A DNA stretch of 64,000 bases from Paracoccus indicus. GTDB taxonomy: Bacteria; Pseudomonadota; Alphaproteobacteria; Rhodobacterales; Rhodobacteraceae. This document shows positions 1 to 64,000 of this stretch, piece after piece; position 1 is the stretch's first letter; each line of letters starts with the position of its first letter. The notes under the pieces are model-generated. The model had not been told where the DNA came from and made no database searches. It saw only the letters and a program-made list of their open reading frames with translations. The stretch spans positions 62,001 through 126,000 of the forward strand of contig NZ_PYWA01000002.1 of assembly GCF_003056335.1 (NCBI RefSeq), written 5' to 3'. A program made the translations under genes and the position numbers.

Positions 1-1473
<1,473 letters not shown>

Positions 1474-1483
1474 GGGGGGATAG

Positions 1484-2356
1484 ATGCCCAGTCTCAAGGA
1501 TCTCAAGAACCGGATCGGAAGCGTCAAGAACACGCGGAAGATCACCAAGGCGATGCAGATGGTCGCCGCAGCGAAACTGCGCCGTGCGCAGGACGCCGCG
1601 GAGGCTGCCCGCCCCTACGCCGACCGCATGGCCGCAGTGATGGCCGGACTGACCGCGAATGCCGCGGATCAGGCCGGCGCACCGCGCCTGCTGGCCGGAA
1701 CGGGTGACGACAGGCGCCACCTGCTTGTGGTCATGACGGCGGAACGCGGCCTTGCCGGCGGCTTCAACAGCTCGATCGTCAAGCTGGCACGCCAGCATGC
1801 CGAACGGCTGCGGGGCGAAGGCAAGGAAGTGGCCATCCTGACCGTGGGCAAGAAGGGTCGCGAACAGCTGAAGCGTGAATACGGCAACCTGTTCGTGCAT
1901 CACGTCGATCTGTCCGAGGTCAAGCGCATCGGCTATGAGAACGCGCGCCAGATCACCGACGAACTGCTGTCGCGTTTCGACGGCGGCGACTTCGACGTGG
2001 CGACGATCTTCTACAACCGCTTCGAATCGGTGATCAGCCAGGTCCCGACCGCCAAGCGGGTGATCCCGGCCGAAGCGCCTGCAGAGGCTCCTGCCGCGAA
2101 CTCGCTCTATGACTATGAACCCGGAGAAGAGGCCCTGCTGGCCGAGCTTCTGCCGCGGTCGGTGGCGACGCAGATCTTCGCGGCGCTTCTGGAAAATGCA
2201 GCGTCCGAGCAGGGCGCGCGGATGAGTGCCATGGACAACGCCACGCGCAACGCGGGCGACATGATCGACCGACTGACGACCGAATACAACCGGACCCGCC
2301 AGGCCGCGATCACCAAGGAACTCATCGAAATCATTTCGGGCGCCGAGGCGCTTTGA
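1484..2356 (+). CDS. atpG: ATP synthase F1 subunit gamma
   Basis: Gamma forms the central rotating shaft of F1 and couples rotation of the F0 ring to catalysis in beta. The 290-residue length is normal. The N-terminal helix [20 protein letters not shown] and the C-terminal helix ending in [19 protein letters not shown] are the two conserved coiled-coil arms. A strong purine run (GAGGGGGGA) ends five bases before the ATG. The stop lies 21 bases before atpD, so it is expected to be co-transcribed with its neighbours. Confidence 0.98.
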
Positions 2357-2362
2357 CCGTAA

Positions 2363-3802
<1,440 letters not shown>

Positions 3803-3811
3803 GGGGGCATT

Positions 3812-4261
3812 ATGGCCGATACCATGCAGTTCGACCTCGTGTCGCCGGAGCGGAGCCTGGCTTCCGTTCCCGTGCGCGAGGTGCGCCTGCCGGGCACGGA
3901 TGGCGATCTTTCCGCCATGCCCGGCCACGCGGCGACGATCGTGACCCTGCGTCCCGGCATGGTCATCCTTGTCGGTGCCGATGGATCGCAAAGCGAATTC
4001 GCCGTCACCGGCGGCTTCGCCGAGATCAACGCCGATTCCGTCAGCCTGCTGGCTGAACGGGGCCACCCGCGCGAGGAAGTGACGCAGGATGTCTTCAACG
4101 ACATGATGCGCGATGCCCACCGCGAACATCGCAACGCGCAAGAGCGTCGCGATCATGCGGGTGAGGAATTCGTCACCGCAGCCGTCAAGATGCTTGGCGA
4201 CATGCAGGCGATCGGCACCCACATCGGCCTGGACCCGAACCAGTCGACCGTGCCCGATTGA
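3812..4261 (+). CDS. atpC: ATP synthase F1 subunit epsilon
   Basis: Epsilon binds gamma and the c-ring and in many bacteria limits ATP hydrolysis. The first 85 or so residues match the beta-sandwich domain (FDLVSPERSL, LPGTDGDLSAMPGHA). The C-terminal part is charged and helical but diverges from the E. coli two-helix inhibitory arm. In Paracoccus the inhibitor role is known to be taken by a separate zeta subunit, which is not in this window. It starts 9 bases after atpD and is followed by a strong terminator, so it is the last gene of the operon. Confidence 0.96.
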   Translation: MADTMQFDLVSPERSLASVPVREVRLPGTDGDLSAMPGHAATIVTLRPGMVILVGADGSQSEFAVTGGFAEINADSVSLLAERGHPREEVTQDVFNDMMRDAHREHRNAQERRDHAGEEFVTAAVKMLGDMQAIGTHIGLDPNQSTVPD

Positions 4262-4290
4262 TCACGGCTCGCGCCTGATCTTCCCGATTG

Positions 4291-4325
4291 AAAAGCCCCG
4301 GCATCCGTCCGGGGCTTTTCTTTTG
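4291..4325 (+). terminator. Rho-independent terminator of the atp operon
   Basis: A perfect 11-bp stem (AAAAGCCCCGG paired with CCGGGGCTTTT) with a 7-base loop is followed by CTTTT. It lies 29 bases after the atpC stop. Confidence 0.93.
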
Positions 4326-4364
4326 ATCGATCGCGCGGCTATCACTATCGGGTCAGAAGGAAAG

Positions 4365-4718
4365 ATGGACATGCTGCGATTTACCGCCAATGAGGTCGGC
4401 ATCGACCAGGGAGAGCTGACGCTGGTCACCGATTTCGACACCCAGGGACCGATGTGGACCGAGCAGGGCGAACGGACCGTCCGTCAAAGGGTCGAATTTT
4501 CCGAACGCTTCCTGTCGCCCCCGGTGGTGCAACTGTCGCTTGGCATGTGGGATCTGGATGTCTCGACCAATCAGCGCGGCGACCTGCTGGTCGAGAACGT
4601 GACCTCGGCGGGTTTCGACATCGTCTTCCACACCTGGGGTGACACCCGCGTCGCGCGGATGCGGGTGCAATGGATGGCGATCGGTGCCCTGCCGGATGAT
4701 CAGGACTTTATCCTTTGA
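4365..4718 (+). CDS. H-type lectin domain protein
   Basis: This 117-residue protein consists almost entirely of an H-type lectin domain, a small beta-sandwich first known from snail and slime-mould agglutinins that bind GalNAc as trimers or hexamers. What shows it is the spaced motif V-F-S-E-R-F near residue 45, PPVVQLSLGMWDLD, then NVTSAGFDIVFHTWGDT and the terminal VQWMAIG. No signal peptide is visible, so it is probably cytoplasmic unless exported by another route. An AGAAGG run four bases before ATG 4365 leaves the start uncertain between 4365 and 4371; both ATGs are in frame. Its sugar specificity and role are unknown. Confidence 0.85.
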   Translation: MDMLRFTANEVGIDQGELTLVTDFDTQGPMWTEQGERTVRQRVEFSERFLSPPVVQLSLGMWDLDVSTNQRGDLLVENVTSAGFDIVFHTWGDTRVARMRVQWMAIGALPDDQDFIL

Positions 4719-4736
4719 CGAACTGCGGACCCGGGG

Positions 4737-5513
4737 TCATGCACGATCCAGGTTGACCGCGATCAGGCCCGCGACTTGTTCGGGATGGGTGATGGGCAGC
4801 ATATGTCCCGCGCCCGGCACCTGCGCGCGGCCCACGTCGGGCAGACGCGCGGCCAGCGCATCGGCGATGGCGCCGATCACCGGCGGGCTGTCCTGGCCCG
4901 AGATCAGCAGCACCGGCGCATCGATCGCCTCCAGCCCGCCCTCGCGCAGGATGTTGGCGCGATCGTCATGCAGCGTCGGACCCGTATCCGCCACCAGCCG
5001 GATCTGCCGCGCGACGGTCGCTTGCGCCGCGGCGGGCATCGAGCCGATGTCTTGGCTGCCCCAGACCGACAGGAATGCCTGCGCGGCGGCCAGGTCGTCG
5101 CCTGACCGCAAGGCATCTTTCATCCGGTGGTCCGCCGCATCCTGCCCCATGCCCGGGGCCGCCGCGAACAGCACAGGTTCGATCAGGGTCAGGCTGCGGA
5201 CGGCCTCGGGGGCGGCGACGGCGATGCGCAGGGCGATGGTCGCGCCGATGCTGTGGCCGATCAGATCCAGGGGACGCTCGATGAAGCTGGCCGCGATGCG
5301 GGTGACGGCGGTGTGGAAATCCGGATCACCCGGCGCGGGCTGCCAGTCGTCGCTGCGCCCGTGCCCCGGCATGTCGAAGCCCATCAGATCGACCGCCCCA
5401 CCAAGGGCCTGCGCGATCGGGCCCCAATAGGACCCGCTGGCCATCATGCAGTGCAGGGCCAGGGCCGGGCGGTCCGGGTCGCCCGGCCAATGGCGCTTGT
5501 GAAGGCCGCTCAT
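4737..5513 (-). CDS. alpha/beta hydrolase
   Basis: This 258-residue alpha/beta-hydrolase fold protein has the nucleophile elbow GHSIGA (Ser near residue 91), a likely acid aspartate in SGQDSPP near residue 208, and a C-terminal histidine in GAGHMLP. The motif FDMPGHGRSDDW is typical of esterase and haloperoxidase-like members. Its start codon overlaps the stop of the upstream isomerase gene by four bases (ATGA), so the two are translated as a unit. The substrate cannot be told from the sequence. Confidence 0.9.
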   Translation of the reverse strand: MSGLHKRHWPGDPDRPALALHCMMASGSYWGPIAQALGGAVDLMGFDMPGHGRSDDWQPAPGDPDFHTAVTRIAASFIERPLDLIGHSIGATIALRIAVAAPEAVRSLTLIEPVLFAAAPGMGQDAADHRMKDALRSGDDLAAAQAFLSVWGSQDIGSMPAAAQATVARQIRLVADTGPTLHDDRANILREGGLEAIDAPVLLISGQDSPPVIGAIADALAARLPDVGRAQVPGAGHMLPITHPEQVAGLIAVNLDRA

Positions 5514-6109
5514 GACCGGGCCAGGTGGCGGTCCAGCATGTCCAGCCGATCCTGACCCCAGAAACGTTCGTCGCTGTCGGTGACGATATAGAGGGGCGCG
5601 CCGAAGACCCCTGCGGCCACCGCCTGTTCCAGATTGCGGCCATAGGTTTCGGCCCCCGTGAACAGCCCGCTGTCGGCCAGCCTGGGGTCGAAGCCGTTCG
5701 CGGACAGCAGGTCGCGGATGACGTCATCCTCGGCGATGTTGCGTTCCTCGACCCAGCAGGCGCGCAGAAAGCCCTGCACCAGTCCCGCCAGATCGCCGCC
5801 GCCCGCATCCTGCGCTGCGATGATCGCATAGGACGAGGGTGCCATGTTCGTCGGGAAATACGCGGGCTTCAGGTTGATTGGCATCTCCAGATGCTCCGCC
5901 CAACGCGGCAGTTCCTGGTTGCGATAGGCGGTGCGGTTCGGGTGGCGCCGCGCTGGCGGCAGGCCGCCGGTGCGGTCGAACAGCTGCATCAAGTCCAGCG
6001 GCTTGTAGGTGATGGTCGCACCGTGGCGTTCCGCGATCCGTTCCAGACGATCACCGGCAAGATAGCACCAAGGGCTGATCGTCCCCAGATAATAGTCGAT
6101 ATTCGGCAT
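5510..6109 (-). CDS. 2-hydroxychromene-2-carboxylate isomerase / DsbA-family protein
   Basis: This 199-residue protein belongs to the kappa-class GST-like, DsbA-fold family that includes 2-hydroxychromene-2-carboxylate isomerase of naphthalene degradation. The N-terminal DYYLGTISPWCYLAGDRL carries the family's Ser-Pro active site in place of a thioredoxin CXXC. The C-terminal VFGAPLYIVTDSDERFWGQDRL is the conserved cis-Pro and tail segment. No other aromatic-degradation genes are nearby, so the actual reaction may be a different glutathione-dependent isomerisation. It is translationally coupled to the hydrolase downstream and transcribed away from prs. Confidence 0.85.
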   Translation of the reverse strand: MPNIDYYLGTISPWCYLAGDRLERIAERHGATITYKPLDLMQLFDRTGGLPPARRHPNRTAYRNQELPRWAEHLEMPINLKPAYFPTNMAPSSYAIIAAQDAGGGDLAGLVQGFLRACWVEERNIAEDDVIRDLLSANGFDPRLADSGLFTGAETYGRNLEQAVAAGVFGAPLYIVTDSDERFWGQDRLDMLDRHLARS

Positions 6110-6126
6110 GGGCCCGTCCTTCTAGG

Positions 6127-6164
6127 TTTGCCCGCAGGCTAGCCCGGTGCTAAGGCGTGTGCAA
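6127..6164. promoter_or_regulatory. Divergent promoter candidates, isomerase gene and prs
   Basis: On the plus strand TTTGCC (6127-6132) is followed after 17 bases by CTAAGG (6150-6155), placing transcription start some 35 bases before prs. On the minus strand TTGCAC (6164-6159) is followed after 17 bases by TAGCCT (6141-6136), serving the isomerase gene. The two candidate promoters overlap, so they may compete. This rests on pattern only. Confidence 0.4.
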
Positions 6165-6195
6165 TCTGACGCAACCCGCCAAAGGCCATTCCCAC

Positions 6196-7215
6196 ATGCC
6201 CGTCATGACCGAACCCAAGCTGATCTCCGGCAACTCGAACCGACCGCTGGCCAAGGCCATTGCGCGCCGCATGTCCATGCACCGCGGCATGAGCGTCGGC
6301 CTGCTGGATGCCCGTGTCGAACGCTTCAACGATCAGGAGATCTTCGTCGAGGTCTATGAGAACGTCCGTGGCGAGGACATGTATGTCATCCAGCCGACCT
6401 CGAACCCGGCCAATGACAACCTGATGGAGCTGCTGGTCATCACGGACGCGCTGCGCCGGTCGTCGGCCTCGCGCATCACGGCCGTGATCCCCTATTTCGG
6501 CTATGCCCGCCAGGACCGCCGCGCCAAGGCTCGCACCCCCATCAGCGCCAAGCTGGTCGCGAACCTGCTGACCGAGGCCGGTGTCGACCGCGTGCTGACG
6601 CTGGACCTGCACGCGGCCCAGATCCAGGGCTTCTTCGATATTCCGGTGGACAACCTTTATGCCGCGCCGGTCTTCGCGCTGGACGTGCAGCATCACTTCA
6701 AGGGCCGGATGGACGACCTGATGGTGGTCTCGCCCGACGTGGGCGGCGTGGCCCGCGCGCGTGAACTGGCAACCCGCATCGGTGCGCCGCTGGCCATCGT
6801 CGACAAGCGTCGCGAAAAGGCGGGCGAAGTGGCCGAGATGAAGGTCATCGGCGATGTCTCGGGCAAGGCCTGCATCATCGTCGACGACATCTGCGACACG
6901 GCGGGCACGCTCTGCAAGGCCGCACAGGTGCTGACCGACAATGGCGCGACCGAGGTTCACGCCTATATCACCCATGGCGTCCTGTCGGGTCCCGCCGTGG
7001 AACGGGTCAGCAAGTCGGTGATGAAATCTCTGGTCATCACGGATTCGATCCAACCGACCGAGGCGGTAAAGAACGCCCCCAACATCCGCATCGTGCCGAC
7101 CGCGCCGATGTTCACCCAAGCGATCCTGAACATCTGGAACGGCACCTCGGTCAGCTCGCTGTTCGAGACCGACACCCTGCTGCCGATCTATGAGGGTCTG
7201 TACCAGACCAGCTGA
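6196..7215 (+). CDS. prs: Ribose-phosphate pyrophosphokinase
   Basis: This enzyme makes PRPP from ribose 5-phosphate and ATP, the entry point to purine, pyrimidine, histidine and NAD synthesis. With the start at ATG 6196 the protein is 339 residues. Visible signatures are [20 protein letters not shown], the ATP-binding flexible loop region [34 protein letters not shown] and the PRPP-binding loop [11 protein letters not shown]. An in-frame upstream start at 6157 would add 13 residues outside the family alignment, so it was not chosen. It converges on purD, another user of PRPP-derived intermediates. Confidence 0.97.
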
Positions 7216-7232
7216 TCGGGCGGACCGGAAGC

Positions 7233-7265
7233 AAAAGGGCCGGCGCGACCTGCGCCGGCCCTTTT
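7233..7265. terminator. Bidirectional terminator between prs and purD
   Basis: A perfect 14-bp stem (AAAAGGGCCGGCGC with GCGCCGGCCCTTTT, loop GACCT) has an A-run on one side and a T-run on the other, so it can end transcription of both convergent genes. It lies 17 bases after the prs stop and four bases before the purD stop. Confidence 0.93.
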
Positions 7266-7269
7266 CCGT

Positions 7270-8526
7270 TCAAAGCGCGCGCCAGCCGATGTCGCGGCGG
7301 CAGAAGCCCTGCGGCCAATCGATGGCATCGACAAGCGCATAGGCACGGGCGTGGGCCTCGGCTAGGGTCGCGCCGCGCCCGGTGCAGGCAAGGACGCGAC
7401 CGCCGGTGGCGACGGTCTGCCCGTCCTTTTCGGCGGTGCCTGCGTGGAAGGTCATCTGGAAGCTGGTCTGGGGCAGGGCCTCCAGCCCCCCGATGGCCGT
7501 GCCTTTGACATAGCTGCCGGGATAGCCTTCAGCGGCCATCACCACGGTCAGCGCGTGATCATCGGCCCAATTGGCGCTGACGCTGTCCAGACGGTCCTCG
7601 GCGCAGGCCAGCAGCAGGTCGAGGATCTGCCCGCCAAGGCGCATCATCAGCGCCTGACATTCCGGATCGCCGAAGCGGACGTTGTATTCCACAAGCCGCG
7701 CCTGGCCGTCCTTGATCATCAGGCCCGCGTAAAGCACGCCCTGGAAGGGCATGTCCTGGCGCGCCATTTCCGCGATGGTGGGGCGGACGATCCGCTCCAT
7801 CACCTGATCCTGCAGGGTCTGGGTCAGGACAGGGGCGGGGCTGTAAGCGCCCATGCCGCCGGTGTTGGGGCCGGTATCGCCGTCGCCCACGCGTTTGTGG
7901 TCCTGCGCGGTGCCGACGGGCAGGCAGTTCACCCCGTCGCTGAGAATGAAGAAGCTGGCTTCCTCGCCATCCATGAATTCCTCGATGACGACCGACATCT
8001 CGCCGAATTCGCCGTCGAAGATCAGGTCGATGGCAGCATGGGCCTGTTCGACGGTTTCCGCGACGGTGACGCCCTTGCCTGCGGCCAGGCCGTCGGCCTT
8101 GACCACGATGGGCGCGCCTTGGGCGGTGACGTAATCGCGGGCCGATGCGCCATCGGTGAAGCAGGCCCATGCGGCGGTGGGGGCACCGCAGGCGTCGCAG
8201 ATTTCCTTGGTGAAGGTCTTGGACGCCTCAAGCTGGGCGGCGGCCTGGCTGGGGCCGAAGACAAGGAAGCCCGCGTTGCGCAGCGCGTCCGAGACACCGG
8301 CGGCCAAGGGGGCTTCGGGGCCGATGACGACGAAATCGATGGCGTTTTCCTGGGCGAATTCCAGCACCTCGGCGCGGGACTGGATGTCCAGGGCCGCGCA
8401 TTCGGCCACCTCGGCGATGCCTGCGTTGCCCGGCGCGACGATCAGCCGGTCGCATTTCGGGTTCTGTCGAATGGCCCATGCCAGCGCATGTTCGCGCCCG
8501 CCACCGCCCAGGATCAGGATATTCAT
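7270..8526 (-). CDS. purD: Phosphoribosylamine--glycine ligase
   Basis: PurD joins glycine to phosphoribosylamine in the second step of purine synthesis. The 418-residue protein begins MNILILGGGGREHALAWAI, the usual N-terminal nucleotide-fold motif. It continues with the ATP-grasp segment PIVVKADGLAAGKGVTVAE near residue 140, GPNTGGMGAYSP near residue 230, and YNVRFGDPECQ near residue 290. A longer start at 8583 would add 19 residues that do not fit the family; ATG 8526 has an AGGGCGG ribosome site just before it. It is transcribed divergently from xseA. Confidence 0.97.
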   Translation of the reverse strand: MNILILGGGGREHALAWAIRQNPKCDRLIVAPGNAGIAEVAECAALDIQSRAEVLEFAQENAIDFVVIGPEAPLAAGVSDALRNAGFLVFGPSQAAAQLEASKTFTKEICDACGAPTAAWACFTDGASARDYVTAQGAPIVVKADGLAAGKGVTVAETVEQAHAAIDLIFDGEFGEMSVVIEEFMDGEEASFFILSDGVNCLPVGTAQDHKRVGDGDTGPNTGGMGAYSPAPVLTQTLQDQVMERIVRPTIAEMARQDMPFQGVLYAGLMIKDGQARLVEYNVRFGDPECQALMMRLGGQILDLLLACAEDRLDSVSANWADDHALTVVMAAEGYPGSYVKGTAIGGLEALPQTSFQMTFHAGTAEKDGQTVATGGRVLACTGRGATLAEAHARAYALVDAIDWPQGFCRRDIGWRAL

Positions 8527-8588
8527 CTGCCGCCCTTTCGCTTGATCTTGCGGCGTTCTAGTCTGGCGGGCGAAAGGGAACAAGCCGC

Positions 8589-10157
8589 ATGGATCTGATC
8601 GACGACGACCCGCAGCCCGGCAGCAACGCGCATGAATACACCGTGTCGCAGCTGTCAGGTGCCGTCAAACGCAGTATCGAGGACCAGTTCGGGCGCGTCC
8701 GCGTCCGGGCCGAGGTGGGGCGTGTATCGCGTCCGTCCTCGGGGCATCTCTATTTCGACCTCAAGGATGACCGTGCGGTTCTGGCCGCCGTGACGTGGAA
8801 GGGGCAGGCCGCCAAGCTGGCGCAACGCCCCGAGGAAGGGATGGAGGTGATCGCGACGGGCCGCCTGACGACCTTCCCCGGCCAGTCGAAATACCAGATG
8901 ATCGTGGATCAGATCGAGCCTGCGGGTGAAGGCGCGCTGATGGCGATGCTGGAAAAGCGCCGTAAAGCGCTGGCCGCCGAGGGGCTGTTCGATCAGGACC
9001 GCAAGCGGGCCCTGCCGTTCCTGCCACGGGTGATCGGTGTGGTGACCTCGCCCTCGGGGGCGGTCATCCGCGACATCCTGCACCGGCTGCGCGAACGTTT
9101 CCCGACCCGCGTGGTGATCTGGCCCGTGGCCGTGCAAGGCAAGGACTGCGCGCCGCAGGTTACCGCCGCCATCGAAGGCTTCAACGCACTTCACGATGAC
9201 GGCCCGATCCCACGCCCCGATCTGATCATCGTGGCGCGGGGCGGTGGGTCGCTGGAGGATCTGTGGGGCTTCAACGAGGAATCGGTTGTGCGCGCCGCTG
9301 CTGCCAGCGCGATCCCGCTGATTTCGGCTGTCGGGCATGAAACGGATACGACACTGATCGATTTCGCCTCGGACAGGCGGGCGCCGACGCCGACCGCTGC
9401 GGCGGAAATCGCCGTGCCGGTGCGGGCGGACCTGTCTGCGCGTCTGGCCGAGACCGGCATCCGGATGACGCGGGCCAATGCGCAGGCCATCGACCGGCCC
9501 CGCCAGCGGCTGCGCGATCTGGCCCGCGCCATGGGACGCCCCGCCGCGCTGACCGACGGGGCGCGGCAGCGGCTGGACCTCTGGGGGGTGCGGCTGGAAC
9601 CGGCGCTGCGCAATCTGGTGCGCACGCGTCGTCAGCATCTGGCATCGCGACCCATGCCTGCCGCAACCCTGCGCCAGTTCACCGCGACCAAGCGGCATGA
9701 CATGGACCGGCTTGGCACGCGGCTTGCCACCGCCCGCAGCCGCCGGTTGGAGCGTCCGCGCGACCGGCTGACGCAGCTTCAGGAACGGCTGGACAACTCG
9801 ATGAAGCGGGTCGAGGCGACGACCCGTCGCGCCATCGCCCAACAGACAGACCGGCTGACCGATCTGCGCCAGCGGATGGACCGCGCCATGCAGCGTCGTG
9901 TGCAACTGCGCCGCGAGGCGCTGAACCAGCTGGACCGCATGCGCCTGACGCTTGGGTATGAGGAAACCTTGAAGCGCGGCTATGCCGTCGTACATGGGCC
10001 CGAGGGGCTGCTGACCTCGGCGCAGGAGGCGCAGACCACCGCCCGCTTCGAGGTTCAGTTCAGCGATGGCCGCGTGGCCGTCCACCCCGAGGGAAAAGCC
10101 GCCAAGCCCAAGGGTCGCAGCCGCCCCGTGGACCCGCAGCAGAAATCACTTCTGTAG
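8589..10157 (+). CDS. xseA: Exodeoxyribonuclease VII large subunit
   Basis: XseA with small subunit XseB degrades single-stranded DNA and acts in mismatch repair and in clearing damaged DNA. The 522-residue protein has the N-terminal OB fold (YTVSQLSGAVKRSIED, SGHLYFDLKDD), the catalytic core with PLISAVGHETDTTLID near residue 250, and a long arginine-rich helical region (about 300-440) with repeated R-R-L-E pairs that forms the stalk. The C-terminal segment LGYEETLKRGYAVV is conserved. xseB is not in the window. The last 12 bases overlap the convergent MFS gene. Confidence 0.97.
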   Translation: MDLIDDDPQPGSNAHEYTVSQLSGAVKRSIEDQFGRVRVRAEVGRVSRPSSGHLYFDLKDDRAVLAAVTWKGQAAKLAQRPEEGMEVIATGRLTTFPGQSKYQMIVDQIEPAGEGALMAMLEKRRKALAAEGLFDQDRKRALPFLPRVIGVVTSPSGAVIRDILHRLRERFPTRVVIWPVAVQGKDCAPQVTAAIEGFNALHDDGPIPRPDLIIVARGGGSLEDLWGFNEESVVRAAAASAIPLISAVGHETDTTLIDFASDRRAPTPTAAAEIAVPVRADLSARLAETGIRMTRANAQAIDRPRQRLRDLARAMGRPAALTDGARQRLDLWGVRLEPALRNLVRTRRQHLASRPMPAATLRQFTATKRHDMDRLGTRLATARSRRLERPRDRLTQLQERLDNSMKRVEATTRRAIAQQTDRLTDLRQRMDRAMQRRVQLRREALNQLDRMRLTLGYEETLKRGYAVVHGPEGLLTSAQEAQTTARFEVQFSDGRVAVHPEGKAAKPKGRSRPVDPQQKSLL

Positions 10158-11363
10158 CACGCCGTCCTGGCGCCCGCGCAGCACCAGCCAGATCAGCGAG
10201 GCCCCTGCCAGCGCCAGCAGGGGCAGCATCGCCAAGTTCACCGCGCTCCACCCGTCCTGGGGGGAACCGCCCGCACAGTTCATCAGCCCGCCCGATGACA
10301 GCGACGCCACGAAGACGCCGCCGAAAACCACAAGGTCGTTCATGCCCTGCACGCGGCCGCGTTCGGCGGCGGTATGGGCGCGGGTCAACATGGCGGTCGC
10401 GCCGATATAGCCGAAGTTCCAACCCACCCCCAGCAGCACCAGCGCCCCGAAGAACTGCGGCAGTTCGGCCCCCGACAGCGCGACGCCCCCCGCCGCCGCC
10501 AGGATGGCCAGACCGATGGCCACGATCCGGGTCGCGCCGAAGCGCGCGATCAGATGGCCGGTGAAGAAGCTGGGCGCGAACATGGCCAGCACATGGGCGC
10601 TGACGATATTGGCCGCGTCGCTTGGTGCATAGCCGCAGCCGACCACCGCCAGGGGCGTCGAGGTCATGACAAGGTTCATCAGCGCATAGGACACCATCCC
10701 GCAGATCATCGCGACGATGATGACCGGATTGCGCAGAATCTGCCCCATCGGGCGACCCTGATCATCGCCGGTTCGCGGTGCGGGTGGGATGGGGATGTCG
10801 AGGAAAGCGAAAAGGAACGGCCCCAGAAGGTTCAGCCCGATAACGGCGACATAGCTGGCAAGGAAGGGAACGGCCGTCAGGTCGCTGGTCATGCGCACGA
10901 TGGCGGGACCGATGATGGCGGCGGCCAGCCCGCCCGCCATGACCCAGCTGATGGCGCGGGGGGCCATCTCGTCGGATGCGGTGTCGGTGACGGCAAAGCG
11001 ATAGAAGCCCTGCGCCGACATGTAGATACCGGTCAGCAGCGATCCCGCCATGAACAGCAGGAAAGACCCCGACCACAGCCCCGCCGCCGCGATGGCAGCA
11101 CCAAGTCCCCCCGCCAGCACCGCCAGCAGGAAACCCGCCTGCCTGCCACGCATCTGCATGAAGCGTGCCAAGGGCCGTGCCGACAAAGCGGAGCCGAGGA
11201 TGATCATCGACAGCGGCAGGGTGGCAAGGCAAGGGTTGGGTGCCAGGATCTGACCCGCCAGCCCACCGATGATGAAGATGACCGACATCTGCGCGCCCAG
11301 GATGGCCTGCGCCGCCACAAGGATGACGATGTTGCGCCGGGTGCGCGACAGGGTGTCGGTCAT
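10146..11363 (-). CDS. MFS transporter
   Basis: This 405-residue protein has about 12 hydrophobic segments and the intracellular loop 2-3 region RPLARFMQMRGRQAG typical of the major facilitator superfamily. The second half carries a matching loop, GHLIARFGATRI. ATG 11363 was chosen because the segment upstream is hydrophilic and unlike the family N-terminus. It lies 7 bases after eda on the same strand and is probably co-transcribed with it, but no sequence feature identifies the substrate. Its 3' end overlaps xseA by 12 bases. Confidence 0.9.
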   Translation of the reverse strand: MTDTLSRTRRNIVILVAAQAILGAQMSVIFIIGGLAGQILAPNPCLATLPLSMIILGSALSARPLARFMQMRGRQAGFLLAVLAGGLGAAIAAAGLWSGSFLLFMAGSLLTGIYMSAQGFYRFAVTDTASDEMAPRAISWVMAGGLAAAIIGPAIVRMTSDLTAVPFLASYVAVIGLNLLGPFLFAFLDIPIPPAPRTGDDQGRPMGQILRNPVIIVAMICGMVSYALMNLVMTSTPLAVVGCGYAPSDAANIVSAHVLAMFAPSFFTGHLIARFGATRIVAIGLAILAAAGGVALSGAELPQFFGALVLLGVGWNFGYIGATAMLTRAHTAAERGRVQGMNDLVVFGGVFVASLSSGGLMNCAGGSPQDGWSAVNLAMLPLLALAGASLIWLVLRGRQDGVLQK

Positions 11364-11370
11364 GGCCGGG

Positions 11371-12015
11371 TCAGCCGCGGGGAAGGGCGGCTGCGGTGCG
11401 GGCGCGATCCTCGATCGCCTGCCAGTTGCCCGCGGCGACATCGGCGTCGGTCACGATCCAGCTGCCACCGACGCAGACCACATTGGGCAGCGACAGATAG
11501 CTGTCCGCGTTCTGGGGCGAGACACCGCCCGTGGGGCAGAAGCTGACCTTGGGCAGGGGGCCTGCCAGCGATTTCAACGCAGGGGCACCGCCGACAGCCT
11601 CGGCAGGGAAGAACTTCAGCATGTCGAAGCCCGCGTCTGATGCACGCATCACCTCGGAGGCGGTGACGGCGCCGGGCAGCAGAGGCAGTTCCAGATCGGC
11701 ACAGGCCTGGATCAGGCGGTCGGTCAACCCGGGCGAGACGGCAAAGCTGGCGCCTGCATCCTTGGCGCGCTTGGCGTCGTCAGGGGTCAGCACGGTGCCC
11801 GCGCCGACATGGCCGCCCTCGATCTTGCTCATGGCGCGGATCGAATCCAGCGCGGCGTCGGACCGCAGGGTCACCTCCAGCACGGGCAGGCCGCCGGTGA
11901 CCAGCGCGCGGGCCAGATCGGCGGCATGGGCGGCGTCCTTGATGACGATGACCGGAATGACGGGGGCCAGCTGGCACAGGGCCCGGGATTTCTGCGACTG
12001 GATTTCGGGGGTCAT
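11371..12015 (-). CDS. eda: 2-dehydro-3-deoxy-phosphogluconate aldolase
   Basis: Eda splits KDPG into pyruvate and glyceraldehyde 3-phosphate in the Entner-Doudoroff pathway and may also act on 4-hydroxy-2-oxoglutarate. The 214-residue protein has the catalytic glutamate segment GGLPVLEVTLR near residue 42, the loop GAGTVLTPDDAKRA, the Schiff-base lysine in MLKFFPAEAVGG near residue 130, and the phosphate-binding CPTGGVSPQN. The partner edd is not adjacent. The gene probably leads a two-gene unit with the MFS carrier downstream. Confidence 0.95.
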   Translation of the reverse strand: MTPEIQSQKSRALCQLAPVIPVIVIKDAAHAADLARALVTGGLPVLEVTLRSDAALDSIRAMSKIEGGHVGAGTVLTPDDAKRAKDAGASFAVSPGLTDRLIQACADLELPLLPGAVTASEVMRASDAGFDMLKFFPAEAVGGAPALKSLAGPLPKVSFCPTGGVSPQNADSYLSLPNVVCVGGSWIVTDADVAAGNWQAIEDRARTAAALPRG

Positions 12016-12148
12016 GGCGCACCTTCGATATGTTGATTTGGGCCCGAACCTGAACCCGCCGCCCCCCTGATGCAAGCGAAACAGACACTGCAGCGAATGC
12101 TATGTTACCGCTATCGACCCGGAAGCCGCGGCGCGGGGCGTGAATCCC

Positions 12149-12177
12149 CTTGCATTCGGGCGGGGCAGGGGCTAATG
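12149..12177 (+). promoter_or_regulatory. Candidate rpsB promoter
   Basis: CTTGCA (12149-12154) and CTAATG (12172-12177) are separated by 17 bases, matching the other candidate promoters in the window. It would give a leader of about 110 bases before rpsB. Confidence 0.5.
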
Positions 12178-12183
12178 CGCGCT

Positions 12184-12292
12184 CACTTCACAGGCAGGGG
12201 CGGGCCATTGCGGGAACAGTCGCAAAGGTCCACCGGTTGGGGCATCCGCCCCTTGATCCCCTGCCAAGGCGCAAACCGGAAAGGAACTCCTC
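12184..12292 (+). promoter_or_regulatory. Possible structured rpsB leader
   Basis: Between the candidate promoter and the rpsB start the RNA is GC-rich and can pair locally; GGGGC-ATCC-GCCCC near 12240-12253 forms a short hairpin, and an AAAGGA ribosome site follows. Ribosomal protein S2 is known to repress its own operon through the leader in some bacteria, so an S2-binding structure is plausible. I cannot fold or compare it here. Confidence 0.3.
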
Positions 12293-13060
12293 ATGGCGCT
12301 TCCCGAATTCTCGCTGCGTCAGCTTCTTGAAGCTGGCGTGCACTACGGTCACCAGACGCAGCGCTGGAACCCCCGCATGGGTGAATACATCTATGGCGAA
12401 CGCAACGGCATCCACATCATGGATCTGACGCAGACGCTGCCGATGCTGGACGCAGCCCTGCAGGTCGTCCGTGACACCGTCGCAAAAGGCGGCCGCGTTC
12501 TGTTCGTCGGCACCAAGCGCCAGGCACAGAAGTCGATCGCCGAAGCTGCCGAAAAGTCGGCGCAGTTCTACATGAACCACCGTTGGCTGGGCGGCACGCT
12601 GACCAACTGGAAGACCGTCAGCCAGTCGATCAACCGCCTGAAGTCGATCGACGAGACCATGGGCGGCGGCGCCGAAGGCCTGACCAAGAAAGAGCGTCTG
12701 CAGCTCGAGCGTGAGCAGACCAAGCTGCAGGCCAGCCTAGGCGGCATCCGCGACATGGGCGGCCTTCCCGACCTGCTGTTCGTCATCGACGTGAACAAGG
12801 AAGACCTGGCCATCCTGGAAGCCAAGAAGCTTGGCATCCCGGTCGTCGCCGTGGTCGACAGCAACTGCTCGCCCGAGGGCGTGGACTACATCATCCCGGG
12901 CAACGACGACGCCGCACGCGCCATCTCGCTGTATTGCGACCTGGTCAGCCGTGCTGCGTTGGACGGCATGTCGGCACAGATGGGCGCTGCCGGCGTCGAT
13001 CTGGGCTCGCTGGAAGACGCGCCCGAAGAAATGCTGGACGAGGCTGCCGCCGAAGCCTGA
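12293..13060 (+). CDS. rpsB: 30S ribosomal protein S2
   Basis: S2 is a protein of the small ribosomal subunit that binds late in assembly and helps hold S1. The 255-residue length is typical for alphaproteobacteria, with the N-terminal [36 protein letters not shown], the segment [19 protein letters not shown], and [18 protein letters not shown]. It is followed by tsf in the order conserved across bacteria. Confidence 0.99.
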
Positions 13061-13091
13061 TCCCCTGGGATCCGCGATTTCATGGAATTGT

Positions 13092-13120
13092 CGTCAGGCG
13101 GGGATATGCCCCGCCTGACG
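13092..13120 (+). promoter_or_regulatory. Hairpin in the rpsB-tsf gap
   Basis: A perfect 12-bp stem (CGTCAGGCGGGG with CCCCGCCTGACG) closes a five-base loop, but no T-run follows, so it is not a classic terminator. It may tune read-through into tsf or protect the rpsB mRNA 3' end. Confidence 0.7.
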
Positions 13121-13142
13121 CGTTGATCACAAGGAGATGAAC

Positions 13143-14021
13143 ATGGCAATCACCGCTGCGATGGTGAAAGAGCTGCGCGAAACCACGGGCGCAGGCATGA
13201 TGGACGCCAAGAAGGCGCTGACCGAGAACGGCGGCGACATGCAGGCGTCGATCGACTGGCTGCGCACCAAGGGTCTGGCCAAGGCCGCCAAGAAATCGGG
13301 CCGCGTTGCCGCCGAGGGCCTGGTCGCCGTCGCCGTCAAGGATGGCAAGGGCGTCGCCGTCGAGGTGAACTCGGAAACCGATTTCGTCGGCAAGAACGAA
13401 GAATTCCAGGCGATGGTCCGCAAAATCGCCGAAGCCGCGCTGAACGTCGACACGGTCGAGGCGCTGCAGGACGAAAAGATCGACGGCAAGCCGGTTTCGG
13501 AAGTCCTGACCGATGCCATCGCCAAGATCGGCGAGAACATGACCCTGCGCCGCATGGTCGTCGTGACGGCCCCCCGCGTCGTGCACTACGTCCACAATGC
13601 CGTCGCAGACGGCATGGGCAAGATCGGCGTGCTGGTCGGCCTGGACGGTGGCAACGACGAGATCGGTCGCCAGATCGCGATGCACATCGCGGCAACCTCG
13701 CCGGCCTCGCTGGGTGAAGCCGATCTGGACCAGGCCCTGGTCGAGCGTGAAAAGCAGGTCCTGACCGAGCAGGCCCGCGAATCCGGCAAGCCCGAGGCCG
13801 TCATCGAGAAGATGATCGAAGGCCGCATGAAGAAGTTCTTCGAAGAGGTCACGCTGACCGGCCAGAAGTTCGTCATCAACCCGGATCTGACCGTGGCGGA
13901 AGCCGCCAAGGAAGCCGGCGCGACGATCACCGGCTTTGCCCGCGTCGCCGTTGGCGAAGGCATCGAGAAGAAGGAAGAGGATTTCGCAGCCGAGGTCGCC
14001 AAGACCCTCAGCGGCGCCTGA
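13143..14021 (+). CDS. tsf: Elongation factor Ts
   Basis: EF-Ts releases GDP from EF-Tu so that it can be reloaded with GTP. The 292-residue protein shows the N-terminal UBA-like domain ([19 protein letters not shown]) and the conserved core motif [15 protein letters not shown] near residue 75. ATG 13143 was preferred over ATG 13137 because the AAGGAG ribosome site ends at 13136, which leaves six bases to the former and none to the latter. Confidence 0.99.
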
Positions 14022-14044
14022 TCCCCGCATTCCATCGAAAAGAC

Positions 14045-14081
14045 GAATGCCGGTCCCTCGGGGCCGGCATTCTTCGTTTCG
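14045..14081 (+). terminator. Probable terminator after tsf
   Basis: GAATGCCGGTCC pairs with GGGCCGGCATTC (with a G-T wobble) around a small loop and is followed by TTCGTTTC. The T tract is weak, but the position 24 bases after tsf fits. The remaining ~135 bases to the next gene show nothing I recognise. Confidence 0.65.
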
Positions 14082-14217
14082 CGGGGCGATTTCCGTGGGA
14101 CGGCGCCGACCAAGGCAACCCGATCGGACGCCGCCTGTTCCTGGCACTTGCGTGCCACCACTCACGGAACGGGATGATGTGGCCTGAAACGGGTGGTCTG
14201 TGAAACGGTGGAAAACC

Positions 14218-14982
14218 CTACCCCGAGGGCAGGTGCAGGGTCATCGGATCATAGGCGGGATGGAACAGCTGATCGGTCACATGGGCCTTCAGCACCGCCT
14301 GCGGGGTCGTGTCGACGCCAAGCGCCTCGCGGGCAAGGCGCATGTGCTTTTCGACCGTGGCGGGTGTGATGCCCAGGATGGTGCCGATCTCGCTGACGGT
14401 CTTGCCTGCGGAACGCCAGCTGAGAACCTCGCGCTGGCGGGTGGTCAGGGTTAAGGTGGGGTGTTCGCGTGGCAGCGTTGCCACGCGCATGTGCAGGGTC
14501 CGGGCCAGCAGCCACATGTCGGCGCTGCGTTGTTCCCACAGACGTGCCAGGTCATCCTCCTCGGCATTCAGGCCGGGCATCAGCATGATCGCCCCGACGC
14601 TGTGCTTGACGATGTTGCGCAGGCTCAGCAGTTGAACGGCGCGCATGCCGTTGCGCGCCCCCATCGCCAGCGAAGGTGTCCTTTCCGCGCCGACCTGGGC
14701 GATCAACCGGGTGGCGGTGATATCGCCATCGTTCTGCAGCACCCATTCCACCCAAGCATCGCGGCTGATGCCGTAAAGCCCCTCGCCCTGTGCCAGAAGT
14801 TCGCCGGGCAGGTTGTTGAAGGTGACGGGCGGGTCGCGGACGATGGATGGCGGCACGCTGAGAGAGAAGCGGGCCGCATAGAACGCATGGGCGAAACCGG
14901 CATCCCGCGTCGCAGTCAGGAACGTATCACGAACAGCGGCGACGTCGCGACTGTCGACGATGGCTTTGATAAAATCTTTCAT
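14218..14982 (-). CDS. LuxR-type transcriptional regulator (solo)
   Basis: This 254-residue protein has a C-terminal GerE/LuxR helix-turn-helix at about residues 178-235 (LTTRQREVLSWRSAGKTVSE, then EKHMRLAREALGV). The N-terminal 160 residues have the size of an autoinducer-binding domain. The W-xxx-Y and D-P residues that contact acyl-homoserine lactones in TraR and LuxR are not recognisable; the matching region reads GLYGISRDAWVEWVLQNDGD. No luxI homologue is nearby, so it is a solo regulator whose ligand, if any, is unknown. An AT-rich promoter with two GAATATTC palindromes lies upstream. Confidence 0.85.
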   Translation of the reverse strand: MKDFIKAIVDSRDVAAVRDTFLTATRDAGFAHAFYAARFSLSVPPSIVRDPPVTFNNLPGELLAQGEGLYGISRDAWVEWVLQNDGDITATRLIAQVGAERTPSLAMGARNGMRAVQLLSLRNIVKHSVGAIMLMPGLNAEEDDLARLWEQRSADMWLLARTLHMRVATLPREHPTLTLTTRQREVLSWRSAGKTVSEIGTILGITPATVEKHMRLAREALGVDTTPQAVLKAHVTDQLFHPAYDPMTLHLPSG

Positions 14983-15009
14983 GAAACCGTAACTGTTAAA
15001 AATGCTATT

Positions 15010-15066
15010 GTTATACTGGGATGTTAATCGACTGAATATTCCAAGTTCAATGTGTTTCGAATATTC
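15010..15066 (-). promoter_or_regulatory. luxR-type gene promoter with two GAATATTC palindromes
   Basis: On the minus strand TATAAC (15015-15010) makes a good -10 box about 28 bases before the start codon, but no consensus -35 is seen. Instead one perfect palindrome GAATATTC (15034-15041) covers the -35 position and an identical copy lies 25 bases further up (15059-15066). This layout suits activator binding, possibly by the gene's own product. It is read from sequence only. Confidence 0.5.
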
Positions 15067-15182
15067 AAGATTCTGCGCAAGGTAAATGCGTCACGGATGA
15101 TCAGGTCGCGAATGCTGGACCTGGGCTGGGTGAATATGCCAAGGGTTGCCGATCCCATTCACGTCACAGCGGAACCAAGCCC

Positions 15183-15764
15183 ATGCCCTTCATCATTGCC
15201 ATCGATGGACCTGCCGCCTCGGGGAAGGGGACGATCGCGCGTGCCCTGTCGGCGCATTTCGGCTTTCACCATCTGGACACCGGGCTGCTTTATCGCGCGA
15301 CGGGTGCCAAGGGCGGCGATCCCGTTCTGGCGGCGCAGAGGCTTTGCGCCGATGATCTGGCAAGCCCCGATCTGCGCAGCGCCGAGGCGGGACAGGCCGC
15401 CAGCCGCATTGCCGCCATCCCCGAGGTGCGCGCCGCGCTGGTCGAGTTCCAGCACCGCTTCGCCGCGCAGGAACCTGGTGCCGTTCTGGACGGGCGCGAC
15501 ATCGGCACGGTGATCTGCCCGCATGCGCAGGTAAAGCTTTACGTCGTCGCCTCGGATCAGGTGCGGGCGGAACGGCGCGCCGCCGAGCTGGGCGCCGATC
15601 CGGCCGAGATGCTGGCGCAATTGCAGGAGCGTGATCGGCGTGACAGCGAACGTGCCACCGCGCCCTTGCGGCCCGCCAATGATGCCGTCGTGCTGGACAC
15701 CAGCACGTTGAGCGTCCAGCAGGCGATCGAACAGGCCATTCAGGCGGTGGCCAAGGCCCGCTGA
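15183..15764 (+). CDS. cmk: (d)CMP kinase
   Basis: Cytidylate kinase phosphorylates CMP and dCMP with ATP. The 193-residue protein begins with the P-loop GPAASGKGT at residues 9-17. It has the substrate-binding LDTGLLYRA near residue 31 and the [14 protein letters not shown] segment near residue 100. It is shorter than the E. coli enzyme (227), mostly in the CMP-binding insert, as in other alphaproteobacteria. In many relatives cmk lies beside aroA and rpsA; here it stands alone between a divergent regulator and a convergent adenine deaminase. Its TGA directly abuts the TCA (reverse stop) of that gene. Confidence 0.93.
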
Positions 15765-17462
15765 TCAGCGGGCGATGATCTCGAATTTCGTGACATCGAC
15801 CATGCCGCGATCGGTGATCTTCAGGGCGGGGATCACCGGCAGGGCCAGGAAAGCCAGTTGCAGGAAGGGTTCCTCCAGCGTCACGTCCAAACTGCGGGCG
15901 GCGTCGCGCAGGATGACCAGGCGGTCGCGGACATCCTCGAAGCTTTCGAGGCTCATGAGACCCGCGACGGGCAGGGGCAGCTCGGCGATGATCTGCCCGT
16001 CCAGCGCGACGACGAAGCCGCCCTCGATTTCGGACAGGCGGTTGGCGGCCAGCGCCATGTCGGCGTAATCGGCCCCGACCACGGCGATATTGTGGTGGTC
16101 GTGGCAGACGGTCGAAGCGATGGCCCCCCGCGCGATGCCGAAGCCCTTGACGAAGCCCGTGGCGATATTGCCGTTCCTGCCGTGCCGCTCGATCACCGCG
16201 ATCCGCATCAGGTCGCGCGACGGGTCGGGGCGCTTGTCGCCGTCCTGCGGATCGATGTCGATCGTCAGATGCTCGGTGATGATCTTGCCTTCGAGGATGC
16301 CGATCACCGGCGTTTCCGTGCGGTTGCCGGTATAGCGGAAATCCTGCGCGGTGACTTGGGGGGCCTTGACCGAATGCCGCGCGACGGGGGCGACATGGCC
16401 GCGCGCGGCGAAGGCGGCATCATCGACGACGCGGCCTGCTGTCAGGACCAGTTGTGCGTTGCATCTCTCAAGGCTGTCGATGGCGACGATATCGGCGCGC
16501 AGGCCCGGCGCGATCAGGCCGCGATCCTTCAGACCGAAGGCCTCGGCGGCGGAGAGGCTGGCGGCACGATAGGCGGCCAGCGGTTCGGTCCCCAGTGAAA
16601 TCAGGCGGCGGATCATGTAGTCCAGATGCCCGTGTTCGCCGATATCCAGCGGATTGCGGTCATCGGTGCACAGGCACAGATAGGCGCTGGTGGCAGGCGT
16701 CAGGATGGGTTGCAGGGCGTCCAGATCCTTGCTGACCGAGCCTTCGCGGATCAGAACGCGCATGCCCTTGCGCAGTTTTTCCAGCGCTTCGTCGGCGGTG
16801 GTGGCCTCATGCTCGGTGCGGATGCCCGCGGCGATATAGGCGTTCAGGTCGCGCCCCGACAGCTGCGGGCAGTGGCCGTCGATATGGCCGCCCTCGAACA
16901 GGCGCAGCTTGTCCATCGCCGCCGGATCGCGGTGGATGACGCCGGGGTAATTCATGAACTCGGCCAGACCGATGGCCGAGGGGTGGCCCATGACGCGGGC
17001 GATGTCATCCGCCAGGATCTCGGCGCCCGAGGTCTCCATGTCGGTCGAGGGCACGCAGGAGGACAGCTGAACCCGCAGGTCCATCAGCAGATGTTCGGAT
17101 GCCGCCTGGAAATAGCGGATGCCGTCCAGACCGATGACATTGGCGATCTCATGCGGGTCGCAGATGGCGGTGGTCACGCCGCGGGGCGTGACGCAGCGGT
17201 CGAACTCGAAAGGGGTCACGAGGCTGCTTTCGACGTGCAGATGCGTGTCGATGAAGCCCGGCACCAGCGTCAGGCCGGTGACGTCGATGATGCGTTCAGC
17301 CTCATAGCTGGCGCCGATGCCCACGATCCGGTCGCCGCAGATCGCCACATCGCCGCCGATCATCGCCCCCGTCACAAGGTCGAAGACCTGACCGCCGCGC
17401 AGGACCAGATCGGCCGGCATGTCGCCGCGCGCCTGTGCTATCCGCCGTTCCAACTGGTCCAT
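15765..17462 (-). CDS. ade: Adenine deaminase
   Basis: This is a metal-dependent amidohydrolase that converts adenine to hypoxanthine for purine salvage. The 565-residue protein has the amidohydrolase metal motif [11 protein letters not shown] near residue 80, the segment [12 protein letters not shown], the repeated metal-site region [14 protein letters not shown], and the adenine-deaminase-specific [10 protein letters not shown] near residue 470. The start at ATG 17462 gives the usual [14 protein letters not shown]-terminus; longer frames add low-complexity sequence. Confidence 0.93.
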
Positions 17463-17582
17463 TCTGCCGCTCCGATCATTTTTGGTGCGCCACATGACAG
17501 CAAAGCGGGGGGGAGGTCCAGAGGTGCTTGCCCTTGGGCGGGGCGCATGCTTGCCTGCGACCATCAAGCAGGAAGGTTACCC

Positions 17583-18488
17583 ATGTCGAACGCCAGCGCC
17601 CAGAGCTATGCCCATGACGACCGCAACGATCAGGTTCTGGTCCATGTGAACGGCCAGCTTGTGCCGCGCGATCAGGCAAGCGTGTCGATCTTCGATGCGG
17701 GCTTCGGTCTGGGCGACGGGGTGTGGGAAGGGCTGCGGCTGGTGCGCGGGCGCATCCTGTCGCTGGATGCGCATCTGGACCGCCTGTACGAGGGCGCGCA
17801 TTCCATCAGCCTCGATATCGGGATGGATCGTGCGGCGCTGACCGGCTGCATCATGGATCTGCTGGCGGCCAATGGGATGCAGGATGGCGCCCATATCCGC
17901 CTGATGGTGACGCGCGGGGTCAAGACGACGATCAACCAGGACCCGCGTTTCACGGTCGGCGGGGCGACGGTGGTGATCCTGGCTGAATACAAGCAACCCA
18001 ACGCGGCGTTGAAGGCGCGAGGGCTGCGGTTGATGACCTCGGCCATCCGCTGTTCGACGCCGGATGTGTTTGATCTGCGCCTGAATTCGCACAGCCGGTT
18101 GAATTTCATCCAGGCGCTGAACCAAGTGATCGGCATGGGTGCGGATGAGGCACTGATGCTGGACGATCGCGGCTTTGTCGCCAGCTGCAATTCGACCAAC
18201 TTCTTCATCGCGCGGGGGGATGAGCTTTGGACCTCGGACGGGGCATGCTGTTTCAAAGGAATCACACGGGCGACCGTGATGCGATTGTGGCAGCAGGCGG
18301 GCGGCGTGCTGCACGAGGGGAACTTCACGCTGGCGCAGGCCTATGGCGCGGATGAGGCTTTTGTCACAGGGACGCTGGGGGGCATCACGCCGGTGGCCAG
18401 CATCGACGGGCGCGCCATGCGCGGGGGCGTCGGCGGGCCGGTGACGGCGCGGGTCGCGGCGCTTTACGCGGATTACGTCAACGGCTGA
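17583..18488 (+). CDS. Aminotransferase class IV-like protein
   Basis: This 301-residue protein has the fold of PLP enzymes of class IV (branched-chain and D-amino acid aminotransferases, aminodeoxychorismate lyase). Signs are SIFDAGFGLGDGVWEGLRLV near residue 35, GADEALMLDDRGFVASCNST near 186, and FKGITRATVMRL near 224. The Schiff-base lysine, expected 20-22 residues before Glu189, is not visible: the stretch 164-182 reads DLRLNSHSRLNFIQALNQV and has no lysine at all. A relative with a shifted lysine, or a non-catalytic protein, are both possible. ATG 17583 is preceded by a GGAAGG ribosome site. Confidence 0.85.
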   Translation: MSNASAQSYAHDDRNDQVLVHVNGQLVPRDQASVSIFDAGFGLGDGVWEGLRLVRGRILSLDAHLDRLYEGAHSISLDIGMDRAALTGCIMDLLAANGMQDGAHIRLMVTRGVKTTINQDPRFTVGGATVVILAEYKQPNAALKARGLRLMTSAIRCSTPDVFDLRLNSHSRLNFIQALNQVIGMGADEALMLDDRGFVASCNSTNFFIARGDELWTSDGACCFKGITRATVMRLWQQAGGVLHEGNFTLAQAYGADEAFVTGTLGGITPVASIDGRAMRGGVGGPVTARVAALYADYVNG

Positions 18489-18498
18489 GGGCGGGGCG

Positions 18499-18566
18499 GG
18501 GGGCTTCCGCCCCCATCCGGCAAAGGCCGGATTTCCCCGAGGGTATTTGCGGCAACCGAGAAGCCG
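18499..18566. repeat. Rhodobacterales-type intergenic double hairpin
   Basis: Two adjacent hairpins (GGGGGC-TTCC-GCCCCC at 18499-18514, ATCCGGC-AAAG-GCCGGAT at 18515-18532) are followed by CCCCGAGGGTATTTGCGGC. The last part resembles a short sequence that I recall recurring between convergent genes in Rhodobacterales genomes. It separates the aminotransferase gene from hisH and may end transcription of both. Confidence 0.55.
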
Positions 18567-18567
18567 C

Positions 18568-19197
18568 TTATGGCTTCCAGCGCAGGAAGTTGGCGATCAG
18601 GCGCAGGCCGATCTGCTGCGATTTTTCCGGGTGGAACTGCGTGCCGATGATATTGTCGCGCCCGACGACCGCCGTGACCGGACCGCCGTATTCGACATGC
18701 GCCAGGCGGTGGGCCGGATCGGCGACCTCGAACTGCCAGCTGTGGACGAAATAGGCGTGATCGCCGGTGGTGATGCCGTCAAGCACGGGGTGGGGATGGT
18801 CGATGACCAGATCGTTCCAGCCCATGTGCGGGACCTTGAGGCCGGGTGCGGCGATGGCCTGGACCTGCCCGCCGATCCAGCCAAGACCGGGGGTGGGGCG
18901 GTATTCATGGCCTGTCGTGGCCAGCATCTGCATGCCGACGCAGATACCCATGAAGGGGATGCCGCGGTTGATGACGGCGTCCTTGATGGCCTCGGCCATG
19001 CCGTCGACCTCGCCCAGAGCGGTGCGACAGGCGGGGAAGGCGCCGTCGCCGGGCAGCACGATGCGATCGGCGCGGGCCGCCACCTCGGGGTCCGAGGTGA
19101 CGATGACATCCGCACCCGCATCGCGGCCCATCAGCTGGAAGGCCTTTTCCGCAGAATGCAGGTTGCCGCTGTCGTAATCGACCAGAGCGACCCGCAT
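18568..19197 (-). CDS. hisH: Imidazole glycerol phosphate synthase, glutaminase subunit
   Basis: HisH releases ammonia from glutamine and passes it to HisF for imidazole ring closure in histidine synthesis. The 209-residue class I amidotransferase has the nucleophile in GICVGMQMLA near residue 84, and the His-Glu pair in IIGTQFHPEKSQQIG near residue 190. ATG 19197 overlaps the last base of the hisB stop (TGATG), so it is coupled to hisB. hisA and hisF, usually next, are absent because a convergent gene follows. Confidence 0.97.
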   Translation of the reverse strand: MRVALVDYDSGNLHSAEKAFQLMGRDAGADVIVTSDPEVAARADRIVLPGDGAFPACRTALGEVDGMAEAIKDAVINRGIPFMGICVGMQMLATTGHEYRPTPGLGWIGGQVQAIAAPGLKVPHMGWNDLVIDHPHPVLDGITTGDHAYFVHSWQFEVADPAHRLAHVEYGGPVTAVVGRDNIIGTQFHPEKSQQIGLRLIANFLRWKP

Positions 19198-19784
19198 CAC
19201 AATGCGCCCTTGGTCGAGGGCAGAACGCCCGCCATGCGCGGATCGGGTTCCACCGCTTCGCGCAGGGCGCGGGCGACGGCCTTGAAGGCGGCCTCGGCGA
19301 TGTGGTGGCTGTTCAGCCCGTGCAGGCGGTCGACATGCAGGGTGATGCCGCCATGCGTGGACAGGGCCTGGAAGAACTCGCGCACCAGTTCGGTGTCGAA
19401 ACTGCCGATCTTCTCCGATGGGAATTCGACGTTCCAGACAAGGAAGGGGCGGGCCGACAGGTCCAGTGCGGCACGAACCAGCGAATCGTCCATGGCCAGC
19501 AGGAAGTTGCCATAGCGGCGGATGCCCTTCTTGTCGCCAAGCGCCGCGACCAGCGCCTGACCGATGGCGATGCCCGTATCCTCGACCGTGTGGTGGTCGT
19601 CGATGTGCAGATCGCCCGAGGCGCGGATGGTCATGTCGATCAGCGAATGGCGCGACAGCTGGTCCAGCATGTGATCGAAGAAGCCCACGCCGGTCTGGTT
19701 GTCGTAGGTGCCGGTGCCGTCCAGGTCCAGGGTGACCTCGATCTGCGTTTCGGCGGTATTGCGGGTGATCGTCGCTTGGCGCAT
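19197..19784 (-). CDS. hisB: Imidazoleglycerol-phosphate dehydratase
   Basis: HisB removes water from imidazole glycerol phosphate in the histidine pathway, using manganese. The 195-residue protein is the monofunctional form, without the phosphatase domain of the E. coli enzyme. The metal-binding histidine motifs [17 protein letters not shown] (near residue 62) and [17 protein letters not shown] (near residue 158) are both intact. It is followed directly by hisH. Confidence 0.98.
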
Positions 19785-19809
19785 GGGATGTCCTTTCGTC
19801 GCGCGGGCC

Positions 19810-19838
19810 TTATAGGCCCTGCGGGGCGGTCAGCCAAG
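19810..19838 (-). promoter_or_regulatory. Candidate hisBH promoter
   Basis: On the minus strand CTTGGC (19838-19833) is followed after exactly 17 bases by CTATAA (19815-19810). The -35 box lies on the last sense codons of ktrB, so hisB can be transcribed independently of the upstream ktrAB. The expected leader is about 20 bases. Confidence 0.6.
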
Positions 19839-21182
19839 GTGAACCTGACCTGCCGGATAGCGCACCCGCGGTGTCGTACGGGTGGCCAGGAAGAAGCCGA
19901 GCGTCAGCGGACCGACGCGGCCCAGGAACATCACCACCATGATGATGAGGCGCCCGAAGTCAGACAGCTGTCCGGTATAGCCGCGCGAAAGGCCCGTGGT
20001 GCCGAAGGCCGAGGAGACCTCGAAGGCGATGTCGACGAATTCGCCGTCATGGCTGATCAGCAGCACGAAGATCGCCGTCAGGATCACGCCGGATGCGATG
20101 GTCATCAGCGCCATGACTTTCAGCACGTCGCCAAGGGGGATGGATCGACCGAAGGCCGTCACCTCTGTCCGGCGGCGCAGGAAGGCCACGGCGGCCAGCA
20201 GCATGACGAAGACGGTCGTCACCTTCAGCCCGCCCGCCGTGGATGTCGGGCCCGCGCCGATCACCATCAGCACCATGTACATCAGCGAGGTCGAATCATG
20301 CAGCCCGCCGATGTCGGTCGAATTGAAGCCTGCCGTCCGCGTCGTGACGCCTTGGAACCAAGCCACCGTCAGGCGTGCGGTGGTGCTGTCGAACTGGCCC
20401 AGCGTGCGGGGGTTGTTCCATTCCAGGAATGCGGTCATCCCGACGCCGCCCGCGATCAGCACCGCCGTGCCGATCACCATCATCCGCGTATGCACCGACC
20501 AGCCGCGCCAGACCGGCTTGCGCCAGATGTCGGCGATGACGACATAGCCGATGCCCCCCGCGATGAAGAGCGCGGGGATGACCGTGTTCACCACGGGGTC
20601 CAGCGCGTAATCCGTCAGCCCCGACGAAAAGGTTGAAAACCCCGCGTTGTTGAAGGCCGAGACGGAATGGAAGATCGCATGCCACAGCCCCTGCGACAGC
20701 CCGTGACGCGGCATGAAGGACAGGCACAACAGCATGGCGCCTGCAACCTCGGCCATGATGACGATGCGCAGGATGGTCCAGACCAGTCGCGTCAGCCGGG
20801 TGTAGGAGGTCTGGTTCAGATCCTCGCGCAGGTAGTTGCCTTGCGTGATGCCCATGGGCAGGCCCAGCATCGACCACAGAAGGACGGCAAAGGTCATCAG
20901 GCCCAACCCGCCCAGCTGCACGAGGCAGGCGATGATCAGTTCGCCCCAGAAGGTGAAGGTCAGCTCGGTATCGACCACGGCCAGACCCGTCACCGTCACG
21001 GCGGATGTCGAGGTGAACAGCGCATCCATCAGCGTGATCGGCGCCCGCGCCATGGGGGGCAGCATCAGCAGCAGCCCGCCCAGCCCGATCAGCGCCAGAT
21101 ATCCCACGGCCAGCACGGCAGGGGGCGGGGTGCGGGCCAGCCAGCGCCGCAAGGCCCGCTGTGGCGCGCGGGGGCGTTTCAC
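19830..21182 (-). CDS. ktrB: Potassium uptake protein, TrkH/KtrB-type membrane subunit
   Basis: This is the ion-conducting subunit of a sodium- or proton-coupled potassium uptake system. The 450-residue protein shows the four pore-loop repeats of the TrkH/KtrB superfamily: SAVTVTGLAV, SAFNNAGFS, TTRTAGFNS and SAFGTTGLSRG, each with the selectivity-filter glycine. The start is a GTG at 21182 that overlaps the ktrA stop by four bases; the next frame-compatible codons upstream lie inside ktrA. It should work with the KtrA ring encoded just before it. Confidence 0.93.
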   Translation of the reverse strand: MKRPRAPQRALRRWLARTPPPAVLAVGYLALIGLGGLLLMLPPMARAPITLMDALFTSTSAVTVTGLAVVDTELTFTFWGELIIACLVQLGGLGLMTFAVLLWSMLGLPMGITQGNYLREDLNQTSYTRLTRLVWTILRIVIMAEVAGAMLLCLSFMPRHGLSQGLWHAIFHSVSAFNNAGFSTFSSGLTDYALDPVVNTVIPALFIAGGIGYVVIADIWRKPVWRGWSVHTRMMVIGTAVLIAGGVGMTAFLEWNNPRTLGQFDSTTARLTVAWFQGVTTRTAGFNSTDIGGLHDSTSLMYMVLMVIGAGPTSTAGGLKVTTVFVMLLAAVAFLRRRTEVTAFGRSIPLGDVLKVMALMTIASGVILTAIFVLLISHDGEFVDIAFEVSSAFGTTGLSRGYTGQLSDFGRLIIMVVMFLGRVGPLTLGFFLATRTTPRVRYPAGQVHLG

Positions 21183-21835
21183 AACCGATCGCCGAAATTC
21201 GTCAGATCGACGCGCTTGCCCAGCAGCAGCAGCCGGTCGTTGGTCTGAAGCACGGGATCGTCGCCATGCACCGACCGGTATTCGGTGCCCCGCATCATGC
21301 CCAGCATCTGCACGCCCGGACCTGCCTGCAGTTCCGACAGCTTGCGTCCCGCAAGGCGCTGCGGGATCATCAGGTTCACCACGGAAAAGCCGTTGCCCAG
21401 GCTGACGTAATCCTGCACTGCCGGGTTGTTCAGCATCTGCGCGGTATGGCGCCCCATCTCCAATCCCGGCAGGATCACCCGATCGGCACCGATCTTGGAC
21501 AGGATGCGGTGGTGCGTGCGGCTGTCGGCCTTGGCCCAGATGTGGCCCACCCCGATCAGGCGCAGGTTCATGGCGGCGATCACGTTGCTTTCCAGGTCGT
21601 TCCCGATCGAGACCAGCCCTACGTCGTATCGGTCGACGCCCGCCTCGCGCAGCGCGCCCTCGTCGGTGGCATCCAGGATCACGCTGGCGGGAAGCTGTTC
21701 GGCCAAGGCCGCGACGCGGCGGGGGTCCTTGTCGATGCCCAGCACCTGGTTGCCGAAACGCGCCAGTTCGGCGGCCACCACGCTGCCGAACGCACCCAGC
21801 CCGATGACGACGAAGCTGCGATTGACCTTGCCCAT
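21179..21835 (-). CDS. ktrA: Potassium uptake regulatory subunit, KtrA/TrkA-type
   Basis: KtrA is a cytoplasmic RCK protein that forms a ring on the potassium channel subunit and gates it by nucleotide binding. The 218-residue protein begins MGKVNRSFVVIGLGAFGSVV, a Rossmann GxGxxG motif. It continues with the TrkA-N domain (VILDATDEGALREAG, VSIGNDLESNV) and a C-terminal TrkA-C domain from about residue 140. The start at ATG 21835 replaces a longer frame without similarity. It precedes ktrB with a four-base overlap. Confidence 0.94.
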   Translation of the reverse strand: MGKVNRSFVVIGLGAFGSVVAAELARFGNQVLGIDKDPRRVAALAEQLPASVILDATDEGALREAGVDRYDVGLVSIGNDLESNVIAAMNLRLIGVGHIWAKADSRTHHRILSKIGADRVILPGLEMGRHTAQMLNNPAVQDYVSLGNGFSVVNLMIPQRLAGRKLSELQAGPGVQMLGMMRGTEYRSVHGDDPVLQTNDRLLLLGKRVDLTNFGDRL

Positions 21836-21867
21836 GAGATCCCCGTGAGATGGCAAAACGCGCGAAT

Positions 21868-21896
21868 GCTGTAGCTGTGCGGAAGCCGAGGTCAAG
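21868..21896 (-). promoter_or_regulatory. Candidate ktrAB promoter
   Basis: On the minus strand CTTGAC (21896-21891) and TACAGC (21873-21868) are separated by 17 bases, about 33 bases before the ktrA start codon. Confidence 0.5.
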
Positions 21897-21942
21897 CGGA
21901 GTTTTGCGACGATCTGCGGGGAACCTTTGCCCTCCGGTGGTC

Positions 21943-21964
21943 TTTCTCATGTGATTGTGAGAAA
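21943..21964. promoter_or_regulatory. Inverted repeat upstream of the BCCT gene, possible operator
   Basis: TTTCTCA and TGAGAAA are separated by eight bases to form a 22-bp perfect dyad. It lies about 75 bases before the transporter start and 110 bases before ktrA on the other strand. It could be a repressor site or an mRNA hairpin. Confidence 0.4.
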
Positions 21965-22039
21965 ACAAATGTCATACGGCGGAAACCCGCCAAGGGTCCA
22001 AGGACCTCCACCCGATCGAAGATAATCAGAAAGGGACAG

Positions 22040-23806
22040 ATGTCACAGACACCTCCGAAACCCCCCGGATCGAAGGGGACGCCCCGCGATCTTGCGCGCG
22101 AACGCGATGCCCTGCAGGGGCGGCTTGAACGCGACAAGCCGAAACCCGCCCCCGAACCCGTCCAGCAGGACCAGACCGAGGAAGGCGCCGAGCCCATCCC
22201 CGAGCCCGAAGGTCCGACCGAGATCATCGAGACGGATTACACCATCGGCCAGGACAACATCGAGGGGCGTGCGCCCTTCGCCTTCGACGTCCACAACCCG
22301 GTCTTCGGCATCTCGGCGCTGGCCGTGGTGGCCTTCACCGTCGTCACCATGATCTTCCCGACGCAGCTGCAGCCCGTGTTCGAGGGTCTGCGCGATGCAA
22401 TGACGGGCAATCTGGACTGGTTCTTCATGATGGCGGGCAACATCTTCGTGTTGCTGTGCCTTGTGCTTATCGTGCTGCCCTTGGGCTCGGTCCGTCTGGG
22501 CGGGCCGGATGCGACGCCAGACTTCAGCCTGAGCGGCTGGTTCGCGATGCTTTTTGCCGCAGGCATGGGCATCGGGTTGATGTTCTATGGCGTCAGCGAA
22601 CCCCTGGGCCATTTCCAGGCAGCCCTTGGCGGTCAGGTCATGGAAGATGGCATCCGCACCGATTGGGCGCCCCTGGGTGCCGCGCTGGACGACCCCGAGG
22701 CCGCGCGCCGTCTGGGCATGGCCGCGACCATCTTCCACTGGGGTCTGCACCCTTGGGCGATCTATGCGGTCGTGGCGCTGGCGCTTGGGCTGTTCGCCTA
22801 CAACAAAGGCCTGCCGCTGACGCTGCGCTCGGTCTTCTACCCGATCTTCGGGGAAAGGATCTGGGGATGGCCGGGGCACATCGTGGACATCACCGCCGTT
22901 CTGGCGACGATCTTCGGTCTGGCCACCTCGCTTGGTCTGGGTGCCGAGCAGGCGACCGCCGGGCTCAGCTACCTGTTCGGGATGTCCGACGGCAACACCA
23001 CCAAGATCGTGCTGATCGTGCTGATCACGCTGGTCGCGGGCGCCTCGGTCGTGCTGGGCGTGGAAAAGGGCGTCAAGCGCCTGTCCGAGCTGAACATGAT
23101 CCTGGCGATCATCCTGCTGCTGTTCGTCATCATCGTCGGCCCGACCGTCGCCATCTTCACCGGCTTCTTCGGCAACCTGGGCGCCTATGCGCAGGAACTG
23201 ATCCCGCTGTCGAACCCCTTCGGTCGCACGGATGACAACTTCCGTCAGGGCTGGACGGCCTTCTACTGGGCCTGGTGGATCAGCTGGTCACCCTTCGTCG
23301 GCATGTTCATCGCCCGCGTCTCGCGCGGCCGGACCGTGCGCCAGTTCCTGATCGCCGTGCTGATCGTGCCTTCGGTCATCTCGGTCCTGTGGATGACGGC
23401 GCTTGGCGGCACGGCCATCGACGAAACCCTGGGCGGTTTCGCGGGCATCACCGATGCGGCGCTGGAACTGAAGCTGTTCGAGATGCTGGGCCAGCTGCCC
23501 CTCTCGGCCATCACCAGCTTCGTTGGCATTGTGCTGGTCATCGTGTTCTTCGTGACCTCCTCGGATTCGGGGTCGCTGGTCATCGACACGATCGCGGCAG
23601 GCGGCAAGGTCAATGCGCCCGTCCCGCAGCGGATCTTCTGGGTCAGCATCGAGGGTCTGGTCGCCATCGCCCTGATGCTGGGCGGCGGTCTGGCCGCGGC
23701 GCAGGCCATGGCGGTTTCGACCGGCTTCCCCTTCACCATCGTGCTGCTGGGGGCCTGCTATGCCCTTGTCAAAGGCCTTCAGGCCGAGAAGCGTGAGCTG
23801 AAGTAA
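22040..23806 (+). CDS. BCCT-family betaine/choline/carnitine transporter
   Basis: This 588-residue sodium- or proton-coupled transporter takes up trimethylammonium compounds or related osmolytes. About 12 membrane segments follow an unusual hydrophilic N-terminus of some 85 residues rich in Pro and Glu. The family signature FYWAWWISWSPFVGMFIARV lies near residue 412, and the glycine-rich GMGIGLMFYG stretch in TM3 near residue 175 matches sodium-coupled betaine carriers. The C-terminal tail is short, so osmosensing through a long tail as in BetP is not evident. Its position opposite ktrAB suggests a role in osmotic adjustment. Confidence 0.93.
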   Translation: MSQTPPKPPGSKGTPRDLARERDALQGRLERDKPKPAPEPVQQDQTEEGAEPIPEPEGPTEIIETDYTIGQDNIEGRAPFAFDVHNPVFGISALAVVAFTVVTMIFPTQLQPVFEGLRDAMTGNLDWFFMMAGNIFVLLCLVLIVLPLGSVRLGGPDATPDFSLSGWFAMLFAAGMGIGLMFYGVSEPLGHFQAALGGQVMEDGIRTDWAPLGAALDDPEAARRLGMAATIFHWGLHPWAIYAVVALALGLFAYNKGLPLTLRSVFYPIFGERIWGWPGHIVDITAVLATIFGLATSLGLGAEQATAGLSYLFGMSDGNTTKIVLIVLITLVAGASVVLGVEKGVKRLSELNMILAIILLLFVIIVGPTVAIFTGFFGNLGAYAQELIPLSNPFGRTDDNFRQGWTAFYWAWWISWSPFVGMFIARVSRGRTVRQFLIAVLIVPSVISVLWMTALGGTAIDETLGGFAGITDAALELKLFEMLGQLPLSAITSFVGIVLVIVFFVTSSDSGSLVIDTIAAGGKVNAPVPQRIFWVSIEGLVAIALMLGGGLAAAQAMAVSTGFPFTIVLLGACYALVKGLQAEKRELK

Positions 23807-23814
23807 CGCTAAAG

Positions 23815-23848
23815 GAACGGGCAGGGTTTTCCTGCCCGTTCTTGTCTT
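23815..23848 (+). terminator. Terminator after the BCCT gene
   Basis: An 11-bp perfect stem (GAACGGGCAGG with CCTGCCCGTTC) closes a GTTTT loop and is followed by TTGTCTT. It starts nine bases after the stop codon. Confidence 0.85.
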
Positions 23849-23901
23849 ATCGCCCTCGGGGTGCGAAAACCGTTGGAATGACACCCAAAGGACCGACGCA
23901 C

Positions 23902-24405
23902 ATGAGCGATATCTCTGCCAGCGAACGCCGGCTCAGCGCCGCGCTTGACCGTCTGGACCAGCTGCTGGACAGCCAGCCCGCCCCCGCCCCAAGCGAAGAC
24001 GCCGATCGGATCCGGGATCTGACCCGCCAGCTGGAGCAGCTGCAGGGCGAAAACGACCGTCTGAAACAATCCGCAACGCCGCCGGACCGCGAACAGCCGT
24101 CGCAGGATCTGGACGAAACGCGCCGGCAATTGGACGAGGCCACGCAGCGCAATGCGGAAATGGCCGCCGCCAACGACGACCTGGCCAAGGCCAACCGCAA
24201 CCTGATCGAGGCGCAGGAAACCGGCGGCATCGGCGAGGATGAGGTTCGCGATGCCTTGGAGGCCGAGGTCAAGGCCCTGCGCGCCGCCCGCCAGGCCGAG
24301 ATGGCCCAGATGTCCGAGATCATGGCCGAGCTGGAGCGCCTGCTGAGCGATCCGCAGAACCCCGAACAGAACCCCGAACCCGCATCAACCCAGGAAGGGA
24401 TCTGA
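23902..24405 (+). CDS. Coiled-coil protein upstream of zapA
   Basis: I do not recognise a named family. The 167-residue protein is almost entirely charged and helical: heptad-like stretches such as IRDLTRQLEQLQGENDRL (about 52-69) and a second block around 95-155 predict a long coiled coil. No membrane segment or signal peptide is seen, so it is cytoplasmic. The stop lies one base before the zapA start, so the two are translated together, which suggests a role in cell division or Z-ring organisation. The start at ATG 23902 is favoured because the upstream 20 residues overlap the previous terminator. Confidence 0.75.
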   Translation: MSDISASERRLSAALDRLDQLLDSQPAPAPSEDADRIRDLTRQLEQLQGENDRLKQSATPPDREQPSQDLDETRRQLDEATQRNAEMAAANDDLAKANRNLIEAQETGGIGEDEVRDALEAEVKALRAARQAEMAQMSEIMAELERLLSDPQNPEQNPEPASTQEGI

Positions 24406-24406
24406 C

Positions 24407-24781
24407 ATGGCCGAGGTCGAATTCACCATCGGGCACAAGGAATACCGCATCAGTGCCCAGGACGGCGAGGAAAACCTGCTGAAACGCGCCGCCGCCATCC
24501 TTGACGGCGAAGCGCGCCAGATCCTGGAACAGGCGGGCCGCGTCCCCGAACCGCGCCTGCTGCTGCTGGCGGGGCTGATGCTGGCGGACCGTTTCGCCTC
24601 GCTCGAGGATCGGGCCGAAAAGGCCGAGCGTCTTGCCGCACGGCTGCAATCGAACCCGCCGCGGGTCGAGGTTCCGGTCATTCCCGACGATCTGAAGGAG
24701 GCGATGGCCGAAATGGCCGCCCGCGCGGAATCGCTGGCCGACCGTCTGGAAGAACAGCGCAGCGGCGAGCCCGCATCTTAA
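24407..24781 (+). CDS. zapA: Cell division protein ZapA
   Basis: ZapA binds FtsZ and bundles its filaments at mid-cell. The 124-residue protein has the N-terminal ZapA domain (VEFTIGHKEYRISAQDGEE, near residues 4-22), the central LLLLAGLMLADRFASLED and a C-terminal coiled coil. It is coupled to the coiled-coil gene before it. The 6S RNA gene that often follows zapA is not evident downstream. Confidence 0.9.
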   Translation: MAEVEFTIGHKEYRISAQDGEENLLKRAAAILDGEARQILEQAGRVPEPRLLLLAGLMLADRFASLEDRAEKAERLAARLQSNPPRVEVPVIPDDLKEAMAEMAARAESLADRLEEQRSGEPAS

Positions 24782-24816
24782 CGAAGCGTTAAGCAGTTTC
24801 AGGCCATCCTTCGGGA

Positions 24817-25122
24817 ATGCGCCTGATTCTTCCTCTTTTCCTTGCCCTTGCGGGCTGCGCCTCGCCCTCGGTCGATTTCATGGGGGTCGAGCGTCGCGAT
24901 GTCACCATCGACGGGCTGCGCTTCGCGGTCTTCCAGCGCGATACCGAAGCCCAGGTCATCCGGCTGGACCGGGTGGCCCGCGAGGATCGGGACGATCTTC
25001 CGATGCAGATGGTCCGTGCAGCCGAAGAGGCGACCGGCTGCCGGGTGATCCCCGCCAGCCTGACAACGCAGGCCCATGCGGCATCCGCCGTCGCCCGCGT
25101 CGATCTGCGCTGCCGTGATTAA
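24817..25122 (+). CDS. Small lipoprotein of unknown function
   Basis: The 101-residue product starts with a signal peptide ending in the lipobox LALAGC (Cys14), so it is expected to be lipid-anchored in the periplasm. The mature part (VDFMGVERRDVTIDGLRFAV onward) has no family that I recognise; two further cysteines, in TGCRV and DLRCRD, could form a disulfide. Its last four bases overlap the convergent hydrolase gene. Confidence 0.75.
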   Translation: MRLILPLFLALAGCASPSVDFMGVERRDVTIDGLRFAVFQRDTEAQVIRLDRVAREDRDDLPMQMVRAAEEATGCRVIPASLTTQAHAASAVARVDLRCRD

Positions 25123-25901
25123 TCGCCGGTTCCGTCCCCAAGGAATGCCGCCAGCGTCTCTGACACCGCCTCGGGGGCATCGGCATGCAGCCAATGGCTG
25201 GCGTTCTTCAGCGTCACGATGCGCACCTGCGGGAAATGGTGGCGCAGGGCGTCCTCGCCTGCGTCGGTGACGTAATCGGACAGGGCGCCGCGCAGAGCCA
25301 TGACCTTGCCGGTGAAAGCGCCCGCAGGCAGGTCGTCGGGCCAGCCGACGATCTGCGGCATGTATTCGCGCAGGGCGTTCAGGTTCAGCTTCCAGCCGCG
25401 CGGATCGGACTTCAGGTCAAGGTTCTGCAGCAGGAAGGCACGTGTGCCGGCCTCGGGGACCGAATCGGTCAGCGCCGCATCCGCCTGGCTGCGCCGGTCG
25501 ATCCGCGACAGGTCCAGCCCCTGCATGGCATCGATATAGCGGGTCTGGTCGTGGCCATAGGCGATGGGCGCGATGTCCATGATCGCCAGCCTGCGCACCA
25601 TCTGCGGATGAGTCAGTGCCAGCATCATCGCGGCCTTGCCGCCCATCGAATGGCCGACCAGATCGACCCGTCCGCCCAGATCGGCGATCAGTACGGCCAG
25701 ATCGCCCGCCAGCGCGGCATAGCTGGCGTCGGGGTCATGCGGGCTGTCGCCGTGGTTGCGCAGATCGACGGTGACGACGCGACGGGTGGCCGCCAGCCTG
25801 CGGGCCTGAGCGCCGAGGTTGCGCCCCTGCCCGTAAAGGCCGTGGACCAGCAGAACGGGCAGGCCGTCTTCGGGCCCGATGATATCGTGATGCAGCTTCA
25901 T
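25119..25901 (-). CDS. alpha/beta hydrolase, YbfF-like esterase
   Basis: The 260-residue protein has the alpha/beta-hydrolase features LLVHGLYGQGRNLG (oxyanion region near residue 20), TVDLRNHGDSPHD, the nucleophile elbow GHSMGG (Ser near residue 94), and a terminal histidine in NASHWLHADAPE. These match the YbfF esterase group, which acts on short acyl esters such as acyl-CoA thioesters. It is transcribed divergently from the small membrane protein gene at 25957. Confidence 0.88.
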   Translation of the reverse strand: MKLHHDIIGPEDGLPVLLVHGLYGQGRNLGAQARRLAATRRVVTVDLRNHGDSPHDPDASYAALAGDLAVLIADLGGRVDLVGHSMGGKAAMMLALTHPQMVRRLAIMDIAPIAYGHDQTRYIDAMQGLDLSRIDRRSQADAALTDSVPEAGTRAFLLQNLDLKSDPRGWKLNLNALREYMPQIVGWPDDLPAGAFTGKVMALRGALSDYVTDAGEDALRHHFPQVRIVTLKNASHWLHADAPEAVSETLAAFLGDGTGD

Positions 25902-25956
25902 GCGACCATCCTAGAGCGTCTGGCGCGCAGCTTCCATCCCGTCTATTCTGCGCGCC

Positions 25957-26355
25957 ATGACCCGAACGCCCAGCAGTTTCGAAGATATCCCCGAGATGGC
26001 CGATGAGGTCGCCGTCCTGATGGCATCGCGCTTCGGCGGTGCGCGCCGGGGCGAGCGTCCGCCGCTGGCGCAGATGATGCGCCGCCGGGGCGGTGCCCTG
26101 CCTGCGGGGTTGCGTCGTCGTGGTGCGCGTCTGGCGAAGGCGGGCAGCATGGCCGCCCAGCCCAAGGTCGCCCGCCAGCTGTCGCTTGACGACATCGCGC
26201 GCGATCACGCGGCATTGGTCGCCCATCTGCGCCCCTTGGGCGAGATCTCGCGCTGGCAGGGGCGGGCGATCGGCTTTGCAGCCTCGGTGGTGCTGGGCCT
26301 GCTGGTGCTGGGGGGCCTTGCGCTGTGGGTGATGGTCAAGCGGGGGATGCTCTGA
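25957..26355 (+). CDS. Conserved hypothetical protein with C-terminal membrane anchor
   Basis: I recognise no family. The 132-residue protein is strongly basic in its first 65 residues (RRGERPPLAQMMRRRGG, LRRRGARLAKAG) and has one hydrophobic segment at about 106-126 (FAASVVLGLLVLGGLALWVM), so it looks like a tail-anchored inner membrane protein with a cytoplasmic basic head. It is a single gene between a divergent esterase and an MFS carrier. Confidence 0.65.
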   Translation: MTRTPSSFEDIPEMADEVAVLMASRFGGARRGERPPLAQMMRRRGGALPAGLRRRGARLAKAGSMAAQPKVARQLSLDDIARDHAALVAHLRPLGEISRWQGRAIGFAASVVLGLLVLGGLALWVMVKRGML

Positions 26356-26461
26356 GAGCACATGCACGTGGTGCAAAGCTGACCTTCGCAGCGGGCGTCT
26401 TGCCAAAGCCTGTCCAAGCTGTTTCGTGGCGTTGAAACCCAATCGCGCGCAGGACCCTCCG

Positions 26462-27649
26462 ATGACCCAACAATCAGAATTCCGCGCGGCGATCCTGTCG
26501 CTGTCGCTTGGTGCATTCGCCATCGGCACCTCTGAGTTCGCGGCCATGGGGCTGCTGCCCTTCTTCGCCGCGGATCTGGGGCTGTCCGACCCGCAGGCCG
26601 GTCACGTCATCAGCGCCTATGCGCTTGGCGTCGTGGTGGGTGCGCCGCTGACCTCGATCCTGGGGGCCAAGCTGCCGCGACGGCGGTATCTGGCGGCGCT
26701 GATGGCCTTCTATGGCCTGGTGAACCTGCTGGCGGCGATCATGCCGGGGCTGGCCAGCCTGACGGGCATGCGCTTCCTTGCCGGTCTGCCGCATGGCGGT
26801 TTCCTGGGCGTGGCGATGCTTTATGCCGCCGACGCCCTGCCGCCGGGACAGCGGGCGCGCGGTGCCGCAAGGGTGCTGCTGGGCCTGACCATCGCCAATG
26901 TCGTCGGCGTGCCCTTGGCGGGCTGGATGGGTCAAAGCATCGGCTGGCGGTGGGGCTTTGCGCTGCCGGGCGTGCTGGCGCTGGCCTCGGCCTGGGCGAT
27001 CCTGCGCTTTGCGCCGCGCGTGGGCGGCAATCCCGACGCGCGCCCCTGGGATGAACTGCAGGCGCTGCGCAATCCGCGCGTCCTGTGGGTGCTGGCCGTG
27101 GGGGCCATCGGCTTCGGCGGGCTGTTTTCGGTCTATGCCTTCCTGACAGCGGCGATCCTGGCCACGACCGAGGCGCCGGGCTTCGTCGTGCCGCTCACGC
27201 TGGCGGTCTTCGGCGTGGGCGGCACGCTTGGCACCTGGGGCGCAGGCCGCATGACCGAGGCGCTCGGCATCGACCGCGCCGCCTATGTCAGCCTGCTGGC
27301 GATGGCATTGACGCAGGGCTTCGCCGCGCTGGCAGTGGGCAACTGGCCGCTGATGGTGCTGTCGTCCTTCCTGATCGCGGCGGGCGCGGGCCTGGTCATT
27401 CCGCTGCAGACACGTCTGATGGATGTCGCCGGATCGGCGCAAAGCATGGCCGCCGCCATGAACCACGCGGCCTTCAATGCCGCGAATGCGCTTGGGCCCT
27501 TCCTTGCGGGTCTGGCGCTGACGGCGGGGTGGGGCTGGCGCGCCCCGGGCATCGTCGGGGTGCTGCTTACGATTGCGGGGGCCGTGGCTTGGACGTTGGC
27601 GTTGCGCCATGGTCGGAAAGGGCAGGCGGCGGCAGCGACCGCAGGATGA
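26462..27649 (+). CDS. MFS transporter, AraJ/sugar-efflux type
   Basis: The 395-residue carrier has 12 hydrophobic segments. The N-terminal pattern ILSLSLGAFAIGTSEFAAMG and the loop GAKLPRRRYL are typical of the AraJ/NepI/PbuE efflux group of the major facilitator superfamily, whose members export sugars, nucleosides or drugs. ATG 26462 was preferred over 26426 because the family motif begins soon after it. Its last 83 bases overlap the convergent DUF599 gene. Confidence 0.9.
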   Translation: MTQQSEFRAAILSLSLGAFAIGTSEFAAMGLLPFFAADLGLSDPQAGHVISAYALGVVVGAPLTSILGAKLPRRRYLAALMAFYGLVNLLAAIMPGLASLTGMRFLAGLPHGGFLGVAMLYAADALPPGQRARGAARVLLGLTIANVVGVPLAGWMGQSIGWRWGFALPGVLALASAWAILRFAPRVGGNPDARPWDELQALRNPRVLWVLAVGAIGFGGLFSVYAFLTAAILATTEAPGFVVPLTLAVFGVGGTLGTWGAGRMTEALGIDRAAYVSLLAMALTQGFAALAVGNWPLMVLSSFLIAAGAGLVIPLQTRLMDVAGSAQSMAAAMNHAAFNAANALGPFLAGLALTAGWGWRAPGIVGVLLTIAGAVAWTLALRHGRKGQAAAATAG

Positions 27650-28331
27650 CCTGCCGCGAGGTCGAGGCGAACTCGCGCCTCCACGTCACCCACAGGACGA
27701 TGGCGGTCCCCGCCATCAGCCCCCATGCCCCGGCCAGCCAGCCAAGCGAACCAAGCGCGAAATAGACGCTGCGCAGGCCCGCGTTGAAGCTGCGGGCGGC
27801 AGTGATGTTCAGATCGCCCGCCTGCATCGCGCGGTCGGTCGCATCGGGGTGATCGGCGCTGTTGGGGACCGATGCCATCAGCACCGCGCAATATCCGAAC
27901 AGGCGATGCGCCCAGACAAACTTCAGGAAGGCGTTGACGATGAAGAACATCGTCACCAGCAGGCGCAGTTCCCAGCCCGTTTCGGCGGTGGGGTCGAACT
28001 CCAGCTCGGCGGCGATACCGCGCAGGCGTTCGGCATTGCCGATCAGCGCCAGCAGGCCCCCCGTGGCGATCATGCAGGCCGATGCGAAGAAGGCCGTGCC
28101 CTCGCGCAGGCTGGACAGGATGTTGCCGTCGAAGATGCGCGGATCACGTTCGACGAACTGGCGCATCCATTCGCGCCGGAACCGCGTCATCAGCACCGAG
28201 ACCGAAGGCTTGCCCGCAGGCGGGCGTTCGGTGAACCATCCGATGCCGAACCAGGCCGCGAACAGCAGGATCAGCGCCAGAAGGTCAGGCAGCGCGGGCG
28301 GATGGGTGATGATCAGGTCAAGCGGGTTCAT
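27567..28331 (-). CDS. DUF599 family membrane protein
   Basis: The 254-residue protein matches the DUF599 family of unknown function. Features are a first membrane segment at about 18-32, the central VERDPRIFDGNILSSLREGT and FFASACMIATGGLLALIGN, and three more hydrophobic segments. The last ~27 residues (after about 228) are hydrophilic and encoded antisense to the end of the neighbouring MFS gene, so the natural stop may have been lost and the tail extended. It is divergent from glcD. Confidence 0.82.
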   Translation of the reverse strand: MNPLDLIITHPPALPDLLALILLFAAWFGIGWFTERPPAGKPSVSVLMTRFRREWMRQFVERDPRIFDGNILSSLREGTAFFASACMIATGGLLALIGNAERLRGIAAELEFDPTAETGWELRLLVTMFFIVNAFLKFVWAHRLFGYCAVLMASVPNSADHPDATDRAMQAGDLNITAARSFNAGLRSVYFALGSLGWLAGAWGLMAGTAIVLWVTWRREFASTSRQVILRSLPPPALSDHGATPTSKPRPPQS

Positions 28332-28359
28332 GCCGCGACCTTAGAACCAGCGCACAGCG

Positions 28360-28388
28360 CTTGAAAGCCCCCGGGCGGCCCCCTATCG
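28360..28388 (+). promoter_or_regulatory. Candidate glcDEF promoter
   Basis: CTTGAA (28360-28365) and CTATCG (28383-28388) are 17 bases apart, with the expected start of transcription some 29 bases before glcD and a GGAGGGAAGGA ribosome site between. Confidence 0.55.
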
Positions 28389-28423
28389 TCGAAAACGAAC
28401 AGGCAGGGAGGGAAGGACCGGCC

Positions 28424-29887
28424 ATGATGCAGATGCCCGTGCCCGATGCGTCGGTGCTTGCGCAGCGCAGCGCCATCGTCGCAAGGCTGAAGACCGCGCT
28501 TCCCGGCGCCGTCATCGACGATCCCGCCGAAACCCGTGCCTATGAATGCGACGCGCTTTCGGCCTATCGCTGTGCGCCGCTGGCGGTGGTCTTGCCCGAA
28601 ACGACCGCGCAGGTTTCGCAACTGCTGGCGATCTGCCACGAATTGCGCGTGCCGGTGGTGCCGCGCGGGGCGGGGACCAGCCTTGCGGGTGGATCGATGC
28701 CCACGGCGGATGCGGTGGTAATCGGCTTGTCGCGCATGACGCAGGTGCTGGAGGTGTCGCCGCAGGACCGGCTGATCCGGGTGCAGGCGGGGCGCACGAA
28801 CCTCTCGGTCTCGGCGGCGGTCGAAGGGATCGGCTTCTTCTATGCGCCTGATCCCTCCAGTCAGCTTGCCTGCGCGATCGGCGGCAATATCGCGATGAAT
28901 TCCGGCGGTGCGCATTGCCTGAAATACGGCGTCACGACGAACAACCTGCTGGGCGTGACCATGGTCCTGATGGATGGCAGCGTGGTCGAACTGGGCGGCC
29001 CGATGGGCGAAAGCGGCGGGCTGGACCTGCTGGGCGTCGTCTGTGGGTCCGAGGGCCAGATGGGCATCGTGACCGAGGCGACCCTGCGCATCCTGCCCCG
29101 TCCGGCGGGCGCGCGCCCCGTGCTGATCGGCTTCGACAGCAGCGAAACCGCGGGCGCCTGCGTCGCGGCCATCATTCGCGCGGGCATCATCCCCGTCGCC
29201 ATCGAATTCATGGACAGCCCCTGCATCCGCGCGACCGAGGCGCATGCCCATGCCGGCTATCCCGACGCCGAGGCGCTGCTGATCGTCGAGGTCGAGGGCA
29301 CCGCTCCGGAAATCGACGAACAGCTGTCGCTGATCCGCGAGATCGCCATGCGCTTCGATCCCGTCGAATTCCGCGAAAGCCGGACCGAGGATGAATCCCG
29401 CCGCATCTGGCTGGGCCGAAAGTCCGCCTTCGGGGCGATGGGGCAGATGGGCGATTACATCTGCCTTGACGGCACGATCCCGGTGACGGCGCTGCCGATG
29501 GTTCTGGCGGGCATCGGCGATCTGTCACGGCAATACGGGCTGGCGGTCGCCAATGTCTTTCACGCGGGCGACGGTAATATGCACCCGCTGATCATCTATG
29601 ATGCGAACGCGCCCGGCGATCTGGACCGGGCCGAGGCGCTTGGCGCCGACATCCTGCGCCTGTGCGTTCAGGTCGGCGGCTGCCTGACCGGCGAACATGG
29701 CGTCGGCATCGAAAAGCGCGACCTGATGAGCGCACAGTTCGATCCCCCCGATCTCGAGGCGCAGATGCGCGTCAAGGATGCCTTCGATCCGCATTGGCTG
29801 CTGAACGCCGCCAAGGTCTTTCCACTGGAGGTTTCGGCCCCGCGACGCGACCGCCGCCTGAACAGCACGGCCTCCGATGCGGCCTGA
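28424..29887 (+). CDS. glcD: Glycolate oxidase subunit GlcD
   Basis: GlcD is the FAD-containing catalytic subunit that oxidises glycolate to glyoxylate and passes electrons to the quinone pool. The 487-residue protein has the FAD-binding PCMH-fold motifs VVPRGAGTSLAGGSMP near residue 77 and ACAIGGNIAMNSGG near 148. The C-terminal FAD-oxidase domain shows NVFHAGDGNMHPLI near 376 and LTGEHGVGIEKRDLM near 422. ATG 28424 sits six bases after the purine-rich ribosome site. It overlaps glcE by 11 bases. Confidence 0.95.
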   Translation: MMQMPVPDASVLAQRSAIVARLKTALPGAVIDDPAETRAYECDALSAYRCAPLAVVLPETTAQVSQLLAICHELRVPVVPRGAGTSLAGGSMPTADAVVIGLSRMTQVLEVSPQDRLIRVQAGRTNLSVSAAVEGIGFFYAPDPSSQLACAIGGNIAMNSGGAHCLKYGVTTNNLLGVTMVLMDGSVVELGGPMGESGGLDLLGVVCGSEGQMGIVTEATLRILPRPAGARPVLIGFDSSETAGACVAAIIRAGIIPVAIEFMDSPCIRATEAHAHAGYPDAEALLIVEVEGTAPEIDEQLSLIREIAMRFDPVEFRESRTEDESRRIWLGRKSAFGAMGQMGDYICLDGTIPVTALPMVLAGIGDLSRQYGLAVANVFHAGDGNMHPLIIYDANAPGDLDRAEALGADILRLCVQVGGCLTGEHGVGIEKRDLMSAQFDPPDLEAQMRVKDAFDPHWLLNAAKVFPLEVSAPRRDRRLNSTASDAA

Positions 29888-30911
29888 GACCGAAGAGGAT
29901 CTTGCCGCGCTGATCCGTGACGCCAGCGCACCCCTGTCGGTCATCGGCGGCGGCACGCGGCTCTGGCCCGGCGAAGGGCAGGGCGCGCGTCTGGACATGA
30001 CGGCGATGACGGGCGTGACGCTTTACGAACCCGAGGCGCTGACGCTGGTCGTGCGGGCGGGAACGCCCTTGCAGACCGTGCGGGACACTTTGGCCGCCGA
30101 GGGCCAGATGCTGGGGTTCGAACCGGACGACCTGCCCGGTTCGACCATCGGCGGGGTGGCGGCGACCAATGCCTCGGGGGCACGGCGTGTCCTGTCGGGG
30201 GCGGCGCGGGACGCGCTGATCGGGGTGCGCTTCGTGGACGGTCAGGGGCAGATCATCCGCAACGGCGGGCGGGTGATGAAGAACGTCACCGGATACGATC
30301 TGGTCAAGCTGATGGCGGGCAGCCGCGGCCAGTTGGGCGTGCTGACCGAGCTGTCCTTCCGCACGACGCCTCTGCCGCAGGTCACGACCACGCTGCGCCT
30401 GCCCGATCTGGATGCAGAGGAAGCGATCCGCGCCTTCACGGCTGCGCTTGGCGGTCCCCATGATGTCAGCGCGGCACGCTGGACGCCGGACCATGGCGCG
30501 CTGATCCGGCTGGAGGGGTTGGGTGCCTCGGTTGCGGCACGCAGTGCGGAGCTGGCACGACGGCTGTCGGATTTCGGCGCGCCATCGCAGGTCGAGGATC
30601 ACCCCTGGCATATCCCGACCCCCGCCGATCCCGGGCATGACGTCTGGCGCATCATCTGCCGCCCCTCGCAGGCGCCATCCCTGCTGGAAAGGCTGCCGCA
30701 GCCGATGCTGGTGGATTGGGGCGGGGCGCTGATCCTTGCGGCGATGCCCGCGGGCCAGCCGCCGGAACTGCCGCCTTTTGCGGGGCATGCGCGTCGCATC
30801 ACGGGGGCCGACGCCGCCATCCTGCCAAAGCCTGACCCCGTCACAGAACGCATCCAGCGCGACCTGCGCTACCGCTTCGATCCGCGCGGCATATTTCAGG
30901 GGGGGCGCTGA
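29877..30911 (+). CDS. glcE: Glycolate oxidase FAD-binding subunit GlcE
   Basis: GlcE is the smaller FAD-binding subunit of the three-part glycolate oxidase. The 344-residue protein has SVIGGGTRLWPGEG near residue 21, LPGSTIGGVAATNASG near 86, and the conserved IRNGGRVMKNVTGYDLVKLM near 125. It lacks the C-terminal catalytic domain present in GlcD. The gene overlaps glcD by 11 bases and shares one base with the glcF start, so all three are coupled. Confidence 0.95.
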   Translation: MRPETEEDLAALIRDASAPLSVIGGGTRLWPGEGQGARLDMTAMTGVTLYEPEALTLVVRAGTPLQTVRDTLAAEGQMLGFEPDDLPGSTIGGVAATNASGARRVLSGAARDALIGVRFVDGQGQIIRNGGRVMKNVTGYDLVKLMAGSRGQLGVLTELSFRTTPLPQVTTTLRLPDLDAEEAIRAFTAALGGPHDVSAARWTPDHGALIRLEGLGASVAARSAELARRLSDFGAPSQVEDHPWHIPTPADPGHDVWRIICRPSQAPSLLERLPQPMLVDWGGALILAAMPAGQPPELPPFAGHARRITGADAAILPKPDPVTERIQRDLRYRFDPRGIFQGGR

Positions 30912-32206
30912 TGCAGACCAATTTCACCCCGCAGCAGCTGGCCGATCCTGCGACGGCCCATTCCAACAAGATCCTGCGCAGCTGCGTGCATTGCGGCTTC
31001 TGCACGGCGACCTGCCCGACCTATCAGGTACTGGGCGACGAATTGGACAGCCCGCGCGGCCGCATCTACCTGATCAAGGACATGCTGGAGTCGGGCCGCC
31101 CGGCGGATGAGAAGACGGTCAGGCATATCGACCGTTGCCTCAGTTGCCTCAGCTGCATGACGACCTGCCCCTCGGGGGTGAACTATGCGCATCTGGTCGA
31201 TCACGCGCGCAGCCATATCAACGCGACCTATCGCAGGCCTTGGCGCGACCGGATGCTGCGGCGGCTGCTGACGGCGATCCTGCCCCATCCGGGGCGGTTC
31301 CGATTGGCGCTGGCGGGGGCGCGGCTGGCGCGGCCATTCCGCCGGCTGATGCCCGATGCGCGGCTGCGGGCCATGCTGGACATGGCGCCCGCGCGGGTGC
31401 CGCCGGTCAGCGTGAACGACCGCGGCCAGACCTTCGCGGCGATCGGTCCGCAGAGGGCACGGGTGGTGCTGATGATCGGCTGCGCACAGCGTGCATTGAA
31501 CACCGACATCAACGACGCAACCATCCGCCTGTTGCGCCGTGCGGGGTGCCAGGTGGTGATCCCGCCGCAATTCGGCTGTTGCGGGGCGCTGACCCTGCAT
31601 ATGGGGCAGGAAGGCGACGCCCGCGAAAGGGCGCGTGACAGCATCGCCCGCCTGTTGGCCGCCGAGGCCGAGGGGCCGGTCGATGCCATCATCATCAACA
31701 CCTCGGGCTGCGGGACGACGATCAAGGATTACGGTCATCTGTTCGCCGGAGAGATGATGGAGGATGACGCCCGTCGCGTCGCCGGTCTGGCCCGCGACGT
31801 GACCGAATTTCTGGACGGGCTTGGCCTGCCCGAAACCGTCGAAGCGGGTGCAGGGGGCATGCGCGTGGCCTATCATTCGGCCTGTTCGCTGCAGCATGGC
31901 CAGCAGATCAGATCGGCCCCCAAGGACCTGCTGACCCGCGCGGGCTTTCAGGTGGTCGAGCCTGCCGACCCGCATCTGTGCTGCGGATCTGCCGGGACCT
32001 ACAACCTGCTGCAGCCCGAGCTTTCGGCGCAGTTGAAGACACGCAAGGTGGCATCCCTGCAGGCGCTGGAGCCGCAGGTCATCGCGGCGGGAAACATCGG
32101 CTGCATGATGCAGATCGGTGGCGGGACGGCCCTGCCGGTGGTCCATACGGTGCAGTTGCTGGATTGGGCGACAGGAGGGCCGAAACCTGCATCATTGGGG
32201 TCTTGA
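30911..32206 (+). CDS. glcF: Glycolate oxidase iron-sulfur subunit GlcF
   Basis: GlcF carries electrons from the flavin subunits through two 4Fe-4S clusters. The 431-residue protein has ferredoxin-type motifs CVHCGFCTATCP near residue 22 and CLSCLSCMTTCP near 76. Two CCG domains follow, with CCGALTLHMG near 220 and CCGSAGTYN near 356, as in heterodisulfide reductase subunit B relatives. It closes the glcDEF operon; no glcC regulator or malate synthase gene lies nearby. Confidence 0.96.
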   Translation: MQTNFTPQQLADPATAHSNKILRSCVHCGFCTATCPTYQVLGDELDSPRGRIYLIKDMLESGRPADEKTVRHIDRCLSCLSCMTTCPSGVNYAHLVDHARSHINATYRRPWRDRMLRRLLTAILPHPGRFRLALAGARLARPFRRLMPDARLRAMLDMAPARVPPVSVNDRGQTFAAIGPQRARVVLMIGCAQRALNTDINDATIRLLRRAGCQVVIPPQFGCCGALTLHMGQEGDARERARDSIARLLAAEAEGPVDAIIINTSGCGTTIKDYGHLFAGEMMEDDARRVAGLARDVTEFLDGLGLPETVEAGAGGMRVAYHSACSLQHGQQIRSAPKDLLTRAGFQVVEPADPHLCCGSAGTYNLLQPELSAQLKTRKVASLQALEPQVIAAGNIGCMMQIGGGTALPVVHTVQLLDWATGGPKPASLGS

Positions 32207-32322
32207 ACGGCGTCCGGGCGATCCTAAATCAGCCTTACCGGCGGCCATGATGGCGTCGGTATCTGCCCGCCCGATGATCGGGGGGCATCTGTTGACATCG
32301 CTTTGACGTAAGGATGTGACCC

Positions 32323-32775
32323 ATGCGTAACTTCGACCTGACCCCGCTTTATCGCGCCTCGATCGGCTTCGACCGGTTGGCCGACGTGATGGACCGGACC
32401 CTCTCTGCCGACGTGGCAGCCCCGACCTATCCCCCCTACAACATCGAGAAGACCGGCGAGGACGCCTATCGCATCTCGATCGCCGTGGCCGGTTTCGGCG
32501 CCGACGACCTTAACGTCGAGGTGCGCGACGGTGCCGTCATCGTCTCGGCCCGCAAGGCCGACGAGGATGAGACCCGCACCTATCTGCATCGCGGCATCGC
32601 CACCCGCGCCTTCGAACGCAAGTTCACCCTGGCCGACCATGTCCGTGTCGAGGGCGCCAGCCATCTGGACGGCATGCTGCACATCGACCTGGTGCGCGAG
32701 ATCCCCGAGGCCCTGAAGCCCCGCCGGATCGAGATCGCCAAGGCCGCAAGCAAGATCGAGAAGCTGGACGCCTGA
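32323..32775 (+). CDS. Small heat shock protein, Hsp20/IbpA family
   Basis: The 150-residue chaperone holds unfolding proteins until ATP-dependent chaperones can act. It has the alpha-crystallin domain at about residues 35-125: YPPYNIEKTGEDAYRISIAV, the class A IbpA-type segment YLHRGIATRAFERKFTLAD, and VEGASHLDGMLHIDL. An AAGGA ribosome site precedes ATG 32323. Two TTGAC motifs lie within 35 bases of the start, but I see no convincing heat-shock promoter. Confidence 0.93.
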   Translation: MRNFDLTPLYRASIGFDRLADVMDRTLSADVAAPTYPPYNIEKTGEDAYRISIAVAGFGADDLNVEVRDGAVIVSARKADEDETRTYLHRGIATRAFERKFTLADHVRVEGASHLDGMLHIDLVREIPEALKPRRIEIAKAASKIEKLDA

Positions 32776-32793
32776 TCCTGCGTCCCGCGACGG

Positions 32794-32845
32794 CCGGGGG
32801 CTGACTGCCCCCGGACCCCCGTTCACGTTCCAAGAATGTCGGGCG
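32794..32845. terminator. Hairpin terminator/repeat between hsp20 and recR
   Basis: CCGGGGGC-TGACT-GCCCCCGG (32794-32814) is a perfect 8-bp hairpin between two convergent genes, followed by ACCCCCGTTCACGTTCC. The tail resembles the element after the aminotransferase gene at 18499, so both may be copies of the same intergenic family. Confidence 0.5.
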
Positions 32846-32854
32846 GCGTCTTGT

Positions 32855-33454
32855 TTAAAGGCGCCGTCGGGCACGCAGGGCCGCGCTGATCGTGCCGTCG
32901 TCCAAATAGTCCAACTCGCCGCCGATGGGGACGCCCTGGGCCAAGCCGGTGACCGAGATATCGGACCCCTCCAGCGCATCGGCGATGTAATGCGCGGTCG
33001 TCTGACCATCGACCGTGGCGTTCAGCGCCAGGATCACCTCGGAGATGTTTTCGCCGTGAATCCGGGCGATCAGCGCCGGGATGCCCAGCTCATCGGGGCC
33101 GATTTCATCCAGCGCCGAAAGCGTTCCCCCCAGCACGTGATAGCGGCCCTTGAAAGCTTGGCCGCGTTCCAGCGCCCAGAGGTCGGCCACATCCTGCACC
33201 ACGCAGATCTCGCCCGTGGCGCGGGCGGGATCGGTGCAGATGGCGCATTCGTCGCGGTCGGTGATGTTCCCGCAGATGATGCATTCGCGGGAATTGACTG
33301 CGACCCGGTCCAGCAGCTGCGCCAATTGCGTCATCTGCTGGCTGCGCTTGCGCACCAGTTGCAGCACGATGCGCCGGGCCGAGCGTGGTCCAAGCCCGGG
33401 CAGCCGCGCCATCAGCGCGATCAGCGCCTGAATGTCGTCGCTGCCCTGGGTCAT
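32855..33454 (-). CDS. recR: Recombination protein RecR
   Basis: RecR works with RecF and RecO to load RecA on single-stranded gaps. The 199-residue protein has the helix-hairpin-helix near the N-terminus ([16 protein letters not shown]), a four-cysteine zinc site ([16 protein letters not shown]) near residue 56, and the Toprim domain ([14 protein letters not shown]). It starts three bases after ebfC; dnaX-ebfC-recR is a conserved bacterial gene order. Confidence 0.97.
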
Positions 33455-33457
33455 GGA

Positions 33458-33802
33458 TCAAAAGGGCATCTTCATGCCGGCGGGCAGGCCAAGACCTTCG
33501 GTCATCTTGCCCATCTCGGCCTGCATCTTTTCTTCGGCGGCGCGCTGCGCTTCCTTGATGGCGGCCAGGATCAGATCCTCGACCACCTCCTTTTCCGAGG
33601 GCACGAAGATCGAGGGGTCGATTTCCAGCGCGGTCAGCTCGCCCTTGACGGTGCAGGTCGCCTTGACCAGGCCCGCGCCGGATTCACCCGTGACGGTGAC
33701 GCTGGAGAGGTCCTCCTGCATCTGCGCCATCTTTTCCTGCATTTCCTTGGCGGCCTTCATCATCTTGGCCATGTCGCCAATGCCGCCCAAACCCTTGATC
33801 AT
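33458..33802 (-). CDS. ebfC: Nucleoid-associated protein, YbaB/EbfC family
   Basis: This 114-residue DNA-binding protein forms dimers that coat DNA and may link replication factors to the nucleoid. Family signs are the helical start AKMMKAAKEMQEKMAQMQED and the segment VEDLILAAIKEAQRAAEEKMQ. It lies three bases after dnaX and three before recR in the same operon. Confidence 0.95.
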   Translation of the reverse strand: MIKGLGGIGDMAKMMKAAKEMQEKMAQMQEDLSSVTVTGESGAGLVKATCTVKGELTALEIDPSIFVPSEKEVVEDLILAAIKEAQRAAEEKMQAEMGKMTEGLGLPAGMKMPF

Positions 33803-33805
33803 GTC

Positions 33806-35590
33806 TCAATCCTCATCTTCGAATGGATCCCATTCCTCGACCTCGGCCACCGGGCCTTGGGTCGCGTCATGGGGATTGGCTGCGCCCTCCGCCAGATCCT
33901 CGACGACGGTCGGGGGCGGGGTGGCGCGGGTGATGTTGGTCAGCGTGGCGCCGGGAAAGGCGGCCATGACCTGTTGCACGATGGGCAGGGCCAGCGCGCG
34001 TTCGCGGGCGGCCTTCGCGTCGGCCTCGCGGGTTTCTGCGATGGTGGGGGCGCCGCCCGAGTTCGTCACGGTGACGGCCCAACGCTGGCCGCCCGTCCAG
34101 CCGCGCAGGCGTTCGGCCAGGCGCTGTGCCAGATTGGTGGGCGGGTCCAGCCGCGGTTCGAACTCGATCCGGCCCGGGCTGTATTTCACCAGCGCGACAT
34201 GACGTTCCACCATGACCAGCAAGGTCATGTCGCGCATGCGGCGGATCAGTTCCAGCACCGATTCGAAATCGGGATAGGACTGCAGCACGTCCGGCGACAC
34301 GGCCAGCGCGGTCGCCGCACCGGACGGCTGCACCACCGGCGCGGGGCGCGCGCGGCGCATGGCCTGCGGGGCGTGATCGGGAACCTGACCCTGAACAGCG
34401 GGACCGCGGGCGAATTCACCCGCGTTCTGGGCCTGCTGGACGCGGCGGATCAGAGCCTCGGGGTCGGGCAGGTCGGCCACATGGGTCAGGCGGATGATCG
34501 CCATTTCCGCCGCCATCATGGCATTCGGCGCGGCGGACACTTCCTCCAGCGCCTTCAGCAGCATCTGCCACATGCGCGACAGGACCCGCATCGGCAGGTT
34601 CTCCGACAGTTCCTTGCCGCGGGCGCGTTCGTCGGGGGAAATGGTCGGATCGTCCAGCGCATCGGGCGTGATCTTCACGACCGAGATCCAATGCGTGATT
34701 TCCGCCAGATCGCGCAGCACGGCGACCGGATCGGCCCCGTCGGCATATTGCGATTGCAGTTCGGTCAGCGCGGCCGCCGCATCGCCGCGCAGCACCATCT
34801 GGAAGAGGTCGATGACGCGACCCCGATCGGCCAGGCCCAGCATGGCGCGGACCTGGTCGGCGGTGGTTTCCCCCGCGCCATGGCTGATGGACTGGTCCAG
34901 AAGGCTGGTCGCGTCACGGGCCGAGCCTTCGGCCGCACGGGTGATCAGCGCCAACGCGTCCTCGGTGATCTGTGCGTTTTCGGCGCCCGCGATGCGCTTC
35001 AGCAGGTCGATCATCACCTCGGGCTCGATCCGTCGCAGGTCGAAGCGCTGGCAGCGCGACAGGACCGTCACGGGAACCTTGCGGATCTCGGTGGTGGCAA
35101 AGATGAATTTGACGTGCGGGGGCGGTTCCTCAAGCGTCTTCAGCAGCGCGTTGAACGCGCTGGTGGACAGCATGTGAACCTCGTCGATGATATAGATCTT
35201 ATAGCGGGCCGAGGCCGCGCGATAGTGCACCGATTCGATGATCTCGCGGATGTCACCGACGCCGGTGCGGGATGCGGCGTCCATCTCCATCACGTCGACA
35301 TGGCGGCCTTCGCTGATGGCCACGCAATGTTCACAGACCCCGCAGGGTTCGGTGGTGGGGCCGCCTTCGCCATCGGGGCCGATGCAGTTCATCCCCTTGG
35401 CGATGATGCGGGCCGTGGTCGTCTTGCCGGTCCCGCGGATGCCCGTCATGATGAAGGCCTGCGCGATGCGGTCGGCGGCAAAGGCGTTCTTCAGCGTGCG
35501 CACCATCGCGTCCTGTCCGACTAGGTCGGCGAACGTCTCGGGCCGGTATTTGCGGGCCAGAACCTGGTATGCGTTTGTCGTGTCGGTCAT
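33806..35590 (-). CDS. dnaX: DNA polymerase III subunits gamma and tau
   Basis: DnaX is the clamp-loader ATPase that ties the polymerase core to the loader. The 594-residue protein has the P-loop GIRGTGKTTTARIIAKG near residue 49, zinc-binding cysteines in CGVCEHC near 79-85, Walker B IYIIDEVHMLS near 131, and LEEPPPHVKFIFATTE. The C-terminal region from about 370 is Pro/Ala-rich and then tau-like. I did not find an obvious slippery site for a short gamma form. It heads dnaX-ebfC-recR. Confidence 0.97.
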   Translation of the reverse strand: MTDTTNAYQVLARKYRPETFADLVGQDAMVRTLKNAFAADRIAQAFIMTGIRGTGKTTTARIIAKGMNCIGPDGEGGPTTEPCGVCEHCVAISEGRHVDVMEMDAASRTGVGDIREIIESVHYRAASARYKIYIIDEVHMLSTSAFNALLKTLEEPPPHVKFIFATTEIRKVPVTVLSRCQRFDLRRIEPEVMIDLLKRIAGAENAQITEDALALITRAAEGSARDATSLLDQSISHGAGETTADQVRAMLGLADRGRVIDLFQMVLRGDAAAALTELQSQYADGADPVAVLRDLAEITHWISVVKITPDALDDPTISPDERARGKELSENLPMRVLSRMWQMLLKALEEVSAAPNAMMAAEMAIIRLTHVADLPDPEALIRRVQQAQNAGEFARGPAVQGQVPDHAPQAMRRARPAPVVQPSGAATALAVSPDVLQSYPDFESVLELIRRMRDMTLLVMVERHVALVKYSPGRIEFEPRLDPPTNLAQRLAERLRGWTGGQRWAVTVTNSGGAPTIAETREADAKAARERALALPIVQQVMAAFPGATLTNITRATPPPTVVEDLAEGAANPHDATQGPVAEVEEWDPFEDED

Positions 35591-35650
35591 CGATCCCCCG
35601 GGCGTCGCGCCACCTTAGCGGCGCGTCCCATCTGCCACAACCGGATCACG

Positions 35651-36310
35651 TCAGGCGGCCAGCAATCCGATGCCGCGTGCGCCCGCGATCAGGTCCTTTG
35701 CCATCAGATCGGCGTGATCGCCCGACAGCGGCGTCATGTCGGGCACCTGCACCACGGTCATGCCCGCCGCGCGGGCGGCGCGGGCACCGATATCGCTGTC
35801 CTCGAAGGCCAGGCAGCGGGTCGGGTCGATACCAAGGCGTTTCGCCGCCAGCAGATAGACGTCGGGCGCCGGTTTCGGGTCGGACACGTCGCTGCGCGTC
35901 ACCACGATGTCGAAGCTGTCGGTCAGCCCTGCGGCGGCCAGCTTTTCGCGCGCCTGATCGCGGGTGCTGGAGGTGGCGATGGCGAAGGGCATCTCCATCT
36001 CGCGCAGCGCCGCCAGCAGATCGGCGACATAGGGCCGCAGCGGAATGCCATCTCGGTCGCGGCGTTCAACCAAGGCCTCGGACCACAGGCGGTCCAGCTG
36101 GTCGAAGTCGAAATCCGCGCCGATATGGTCGCGCAGGATCTTGCGGGCGCTTGGTTCGTCCATGCCGACCAGCGAATGCAGCAGCCCCTCGGGGGCGGTC
36201 CGACCCATGCGGTGCAACGCGGCCTCCTGCGTCTCGATGCCCATCTGTTCGGTGGCCAGAAGCGTTCCGTCCAGATCGAAGATCACGGCGTCGAAGCGGG
36301 GTTGCGTCAT
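35651..36310 (-). CDS. HAD-superfamily phosphatase
   Basis: The 219-residue enzyme has all HAD motifs: nucleophile VIFDLDGTLL near residue 9, motif II ATSSTRDQAREKL near 112, motif III lysine in SDPKPAPDVYLLAAKRLG near 143, and motif IV AFEDSDIGARAA near 168. The cap between motifs I and II is helical, as in beta-phosphoglucomutase and phosphoglycolate phosphatase relatives. A phosphoglycolate phosphatase would fit with glcDEF nearby, but the sequence alone does not settle the substrate. Confidence 0.9.
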   Translation of the reverse strand: MTQPRFDAVIFDLDGTLLATEQMGIETQEAALHRMGRTAPEGLLHSLVGMDEPSARKILRDHIGADFDFDQLDRLWSEALVERRDRDGIPLRPYVADLLAALREMEMPFAIATSSTRDQAREKLAAAGLTDSFDIVVTRSDVSDPKPAPDVYLLAAKRLGIDPTRCLAFEDSDIGARAARAAGMTVVQVPDMTPLSGDHADLMAKDLIAGARGIGLLAA

Positions 36311-36410
36311 GGGGCGTCCTTTCGTCATGTCCGCCGCTAACATGGGGGCGGGTGCGGCATGTCACAAGTCGCAAGGCGACATGACAGCTTTGCATCGAAA
36401 GGAGGGCTGG

Positions 36411-36509
36411 GGTGAGAGGCTGGACAGCGACCCAGGTGGATCCTGTTACGGCTGCTTCCTTCCGGACCTGACCGAGTTGGCAAGACACCTGCCCGCGCCA
36501 ACCTCTCGC
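36411..36509 (-). ncRNA. ffs: Signal recognition particle RNA (4.5S type)
   Basis: The minus strand at 36472-36449 contains the hallmark SRP RNA core GGTCAGGTCCGGAAGGAAGC followed by AGCC, the domain IV loop bound by Ffh. The ends pair as GAGAGG (36507-36502) with CCTCTC (36419-36414), giving a short hairpin RNA of roughly 95-100 nt that lacks the Alu domain. It directs ribosomes making membrane proteins to the translocon. The exact ends are estimated from the stem and promoter. Confidence 0.93.
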
Positions 36510-36515
36510 GCCGAC

Positions 36516-36544
36516 AAATAGGGAAAGCTGCGCGCGGATGCAAG
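36516..36544 (-). promoter_or_regulatory. ffs promoter
   Basis: On the minus strand CTTGCA (36544-36539) and CTATTT (36521-36516) are separated by 17 bases. The -10 box ends about seven bases before the predicted 5' end of the RNA. Confidence 0.7.
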
Positions 36545-36558
36545 CCCGGGGATGCGCC

Positions 36559-38424
36559 TTACAGCGAAAGCCGCATCACGGCAAATCCCGCGTCATCCGT
36601 GCCCAGATGATCCAGCGGGACGGGCAGGGGGCGCGTCAGGGCGACGGGCGCGGTGGGGAAGGTGACCGTCGTGCCGGGCATCGGGGCGAATCGCCAGTTG
36701 GGGGCGGTGGGGACATCGACCCTGCGCCGCGTCCGGACATAGCGGCGCAGCACATCTAGGCTGAGGGCGTCGCGGTCCAGCACGACCTCGTTCTGGTTGA
36801 CCAGCGGGCTGAACAAGCCGCAGCTGGCCAGGCGATAGGAATTGGTCGCCAGCACGAATTGGTCGCCATCCCCCACCGGACGCCCCCGCCAGCGCAGGTC
36901 TCGGATGCGGCGCGACGACGCATCGGCCAGGCCGCCCTGCGGCGTGAAACGCGCCGGTGCCGACAGGTCGATGCACCAAGTCACCCCGTCGATGACATCG
37001 AAGTTATAGGCGGGAAACTGCGGGTCCAGCAGGGCCGCGTCCTGCGCACCGGCGGGGATGGTGGCAAAGATGCTGGCCGAACGCTCCAACCAGTCGCGCA
37101 GCTGTCGGCCGGTGATGCGGATTGCCGTGATCCGGTTGGGATAGGTATAGAGATCGGCCAGATGCCTCATCGCCAGCCGCCCCGCGGGCACATCGGTATA
37201 GGCGGCAGGCCCCCCACGCCCGCCCGCGCGATAGGGCGCGCTGGCCGACAGCACCGGCATGTCGGCCAGCGCCGTCCCCCGAAGACGGTGCCGAACGTGC
37301 CAGCGCTGCGCCATGTTCACCAGCCGCAGCCCTGCGTCATGGCCGATCACGGCGAAATGGCTGTTCAGGGGCGTCTCGGTCCGGCCGATGCGCGTTCCCA
37401 ACTGGCGCAGCGTGTCACGATGTGCGCGTGCCAATGGGCGTGACAGCAGGGGCAGGCTGGGCGTGCCGGGCGCGACCGGGCGGCATTCGACGTTGAAGCC
37501 GTCAATGATGGTCCCCTGCGTGCCGATCCGCAGATCCAGATCGATCACCCCCAGATGCGACCCGCCGTATCCGGGCATGACGGCAGGCTTGCCCATCAGC
37601 GTGCCGCGGGTGCCATCCGTACCGGGGTGGTTCTGCCAGCCGGGACCGGGAAAGACCTCATGCGTGTGGCCGGCAATGACGACATCGACCTCGGGCAGGG
37701 CTGCCAGTGCGGTGGCGGCATGCTCCATCCCCGGATGCGGATCGGGGCTGCCGATGCCACTGTGGGCCAGCGCGATGATCAGTTCGGCCCCTTCGGCCTT
37801 CAGGCGGGGCAGCAGGCGACGTGCCGTAAGGATGATGTCATGGCTGCGCATCACCGGACGCAGGTCCTGGTCCCATTCCTCGGTCTTGGGGGGCAGGAAG
37901 CCGATGACGGCGATTCGCAGCCGATGTTCGTGGCCCAGATCGTCGGTCAGCCAGCGATCCAGCATGCAGTATCGGGCGAAATCCTGGCCCCGGCTCATGG
38001 TCAGATTGGCGGCCAGCACCGGAAAGCGCGCCTGTGCGACGCTGCGCCGCAGGAACGGCAGGCCGAAGTTGAAATCGTGGTTCCCAAGCGCCACCGCGTC
38101 ATAGCGCAGCGCGTTCATGGCCGCGATGGCCGGGTGAGATGCATCGCGGCCGCCCTGACGGGCGACCATCTCGCCCATGGGGGAACCCTGCAGGAAGTCG
38201 CCGTTGTCCAGCAGCAGGCACGGGCGACCCTCGGCACGCAATCGCTGGATCAGGTCCGCCGCGCGTGACAGGCCATGTCTGTCGCAGGGCCGATCGGCCA
38301 GATAATCATGCGGCAGCAGATGCATGTGCATGTCGCTGGTCGCCAGGATGCGCAGCTGCAGGCCGGTCGCGCTGCCGGGGCGGGGGCCGTCCGACCGGTC
38401 CGGCAGATGACCGCCGTCAGGCAT
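36559..38424 (-). CDS. 2',3'-cyclic-nucleotide 2'-phosphodiesterase/5'-nucleotidase family protein
   Basis: The 621-residue protein has the metallophosphoesterase domain with LRILATSDMHMHLLPHDY, LLLDNGDFLQGSPMGE, ALGNHDFNFGL and IAGHTHEVFPG, and a C-terminal 5'-nucleotidase domain from about 330, with the substrate-stacking region near PAYNFDVIDGVTW. Family members such as CpdB are usually periplasmic, yet no signal peptide is visible at the N-terminus, which begins MPDGGHLPDRSDGPRPG. It may be cytoplasmic or exported in another way. ATG 38424 was chosen over TTG 38430. Confidence 0.88.
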   Translation of the reverse strand: MPDGGHLPDRSDGPRPGSATGLQLRILATSDMHMHLLPHDYLADRPCDRHGLSRAADLIQRLRAEGRPCLLLDNGDFLQGSPMGEMVARQGGRDASHPAIAAMNALRYDAVALGNHDFNFGLPFLRRSVAQARFPVLAANLTMSRGQDFARYCMLDRWLTDDLGHEHRLRIAVIGFLPPKTEEWDQDLRPVMRSHDIILTARRLLPRLKAEGAELIIALAHSGIGSPDPHPGMEHAATALAALPEVDVVIAGHTHEVFPGPGWQNHPGTDGTRGTLMGKPAVMPGYGGSHLGVIDLDLRIGTQGTIIDGFNVECRPVAPGTPSLPLLSRPLARAHRDTLRQLGTRIGRTETPLNSHFAVIGHDAGLRLVNMAQRWHVRHRLRGTALADMPVLSASAPYRAGGRGGPAAYTDVPAGRLAMRHLADLYTYPNRITAIRITGRQLRDWLERSASIFATIPAGAQDAALLDPQFPAYNFDVIDGVTWCIDLSAPARFTPQGGLADASSRRIRDLRWRGRPVGDGDQFVLATNSYRLASCGLFSPLVNQNEVVLDRDALSLDVLRRYVRTRRRVDVPTAPNWRFAPMPGTTVTFPTAPVALTRPLPVPLDHLGTDDAGFAVMRLSL

Positions 38425-38741
38425 TCGCAAGTCTGTCTGGGCAAAGAGACATGATGTCCGTCCCGTATTTGCATGATTGGTCTATCACCCTTGGATAGCC
38501 CATCGGCGGAATATCGCACAATCAAAGATTGCGCTTGCCAAGCAAACTCGCCCAGTATCTGTGACATCCCGGCCCATGCGGCACATGGATGACCGGGGTC
38601 CGTGATCGCGGCGCAAGGGCACCATCAAGGGGGGCGGGGCATGGCCGGATCGGTTGAAATCCAAGCCTCTTCTGGACTATCACGGTCAGGCGTGGAACTG
38701 TTCGACGTGGCAATGTCGATATCGTCAGTGGGTTGTTTCCG
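38425..38741. other. Intergenic region without a recognised gene
   Basis: These 317 bases separate two divergent genes and hold no convincing open frame or RNA gene. A possible promoter for the SRPBCC gene is TTGAAA (38654-38659) with CTATCA (38677-38682) 17 bases on, about 55 bases before its start. A short dyad CTATC-N7-GATAG lies at 38482-38498. Confidence 0.5.
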
Positions 38742-39200
38742 ATGAAATTTTCAACGCGCATAGATACGGACCTTCCCGCCGAGAAGCTTTTCGAGGCGAT
38801 CGGCGACTTCGATGCGCTTGAGCGTATGCTGATCGGACGGGGGGCAAGCGTGTCGCGCATCGATCCCTCGCAGGATCCGGGAATCACCATGGGATGGAAC
38901 GTGGGCTTCGACTGGCGGGGGCGCAGGCGCGACCTGCGACTGGCCGTGACGCGTTTCGACCGCCCCGAACAGGTGACCATGGCCGGACGGTCGAACGCGC
39001 TGGACCTGACGGTGAATGCGACGGTCGTGGCGCTCAGCCGGGTGAAATCGCGCCTGATCTTCGAGACCGAGATCAAGCCGCGCAACATGAAGGCCCGGCT
39101 GATGCTGCAGACGGCCAAGCTGGGGAAAAGCCAGATGGATCGCAAGTTCCAGCGCCGGGTCGAGGAATTCGTCAACCAGATGCGCGGCGATCACGCCTGA
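38742..39200 (+). CDS. SRPBCC-family (START-like) protein
   Basis: The 152-residue protein fits the START/polyketide cyclase fold that binds hydrophobic ligands: FSTRIDTDLPAEKLFEAIGD at the start, alternating strands through GWNVGFDWRGRRRDLRLAV, and a long C-terminal helix from about 112. Members act as lipid carriers, cyclases or stress proteins; nothing here fixes the ligand. ATG 38742 was chosen over a TTG nine bases upstream. Confidence 0.75.
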   Translation: MKFSTRIDTDLPAEKLFEAIGDFDALERMLIGRGASVSRIDPSQDPGITMGWNVGFDWRGRRRDLRLAVTRFDRPEQVTMAGRSNALDLTVNATVVALSRVKSRLIFETEIKPRNMKARLMLQTAKLGKSQMDRKFQRRVEEFVNQMRGDHA

Positions 39201-39206
39201 GCGACA

Positions 39207-40058
39207 TCACCCCTGCTGGCGCTGCGCCTCGCGCAGGGGATCGGCGGGATAGACGCCCAGGATGTCCAGCGATGCGGTGAAATAGCCCAGCTCGTCCAGG
39301 GCGCGCTTGACGTTCTCATCCTCGGGGTGGCCTTCGATGTCGGCATAGAACTGCGTCGCGGTGAAGACCCCGTCCACCATGTAGCTTTCCAGCTTGGTCA
39401 TGTTCACGCCGTTCGTCGCAAAACCGCCCATGGTCTTGTAGAGCGCTGCAGGAATGTTGCGCACGCGGAAGACGAAGCTGGTCAGCATCCGGTCGGCGCG
39501 ACGGCTGTGGTCGGCCTGGCGGGACATGATCAGGAAGCGCGTGGTATTGTTCTGGCGATCCTCGATCTGGTCGGCCAGACGTTCCAAGCCGTAGATTTCA
39601 CCGGCCAGCGGGGCCGCAAGCGCTGCCAGCGACGGAATGCCGCGTGCGGCCACTTCCTTGGCCGATCCGGCGGTATCGGCGCCCGTCATCGCGGCGATCC
39701 CATGCTGGCGCAGAAACCCGCGGCACTGACCCAGAAGGACGGTGTGGCTCATGGCCTGGCGGACTTCTGACAGGGGGGTTCCGGGAACGGCCAGCAGGCT
39801 GATATGGACGCGGACGAAAGCCTCGTCGATGATCTTCAGGCCAGATTCAGGCAGCAAATGATGGATATCGGCAACGCGGCCATAGGTCGAATTCTCGACC
39901 GGCAGCATGGCCAGATCGGCCTGTCCGCCGCGCACGGCCTCGATCACATCCTCGAAGGTGGGGCAGGGCAGGGCCTCCATGTCGGGGCGGGCCGCGCGGC
40001 AGGCTTCATGGCTGTAGGCGCCCAACTCTCCTTGGAAGGCAATGCGATTCGTGGTCAT
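39207..40058 (-). CDS. pheA: Prephenate dehydratase
   Basis: This enzyme turns prephenate into phenylpyruvate for phenylalanine synthesis. The 283-residue protein has the catalytic domain (FQGELGAYSHEACRAARPD, PVENSTYGRVADIHHLL, near residue 55) and a C-terminal ACT domain from about 185 (TSFVFRVRNIPAALYKTMGGF, with LESYM) for feedback by phenylalanine. It is the monofunctional form without chorismate mutase. It is divergent from cycM, as I recall in Paracoccus. Confidence 0.96.
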   Translation of the reverse strand: MTTNRIAFQGELGAYSHEACRAARPDMEALPCPTFEDVIEAVRGGQADLAMLPVENSTYGRVADIHHLLPESGLKIIDEAFVRVHISLLAVPGTPLSEVRQAMSHTVLLGQCRGFLRQHGIAAMTGADTAGSAKEVAARGIPSLAALAAPLAGEIYGLERLADQIEDRQNNTTRFLIMSRQADHSRRADRMLTSFVFRVRNIPAALYKTMGGFATNGVNMTKLESYMVDGVFTATQFYADIEGHPEDENVKRALDELGYFTASLDILGVYPADPLREAQRQQG

Positions 40059-40107
40059 GGCAAAGCCTCCGTCGGGCCAGAAAGTCAGCGTGCCGAGGTA
40101 ACTATAC

Positions 40108-40136
40108 CTTGATCACCCAAAGCGAAAGCGGATAGA
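40108..40136 (+). promoter_or_regulatory. Candidate cycM promoter
   Basis: CTTGAT (40108-40113) and GATAGA (40131-40136) are separated by 17 bases, with a leader of about 38 bases to the cycM start. Confidence 0.4.
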
Positions 40137-40180
40137 TGTCCCCCGAATTGACGAGCTTACCAAGGCGGGGACCGCACGCG

Positions 40181-40726
40181 ATGTTCAACACCATGACCGT
40201 GACCAAGGCAGCCGGCGCCTTCATCGGCGCACTGCTGTTTCTGATGCTGGCGAACTGGGCGGCCAGCGCGCTGTTCCATGTCGGGCCTGCCGGTCATGGC
40301 GGTGGTCATGGCGAAGAGGAAATCACCCAGGCCTATGCGATCGACGTGCCCGAATCCGCCGCCGGTGGCGAAGAAGCCGAGGTCGAGGAGATCGACTTCG
40401 ACGCCCTGATGGCCGAAGCCGATGTCGCGGCCGGTGAGAAGCAATGGGCCAAGTGCCGGTCCTGTCACGCGCTGGACGGCAGCGACGGTGTCGGCCCGCA
40501 TCTGAACGGCGTTGTCGGGCGCGAAGTCGCCAGTGTTGCGGGCTTCAACTATTCCGGCGCCATGACCGATCACGCGGCCGAGGTTCCGGTCTGGGACGTC
40601 GAGGCGATCCAGCACTTCATCGAGAACCCGCGCGGCGTCGTCTCGGGCACGGCCATGTCCTTCGGCGGCCTGAAGAAGCCCGAGGACCGCGCCAACGTCA
40701 TCGCCTATATCCAGGAAAATTCCTGA
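40181..40726 (+). CDS. cycM: Membrane-anchored cytochrome c552
   Basis: CycM carries electrons from the cytochrome bc1 complex to the aa3 oxidase. The 181-residue protein has an N-terminal anchor (about 8-32, [20 protein letters not shown]), an acidic linker rich in Glu (40-75), then a class I cytochrome c domain with heme motif CRSCH at 92-96 and axial Met159 in [10 protein letters not shown]. The N-terminus [13 protein letters not shown] closely resembles what I recall of Paracoccus denitrificans CycM. ATG 40181 was chosen for that reason. Confidence 0.94.
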
Positions 40727-40753
40727 TCTCGTCAGAACGACACGACCCGAAAC

Positions 40754-40785
40754 AGGGGCGCGGCCAGCAGGTCGCGCCCTTATTC
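40754..40785 (+). terminator. Possible terminator after cycM
   Basis: AGGGGCGCGGCC can pair with GGTCGCGCCCTT (two G-T pairs) around an AGCA loop, followed by ATTC. The T-run is poor, but the position fits the end of cycM. Confidence 0.5.
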
Positions 40786-40844
40786 GTGCCGCGCGGCATC
40801 CGGGGCTGAAGGGTGGGCGAAAACCGGGCATCACGAAAACGCGG

Positions 40845-40873
40845 CTTGAAGCCCGGCGGTCTGCTGGCCTAGC
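40845..40873 (+). promoter_or_regulatory. Candidate yejABEF promoter
   Basis: CTTGAA (40845-40850) and CCTAGC (40868-40873) are 17 bases apart; an AAGGAG ribosome site (40891-40896) follows eight bases before the yejA start. Confidence 0.5.
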
Positions 40874-40904
40874 CTTTCCCGACTGTGACCAAGGAGCCTG
40901 CCCC

Positions 40905-42758
40905 ATGCGCCGCACCGCCCTGATTGCCACGATGCTGACCAGCCTGACCTTCACCCCGGCCCAGGCTCAGGACGAAGACGTGACGCGGACGCATGGCGTT
41001 TCCATCTTCGGCGATCTGGCGCTGCCCGCCGATTTCGACCACCTGCCCTATGTGAACCCCGACGCCCCCAAGGGCGGAGAGATGTCGCAGTCGATCCCGA
41101 ACTCGATGGGGTTCGACAACTACAACCCCTATACCTTCCGCGGCCGGGCGGCGGCCCTGTCGACCGTGATGCTGGAATCAATCCTCGAGGCGCCCGCGGA
41201 TGAGGTCGGCGCTGCCTATTGCCTGATCTGCGAAAGCCTCGAATATCCCGAAAGCCGCGATTGGGTGATCTTCAACCTGCGCCCCGAGGCACGCTTCAGC
41301 GATGGCACGCCCCTGACCGCCGAGGACGTGCTGTTCAGCTATGAGACCCTGCGCGACAAGGGGCTGTCCAGCTTTCGCGTGGTGATCAAGCAGCAGGTCG
41401 CCAAGGCCGAGGTGCTGGACGACCACCGCATCAAGTTCACCTTCACCCCCGATTATCCGCGCCGCGACGTGATCCAGTCGGTCGGCAGCCTGCCGGTCTT
41501 CAGCCGCGCCGATTTCGAGGCGAACGACCGCGATCTGGAACAGACCATGCAGGTGCCGCTGGTGGGGTCCGGGCCTTACGTCTTCGACAGCGCCGACCTG
41601 AACCGCAACATCACCTTCCGCCGCAACCCCGACTATTGGGGTGCCGATCTGCCGATCAACAAGGGACGGCACAATTTCGACCGGCTGCGCTATGAGTATT
41701 TTTCGGATTACGACGCGGCCTTCGAGGCCTTCAAGGCCGGCGAATACACCTTCCGCCGCGAGGTCAGCAGCATCATCTGGGCCAACCGCTATGATTTCCC
41801 GGCCATGCAGAAGGGCTGGGTGAAACAGGAAACGCTGCCGGACGGGAATGTCGCATCCGGTCAGGCCTGGGTGATGAACCTGCGTCGCCCCAAGTTCCAC
41901 GACGTCCGCGTCCGCGAGGCGATCGGGCTGATGTTCAACTTCGAATGGTCGAACAAGGCGCTGTTCTATGGGCTTTACGACCGGGTCGACAGTTTCTGGG
42001 AAAACAGTGATCTGGAAGCCACGGGCACCCCCTCGGAAGGTGAACTGGCGCTGCTGGAACCGCTGGCCGCCGATCTGCCTGACGGCATCCTGACGGATGA
42101 GGTCGCCACCGCCCCCGTCAGCGGCGAACGCCAGACCGACCGCGGGAACCTGCGCAAGGCTGCGGCCCTGCTGAACGAGGCGGGCTGGGAAACCGGCAGC
42201 GACGGCTTGCGCCGCAACGCCGAAGGCCAGGTCCTGAAGGTCGAGATCCTGAACGACAGCCAGACCTTCGACCGCGTCATCAACCCCTTCGTCGAAAACC
42301 TGCGCGCCCTTGGCATCGACGCCCGCAACAGCCGCGTCGACAATGCCGAATATGAAAACCGCGCCCGCAGCTTCGACTTCGACGTGATCAGCGACCACCT
42401 GGGCCAGCCCGAAATTCCGGGTGCAGGGCTGCAGCAGGCCTTCGGGTCCGCGAATGTCGGCGATGTCTTCAACCCGGCGGGCGTCGCCAACCCCGCCATC
42501 GATGCGCTGATCACCCAGGTCGAGGCTGCCACCACGCAGGAGGAACTGACCACCCGCGTCCACGCGCTGGACCGCGCCCTGCGCAGCCTGCACTTCTGGA
42601 TCCCGCAGTGGTACAACGCCAACCACCTTGTCGCCTATTACGATCAGTTCGGCCGCCCCGAGACGCTGCCCCCTTACGCATTGGGGGAAATGGATTTCTG
42701 GTGGTACGACTCCGAGAAGGCACAGGCGTTGCGCGATGCGGGTGCCCTGCGGCGCTAG
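40905..42758 (+). CDS. yejA: Peptide ABC transporter, substrate-binding protein YejA
   Basis: This periplasmic family 5 solute-binding protein delivers oligopeptides (in E. coli also microcin C) to the YejBEF importer. The 617-residue precursor has a signal peptide of about 21 residues ending AQA. The mature start GVSIFGDLALPADFDHLPYV and the segment NPDAPKGGEMSQSIP mark the YejA subgroup. Further family landmarks are WVIFNLRPEARFSDGTPLTA and VPLVGSGPYVF. It is the first gene of a five-gene unit. Confidence 0.94.
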   Translation: MRRTALIATMLTSLTFTPAQAQDEDVTRTHGVSIFGDLALPADFDHLPYVNPDAPKGGEMSQSIPNSMGFDNYNPYTFRGRAAALSTVMLESILEAPADEVGAAYCLICESLEYPESRDWVIFNLRPEARFSDGTPLTAEDVLFSYETLRDKGLSSFRVVIKQQVAKAEVLDDHRIKFTFTPDYPRRDVIQSVGSLPVFSRADFEANDRDLEQTMQVPLVGSGPYVFDSADLNRNITFRRNPDYWGADLPINKGRHNFDRLRYEYFSDYDAAFEAFKAGEYTFRREVSSIIWANRYDFPAMQKGWVKQETLPDGNVASGQAWVMNLRRPKFHDVRVREAIGLMFNFEWSNKALFYGLYDRVDSFWENSDLEATGTPSEGELALLEPLAADLPDGILTDEVATAPVSGERQTDRGNLRKAAALLNEAGWETGSDGLRRNAEGQVLKVEILNDSQTFDRVINPFVENLRALGIDARNSRVDNAEYENRARSFDFDVISDHLGQPEIPGAGLQQAFGSANVGDVFNPAGVANPAIDALITQVEAATTQEELTTRVHALDRALRSLHFWIPQWYNANHLVAYYDQFGRPETLPPYALGEMDFWWYDSEKAQALRDAGALRR

Positions 42759-42780
42759 GGCATTTCGCTTGATTTTCGAC

Positions 42781-42830
42781 GCCCGATTGCCGACAAGTCG
42801 GGCCAACGACAGAAGGGGCCGCCAAGGCCC
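42781..42830 (+). promoter_or_regulatory. Two hairpins in the yejA-yejB gap
   Basis: GCCCGA-N11-TCGGGC (42781-42803) and GGGCC-GCCAA-GGCCC (42816-42830) sit between the binding-protein and permease genes with no T-run. Such structures often leave the binding-protein mRNA more stable than the distal genes. Confidence 0.45.
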
Positions 42831-42866
42831 GAATGACCCTGCAAGGGGGACGGAAGGGCAAGGCTG

Positions 42867-43943
42867 ATGGGCGCCTATATCCTGCGGCGTTTGCTGCTGA
42901 TCATCCCGACGTTGATCGGCATCATGCTGGTCAATTTCACGCTGACCCAATTCGTGCCGGGCGGCCCGATCGAACAGATCGCCGCCCAGATCCAGGGCGA
43001 GGGCGACGCCTTCCGCAACATCTCGGGCGGCGGAGCCGAGGCGGGGCAGGCCGCACCTTCGGGATACGAGGGCGCGCGTGGCCTGCCGCCCGAATTCATC
43101 GCCCAGCTGGAACAGGAATTCGGCTTCGACAAGCCGCCGGTCGAACGCTTCTTTACCATGCTGTGGAACTACCTGCGCTTCGATTTCGGGACCAGCTGGT
43201 TCAGGTCCATCAGCGTGGTCGATCTGGTGCTGGAGAAGATGCCGGTATCCATCACGCTTGGGCTGTGGTCCACGGTGATCGCCTATGTCATCTCGATCCC
43301 GCTTGGCATCCGCAAGGCGATGCGGGACGGATCGCGGTTCGACACATGGACCTCGGGCGTGATCATCATGGCCTATGCCATCCCGGCCTTCCTCTTCGCG
43401 GTCCTGCTGATGGTGCTGTTTGCAGGTGGCAGCTATTGGCAGATCTTCCCGCTCCGCGGGCTGACATCGGACAACTTTGGGGACCTGTCGGCCTGGGGCA
43501 AGATCAAGGATTACGCTTGGCACGCCACCCTGCCGGTGCTGGCCGCGACGATCAGCAGCTTTGCCACCCTGACCCTGCTGACCAAGAACAGCTTCCTGGA
43601 TGAGATCAACAAGCAATATGTCATGACCGCCCGCGCCAAGGGCCTGACCGAACGGCGCGTCCTTTACGGCCATGTCTTCCGCAACGCCATGCTGATCGTG
43701 ATCGCGGGCTTTCCGGCGATGTTCCTTGGCGTCTTCTTCGGGTCAAGCATCCTGATCGAGACGATCTTCTCGCTGGACGGTCTGGGCCGCCTTGGCTTCG
43801 AGGCAGCGGTGCAGCGCGACTATCCGGTGATCTTCGGCACGCTCTATGTCTTCGGGCTGCTGTCGCTGGTCGTCGGCATCCTGTCGGACCTGATGTATGT
43901 CTTCGTCGATCCGCGCATCGACTTCGAAAAGAGGGCGGGCTGA
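42867..43943 (+). CDS. yejB: Peptide ABC transporter permease YejB
   Basis: This is the first membrane subunit of the Yej importer. The 358-residue protein begins [19 protein letters not shown], typical of DppB/OppB-type permeases. It has a long periplasmic loop after TM1 (about 35-120) and an EAA-type coupling loop in [20 protein letters not shown] near residue 252. Its stop shares one base with the yejE start. Confidence 0.95.
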
Positions 43944-45046
43944 TGGCGATGTCCGAACTGAACCGCCGCCGCTGGCGCAACTTCCGCCGCAACGGGCGCG
44001 CCTTCTGGTCGCTGGTGATCTTCGCCGTGCTGTTCGTGACCGCCATATTCGCCGAGGTGGTGGCCAACGACAAACCCGTCGTCGTCAGCTATCGAGGCGA
44101 GCTGTTCTTCCCGGCCTACAACTTCTATCCCGAAACGGCCTTCGGCGGCGATTTCGGAACCGAGGCCATCTATCGCGACGAGGCCGTGCAATGCCTGATC
44201 GTCTCGGGCGGGCGGGAAAACTGCTGGGATGATCCCGAGGGCTATATCGATGCCGTCAGGGACGGCAGCGCAGGCGTTCCGGACGCCGAGCAAGGCTGGA
44301 TGATCTGGCCGCCGATCCCCTATCACTTCCGCACCATCAACAACGTGGGCACCGCGCCCTCTGCACCCGACAGCGCGCATCTGCTGGGCACGGATGACAC
44401 GGCGCGCGACGTGCTGGCGCGGGTGATCTATGGCTTCCGCACTTCGATCCTCTTCACGCTGATCGTGACGGTGATCGCATCCACCATCGGCATCGCGGCG
44501 GGGGCGGTGCAGGGCTATTTCGGCGGGCGGACCGACCTTGTCTTCCAGCGGGTGCTGGAGATCTGGGCATCCACCCCCGGTCTTTATGTCATCATCATCC
44601 TCTTCGCGATCCTGGGGCGCAGCTTCTGGCTGCTGGTCTTCGTGACGATCCTGTTCGGCTGGCCGGCGCTGGTGGGCGTGGTGCGGGCGGAATTCCTGCG
44701 GGCGCGGAACTTCGAATATGTCCGCGCGGCCCGCGCACTTGGCGTCAGCGACTTGAAGATCATGTTCCGCCACATCCTGCCCAACGCCATGGTGGCGACG
44801 CTGACCATGCTGCCCTTCGTCGTCACCGGCACCATCAGTGGGCTGGCAGCGCTGGATTACCTTGGTTACGGCCTGCCCGCAGGCTCGGCCTCGCTTGGGG
44901 AAATGGCGCTGCAGGCCAAGCAGAACCTTCAGGCGCCCTGGCTGGCCTTCACCTCGTTCTTCACCTTCGCGATCATGCTGTCGCTGCTGGTGTTCATCTT
45001 CGAGGGGGTGCGTGATGCATTCGACCCCAGAAAGACCTTCCGATGA
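43943..45046 (+). CDS. yejE: Peptide ABC transporter permease YejE
   Basis: This is the second membrane subunit. The 367-residue protein has an N-terminal segment WRNFRRNGRAFWSLVIFAVL, a large periplasmic region at about 40-155, then LLGTDDTARDVLARVIYGFR and five further membrane segments with the coupling loop VRAARALGVSDLKIMFRHIL near residue 258. It overlaps yejF by four bases. Confidence 0.95.
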   Translation: MAMSELNRRRWRNFRRNGRAFWSLVIFAVLFVTAIFAEVVANDKPVVVSYRGELFFPAYNFYPETAFGGDFGTEAIYRDEAVQCLIVSGGRENCWDDPEGYIDAVRDGSAGVPDAEQGWMIWPPIPYHFRTINNVGTAPSAPDSAHLLGTDDTARDVLARVIYGFRTSILFTLIVTVIASTIGIAAGAVQGYFGGRTDLVFQRVLEIWASTPGLYVIIILFAILGRSFWLLVFVTILFGWPALVGVVRAEFLRARNFEYVRAARALGVSDLKIMFRHILPNAMVATLTMLPFVVTGTISGLAALDYLGYGLPAGSASLGEMALQAKQNLQAPWLAFTSFFTFAIMLSLLVFIFEGVRDAFDPRKTFR

Positions 45047-46770
45047 CCGGACCTGACGACCAAGGTGAACTGCACCCGACCATCCCCGCGCCCGGCGCTG
45101 AGGCGGCGGTGGCCGAAGGGCATGGCGCATCCATGCCCGGCACCGCTGACGGCCATGCCACCGATGCGGGGCGGTCAGATGCCGTGCTGGACGTGCGCGA
45201 CCTGAAGATCGGTTTCCGGTCCGAGGGCAAGCTGACGCTGGCGGTCAAGGGCGTCAGCTTCCACGTCGGTCGGGGCGAGACCGTAGCGCTGGTGGGCGAA
45301 TCGGGGTCCGGGAAATCGGTGACGGCGCTCAGCACCGTGCAACTGCTGGGGGACTCGGCTGAAATCGAGGGATCGGTCAGCTATGCCGGGCGACAGATGG
45401 TCGGCGCGCCGGAAAAGACCCTGCGCGAGATACGCGGCAACGACATCAGCTTCATCTTCCAGGAGCCGATGACCTCGCTGAACCCGCTGCACACGCTGGA
45501 AAAGCAGCTGTCGGAGAGCTTGGCGCTGCATCAGGGGCTGACGGGGGCCAAGGCGCGGGCGCGTATCGTGCAGCTGCTGGACCGCGTGGGCATCCGCGAC
45601 GCCGAAAGTCGTCTGGCCGATTATCCGCACCAGCTGTCGGGCGGTCAGCGCCAGCGCGTGATGATTGCCATGGCGCTGGCCAACGGGCCGGACCTGCTGA
45701 TCGCGGATGAGCCGACGACGGCGCTGGACGTCACCATCCAGGCGCAGATCCTTGACCTGCTGGCGGAACTGAAGGCCGACGAGGGCCTGTCGATGCTGTT
45801 CATCAGCCACGATCTGGGCATCGTGCGCCGCATCGCCGACCGCGTCTGCGTCATGAAGGACGGAGAGATCGTCGAGCAGGGCCCCGTCGACCGGATCTTC
45901 TCCGACCCGCAGCACCCCTATACGCAGAAACTGCTGAATGCGGCGCCGACGGGGCAGGCCGAACCCTTGCCCGACGACGCGCCGCTGCTGGTTCAGACCC
46001 GTGACCTGAAGGTCTGGTTCCCCATCAAGCGCGGGCTGATGCGCCGCGTCACGGGCCATATCAAGGCGGTGAACGGCGCGACGCTGGACCTGCGCGCGGG
46101 CCAGACTCTGGGCATCGTGGGTGAATCGGGCAGCGGCAAGACCACGCTGGCCTTGGCCATCATGCGGCTGATCGAAAGCGACGGGCCGATCCTCTATATG
46201 AGGCAGGACATCCAAGGGTGGGGCGCGAAACAGCTGCGTGCCCTGCGGCGCGACATGCAGATCGTGTTCCAGGACCCCTTCGGCAGCTTGTCGCCGCGCA
46301 TGACGGTCGAACAGATCATCATCGAGGGTCTGGGCGTCCACGGGGTCGAGAAGGGCCGCGACCGCCGACAGATGGTCGCCGAGATCATGACCGAGGTCGG
46401 CTTGCAGCCCGACATGATGCACCGCTATCCGCATGAGTTCAGTGGTGGCCAGCGCCAGCGCATCGCCATTGCCCGCGCCATGATCCTGCGCCCCAAGGTG
46501 GTGGTGCTGGACGAACCGACCAGTGCGCTGGACATGACCGTGCAGGTGCAGATCGTCGATCTGCTGCGCAACCTCCAGCGGAAATACGGGCTGGCCTTCC
46601 TGTTCATCAGCCACGACCTGCGCGTCGTGCGCGCCATGTCGCATGAGATCATGGTCATGCGCGCCGGCGAGGTCGTCGAACAGGGCAGCGCCGCACAGAT
46701 CTTCGATGCGCCCGCCCATGACTATACCCGCAACCTGTTGAATGCGGCCTTCCCGCAGGGACGCCCGTGA
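45043..46770 (+). CDS. yejF: Peptide ABC transporter ATPase YejF (two ABC domains)
   Basis: This 575-residue protein fuses the two ATPase domains that drive the Yej importer. Domain 1 has Walker [13 protein letters not shown] near residue 86, signature LSGGQRQRV and Walker [14 protein letters not shown]. Domain 2 has [12 protein letters not shown] near 362, [15 protein letters not shown] and [12 protein letters not shown]. Before the first domain lies an extra segment of about 45 residues rich in Ala, Gly and His (from [11 protein letters not shown] to [10 protein letters not shown]). It overlaps both neighbouring genes by four bases. Confidence 0.95.
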
Positions 46771-47990
46771 AGATCCTTTTCGTGCACCAGAACTTTCCGG
46801 GTCAGTTTCCGCATCTGTCGGCGGAACTGCAGCGCCGCGGGCATGAGGTTCTGGCCCTGACCGATGAAAAGAACCAGCGGCCCAGCCCGGTGCGGACCAT
46901 GCGCTACAAATCGCCCGAGGGGGTCAAGACCGACAGCCCCCTGGGGCGGGTCTATTCCGAACATGCCGAACGCGGGCTGATGACTGCACGCGGGGCGCGG
47001 GCGCTGCGGGACCGGCACGATTACACCCCCGATGTCATCATCGGCCACCCCGGTTGGGGCGAGACGTTGTTCCTGAAAGAGATCTGGCCCGACGCCCGCC
47101 TGCTGGTCTATGCGGAACTGATGTATCGCACCCGTGGCCATGACGTGGGCTTCGACCCCGAGGTCAGCCCCGCCACCGACGAGGGGCGCTTCATGACCAT
47201 CTCGCGCTCGGCCCATCTGGTGCAGGGCGTTCTGCAGGCCGATGCGGCCATTGCGCCGACGCGCTATCAGGCCGACAGCTTTCCGCCGGAACTGCGCGAC
47301 AAGATCACGGTCATCCATGACGGCATCGACACCGAACGCGTCAGTCCCGACCCCTATGCCAGCCTGACCCTGCCCGACGGCAGCGTGCTGACCCAGAAGG
47401 ACGAGGTCCTGTCCTTCGTGTCACGCTCGCTTGAACCCTATCGCGGGTTCCATGTCTTCATGCGCGCCCTGCCGCAGATCCTGAAGGCGCGGCCCCATGC
47501 CAAGGTCGTGCTGGTCGGGGCCGAGGGCGTCAGCTATGGCGGCAAGCCGCGCGATGCGGGCAGCTGGAAGGAAAAGCTGCTGGCCGAGGTCGGCGGCCTG
47601 TTGGACATGTCGCGGGTGCATTTCCTGGGGCGGGTGCCCTATGACAGCTATCTGTCGCTGCTGCGCGTGGCGCGGGTGCATTGCTATCTGACCTATCCCT
47701 TCGTGCTGTCGTGGTCGCTGACCGAGGCGATGGCGGGGGGCTGCTATGTCGTCGGATCGGACACCGAGCCGGTGCGCGAACTGATCAAGGACGGCGAAAA
47801 CGGGCGGCTGGTGCCCTTCTTCGACGTGGACGCATTGGCAGCCGCGCTGATCCGCGGCCTTGCGGGAGATCCTGATGCGCCGCGCCTGCGCCAGGCGGCG
47901 CGCGACACGATCCTGCAGGGGTATGATTTGCACAGCCGCTGCCTGCCTGCCCAGATCGAGTGGGTGGAAAGCCGGGGGGCGATGCGCTAA
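46767..47990 (+). CDS. Glycosyltransferase family 4 protein
   Basis: The 407-residue protein has the GT-B fold: N-terminal [20 protein letters not shown], an interdomain boundary near residue 200, and a C-terminal donor-binding domain with [34 protein letters not shown], and the E-x7-E type motif in [21 protein letters not shown] near 318. Its GTG start overlaps the yejF stop as GTGA, so it is translated together with the peptide importer. No other polysaccharide genes are nearby. The sugar and acceptor are unknown. Confidence 0.9.
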
Positions 47991-48019
47991 ACCCTTTCGA
48001 CTTCACGAAAGAGGCCCAG

Positions 48020-49429
48020 ATGGTCCAGATCCGACTGACGAACACCCGCACGAAGCGCAAGGAGGACCTTGCGCCCATCGATCCTGAAAACGTCCGTCTG
48101 TATCTCTGCGGACCGACGGTCTACGACCGCGCGCATCTGGGCAATGCCCGGCCCGTGCTGGTCTTCGACGTGCTGGTGCGCCTGCTGCATCACGTCTTTG
48201 GCGCCGATCACGTCACCTATGTGCGCAATTTCACCGACGTGGACGACAAGATCAACGCCGAGGCGCAGCGTCGCCGTGCGGCTGGCAGCGAGTTGTCGCT
48301 GGAGGCGCTGATCGACGAACGCACCGCCGAAACCATCGGCTGGTATCATGCCGACATGGATGCGCTTGGCGCGATGCGCCCCGATCACGAACCCCGCGCG
48401 ACGCAATATATCACCGAGATGATCGCGATGAACGCCGATCTGATCGCCAAGGGTCATGCCTATGAGGCTGAGGGACATGTGTTGTTCGACGTTCGGTCCT
48501 TCCCCGAATACGGCAAGCTGTCGGGGCGATCGGTCGATGACATGATTGCGGGTGCGCGGGTCGAAATTGCGCCCTTCAAGCGCGACCCGATGGATTTCGT
48601 GCTGTGGAAACCCTCGTCTGACGACCTGCCGGGCTGGGACAGCCCTTGGGGTCGTGGGCGTCCGGGCTGGCATATCGAGTGCTCGGCCATGTCGGCGGCG
48701 CTGCTGGGGGCGCATTTCGACATACACGGCGGCGGCATCGACCTGCAGTTTCCGCACCACGAGAACGAGATCGCCCAAAGCTGCTGCGCCCATCCGGGCG
48801 AGGGTTTCGCCAACATCTGGCTGCACAACGAGATGCTGCAGGTCGAGGGCAAGAAGATGTCCAAGTCGCTTGGCAACTTCTTTACCGTCCGCGACTTGCT
48901 GGACAAGGGGATCCCGGGCGAGGTCATCCGCTTCGTCATGCTCTCCACCCACTACCGCAAGCCGATGGACTGGACCGAGGCCAAGGCCGCCGATGCCGAA
49001 GCGGTGCTTCGGCGGTGGCATGGGCTTGTCGCGGGCATCGAGCCCGCGACAAGCCCGGCACCCTCGGTGATGGCGGCGCTTGCCGATGACCTGAACTCTG
49101 CGGGCGCCATTGCGGCCTTGCACGAGTTGGCGGCCAAGGGGGACGGGCCGGGGCTGCTGGCCTCGGCGCGGATGCTGGGGCTGTTGCTGCCGGAACTGTC
49201 GGGCTGGGCGCAGGCAGATGATGCGGCCTCGGATCAGATCGAGGCGCTGCTGGCTGCACGGCTGGAGGCCCGGAAGGCCCGTGACTTTATGCGCGCCGAT
49301 GCGATCCGCGACGGCTTTGCCGCCGCCGGGGTCGAGGTCAAGGACACGCCCGCTGGTCCCGAATGGTCGCTGGCCTCGGGCTTCGATGCGGCACGCCTGG
49401 CGGAACTGGCCAAGGCCCATGGCGCATGA
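48020..49429 (+). CDS. cysS: Cysteinyl-tRNA synthetase
   Basis: CysRS charges tRNA-Cys. The 469-residue protein has the class I motifs [16 protein letters not shown] (HIGH-like, near residue 29) and [11 protein letters not shown] (KMSKS, near 278), and the zinc ligands in [12 protein letters not shown] with [13 protein letters not shown] 48020 sits five bases after the AAAGAGG ribosome site, and the more upstream frame lies inside the glycosyltransferase gene. It overlaps the next gene by four bases. Confidence 0.97.
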
Positions 49430-50196
49430 CGCTTGATGCCTGCACGGACATGCTGCGCCAGCAGGACCCCGATCGCTTCGGGGCCGTGCTGGCGGCAGAG
49501 CAGGACGACCGGCCTGCGTTGGTCACGCTCTATGCGCTGAACCTTGAGATTGCGCGTGCCCCCTTCCAGTCGGCCGAACCGATGCTGGCCGAGATGCGCC
49601 TGCAATGGTGGGTCGACCGGCTGGCCGAGATGGGACGTGGCACCGCGCCACCCCTGCATGACGTGCTGACGCCCCTTTGGGAGGCGTGGGGGGCGCAGGC
49701 CGGGACTCTGGTGGATCTGACCGAGGCCCGCCGCCGAGATTGCGAGCGCCAACCTTTCCACGCGGCATCCGAGGTTGTCGAATACGTCGATGCCACGGCA
49801 GGTGCGCTGATGTGGGCGGCGGCGCATCGCTGTGGTGCCCCCGAAGGCACGCGCGAGATCGTGGCCCATCAGGCGCGCGGGGCGGGGATTGCCGCTTGGC
49901 TGCGCGCCTTGCCGCAATTGCAGGCAATGGGGCTGGGCATGGACCGCCCCGATCCCGAACACCTGAAGGATCTGACGACCCTTGCGCGCGAGGGGCTGCG
50001 GATGGCGGCGCGTCAGCACCGCAAGCTGCCTTCCCGTGCGGCGGCGGCGCTTTATCCCGGCCCCCGTGTGCCGCGCCTGTTAAGCGAGATCGCACAGGGG
50101 CGGGTAAATGCCTATGCCGAGACCATCGCGCTGACGCCCTTTCAGCGGCGGGCCTCGCTGGCGCGACTGGCGATGACCGGGCGGTGGTGGCGCTGA
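49426..50196 (+). CDS. Squalene/phytoene synthase-like protein
   Basis: The 256-residue protein matches the squalene/phytoene synthase fold in [20 protein letters not shown] and [13 protein letters not shown] (about 55-69). The aspartate-rich DxxxD substrate motifs of true synthases are replaced (first site EIARAP). That places it nearer the NDUFAF6-like group, whose mitochondrial members help assemble respiratory complex I rather than make isoprenoids. ATG 49426 overlaps the cysS stop (ATGA). Confidence 0.82.
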
Positions 50197-50278
50197 AGAA
50201 AGCGCTTTTCCTTCCGCGGCAGCTATGGAAGGAATTGAGGCAGGGGCCCGGCTGATCGGGCCGGACGGAAGGGGCGCG

Positions 50279-51145
50279 ATGGCAAGGTTCGATGCAGAGG
50301 CAAGGGCGGGTCTGTCGCTGATCGCTCCGCCGTTTCTTTACGCGCTGGTCATTCTGGCGGCGCCGTTGCTGACCATCCTTGCCTACAGCTTCCTGACCGA
50401 CGGCTATCTGGAGATCATCCGCGATTTCACCTGGGACAACTATGTCCAGGTGATGACCGATCCCATCGTGCGTGTGGTGATGACGCGGTCGCTGATCGTG
50501 GCGATGGTCGTGACGGCGGTGACGGTCGTGCTGGCCTTTCCGGTCGCCTATTACGTCAGCTTCGTGGTGCGGCCCGAACGCAAGTCGCTGTGGCTGTTCC
50601 TGATCACCATTCCCTTCTGGACCAGCTATCTGATCCGGGTTTTCCTGTGGAAGGTGATCCTTGGCTATAACGGAGTCGTCAATTCGTCGCTGACGGGCCT
50701 TGGCATCATCGATGAGCCGCTGACCTTCATCCTCTACAACGTCAATTCCATCGTGATCACGCTGGCCCATGCCTATGCGCCCTTCGCGATCCTGCCGATC
50801 TTCGTGACGTTGGAAAAGATCGACCGGTCATTGCTGGAGGCAGGGCGGGACTTGGGCGAAAGCCGGGCGATGACCTTCTGGCGGGTGACCTTGCCCTTGG
50901 CGATGCCGGGCGTTCTGGCGGCTGTGCTGATCGTCTTCATCCCGACCATCGGCGATTACGTCACCCCCGAGGTGATCGGCGGCGGGAAGATCCCGATGAT
51001 CGCCAACATGATCCAGGTGCAGATGCTGGCGCTGGACAACCGGCCCCTCGGATCGGCGCTGGCGGTGACCGCCATGCTGATCGTTGCGGTCATCAGCGTG
51101 ACCTTCCTGTTCCTGAACCGCCGCTTCCTGAAGGTGCGCCAATGA
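50279..51145 (+). CDS. Spermidine/putrescine-type ABC transporter permease, PotB family
   Basis: The 288-residue permease has six membrane segments and the EAA coupling motif LEAGRDLGESRAMTFWRVTL near residue 184. The N-terminal SLIAPPFLYALVILAAPLLT and TIPFWTSYLIRVFLWK mark the PotB subgroup. ATG 50279 follows a GGAAGGGG ribosome site; an earlier ATG at 50225 lacks one. It overlaps the next permease gene by four bases. Confidence 0.92.
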   Translation: MARFDAEARAGLSLIAPPFLYALVILAAPLLTILAYSFLTDGYLEIIRDFTWDNYVQVMTDPIVRVVMTRSLIVAMVVTAVTVVLAFPVAYYVSFVVRPERKSLWLFLITIPFWTSYLIRVFLWKVILGYNGVVNSSLTGLGIIDEPLTFILYNVNSIVITLAHAYAPFAILPIFVTLEKIDRSLLEAGRDLGESRAMTFWRVTLPLAMPGVLAAVLIVFIPTIGDYVTPEVIGGGKIPMIANMIQVQMLALDNRPLGSALAVTAMLIVAVISVTFLFLNRRFLKVRQ

Positions 51146-51960
51146 GCAACCATTCCAAAGGGCGGGGCCTGCAGGCCTATGCGGTGCTCTATCTGCTGTT
51201 TCTTTATGCGCCAATCCTGCTGCTGCCTATCTTCGCCTTCAATTCCGGCACGATCATCGCCTTTCCGCTGCAGGGATTCACGACCGAATGGTTCGCGCAG
51301 ATGTGGGGCAATGCGACCCTGCGGCGGGCGCTGACCAATTCGCTGACAATCGCGGTCAGCGCCTCGGTGCTGGCCACCTGCCTTGGCGTATTTGCAACCC
51401 GCGCCTCGACGCGCTTCAGCTTTCCGGGGCGCGGCGGGATGATGGGCTTCATCATGCTGCCCATGGTCCTGCCCGAGATCATCGTCGCCATGTCGCTGCT
51501 GGTGGTGCTGCTGGGCATGGGGGTGCAACTGTCCCTGCTGACGGTGATCCTGGGCCATGCGCTGATCTGCATGCCCTATGCCATCGCGATCCTGTCCACG
51601 GCCTTTTCCAGCCTCGACCGGTCGCTGGAGGAAGCGGCCTTCGATCTTGGCGAGACGAAATGGGGCGCCTTCCGACTGATCACGCTGCCGCTGGTCATGC
51701 CCGGCATCATCAGTTCGCTGCTGATCAGCTTCACGATCAGCCTGGACGAATTCATCATCGCCTTCTTCCTTGCGGGGAACGAACCGACTTTGCCCACCTA
51801 TATCTTCAGCCAGCTGCGCTTTCCGCGATCCATCCCCGTCATCATGGCGCTTGGGACGGTGCTGGTGATCCTGTCGGTCGTCCTTCTGGCGATCGGCGAA
51901 TATTTCCGCCGCCGGGGCAATGCCCGCATCGGTGGCGCACCGACCGGAGGGTTGCTGTGA
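51142..51960 (+). CDS. Spermidine/putrescine-type ABC transporter permease, PotC family
   Basis: This is the second membrane subunit, 272 residues, with the EAA motif LEEAAFDLGETKWGAFRLIT near residue 170 and six membrane segments. FAFNSGTIIAFPLQGFTTEW is the typical PotC first periplasmic loop. It is coupled to both neighbours by four-base overlaps. Confidence 0.93.
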   Translation: MSNHSKGRGLQAYAVLYLLFLYAPILLLPIFAFNSGTIIAFPLQGFTTEWFAQMWGNATLRRALTNSLTIAVSASVLATCLGVFATRASTRFSFPGRGGMMGFIMLPMVLPEIIVAMSLLVVLLGMGVQLSLLTVILGHALICMPYAIAILSTAFSSLDRSLEEAAFDLGETKWGAFRLITLPLVMPGIISSLLISFTISLDEFIIAFFLAGNEPTLPTYIFSQLRFPRSIPVIMALGTVLVILSVVLLAIGEYFRRRGNARIGGAPTGGLL

Positions 51961-53075
51961 CCAAGCCCAAGGCCATGATCGAATGCCGTGACGTGCATAA
52001 GTATTACGGCGACTACCACGCGCTGCGCGGCATCGACCTGACCATCAAGGGGGGCGAGTTCTTTTCGCTGCTGGGCCCATCGGGCTGCGGCAAGACCACG
52101 CTTCTGCGCACCATCGCGGGGTTCGAGGATATCAGCAGCGGTGTCGTTCTGATCGACGATCGCGAGATGGGTGATGTGCCTGCCAACAAGCGCCCGACCA
52201 ACATGGTCTTCCAGTCCTATGCGATCTTTCCGCATCTGACGGTCGCGGAAAACGTGGCCTTCGGGCTGCGCCGTGACCCGCGTGGCAAGGCCGAGAAGGC
52301 CGCCGCAGTGGACGAGGCTTTGGCGATGGTCGGCCTGAAGGGCTATGGCGCACGCTCGGCCCATGCGCTGTCGGGCGGCCAACGTCAGCGGGTCGCGCTG
52401 GCCCGGGCGCTGATCCTGAAGCCCAAGGTGCTGCTGCTGGACGAACCGCTCTCGGCGCTGGATCGCAAGATGCGCGAACAGATGCAGGTCGAGCTGATCA
52501 AGCTGCAGCGTCAGGTCGGCATCACCTTCGTTCTGGTCACCCACGATCAGGAAGAAGCCCTGGTCATGTCCGACCGCATCGCCGTCATGTTCGAGGGCGA
52601 GATTGCCCAGTTGGACGGCCCCGAGGCGCTTTATGCCCGCCCCGCCACCCGCCGCGTCGCCGATTTCATCGGAGTGATGAACTTCCTGCCGGCGCATATC
52701 GTGGCCGACATCGGGGGCATCGTCACCGTGGATGTGCCAGGCCTGGGGCAGGTGCAGCTGCCGCATTCGCAGGTCAGCCGCGCCAATGAGGATGACGAGG
52801 GCGCGATGATCGGTTTCCGCCCCGAAACCATGACGCTGGTCGGTGCGGGCGCCACCCACAACCAGCCGCGCGAAACCAATGCCACCATCGACGAGGTCGT
52901 CTATTACGGCGATATGACCTATTACGACCTGCGTCTGGACGGGGTCGCGCGCACCGATGGCAAATCGCGCACCGTGCGGATTTCCATGCGCAACGTCTTT
53001 GGCCGCGATGTGCAAGAGGTCGGCACCCGCACCCGCCTTGCCTGGTCGCCCGGGTCGCTGGTGCTGTTCCGCTAG
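51957..53075 (+). CDS. Spermidine/putrescine-type ABC transporter ATPase, PotA family
   Basis: The 372-residue ATPase has Walker A GPSGCGKTTLLRTIAGF near residue 41, signature [15 protein letters not shown], Walker B KVLLLDEPLSALD and the switch histidine in LVTHDQEEAL. A C-terminal TOBE domain (from about 285) is present. The start is a GTG overlapping the potC stop (GTGA); ATG 51975 would be too short at the N-terminus. No gene for a periplasmic binding protein lies in this cluster. Confidence 0.93.
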   Translation: MTKPKAMIECRDVHKYYGDYHALRGIDLTIKGGEFFSLLGPSGCGKTTLLRTIAGFEDISSGVVLIDDREMGDVPANKRPTNMVFQSYAIFPHLTVAENVAFGLRRDPRGKAEKAAAVDEALAMVGLKGYGARSAHALSGGQRQRVALARALILKPKVLLLDEPLSALDRKMREQMQVELIKLQRQVGITFVLVTHDQEEALVMSDRIAVMFEGEIAQLDGPEALYARPATRRVADFIGVMNFLPAHIVADIGGIVTVDVPGLGQVQLPHSQVSRANEDDEGAMIGFRPETMTLVGAGATHNQPRETNATIDEVVYYGDMTYYDLRLDGVARTDGKSRTVRISMRNVFGRDVQEVGTRTRLAWSPGSLVLFR

Positions 53076-54409
53076 GATCGCGGCGTCATCTTCAGCCAGA
53101 TGCCGTCCTTGGCCCGGATGGTCAGGCGGGCCACGGGAAGGGGTTCGCGGTCGGTCGTCTCCAGCCGGAAGGCGCGGGTGATGGCGGCCAGCATGACCAC
53201 GCCCTCGACCATGGCCAGCCCCGCGCCGGGGCAGGCGCGGGGTCCCGCGGAAAACGGCAGATAGGCGGTCCGGGCGCTGGTCTTGCCTTCGAGTGTATCC
53301 CACCGCGCAGGGTCGAAGTCGTCGGGCCGGTCCCACAGCCGTTGGTGTCGGTGCAGATGCCAAGGTGAGACCACCAACTGCGCCCCGCGCGGCAGGCGGC
53401 GTTCGCGGAAGGTTTCGGTCTGCGTCGCCTCGCGTGCGAACATCGCCACGGCGGGATAAAGGCGCAGGGCCTCGCGGAAGACGGCGCGGGTCGCCTTCAG
53501 GGTGGAAACGCTGGCAAAGTCATCGCTCAGTTGCACGGCCTCGGCGGCCACACGATCTTGCCATTCGGGATGCGCGGCCAGCAGCCACAAGGCCCAGGCC
53601 AGGACCGAGGCGCTGGTCTCATGCCCAGCCAGAAACATCACCGCGACCTGATCGACCATCTCGGCCCGGGTGAAGCAGGCGCCAGTTTCCGGGTCGGGTG
53701 TCGTCATCATCTTGGTGGCCAGATCATCCGGCGCGGTGCCATCCGCGATCTGCGCCAGCCGCGCATCGACCAGATCGGCGATCAGCCCACGGATCTGCGC
53801 GGCGCTGGCCCGCGTGCGGCGGGAATGGGGGCGCGGCATCCAGCGCGGCAGGGGCAGCAGGGCGGCCAGATTGACCAGCGGCTGAGCCTCCTGGTGGGCG
53901 CGGAAGGCGTGGAAGACCTGCGCGGCGATGGCATGTTCGACGGGCAGGGAAAACAGCACGCGAAAAATCACATCGGCCGCCGCATGGGCCAATTGCGGCT
54001 CGACATCCGTGATGCCGGTTGGCATCCGCGACACCGCCGCGCGGGCGGCGCCCAGAATGGCGGGATAGCTGTGGCGGATACGCCCGCCCTCGAACGCCGG
54101 ATCGATGATGCGGCGCTGATGCGCCCATTCCGCGCCATTGCTGATGAAGACACCGTTGCCTAGCAGCGGAGCCAAGCCTTCGCGCATCCGGTTCGATTTG
54201 GGGAAATCGGCAGGGCGGTCCTGCAGGATGGTCTTCAGCAGCGCAGGGTCGTTGCAGAAGAAGCTGTGGATGATGGGGGTGCGGAACTCGGCCATCCATG
54301 CGCGATAGAGGCGTTCGGGCAGCGCCCCCAGCAGGTCGCGCCGAAAGCCGCGCATCAGGGTGCGGATGGTGCCGCGACCTTCCGCGCCGGTGGGGCGGGG
54401 TGCCTTCAT
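53072..54409 (-). CDS. Cytochrome P450
   Basis: The 445-residue monooxygenase has the I-helix oxygen-binding motif MFLAGHETSASVLAWAL near residue 240, the K-helix ExxR in REALRLYP, and the heme-cysteine motif FSAGPRACPGAGLAM near residue 386. It resembles fatty-acid and terpenoid hydroxylases of the bacterial CYP group. No ferredoxin or ferredoxin reductase gene is adjacent. The start at ATG 54409 overlaps the upstream hydrolase stop by four bases; the stop shares CTAG with that of the convergent potA-type gene. Confidence 0.93.
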   Translation of the reverse strand: MKAPRPTGAEGRGTIRTLMRGFRRDLLGALPERLYRAWMAEFRTPIIHSFFCNDPALLKTILQDRPADFPKSNRMREGLAPLLGNGVFISNGAEWAHQRRIIDPAFEGGRIRHSYPAILGAARAAVSRMPTGITDVEPQLAHAAADVIFRVLFSLPVEHAIAAQVFHAFRAHQEAQPLVNLAALLPLPRWMPRPHSRRTRASAAQIRGLIADLVDARLAQIADGTAPDDLATKMMTTPDPETGACFTRAEMVDQVAVMFLAGHETSASVLAWALWLLAAHPEWQDRVAAEAVQLSDDFASVSTLKATRAVFREALRLYPAVAMFAREATQTETFRERRLPRGAQLVVSPWHLHRHQRLWDRPDDFDPARWDTLEGKTSARTAYLPFSAGPRACPGAGLAMVEGVVMLAAITRAFRLETTDREPLPVARLTIRAKDGIWLKMTPRS

Positions 54410-55590
54410 CTGCGTTTGCCGACGGGGCGGGTGATCCGACCGGGCGAATGGTTGCGCGCCCCGAAGCGTTGCGCCAGCGTCTGCGGCCCTGCGGTGATGG
54501 CGAAATAATCGTAATCGCCCGGACGGTCGAAAGCGCAGAGGTATTGGAAATGCAGCCGGAACCAGCGGTTGCGGATCGCCTTCTGGCGTTCGGGCGACAG
54601 GGTCTGGGTATAGGCGGCCGAGATCACCAGCGGCCATCTCTGGTCCGGTCCCGCCATGCCGCAGACCGCGACCGGATCGCAGAGCGCAAAGCAGCAGGCG
54701 TCCCCCGGCGCTGTGACATCGGTCCAGAAGATGCCATCCGCCTGCGACAAGAACGCCAGATCATCGCGCAGCCGGTGGGCACGCGGCAGGAAACCAGCCA
54801 TTGGCACGACATGGCCAAGCGTCAGCAGCGACAGCGCGGGACCATGCCGGGGGCCTTCGCGCAGCAGATCGGCCAGAACCGAGACCGCCAGATAGGCGCC
54901 CGAGGAATGGCCGATCACCAGCACCTCGTCCAGGTCCTGCGCAAGGATCGCCTTCAGCCGATCGCGGAATTGGGTGATGCGATCTTCCAGCGCGGGGGGA
55001 TAGGCGCCGTGGTGGGCACCGGTGAAGGCATAGTCGTGCATCAGGTAATAGGCGAACAGCCGGTGATCCAGCCGCCGTCCCAAGACCAGAACGCCCCAAC
55101 CTGCCGCCAGTCCCAAGGGCAATCCCCAAAGGCCGCCGCCCGCCGCCGATATGCCCCAAGTCACCAAGGCCGCCATGCCGATTGCCAGCGCAAGCTGCGC
55201 CAGCAGCACCGCGATGGGGTAGAAGGCCGCGATCACGGGTCCCCGCCGCAGCCGCATCAGCCTGGTGATCGTGCCCGAGGCGATATAGATCCACATCGTG
55301 CGGAACAGCTGCCGATAGGTTCCCACGATCCCCGTCGACATGGATGCCTGCACGATGTCGGACCAGAGCGCGACCTCGAAGCGAGTCTCGACGTCGCGAC
55401 CCTCGACATGCGCGCCCACGCGCCAGGCAAAGCCGCCGCCGTCGGGCTGGGCCTTCTTCATCCGCAGCTTGTGGCCGGATATCCGCGCCTGATCCGCCGC
55501 CTCGCGTCGATACAACTCGCGATAGCGGCGGGGCGGGATGGGATCGAAACCCGGCAGATAAAGGACATGGCGGCGAAAGGGGACGGTCAT
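54406..55590 (-). CDS. Membrane protein with alpha/beta-hydrolase features
   Basis: I recognise no named family. The 394-residue protein begins RRHVLYLPGFDPIPPRRYRE, with a possible oxyanion-loop segment LPGFDP. Two hydrophobic segments lie at about 118-140 and 145-168. A soluble C-terminal part holds a nucleophile-elbow-like VLVIGHSSGAYLAVSVLADL near residue 230. It is probably an inner membrane esterase or lipase. It overlaps the P450 gene downstream by four bases, so the two products may act in one pathway. Confidence 0.75.
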   Translation of the reverse strand: MTVPFRRHVLYLPGFDPIPPRRYRELYRREAADQARISGHKLRMKKAQPDGGGFAWRVGAHVEGRDVETRFEVALWSDIVQASMSTGIVGTYRQLFRTMWIYIASGTITRLMRLRRGPVIAAFYPIAVLLAQLALAIGMAALVTWGISAAGGGLWGLPLGLAAGWGVLVLGRRLDHRLFAYYLMHDYAFTGAHHGAYPPALEDRITQFRDRLKAILAQDLDEVLVIGHSSGAYLAVSVLADLLREGPRHGPALSLLTLGHVVPMAGFLPRAHRLRDDLAFLSQADGIFWTDVTAPGDACCFALCDPVAVCGMAGPDQRWPLVISAAYTQTLSPERQKAIRNRWFRLHFQYLCAFDRPGDYDYFAITAGPQTLAQRFGARNHSPGRITRPVGKRR

Positions 55591-55655
55591 TCGGGCCTCG
55601 GGTCGGTTCAGGGCCAGAATAGGGCAGAGGCGTGGCGCGACAAGCCCTTGTGCGG

Positions 55656-56342
55656 TCAGTCCTGCTGCCAGTGGGCCTCATGTGCTTCGATCGCGGCGAT
55701 GCGCTTGGCGACGGGCGGATGGGACGAGAACCATGCGGGCGCACCGCGCCCCATGGCCCCCGTCAGGCGGTCCAGCTTCTGGAACAGCGATTTCTGCGGG
55801 GCGGTGCCGAAACCCGCCTTGATCATCAGGGCGCTGGCGAATTGGTCAGCCTCGAATTCGTCCTGACGCGACAGGCGGGCGGCGACGGCGGTGGCGACGG
55901 CATTGGCGATCCAGACGCCGATGCCGGGCAGAAACCGGCCCAGAATGCCTGCCAGCGCCATGCGGATGGCGTTCTGCCCGGCGAAGTCGATCATCCGGCG
56001 GCGGGAATGGCCAAGGCTGACATGGCCCAATTCATGCGCAATGACGCTGGCCAGTTCCTCGGGCGTAACTTCGCAGGCGTCCAGCTTGCGGATGAAACCA
56101 CGGGTCAGGAAAATGCGCCCATCAGGGGCGGCAAGGCCGTTCACCGGCTCGACCTCGTAGATATGGGCGCGGATCGGGGGCAGGTCCATCGCCGCGCCAA
56201 GGCGTTTCAGCATCGGAGTCAGGCGCGGGTGGTTCAGAGGGGTGGCATGGTCGTTCAGGTCCCGCTTCAGCCGCCAGGCCGAAAAGAACCACATCGCGGC
56301 CAGATAGAGGCCCAGCAGGATGATCGGCGTGAACTTCAGCAT
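55656..56342 (-). CDS. M48-family zinc metalloprotease, HtpX-like
   Basis: The 228-residue membrane protease has one N-terminal anchor (about 5-22), the zinc motif HELGH at residues 103-107, a second hydrophobic region around 120-150, and a third ligand glutamate in DEFEADQFAS near residue 163. Family members degrade misfolded membrane or periplasmic proteins. It is shorter than E. coli HtpX (293), having a single N-terminal helix. It starts five bases after the DedA gene. Confidence 0.9.
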   Translation of the reverse strand: MLKFTPIILLGLYLAAMWFFSAWRLKRDLNDHATPLNHPRLTPMLKRLGAAMDLPPIRAHIYEVEPVNGLAAPDGRIFLTRGFIRKLDACEVTPEELASVIAHELGHVSLGHSRRRMIDFAGQNAIRMALAGILGRFLPGIGVWIANAVATAVAARLSRQDEFEADQFASALMIKAGFGTAPQKSLFQKLDRLTGAMGRGAPAWFSSHPPVAKRIAAIEAHEAHWQQD

Positions 56343-56347
56343 GGCAT

Positions 56348-56923
56348 CTATATGGGGCCGTGATGGCGACGCTTCCAGTAACGGTGCAATAGCCAGAATG
56401 CCGCAGCCAAGGGTACGGCGACGGCCAGGGCCTTCAGGGCGGCGGCCTCTTGATGGCGAAAGCTGCGTCCTGCCAGATGGCCTGCGCCCAAATGCAGCGC
56501 GGCCCAGATCGCCTCTCCGGGGATGCTGGCGATCAGAAAGCGCGGCAGGGCCAGGCCCGCCGCGCCTGCGACGTAATTGGTCGGCGGTCCAAGCGGCGTG
56601 ATAAGCCAGCGCGACAGGAAGACGGCGACCATACCCTGCCGCGCGACCAGCCTTTGGGCCCGCTCCAGCAGGCGCGCGTGGCGTGACAGCAGCGGTTGCA
56701 AACGCCGCGCCAGCAGAAAGGCGGTCAGATCACCAAGGCTGGCGCCGATGACTGCGCCCGCAGCGATCGGGATCAGGTGCAGATGTCCGGTCCCCGCCAA
56801 GGCCCCCGCGCTGACCAGCAGGACCGAGGTCGGCACCGGCACCATCATGCACGACAGAAACGCGCAACCTGCCAGCAGCCACGGCCCCCACAGGGGCAGC
56901 AGCGCGGCCAGATCGGCCATCAT
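56348..56923 (-). CDS. DedA-family membrane protein
   Basis: The 191-residue protein has the SNARE-associated/DedA core, with GASLGDLTAFLLARRL near residue 60 and FLSRWLITPLGPPTNYVAG near residue 101, in which the essential arginine and proline-glycine motif are present. DedA proteins flip lipid carriers such as undecaprenyl phosphate or phospholipids, and use proton motive force. Two in-frame ATGs lie at 56923 and 56920, both overlapping the upstream vWA stop. Confidence 0.87.
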   Translation of the reverse strand: MMADLAALLPLWGPWLLAGCAFLSCMMVPVPTSVLLVSAGALAGTGHLHLIPIAAGAVIGASLGDLTAFLLARRLQPLLSRHARLLERAQRLVARQGMVAVFLSRWLITPLGPPTNYVAGAAGLALPRFLIASIPGEAIWAALHLGAGHLAGRSFRHQEAAALKALAVAVPLAAAFWLLHRYWKRRHHGPI

Positions 56924-58101
56924 CCCAGGACCCGCATGGCCTGCGTCAGCCCATCCAGCGTCATCGGCATCATCCGGTCGGGAAAGATCTGGCGGATCAT
57001 GCCGATGGACTGGGTATGACGCCAGTGATCCTGCGGCACGGGGTTCAGCCAGACATGATCGGGCCATGTCTCGGCCAGGCGGCGCAGCCAGACCTCTCCG
57101 GCTTCGGGGTTCATGTGTTCGTTGGCCCCGCCGGGGACCGCGATCTCATAGGGCGACATCGAGGCGTCGCCCACCACGATGCATTTATAATCGCGGCCGA
57201 AGCGGTGCAGGATGTCCCATGTGGGTGTCTGTTCGGCCCAACGGCGGCGGTTATCCGTCCACACGCCTTCGTAAAGGCAGTTGTGGAAGTAGAAGTGGTG
57301 CATGTGCTTGAATTCGGCCCGCGCGGCGCTGAACAGTTCGTCCACCACGCGGATATGGTCGTCCATGCTGCCGCCTACGTCCAGAAACAGCAGCACCTTG
57401 ACGGCGTTGCGGCGTTCGGGGCGCGTCTTGACGTCGATATAGCCGTGATCGGCGGTGGCGCGGATGGTGGCGGGCAGGTCCAGTTCCTGATCGGCACCGT
57501 GGCGTGCCCATTGGCGCAACCGCTTCAGCGCGACCTTGATGTTGCGGGTGCCCAGCTCGATCCGGTCGTCGAAATCGCGGAACTCGCGCTTGTCCCAGAC
57601 CTTGACGGCGCGGCGGTGGCGGCTTTCGTCCTGGCCGATCCGCACGCCCTTGGGGTTGTAGCCATAGGCGCCGAAGGGTGACGTCCCCGCCGTGCCGATC
57701 CACTTGTTGCCACCCTGGTGACGGCCTTTCTGTTCGGCCAGCCGTTCGCGCAGCTTCTGCATCAGCGCATCCAGACTGCCCGCGCCTTGAATTTCCGCCT
57801 TTTCCGCGTCCGTCAGCATCTTCTCGGCCAGCTTTTCCAGCCATTCGCGCGGCAGGGCCTGTTCATTGACCAGCGATTCCACCGGAATTTCGTCCAGCCC
57901 GGAAAATGTTTCCGAAAACGCGCGGTCGAAGCGGTCCAGATGCCGCTCGTCCTTGATCAGCACCAGCCGCGACAGGGCATAGAAGCCATCCACCTGCCAG
58001 CCCGCGATGCCTGCCTGCATGCCGCCCATCAGGTCCAGCCATTCCCGCAGCGAGACCGGCACTCCGTGGCGGCGCAGACTGTCGAGGAATGGCAGGAACA
58101 T
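56920..58101 (-). CDS. vWA-domain protein, CoxE-like
   Basis: The 393-residue protein has a C-terminal von Willebrand factor A domain of the CoxE-like type. The metal-site motif reads LFLDVGGSMDDHIRVV near residue 213, that is D-x-G-x-S instead of the usual D-x-S-x-S. The N-terminal half is helical (KMLTDAEKAEIQGAGSLDAL). CoxE proteins usually work with a MoxR-type AAA+ ATPase in complex maturation, but no such gene is adjacent. The start is ATG 58101, overlapping by one base the stop of the small gene before it; a GTG at 58104 is possible. Confidence 0.85.
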   Translation of the reverse strand: MFLPFLDSLRRHGVPVSLREWLDLMGGMQAGIAGWQVDGFYALSRLVLIKDERHLDRFDRAFSETFSGLDEIPVESLVNEQALPREWLEKLAEKMLTDAEKAEIQGAGSLDALMQKLRERLAEQKGRHQGGNKWIGTAGTSPFGAYGYNPKGVRIGQDESRHRRAVKVWDKREFRDFDDRIELGTRNIKVALKRLRQWARHGADQELDLPATIRATADHGYIDVKTRPERRNAVKVLLFLDVGGSMDDHIRVVDELFSAARAEFKHMHHFYFHNCLYEGVWTDNRRRWAEQTPTWDILHRFGRDYKCIVVGDASMSPYEIAVPGGANEHMNPEAGEVWLRRLAETWPDHVWLNPVPQDHWRHTQSIGMIRQIFPDRMMPMTLDGLTQAMRVLG

Positions 58102-58265
58102 CACGCCATCCGTTCGATGAAGACGGTGATGAACAGCGCGACCAGGGCCAGGATGACCGCAAAGGCCGCCGCATATTGCAGGCGGTCAAGCCGGTTGCCG
58201 CCCAGCTTGGCGGCGCGGCGCCAGCCCAAGAAAGCGCCGATGACAAGGGCAGCGATGACGATCAT
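58101..58265 (-). CDS. Small membrane protein (54 residues)
   Basis: The product has an N-terminal hydrophobic segment (MIVIAALVIGAFLGW, about 1-15), a basic linker (RRAAKLGGNRLDRLQ) and a second membrane segment (about 32-49), ending IERMA. It is too short for confident family assignment. It is transcribed with the vWA gene and joined to it by a TGATG overlap. ATG 58265 is chosen because the upstream residues are not hydrophobic. Confidence 0.6.
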   Translation of the reverse strand: MIVIAALVIGAFLGWRRAAKLGGNRLDRLQYAAAFAVILALVALFITVFIERMA

Positions 58266-58336
58266 GACGGGCCTTCCGGTTGATCCAGGTATCCCATTGC
58301 AGATAGCGCCCCGCGCACCTTGCCGCAACCGCCCTA

Positions 58337-58365
58337 CTTGCCGCCCGCGACACCGCGCCCTAGCC
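58337..58365 (+). promoter_or_regulatory. Candidate promoter of the GMC oxidoreductase gene
   Basis: CTTGCC (58337-58342) and CTAGCC (58360-58365) are separated by 17 bases, about 25 bases before the start codon, with a GGAGG ribosome site between. Confidence 0.5.
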
Positions 58366-58389
58366 TGCGCCCGGGGACAGGAGGAATGA

Positions 58390-60009
58390 ATGCAGGATCT
58401 GGGGACATACGACTATATCATCGTCGGCGCGGGATCGGCGGGATGCGTGCTGGCCAATCGCCTGTCGGCGGACCCGAGGAACCGCGTCCTGCTGCTGGAG
58501 GCCGGGGGCCACGACAACCGCTTCTGGGTGCATGTGCCGGTCGGCTATCTCTACGCGATGGGCAACCCCAAGCTGGACTGGTGTTACCAGACGGAGCCCG
58601 AGCCGGGCCTGAACGGGCGGCGGTTGAACTATCCGCGCGGGCGGGTGCTGGGGGGGTGTTCATCGATCAACGGCATGATCTACATGCGCGGGCAGGCGGC
58701 CGATTTCGACCGTTGGCGGCAGGCGGGGAACGTGGGCTGGGGCTGGGACGACGTGCTGCCCTATTTCCGGCGCAGCGAGCGCCACTACGAACCGGCTTGC
58801 GACCTGCATGGCGATCAGGGCGAATTGCGGGTCGAACAGCAGCGGCTGAACTGGCCGATCCTTGATGCCGTGGCGCAGGCGGCGCAGGAACTGGGCCTGC
58901 CGGAATGCCGCGATTTCAACTGTGGCGACAACGAAGGCGTCGGCTATTTCCCCGTCACGCAGCGGCGCGGGTTGCGCTGGAACGCCCGCAAGGCCTTCCT
59001 GAACCCGGCCCGCGACCGTCCCAACCTGCGGATCGAGACCGACGCCCAGGTCGCCCGCCTGACCTTCGACGGGCGGCGCGTCACCGGCGTCGACATCACC
59101 CAGCACGGCGTGCTGCGTCATGCGCGGGCCGGGGCCGAGGTGATCCTGTCCGCCGGGGCGATCAATTCCCCCGCCCTGCTGGAGCATAGCGGCATCGGCC
59201 AGCCCGACCGGTTGGCCGCCTTGGGCATCGCGCCGCGCCACGACCTGCCCGGCGTGGGTGAGAACTTGCAGGATCATCTGCAACTGCGCACCGTCTTTCG
59301 CATCAGGGGCGCGCGGACGCTGAACGACCGTGCCGGCAGCCTGTGGGGCAAGGCGGGGATCGCGCTGGAATATGCGCTGCGCCGGACGGGGCCGATGGCG
59401 ATGGCGCCCAGCCAGCTGGGGATCTTCGCCAAATCCTCGGATCACTTCGCGACGCCGAATATCGAATATCACGTCCAGCCTCTGTCGCTGGACAGGTTCG
59501 GCGACCCCTTGCACGATTTTCCGGGGCTGACCGTCTCGGTCTGCAACCTGCGGCCCGAAAGCACGGGCCATTGCCACATCACCAGTGCCGATCCGTCGGC
59601 GGCCCCCGCCATCGCGCCCCGATACCTGACGACCGAGGGCGACCGTCAGGTGGCCATCGACAGCCTGCGCCATGCCCGCCGCCTGATGGCCACCCGCCGC
59701 ATGGCCGAATTCGCCCCGCAAGAGCTGAAGCCCGGCGCGCATTTGACCAGCGATGCCGATCTGGCGAATGCCGCGGCAGAGGTCGGCACGACCATCTTCC
59801 ACCCCGTCGGCACCACCCGCATGGGCAGCGATCCGCTGGCCGTTGTCGATGATCAGCTGCGCGTGCGCGGACTGGTGGGGCTGCGGGTCGTGGATGCGGG
59901 GGTGATGCCCTTCATCGTATCGGGCAATACCCATGCGCCCGCCACGATGATCGCCGAAAAGGCCAGCGACATGATCCTTGCGGCGGGGCGGGCGCGTCTG
60001 GCGGGCTGA
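58390..60009 (+). CDS. GMC-family oxidoreductase (choline/alcohol dehydrogenase-like)
   Basis: The 539-residue flavoprotein has the FAD-binding start YIIVGAGSAGCVLANRLS near residue 9, the GMC signature PRGRVLGGCSSINGMIYMRG near 82, and the C-terminal SGNTHAPATMIAEKASDMIL near 513. Family members oxidise alcohols such as choline, glucose or long-chain alcohols. Choline dehydrogenase would fit a genome with a BCCT carrier, but betB and betI are absent here, so the substrate stays open. Its stop (TGA) directly abuts the reverse stop of the GH1 gene. Confidence 0.9.
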   Translation: MQDLGTYDYIIVGAGSAGCVLANRLSADPRNRVLLLEAGGHDNRFWVHVPVGYLYAMGNPKLDWCYQTEPEPGLNGRRLNYPRGRVLGGCSSINGMIYMRGQAADFDRWRQAGNVGWGWDDVLPYFRRSERHYEPACDLHGDQGELRVEQQRLNWPILDAVAQAAQELGLPECRDFNCGDNEGVGYFPVTQRRGLRWNARKAFLNPARDRPNLRIETDAQVARLTFDGRRVTGVDITQHGVLRHARAGAEVILSAGAINSPALLEHSGIGQPDRLAALGIAPRHDLPGVGENLQDHLQLRTVFRIRGARTLNDRAGSLWGKAGIALEYALRRTGPMAMAPSQLGIFAKSSDHFATPNIEYHVQPLSLDRFGDPLHDFPGLTVSVCNLRPESTGHCHITSADPSAAPAIAPRYLTTEGDRQVAIDSLRHARRLMATRRMAEFAPQELKPGAHLTSDADLANAAAEVGTTIFHPVGTTRMGSDPLAVVDDQLRVRGLVGLRVVDAGVMPFIVSGNTHAPATMIAEKASDMILAAGRARLAG

Positions 60010-61323
60010 TCAGGCGGTCAGCATCTGCCTAAAGGCATGCCAGCTGTCCTTGGGGGTACGGGCCATCGTATCGTAATCGACATGGACCAGGCCAAAGCGC
60101 GGCCCGTATCCCCAGCCCCATTCGTAGTTGTCCAGAAGCGACCAATAGAAGAACCCGCGCAGATCGACGCCCTGATCTATCGCCGCCTTGCAGGCCCGCA
60201 GGTGGTCGCCGATGAACTGCACGCGGCCCGCATCCGCCGTGACCGGATCGCCCGCCGCATGGGCCATGCCGTTTTCGGTGACGTAGAGCGGCAGATCGCC
60301 GGTATGGTTGGTCTTGAGCCGCACAAGGAACTCGGTCAGCCCTTCGGGGCGGATTTCCCAATCCATCTGGGTCTTGGGCAGGGGGCCGGGAACGTCCTTG
60401 GCATTGGGCCAAAGCCCCGGCGCATGGGCGTTCAGGTGGCGGGTGTAGTAATTAACCCCCAGCCAATCGAGGGGCTGGGCAATGGTCGCCATGTCGTCCT
60501 GCCAGCCTTGGGGCAGATGCGGGCCGATCCCCTCCAGCGCGGCATCGGGATAGCCCTGTCCCATGATGGCGCGAATGAACCACTGGTTGTAGATCGCGTC
60601 CTGCACATCCGCCGCACGACGGGCGCCCTCGCTGTCATCGGCGGGGTGCTGGGTTTCGAAATTCAGCACGATGCCGAGGTTTTCCGCACCCGCCGCCCGC
60701 AGGGCCTGCACGGCGGTGCCATGGGCCATCAACACGTGATGCATGGCGCGGCTGGCAGCGCGGATGTCGCGCAGGCCGGGGGCGTGATGGCCCAGGAAAT
60801 GCGACAGCCAAGCCATGCACCACGGCTCGTTCAGCGTTGCGGCGCTGGCGATGCGGTCGCCAAGCCGGGCGTGGATCGTGGTGCACAGGTCGGCGAATTG
60901 CGCGGCCACGTCGCGGTTCTGCCAGCCGCCCTTGTCGGCCAGCGCGGTGGGCAGGTCCCAGTGGTGATAGGTCAGGAAGGGCTTCAGCCCGCGTTCCAGC
61001 ATCCCGTCGACCAGCCGGTCGTAGAAATCCACCCCCTCGGGGTTCACCGTCACCCCGTCCGGCATCACCCGCGCCCATGAGGTCGAGAAGCGATAGGCAT
61101 CGAACCCCGCATCGCGGATCAGGTCCAGATCCTGCGGCCAGAGGTTCAGGTGATCGCAGGCGCGCGATCCGTTGCTGTTGTCGATGATGTTGCCCGGCGT
61201 GGCAGCGAAGGTATCCCAATGCGATGGGCCTGCGCCGCCCTGGGCCGACCCCTCGATCTGATAGGCCGAGGTGGCGGCGCCGAAGGTGAAATCGGCGGGG
61301 AAGTCGGAACGGGGTGGCAGCAT
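60010..61323 (-). CDS. GH1 family beta-glucosidase
   Basis: The 437-residue retaining glycosidase cleaves beta-linked glucose or galactose from short oligosaccharides. It shows the N-terminal signature FTFGAATSAYQIEGSAQGG near residue 13, the acid/base glutamate in TLNEPW near residue 164, and the nucleophile in YVTENGMAH near residue 350. No signal peptide is present, so it acts in the cytoplasm. No sugar transporter or regulator gene is adjacent. Confidence 0.95.
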   Translation of the reverse strand: MLPPRSDFPADFTFGAATSAYQIEGSAQGGAGPSHWDTFAATPGNIIDNSNGSRACDHLNLWPQDLDLIRDAGFDAYRFSTSWARVMPDGVTVNPEGVDFYDRLVDGMLERGLKPFLTYHHWDLPTALADKGGWQNRDVAAQFADLCTTIHARLGDRIASAATLNEPWCMAWLSHFLGHHAPGLRDIRAASRAMHHVLMAHGTAVQALRAAGAENLGIVLNFETQHPADDSEGARRAADVQDAIYNQWFIRAIMGQGYPDAALEGIGPHLPQGWQDDMATIAQPLDWLGVNYYTRHLNAHAPGLWPNAKDVPGPLPKTQMDWEIRPEGLTEFLVRLKTNHTGDLPLYVTENGMAHAAGDPVTADAGRVQFIGDHLRACKAAIDQGVDLRGFFYWSLLDNYEWGWGYGPRFGLVHVDYDTMARTPKDSWHAFRQMLTA

Positions 61324-61393
61324 CTGGTCTCTCCTCCTGCGGGCGGGTCATGCTGGCATGTTCCCGCGCCGCCTTGAAGGGGCCTTGAAGGGC

Positions 61394-62221
61394 CTAGATG
61401 CGGACGCCGCGCGGTCCGGTGAACTGGCGCCAGAGGAAGGTCCCGACGAAGATCGCCGTCAGGATGACGATGATGGTGGGCGCGGGGGCACTGTCCAGCC
61501 AGAAGCTGGACCAGATACCCAGCACCGTCGCGCCCACCGCAACGCCCACGGCCACCGCCATCATTGCCTGAAGGCGGCGCGTCAGCAGAAAGGCGATGGC
61601 ACCGGGCGCGATCAGCAGACCCACCGAGAGGATGATGCCGACCGAAGACAGCATCGCCACCACCGATGCCGCGATCATCGCCAGCATCCCGTAGTGCAGC
61701 CACCCCGTCGCCAGACCCGCCACCCGCGCCTGCACCGGATCGAAGGCCTGCACGGCGAAGTCGCGCCATTTCAACACCAGCACCAGCGTCACGACGATGG
61801 CGATGGGCAGGGCCTGGGCGAAATCGGCGGGACCGATGCCAAGGATATTGCCGAACAGGATATGATCCAGATGCACATTGCTGGGCATGGCCGTGAACAG
61901 GATCAGCCCGACCGCGAACATGCCCGCCATGACGATGCCAAGCGCGGTGTCGGATTTGATGCGGCTGTTGGCGTCCAGCCAGCCCGAGGTCAGCGCGCAG
62001 ATCATCCCGGCCACGAAGGCGCCGATGATCAGCGGAAAGCCAAGCGCATAGGCCAGCACGATGCCGGGCAGGACGGCGTGGCTGATCCCATCGCCCATCA
62101 GCGCCCAGCCTTTCAGGACCAGAAAGCAGCTCAGCAGGGCGGCAGGTATCGCGACGATGACGGCGATCATCAGCGCGTCGGTCATCACCGGAAAGCTGAA
62201 GGGCAGAAGCAGCGCGTTCAT
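61394..62221 (-). CDS. Metal ABC transporter permease (SitD-like)
   Basis: This is the second permease of a manganese/iron/zinc ABC importer. The 275-residue protein has about eight membrane segments. Family signs are FLVLKGWALMGDGISHAVLP near residue 35 and SVGIILSVGLLIAPGAIAFL near residue 198. ATG 62221 overlaps the stop of the first permease by four bases. Confidence 0.92.
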   Translation of the reverse strand: MNALLLPFSFPVMTDALMIAVIVAIPAALLSCFLVLKGWALMGDGISHAVLPGIVLAYALGFPLIIGAFVAGMICALTSGWLDANSRIKSDTALGIVMAGMFAVGLILFTAMPSNVHLDHILFGNILGIGPADFAQALPIAIVVTLVLVLKWRDFAVQAFDPVQARVAGLATGWLHYGMLAMIAASVVAMLSSVGIILSVGLLIAPGAIAFLLTRRLQAMMAVAVGVAVGATVLGIWSSFWLDSAPAPTIIVILTAIFVGTFLWRQFTGPRGVRI

Positions 62222-63078
62222 GGGTGACCCTCGATTGCGGCGCGGGCGCGGCGGCGGGATGCGCGCAGCCCGTGGGTGGGGGCAAAGACGAAGGCGGCAA
62301 GGAACAGCAGCGTCTGCAGCGTCACGATGATGCCCCCCGGCGCGCCATCGAGGAAGAAGCTGGCATAGGCCCCGATGGCCGAGGTCACCGTCCCGATGGC
62401 GACCGACAGCATGATCAGCCGCGGAAAGCGGTCGGTCAGCAGATAGGCCGTGGCCCCCGGCGTCACCACCAGCGCGATGACCAGAAAGGCGCCCACCGTC
62501 TGCATCGCCGCCACGGTGGATGCGGCCAAAAGGGTGAAGAACAGCGCCTTCAGTCGTGCGGGGTGCAGGCCGATGGTGCGGGCGTGGCTTTCGTCGAAGA
62601 AGACGACCATCAGGTCGCGCCATTTGGCCAGCAGGATGACCAGGGATATGCCCCCGATCAGCGCCAATTGCATGATGTCGGAGGGGGCGATGGCAAGGAT
62701 GTTGCCCATGGTGATGGCCTGAATATCGACCGCCACTGGGTTCAGCGATGCCATGAACAGCCCGATGCCGAAGAAGCCGGTGAAGATCAGGCCGATCACC
62801 GCGTCCTGTTTCAGCCCCGTGCGGGTGTTCAGAAACAGCATCGCCAGCGCCGCCAGCCCGCCCGACAGAAACGCCCCAAGCGCGAAGGGCAGGCCCAAAA
62901 TATAGGCCCCGGCCACACCCGGCACGATGGAATGGGACAGGGCGTCGCCGATCAGGCTCCAGCCTTTCAGCATCAGATAGGCCGAGAGGAAGGCGCAGAC
63001 GCCGCCCACCAGGGCCGAAACCCAGATCGCCGTTGCCATGTAGCCATAGGTGAAGGGGGTCAGCAGGATGTCCAGCAT
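62218..63078 (-). CDS. Metal ABC transporter permease (SitC-like)
   Basis: This is the first permease of the same importer, 286 residues. It has the conserved LMLKGWSLIGDALSHSIVPG near residue 36, TVGAFLVIALVVTPGATAYL near 194, and a basic C-terminal tail (HGLRASRRRARAAIEG). Having two distinct permease genes in tandem is the SitABCD/MntABCD arrangement rather than ZnuABC. Its start shares one base with the ATPase stop. Confidence 0.92.
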   Translation of the reverse strand: MLDILLTPFTYGYMATAIWVSALVGGVCAFLSAYLMLKGWSLIGDALSHSIVPGVAGAYILGLPFALGAFLSGGLAALAMLFLNTRTGLKQDAVIGLIFTGFFGIGLFMASLNPVAVDIQAITMGNILAIAPSDIMQLALIGGISLVILLAKWRDLMVVFFDESHARTIGLHPARLKALFFTLLAASTVAAMQTVGAFLVIALVVTPGATAYLLTDRFPRLIMLSVAIGTVTSAIGAYASFFLDGAPGGIIVTLQTLLFLAAFVFAPTHGLRASRRRARAAIEGHP

Positions 63079-63941
63079 CAGCGCGGTCCCCCCGCGCGGT
63101 GGTGCTGGTCGTCGTAGAAGATCAGCGGGCGTTCGTCATCGGTGAAGACATCGACGTTGCGTGCGTCTTCATCCTGATGCAGGTCGGTGCCGCCCAGAAC
63201 GAAATGGCGCAGCACGCCGCCAAAGGCGATGCGCAGGTTTTCCGGCGTGAAGGTGGTCTCGGTCGGCCCCGACGCCAGCACGGTGCCTTTGACCAGCACG
63301 ACGCGGTCGCAATATTCCGGAACCGAGCCGAGGTCGTGGGTCGATACCAGCATCACCCGGCCTTCGTCGCGCATCTGGCGCAGCAGGGCGATGATCGCCT
63401 GCTCGGTCTGGACGTCGACGCCGGTGAAGGGTTCGTCCAGCAGGATGACGCGGGCCTCTTGCGCCAGGGCGCGGGCCAGGAAGACGCGCTTTTTTTGACC
63501 GCCCGACAGTTCGCCGATCTGGCGGTGACGGTATTCGCTGATGCCCACGCGGGCCATGGCTTCGTCGACGGCCTTGCGGTCGGCGGGCTTTGCGCGGCGC
63601 AGGAAGCCCATGTGGCCGTATCGGCCCATCATCACCACATCCTCGACCAGGACCGGAAAGGACCAGTCGACCTCCTCGGCCTGGGGGACATAGGCCACAA
63701 GGTTCTGCGCCAGCGCCTGTCGCACGGGCAGCCCCATGATCCGCACCAGCCCCGAGGCATGCGGCAGCAGGTCCATCAGCGCCTTGAACAGCGTCGATTT
63801 TCCCGCGCCATTGACGCCCACCAGCGCGGTGACGGACCCTTGCGGCACCTCGAAGCTGGCATCGCCAAGCGCGGTGTGACCGTTGCGATAGGCGACGGTC
63901 AGGTCGCGCACCTGCAGGCCCAATGTGTCGGCGTCAATCAT
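63078..63941 (-). CDS. Metal ABC transporter ATPase (SitB-like)
   Basis: This is the ATPase of the importer, 287 residues, with Walker [19 protein letters not shown] near residue 42, signature [15 protein letters not shown] and Walker [13 protein letters not shown]. The segment [20 protein letters not shown] is typical of manganese and zinc importer ATPases. A C-terminal extension of about 45 residues is present. The start at ATG 63941 overlaps the end of the binding-protein gene by eight bases. Confidence 0.93.
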
Positions 63942-64000
63942 GCTCAAGCCCCGTGACGATGGTTTCGGATGTGACCCGCAGCAGGTCCAGATAGGTGGGC
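63934..64000 (-). CDS. Metal ABC transporter substrate-binding protein, C-terminal end (partial)
   Basis: Only the last 21 codons lie in the window; read on the minus strand they give [20 protein letters not shown] followed by D and a stop. The YLDLLRxTSETIVxGL pattern fits the final helix of TroA/SitA-type manganese, iron or zinc binding proteins, and the place directly before the ATPase agrees. Most of the gene lies beyond the right edge. Confidence 0.75.

Follow-up and report, generated by a model that had tools for sequence, protein, structure and literature searches.

A protein family of the class IV aminotransferase fold with asparagine at the Schiff-base lysine position in Paracoccus indicus, and its co-occurrence with Sulfotransfer_5 genes

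The window analysed here, that is the whole stretch of 64,000 nucleotides, contains on its forward strand a gene for a protein of 301 amino acids, referred to as P0001. The open reading frame is genuine: it begins with ATG at position 17583, ends with a stop codon at 18486-18488 and is preceded by a Shine-Dalgarno-like sequence. Its neighbours are an adenine deaminase gene (PF13382) and a hisH-like open reading frame, the latter named from a reading of the frame. The adenine deaminase gene (15768-17567) is divergent from the P0001 gene, and the same layout occurs in the loci L005-L008.

P0001 matches the Pfam family Aminotran_4 (PF01063) across the entire domain with 148.1 bits against a cut-off of 28.5 and is a full-length member of this class IV (fold type IV) aminotransferase-fold superfamily. 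It also hit 21 NCBIfam models, mostly branched-chain or D-amino acid transaminases and aminodeoxychorismate lyases, and reached the cut-off of none of the 21 (top score 217.6 versus 363).

Relatives were collected with a scan of contigs, which gave 80 loci (the best 80 of 88 relatives), and from the loci of additional genomes. The resulting alignment comprises 162 distinct sequences, namely 146 lysine-less proteins including P0001 and 16 canonical class IV relatives. The canonical set consists of two paralogues from the same genome (L001 and L002) and 14 proteins that we picked among the best-scoring other matches. Duplicates from the P0001 genome (L003, L086), identical sequences and pieces shorter than 200 residues were omitted. 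A fourth class IV protein of this genome (L004, G000:C12:56268-56858) is encoded about 5 kb before the start of the window in an open frame of just 222 residues; it fell below the search threshold and is not part of the canonical set. The features of the P0001 gene, all on the plus strand, are as follows.

17570-17576, plus strand: AGGAAGG, Shine-Dalgarno-like, 6 bases 5' of the P0001 ATG, read from the sequence.
17583-18488, plus strand: P0001 gene, class IV aminotransferase-fold protein without the Schiff-base lysine, 301 amino acids (open reading frame; PF01063 E 4.5e-43; 7z79 E 5.4e-125).
17736-17738, plus strand: Arg52 codon (WEGLR), presumed phosphate-site arginine; Arg in 146/146 of the family and 10/16 canonical sequences.
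17892-17894, plus strand: His104 codon, substrate-carboxylate tyrosine position; His in 146/146, canonical Tyr in 13 and Met in 3 of 16.
17922-17924, plus strand: Lys114 codon, in the loop past the TRG motif, sole family-wide lysine with a putative role; Lys in 144 and Arg in 2 of 146.
18084-18086, plus strand: Asn168 codon, Schiff-base lysine position; Asn in 146/146 of the family, Lys in 16/16 canonical sequences.
18090-18092, plus strand: His170 codon, motif NSHS[R/K]LN, candidate general acid/base; His in 146/146 of the family and 0/16 canonical sequences.
18183-18185, plus strand: Ser201 codon, position of the PLP ring-nitrogen glutamate; Ser in 52 and Thr in 94 of 146, Glu in 16/16 canonical sequences.
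18264-18266, plus strand: Thr228 codon (GIT motif), presumed phosphate-cup threonine; Thr in 146/146 and 16/16.
18366-18368, plus strand: Thr262 codon (TGT motif), presumed phosphate-cup threonine; Thr in 145/146 (one gap) and 16/16 canonical sequences.

An earlier note on this DNA had described a class IV aminotransferase with Asn168 in place of the Schiff-base lysine, and the alignment bears this out, with lysine at the position in all canonical sequences and asparagine throughout the family. The lysines of P0001 are, as a complete list, residues 114, 137, 144 and 225; hence the stretch between Lys144 and Lys225 is free of lysine, as had been stated, and Arg172 is present. The alignment check proposed at the time places none of the four on the catalytic position in the sequence alignment, and Lys114 lies elsewhere. 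Compared with the branched-chain aminotransferase 5cm0, Asn168 aligns in a gap-free region with the residue that we take to be the catalytic lysine, and Ser201 falls on what is presumably the ring glutamate. The note had located the lysine by counting from a conserved glutamate. The position so obtained was correct; the glutamate itself, Glu189 (GADEAL), is not the one at the PLP ring, which sits 33 residues past the lysine position and corresponds to Ser201 in P0001. That the protein might belong to a subgroup that cannot be aligned can be discarded, since the alignment is clear and crystallographers chose the same residue for mutation in a homologue (7z79, N174K).

PMC9309667, which numbers the fold as class III, describes the lysine as absolutely conserved among catalytically active aminotransferases and assigns to an acidic residue the maintenance of the protonated ring nitrogen of PLP. 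P0001 has Asn168 and Ser201, respectively, at these two positions. Position 172 was considered as a substitute for the lysine and rejected: it is Lys in 94/146 but Arg in 52/146 sequences, P0001 among the latter, and therefore cannot provide an obligatory Schiff base. According to that source, Tyr96 and Arg98 of E. coli IlvE hold the substrate; by our reading, they correspond to His104 and Arg106 of P0001.

The phosphate cup is retained. Arg52, Gly226, Thr228, Thr262 and Gly263, which we take from class IV structures to be phosphate-cup positions, are kept in 145 or 146 of the 146 sequences. The family furthermore has invariant residues of its own, namely Trp48, Gln119, Glu135, His170, Ser171 (146/146) and Asn203, and Lys114 is almost invariant.

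The predicted model of P0001 has a mean pLDDT of 88.8, with the lowest values at residues 1-10 (59) and 161-170 (70). Compared with the PDB, the 50 entries listed gave Z-scores of 31.5-40.5 and are class IV enzymes by title. The best match was 7z79 (Z 40.5, rmsd 1.4, 296 residues aligned), and all others listed had Z-scores of 31.5-35.4. The same entry was found by sequence (E 5e-125) together with 9j32 (E 3e-124); the former reads LRLNSHS and the latter LRLKSHS. Entry 7z79, released in 2022, carries the title 'Crystal structure of aminotransferase-like protein from Variovorax paradoxus', and 9j32, released in 2025, is its 'mutant N174K'. As the wild-type structure has the asparagine and the second entry reintroduces a lysine at this very position, the loss of the lysine had already been recognised by others. 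Based on sequence, fold, the asparagine and the tree, P0001 belongs to the 7z79 family of lysine-less aminotransferase-like proteins.

A quick tree, some of whose canonical branches are long, separates the lysine-less sequences from all others at a branch with SH-aLRT support of 99. The family is also set apart by its scores: in 61 genomes its members scored 459-507 bits and all other class IV proteins at most 165, and in 299 genomes the values were 449-507 and at most 212 bits, respectively. Among the best 80 of 88 relatives, the nearest to P0001 are from Paracoccus sp. JM45 (94%) and P. sediminilitoris (92%). Comparison with six Paracoccus orthologues gave dN/dS ratios of 0.07, 0.08, 0.17, 0.16, 0.22 and 0.20, which indicates that the gene is constrained by purifying selection. 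Since the trait is common to 146/146 distinct relatives, Asn168 is not a product of chance, and sequencing error, decay or a recent point mutation are excluded by these relatives and by the asparagine in the solved homologue 7z79.

In many relatives, the gene that follows the lysine-less gene encodes a protein of the family Sulfotransfer_5 (PF19798; 268 and 234 bits in two examples). Across 357 sampled genomes, both genes were present in 59, the lysine-less gene only in 4, PF19798 only in none and neither in 294. PF19798 thus occurs in 59/63 genomes with the lysine-less gene and in 0/294 without it (Fisher 3e-63, shared ancestry being ignored). The 61 genomes of the family to which the P0001 organism belongs, its own counted, contained the lysine-less gene in 40 and PF19798 in 39 cases (39 had both, 1 the lysine-less gene alone, 0 the sulfotransferase alone and 21 neither). 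Among the 299 genomes of the phylum, for which up to 7 or 9 candidates were scored per genome, 25 had the lysine-less gene and 22 had PF19798, all 22 lying within the 25. Two genes from the P0001 window served as controls in the 61 genomes and showed no association: the BCCT transporter was present in 27/40 genomes with the lysine-less gene versus 16/21 without it, and adenine deaminase in 37/40 versus 19/21.

Forty-two of the 59 pairs are adjacent and on the same strand. The match to the sulfotransferase lies 5-226 bp downstream in 40 of them and upstream in 2 (measured from profile match to profile match). The remaining 17 pairs, including that of the P0001 genome, are far apart or on separate contigs; these are mostly draft assemblies, and a few may be splits at contig ends. 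In view of these 17 cases, physical linkage is not enough to account for the co-occurrence. The P0001 genome carries its PF19798 gene on a contig other than that of P0001 (match G000:C3:65997-66638, 224 bits), and neither Sulfotransfer_5 nor an ABC transporter operon adjoins the P0001 gene. The Sulfotransfer_5 gene of this genome (L085:1429-2436) lies between ybgC-like and tolQ-like open reading frames with a ruvB-like frame beyond, as named from a reading of the frames. A possible gene fusion in L049 (840-aa frame) was rejected, as the stretch before the sulfotransferase is unlike the lysine-less protein, which sits in another frame.

The link is weaker in the named genomes near P0001. Among the best 80 of 88 loci, a sulfotransferase was found around 31 with tblastn at 1e-5, three of these being cut by a contig end, and around 30 at 1e-15; in total, 59/80 of these genomes contain one. 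The 49 named genomes of this set that have no adjacent sulfotransferase divide into 28 that carry one elsewhere and 21 that carry none. Three of those 28 sulfotransferases (L180, L190, L207) adjoin a further lysine-less copy. No Sulfotransfer_5 gene was found in the eight genomes of this set that are labelled as betaproteobacterial (L035, L037-L043).

The partner protein was modelled with a pLDDT of 94.5. Its best fold matches are the sulfotransferase domains of curacin and olefin synthase and tyrosylprotein sulfotransferases; Foldseek E-values were 8e-07 and weaker, with TM-scores of 0.4-0.5 and an rmsd mostly of at least 8. A phmmer search of the PDB sequences with the partner yielded nothing significant (best E 0.034). 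In the partner alignment, Arg10 (loop SGPRN) and Ser113 (motif RxPxxVxxS) are invariant in 28/28 sequences. According to PMC11625862, such enzymes are defined by a lysine or arginine in the loop that binds PAPS together with a serine in the 3'-phosphate helix, and PF19798 is tabulated there without a function. Judged by its model and these residues, the partner looks like a working PAPS sulfotransferase with an intact PAPS-binding signature.

A second genomic context was found in one sub-branch. Among the best 80 of 88 loci, an amino-acid ABC transporter operon is near 21 and the sulfotransferase near 30, and both together are near none. In L023, the operon includes the families SBP_bac_3, BPD_transp_1 and ABC_tran. 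In loci of the range L015-L043 (e.g. L023:2115-9509), a GntR/FCD regulator, a solute-binding protein, permeases and an ATPase lie upstream of the lysine-less gene, and 17/21 transporter-linked loci are accompanied by a GntR-type regulator of one cluster. The operon stands beside the lysine-less gene in 13 of the 21 named genomes without a sulfotransferase, and 8/21 transporter-linked genomes carry a sulfotransferase elsewhere. Of the four genomes among the 357 that have the lysine-less gene alone, G014, G280 and G305 carry transporter genes next to it, and G338 has neither neighbour in the fetched DNA. When the tree is rooted at its midpoint, the deepest split within the family has sulfotransferase neighbours on either side, in 9 and 60 rows. 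Of the transporter-linked rows, 22/23 fall on one side, which also holds the Paracoccus clade of P0001. Further neighbours are rarer: pyrroline-5-carboxylate reductase and a ClC channel were found in just 6 and 11 of 208 loci (L116 and L179 being one place). The alphaproteobacterial loci L060-L066 show the order short-chain-dehydrogenase-like frame (by reading), flavin-reductase-like gene, lysine-less gene and sulfotransferase. The flavin-reductase-like neighbour in L061 matches Pfam Flavin_Reduct, and it is possible that these extra genes encode additional steps of a pathway.

Since the lysine and the ring glutamate, which drive the transaminase cycle, are both gone, such a cycle is unlikely in this family. 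The interpretation that we favour, with moderate confidence, is that P0001 and its relatives are non-transaminase proteins that bind a phosphate ligand, probably non-covalent PLP or PMP, handle an amino-acid-like anion and act in a pathway with the sulfotransferase, the reaction itself being a prediction. According to this interpretation, the proteins would constitute a distinct functional family of fold type IV that has abandoned transaminase chemistry. PLP or PMP, or possibly another phosphorylated ligand, would be held non-covalently and the internal aldimine would never form. Ser/Thr201 could donate a hydrogen bond to a neutral ring nitrogen, Arg106, His104, Lys114 and Gln119 may grip the anionic amino-acid-like substrate, and His170 might act as acid or base. 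The lysine-less protein and the sulfotransferase would then belong to one pathway or complex in which an amino-acid-like compound is sulfonated, while in one branch the substrate may instead be imported through the amino-acid transporter. The suggestion of the earlier note that the protein binds PLP for another job, or uses PLP independently of a lysine, agrees with this and appears favoured, at the level of sequence, by the conserved phosphate cup in combination with the loss of lysine and ring glutamate.

Several other explanations have to be weighed against a non-covalent PLP or PMP ligand. It is somewhat improbable that the phosphate cup was repurposed for another phosphorylated metabolite as substrate instead of vitamin B6, which would make the family PLP-independent enzymes or binding proteins. 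Such a change would fit the replacement of Lys and Glu, the residues specific to the aldehyde and the ring of PLP, alongside retained phosphate contacts, but Ser/Thr stands at the ring-nitrogen position in 146/146 sequences, as in enzymes that hold a neutral pyridine; fold type II enzymes use Ser/Thr in this manner. We also regard as unlikely a catalytically dead partner, in which the fold persists solely for structure or regulation, as a subunit of the sulfotransferase or of the transporter system, and no cofactor takes part in chemistry. That lysine and ring glutamate are both lost and that the gene co-occurs strongly with the sulfotransferase is in line with this, and the same genomic pattern would be expected if the protein were purely a scaffold or a regulatory subunit. 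Nevertheless, the phosphate cup is retained, and the segments that once formed the active site have gained polar residues that are identical in all 146 sequences, which a scaffold would hardly need. Moreover, 21 of the 49 named genomes discussed above (best 80 of 88) retain the lysine-less protein without any sulfotransferase.

Two explanations would restore the lysine. In class IV enzymes, the loop after TRG lines the neighbouring active site, and Lys114, the sole family-conserved lysine (144/146), lies in this loop; it could thus form the Schiff base in trans from the neighbouring subunit. We consider this relocation very unlikely, as the position is Arg in two relatives (L119, L142) and the ring glutamate is gone as well. 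That P0001 is an ordinary transaminase, misread in sequencing or recently altered by a point mutation, has virtually no probability, being refuted by the asparagine in 146/146 relatives and by the solved homologue.

Within the favoured interpretation of a non-covalently bound ligand, it may be speculated, although we hold this particular version to be quite improbable, that the two proteins form a two-enzyme system: the fold-IV protein would bind the amino-acid-like substrate in a non-covalent adduct with PLP or PMP that forms without an enzyme lysine, and Sulfotransfer_5 would add the sulfuryl group from PAPS. If this were true, it would represent a vitamin-B6 enzyme of fold type IV that naturally works although it lacks the Schiff-base lysine, and also a new way of making a sulfonated metabolite.

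In the open-licence PMC literature, we found no paper on 7z79, 9j32, the lysine-less family or a link to Sulfotransfer_5. As far as this search reaches, the family is known from structure without a published function. The loss of the lysine is itself no novelty; the pairing with PF19798 is, as far as known, the new lead and the first concrete one towards a function, as it points to a partner protein, to PAPS as the cofactor and to a class of metabolites. This pairing, the loss of the ring glutamate and the structures 7z79 and 9j32 were absent from the earlier note. Labels like 'Aminotransferase, class 4' (PDB) are thus given to proteins that do not have the residue such enzymes need.

Among known systems, 7z79 of Variovorax paradoxus is closest to P0001, with 64% identity, asparagine in place of the lysine and the motif NSHSRLN; it differs in that it stems from another organism. 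The P0001 genome contains Sulfotransfer_5, in contrast to the eight genomes with betaproteobacterial labels mentioned above, in which none was found. The branched-chain aminotransferases (5cm0/5e25 of Geoglobus acetivorans, E. coli IlvE) share the fold, the domain order and the phosphate-cup residues, and the substrate arginine R98 of IlvE corresponds in our reading to Arg106. In contrast to them, the P0001 family has Asn, Ser/Thr and His in place of Lys, ring Glu and Tyr96, and identity is at most 36%. The E177S mutant of D-amino acid transaminase (1g2w) resembles P0001 in fold (Z 32.0) and in the serine at the ring-glutamate position, which there is a laboratory mutation; D-amino acid transaminase retains its lysine, unlike P0001. 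Sulfotransfer_5 proteins differ from P0001 in fold and are different proteins, and they are relevant here as the proposed partner. A comparable combination is said to exist in plants, where branched-chain-amino-acid aminotransferase-like proteins (Arabidopsis At5g27410, At3g05190) fuse a sulfotransferase-like domain with a class IV domain.
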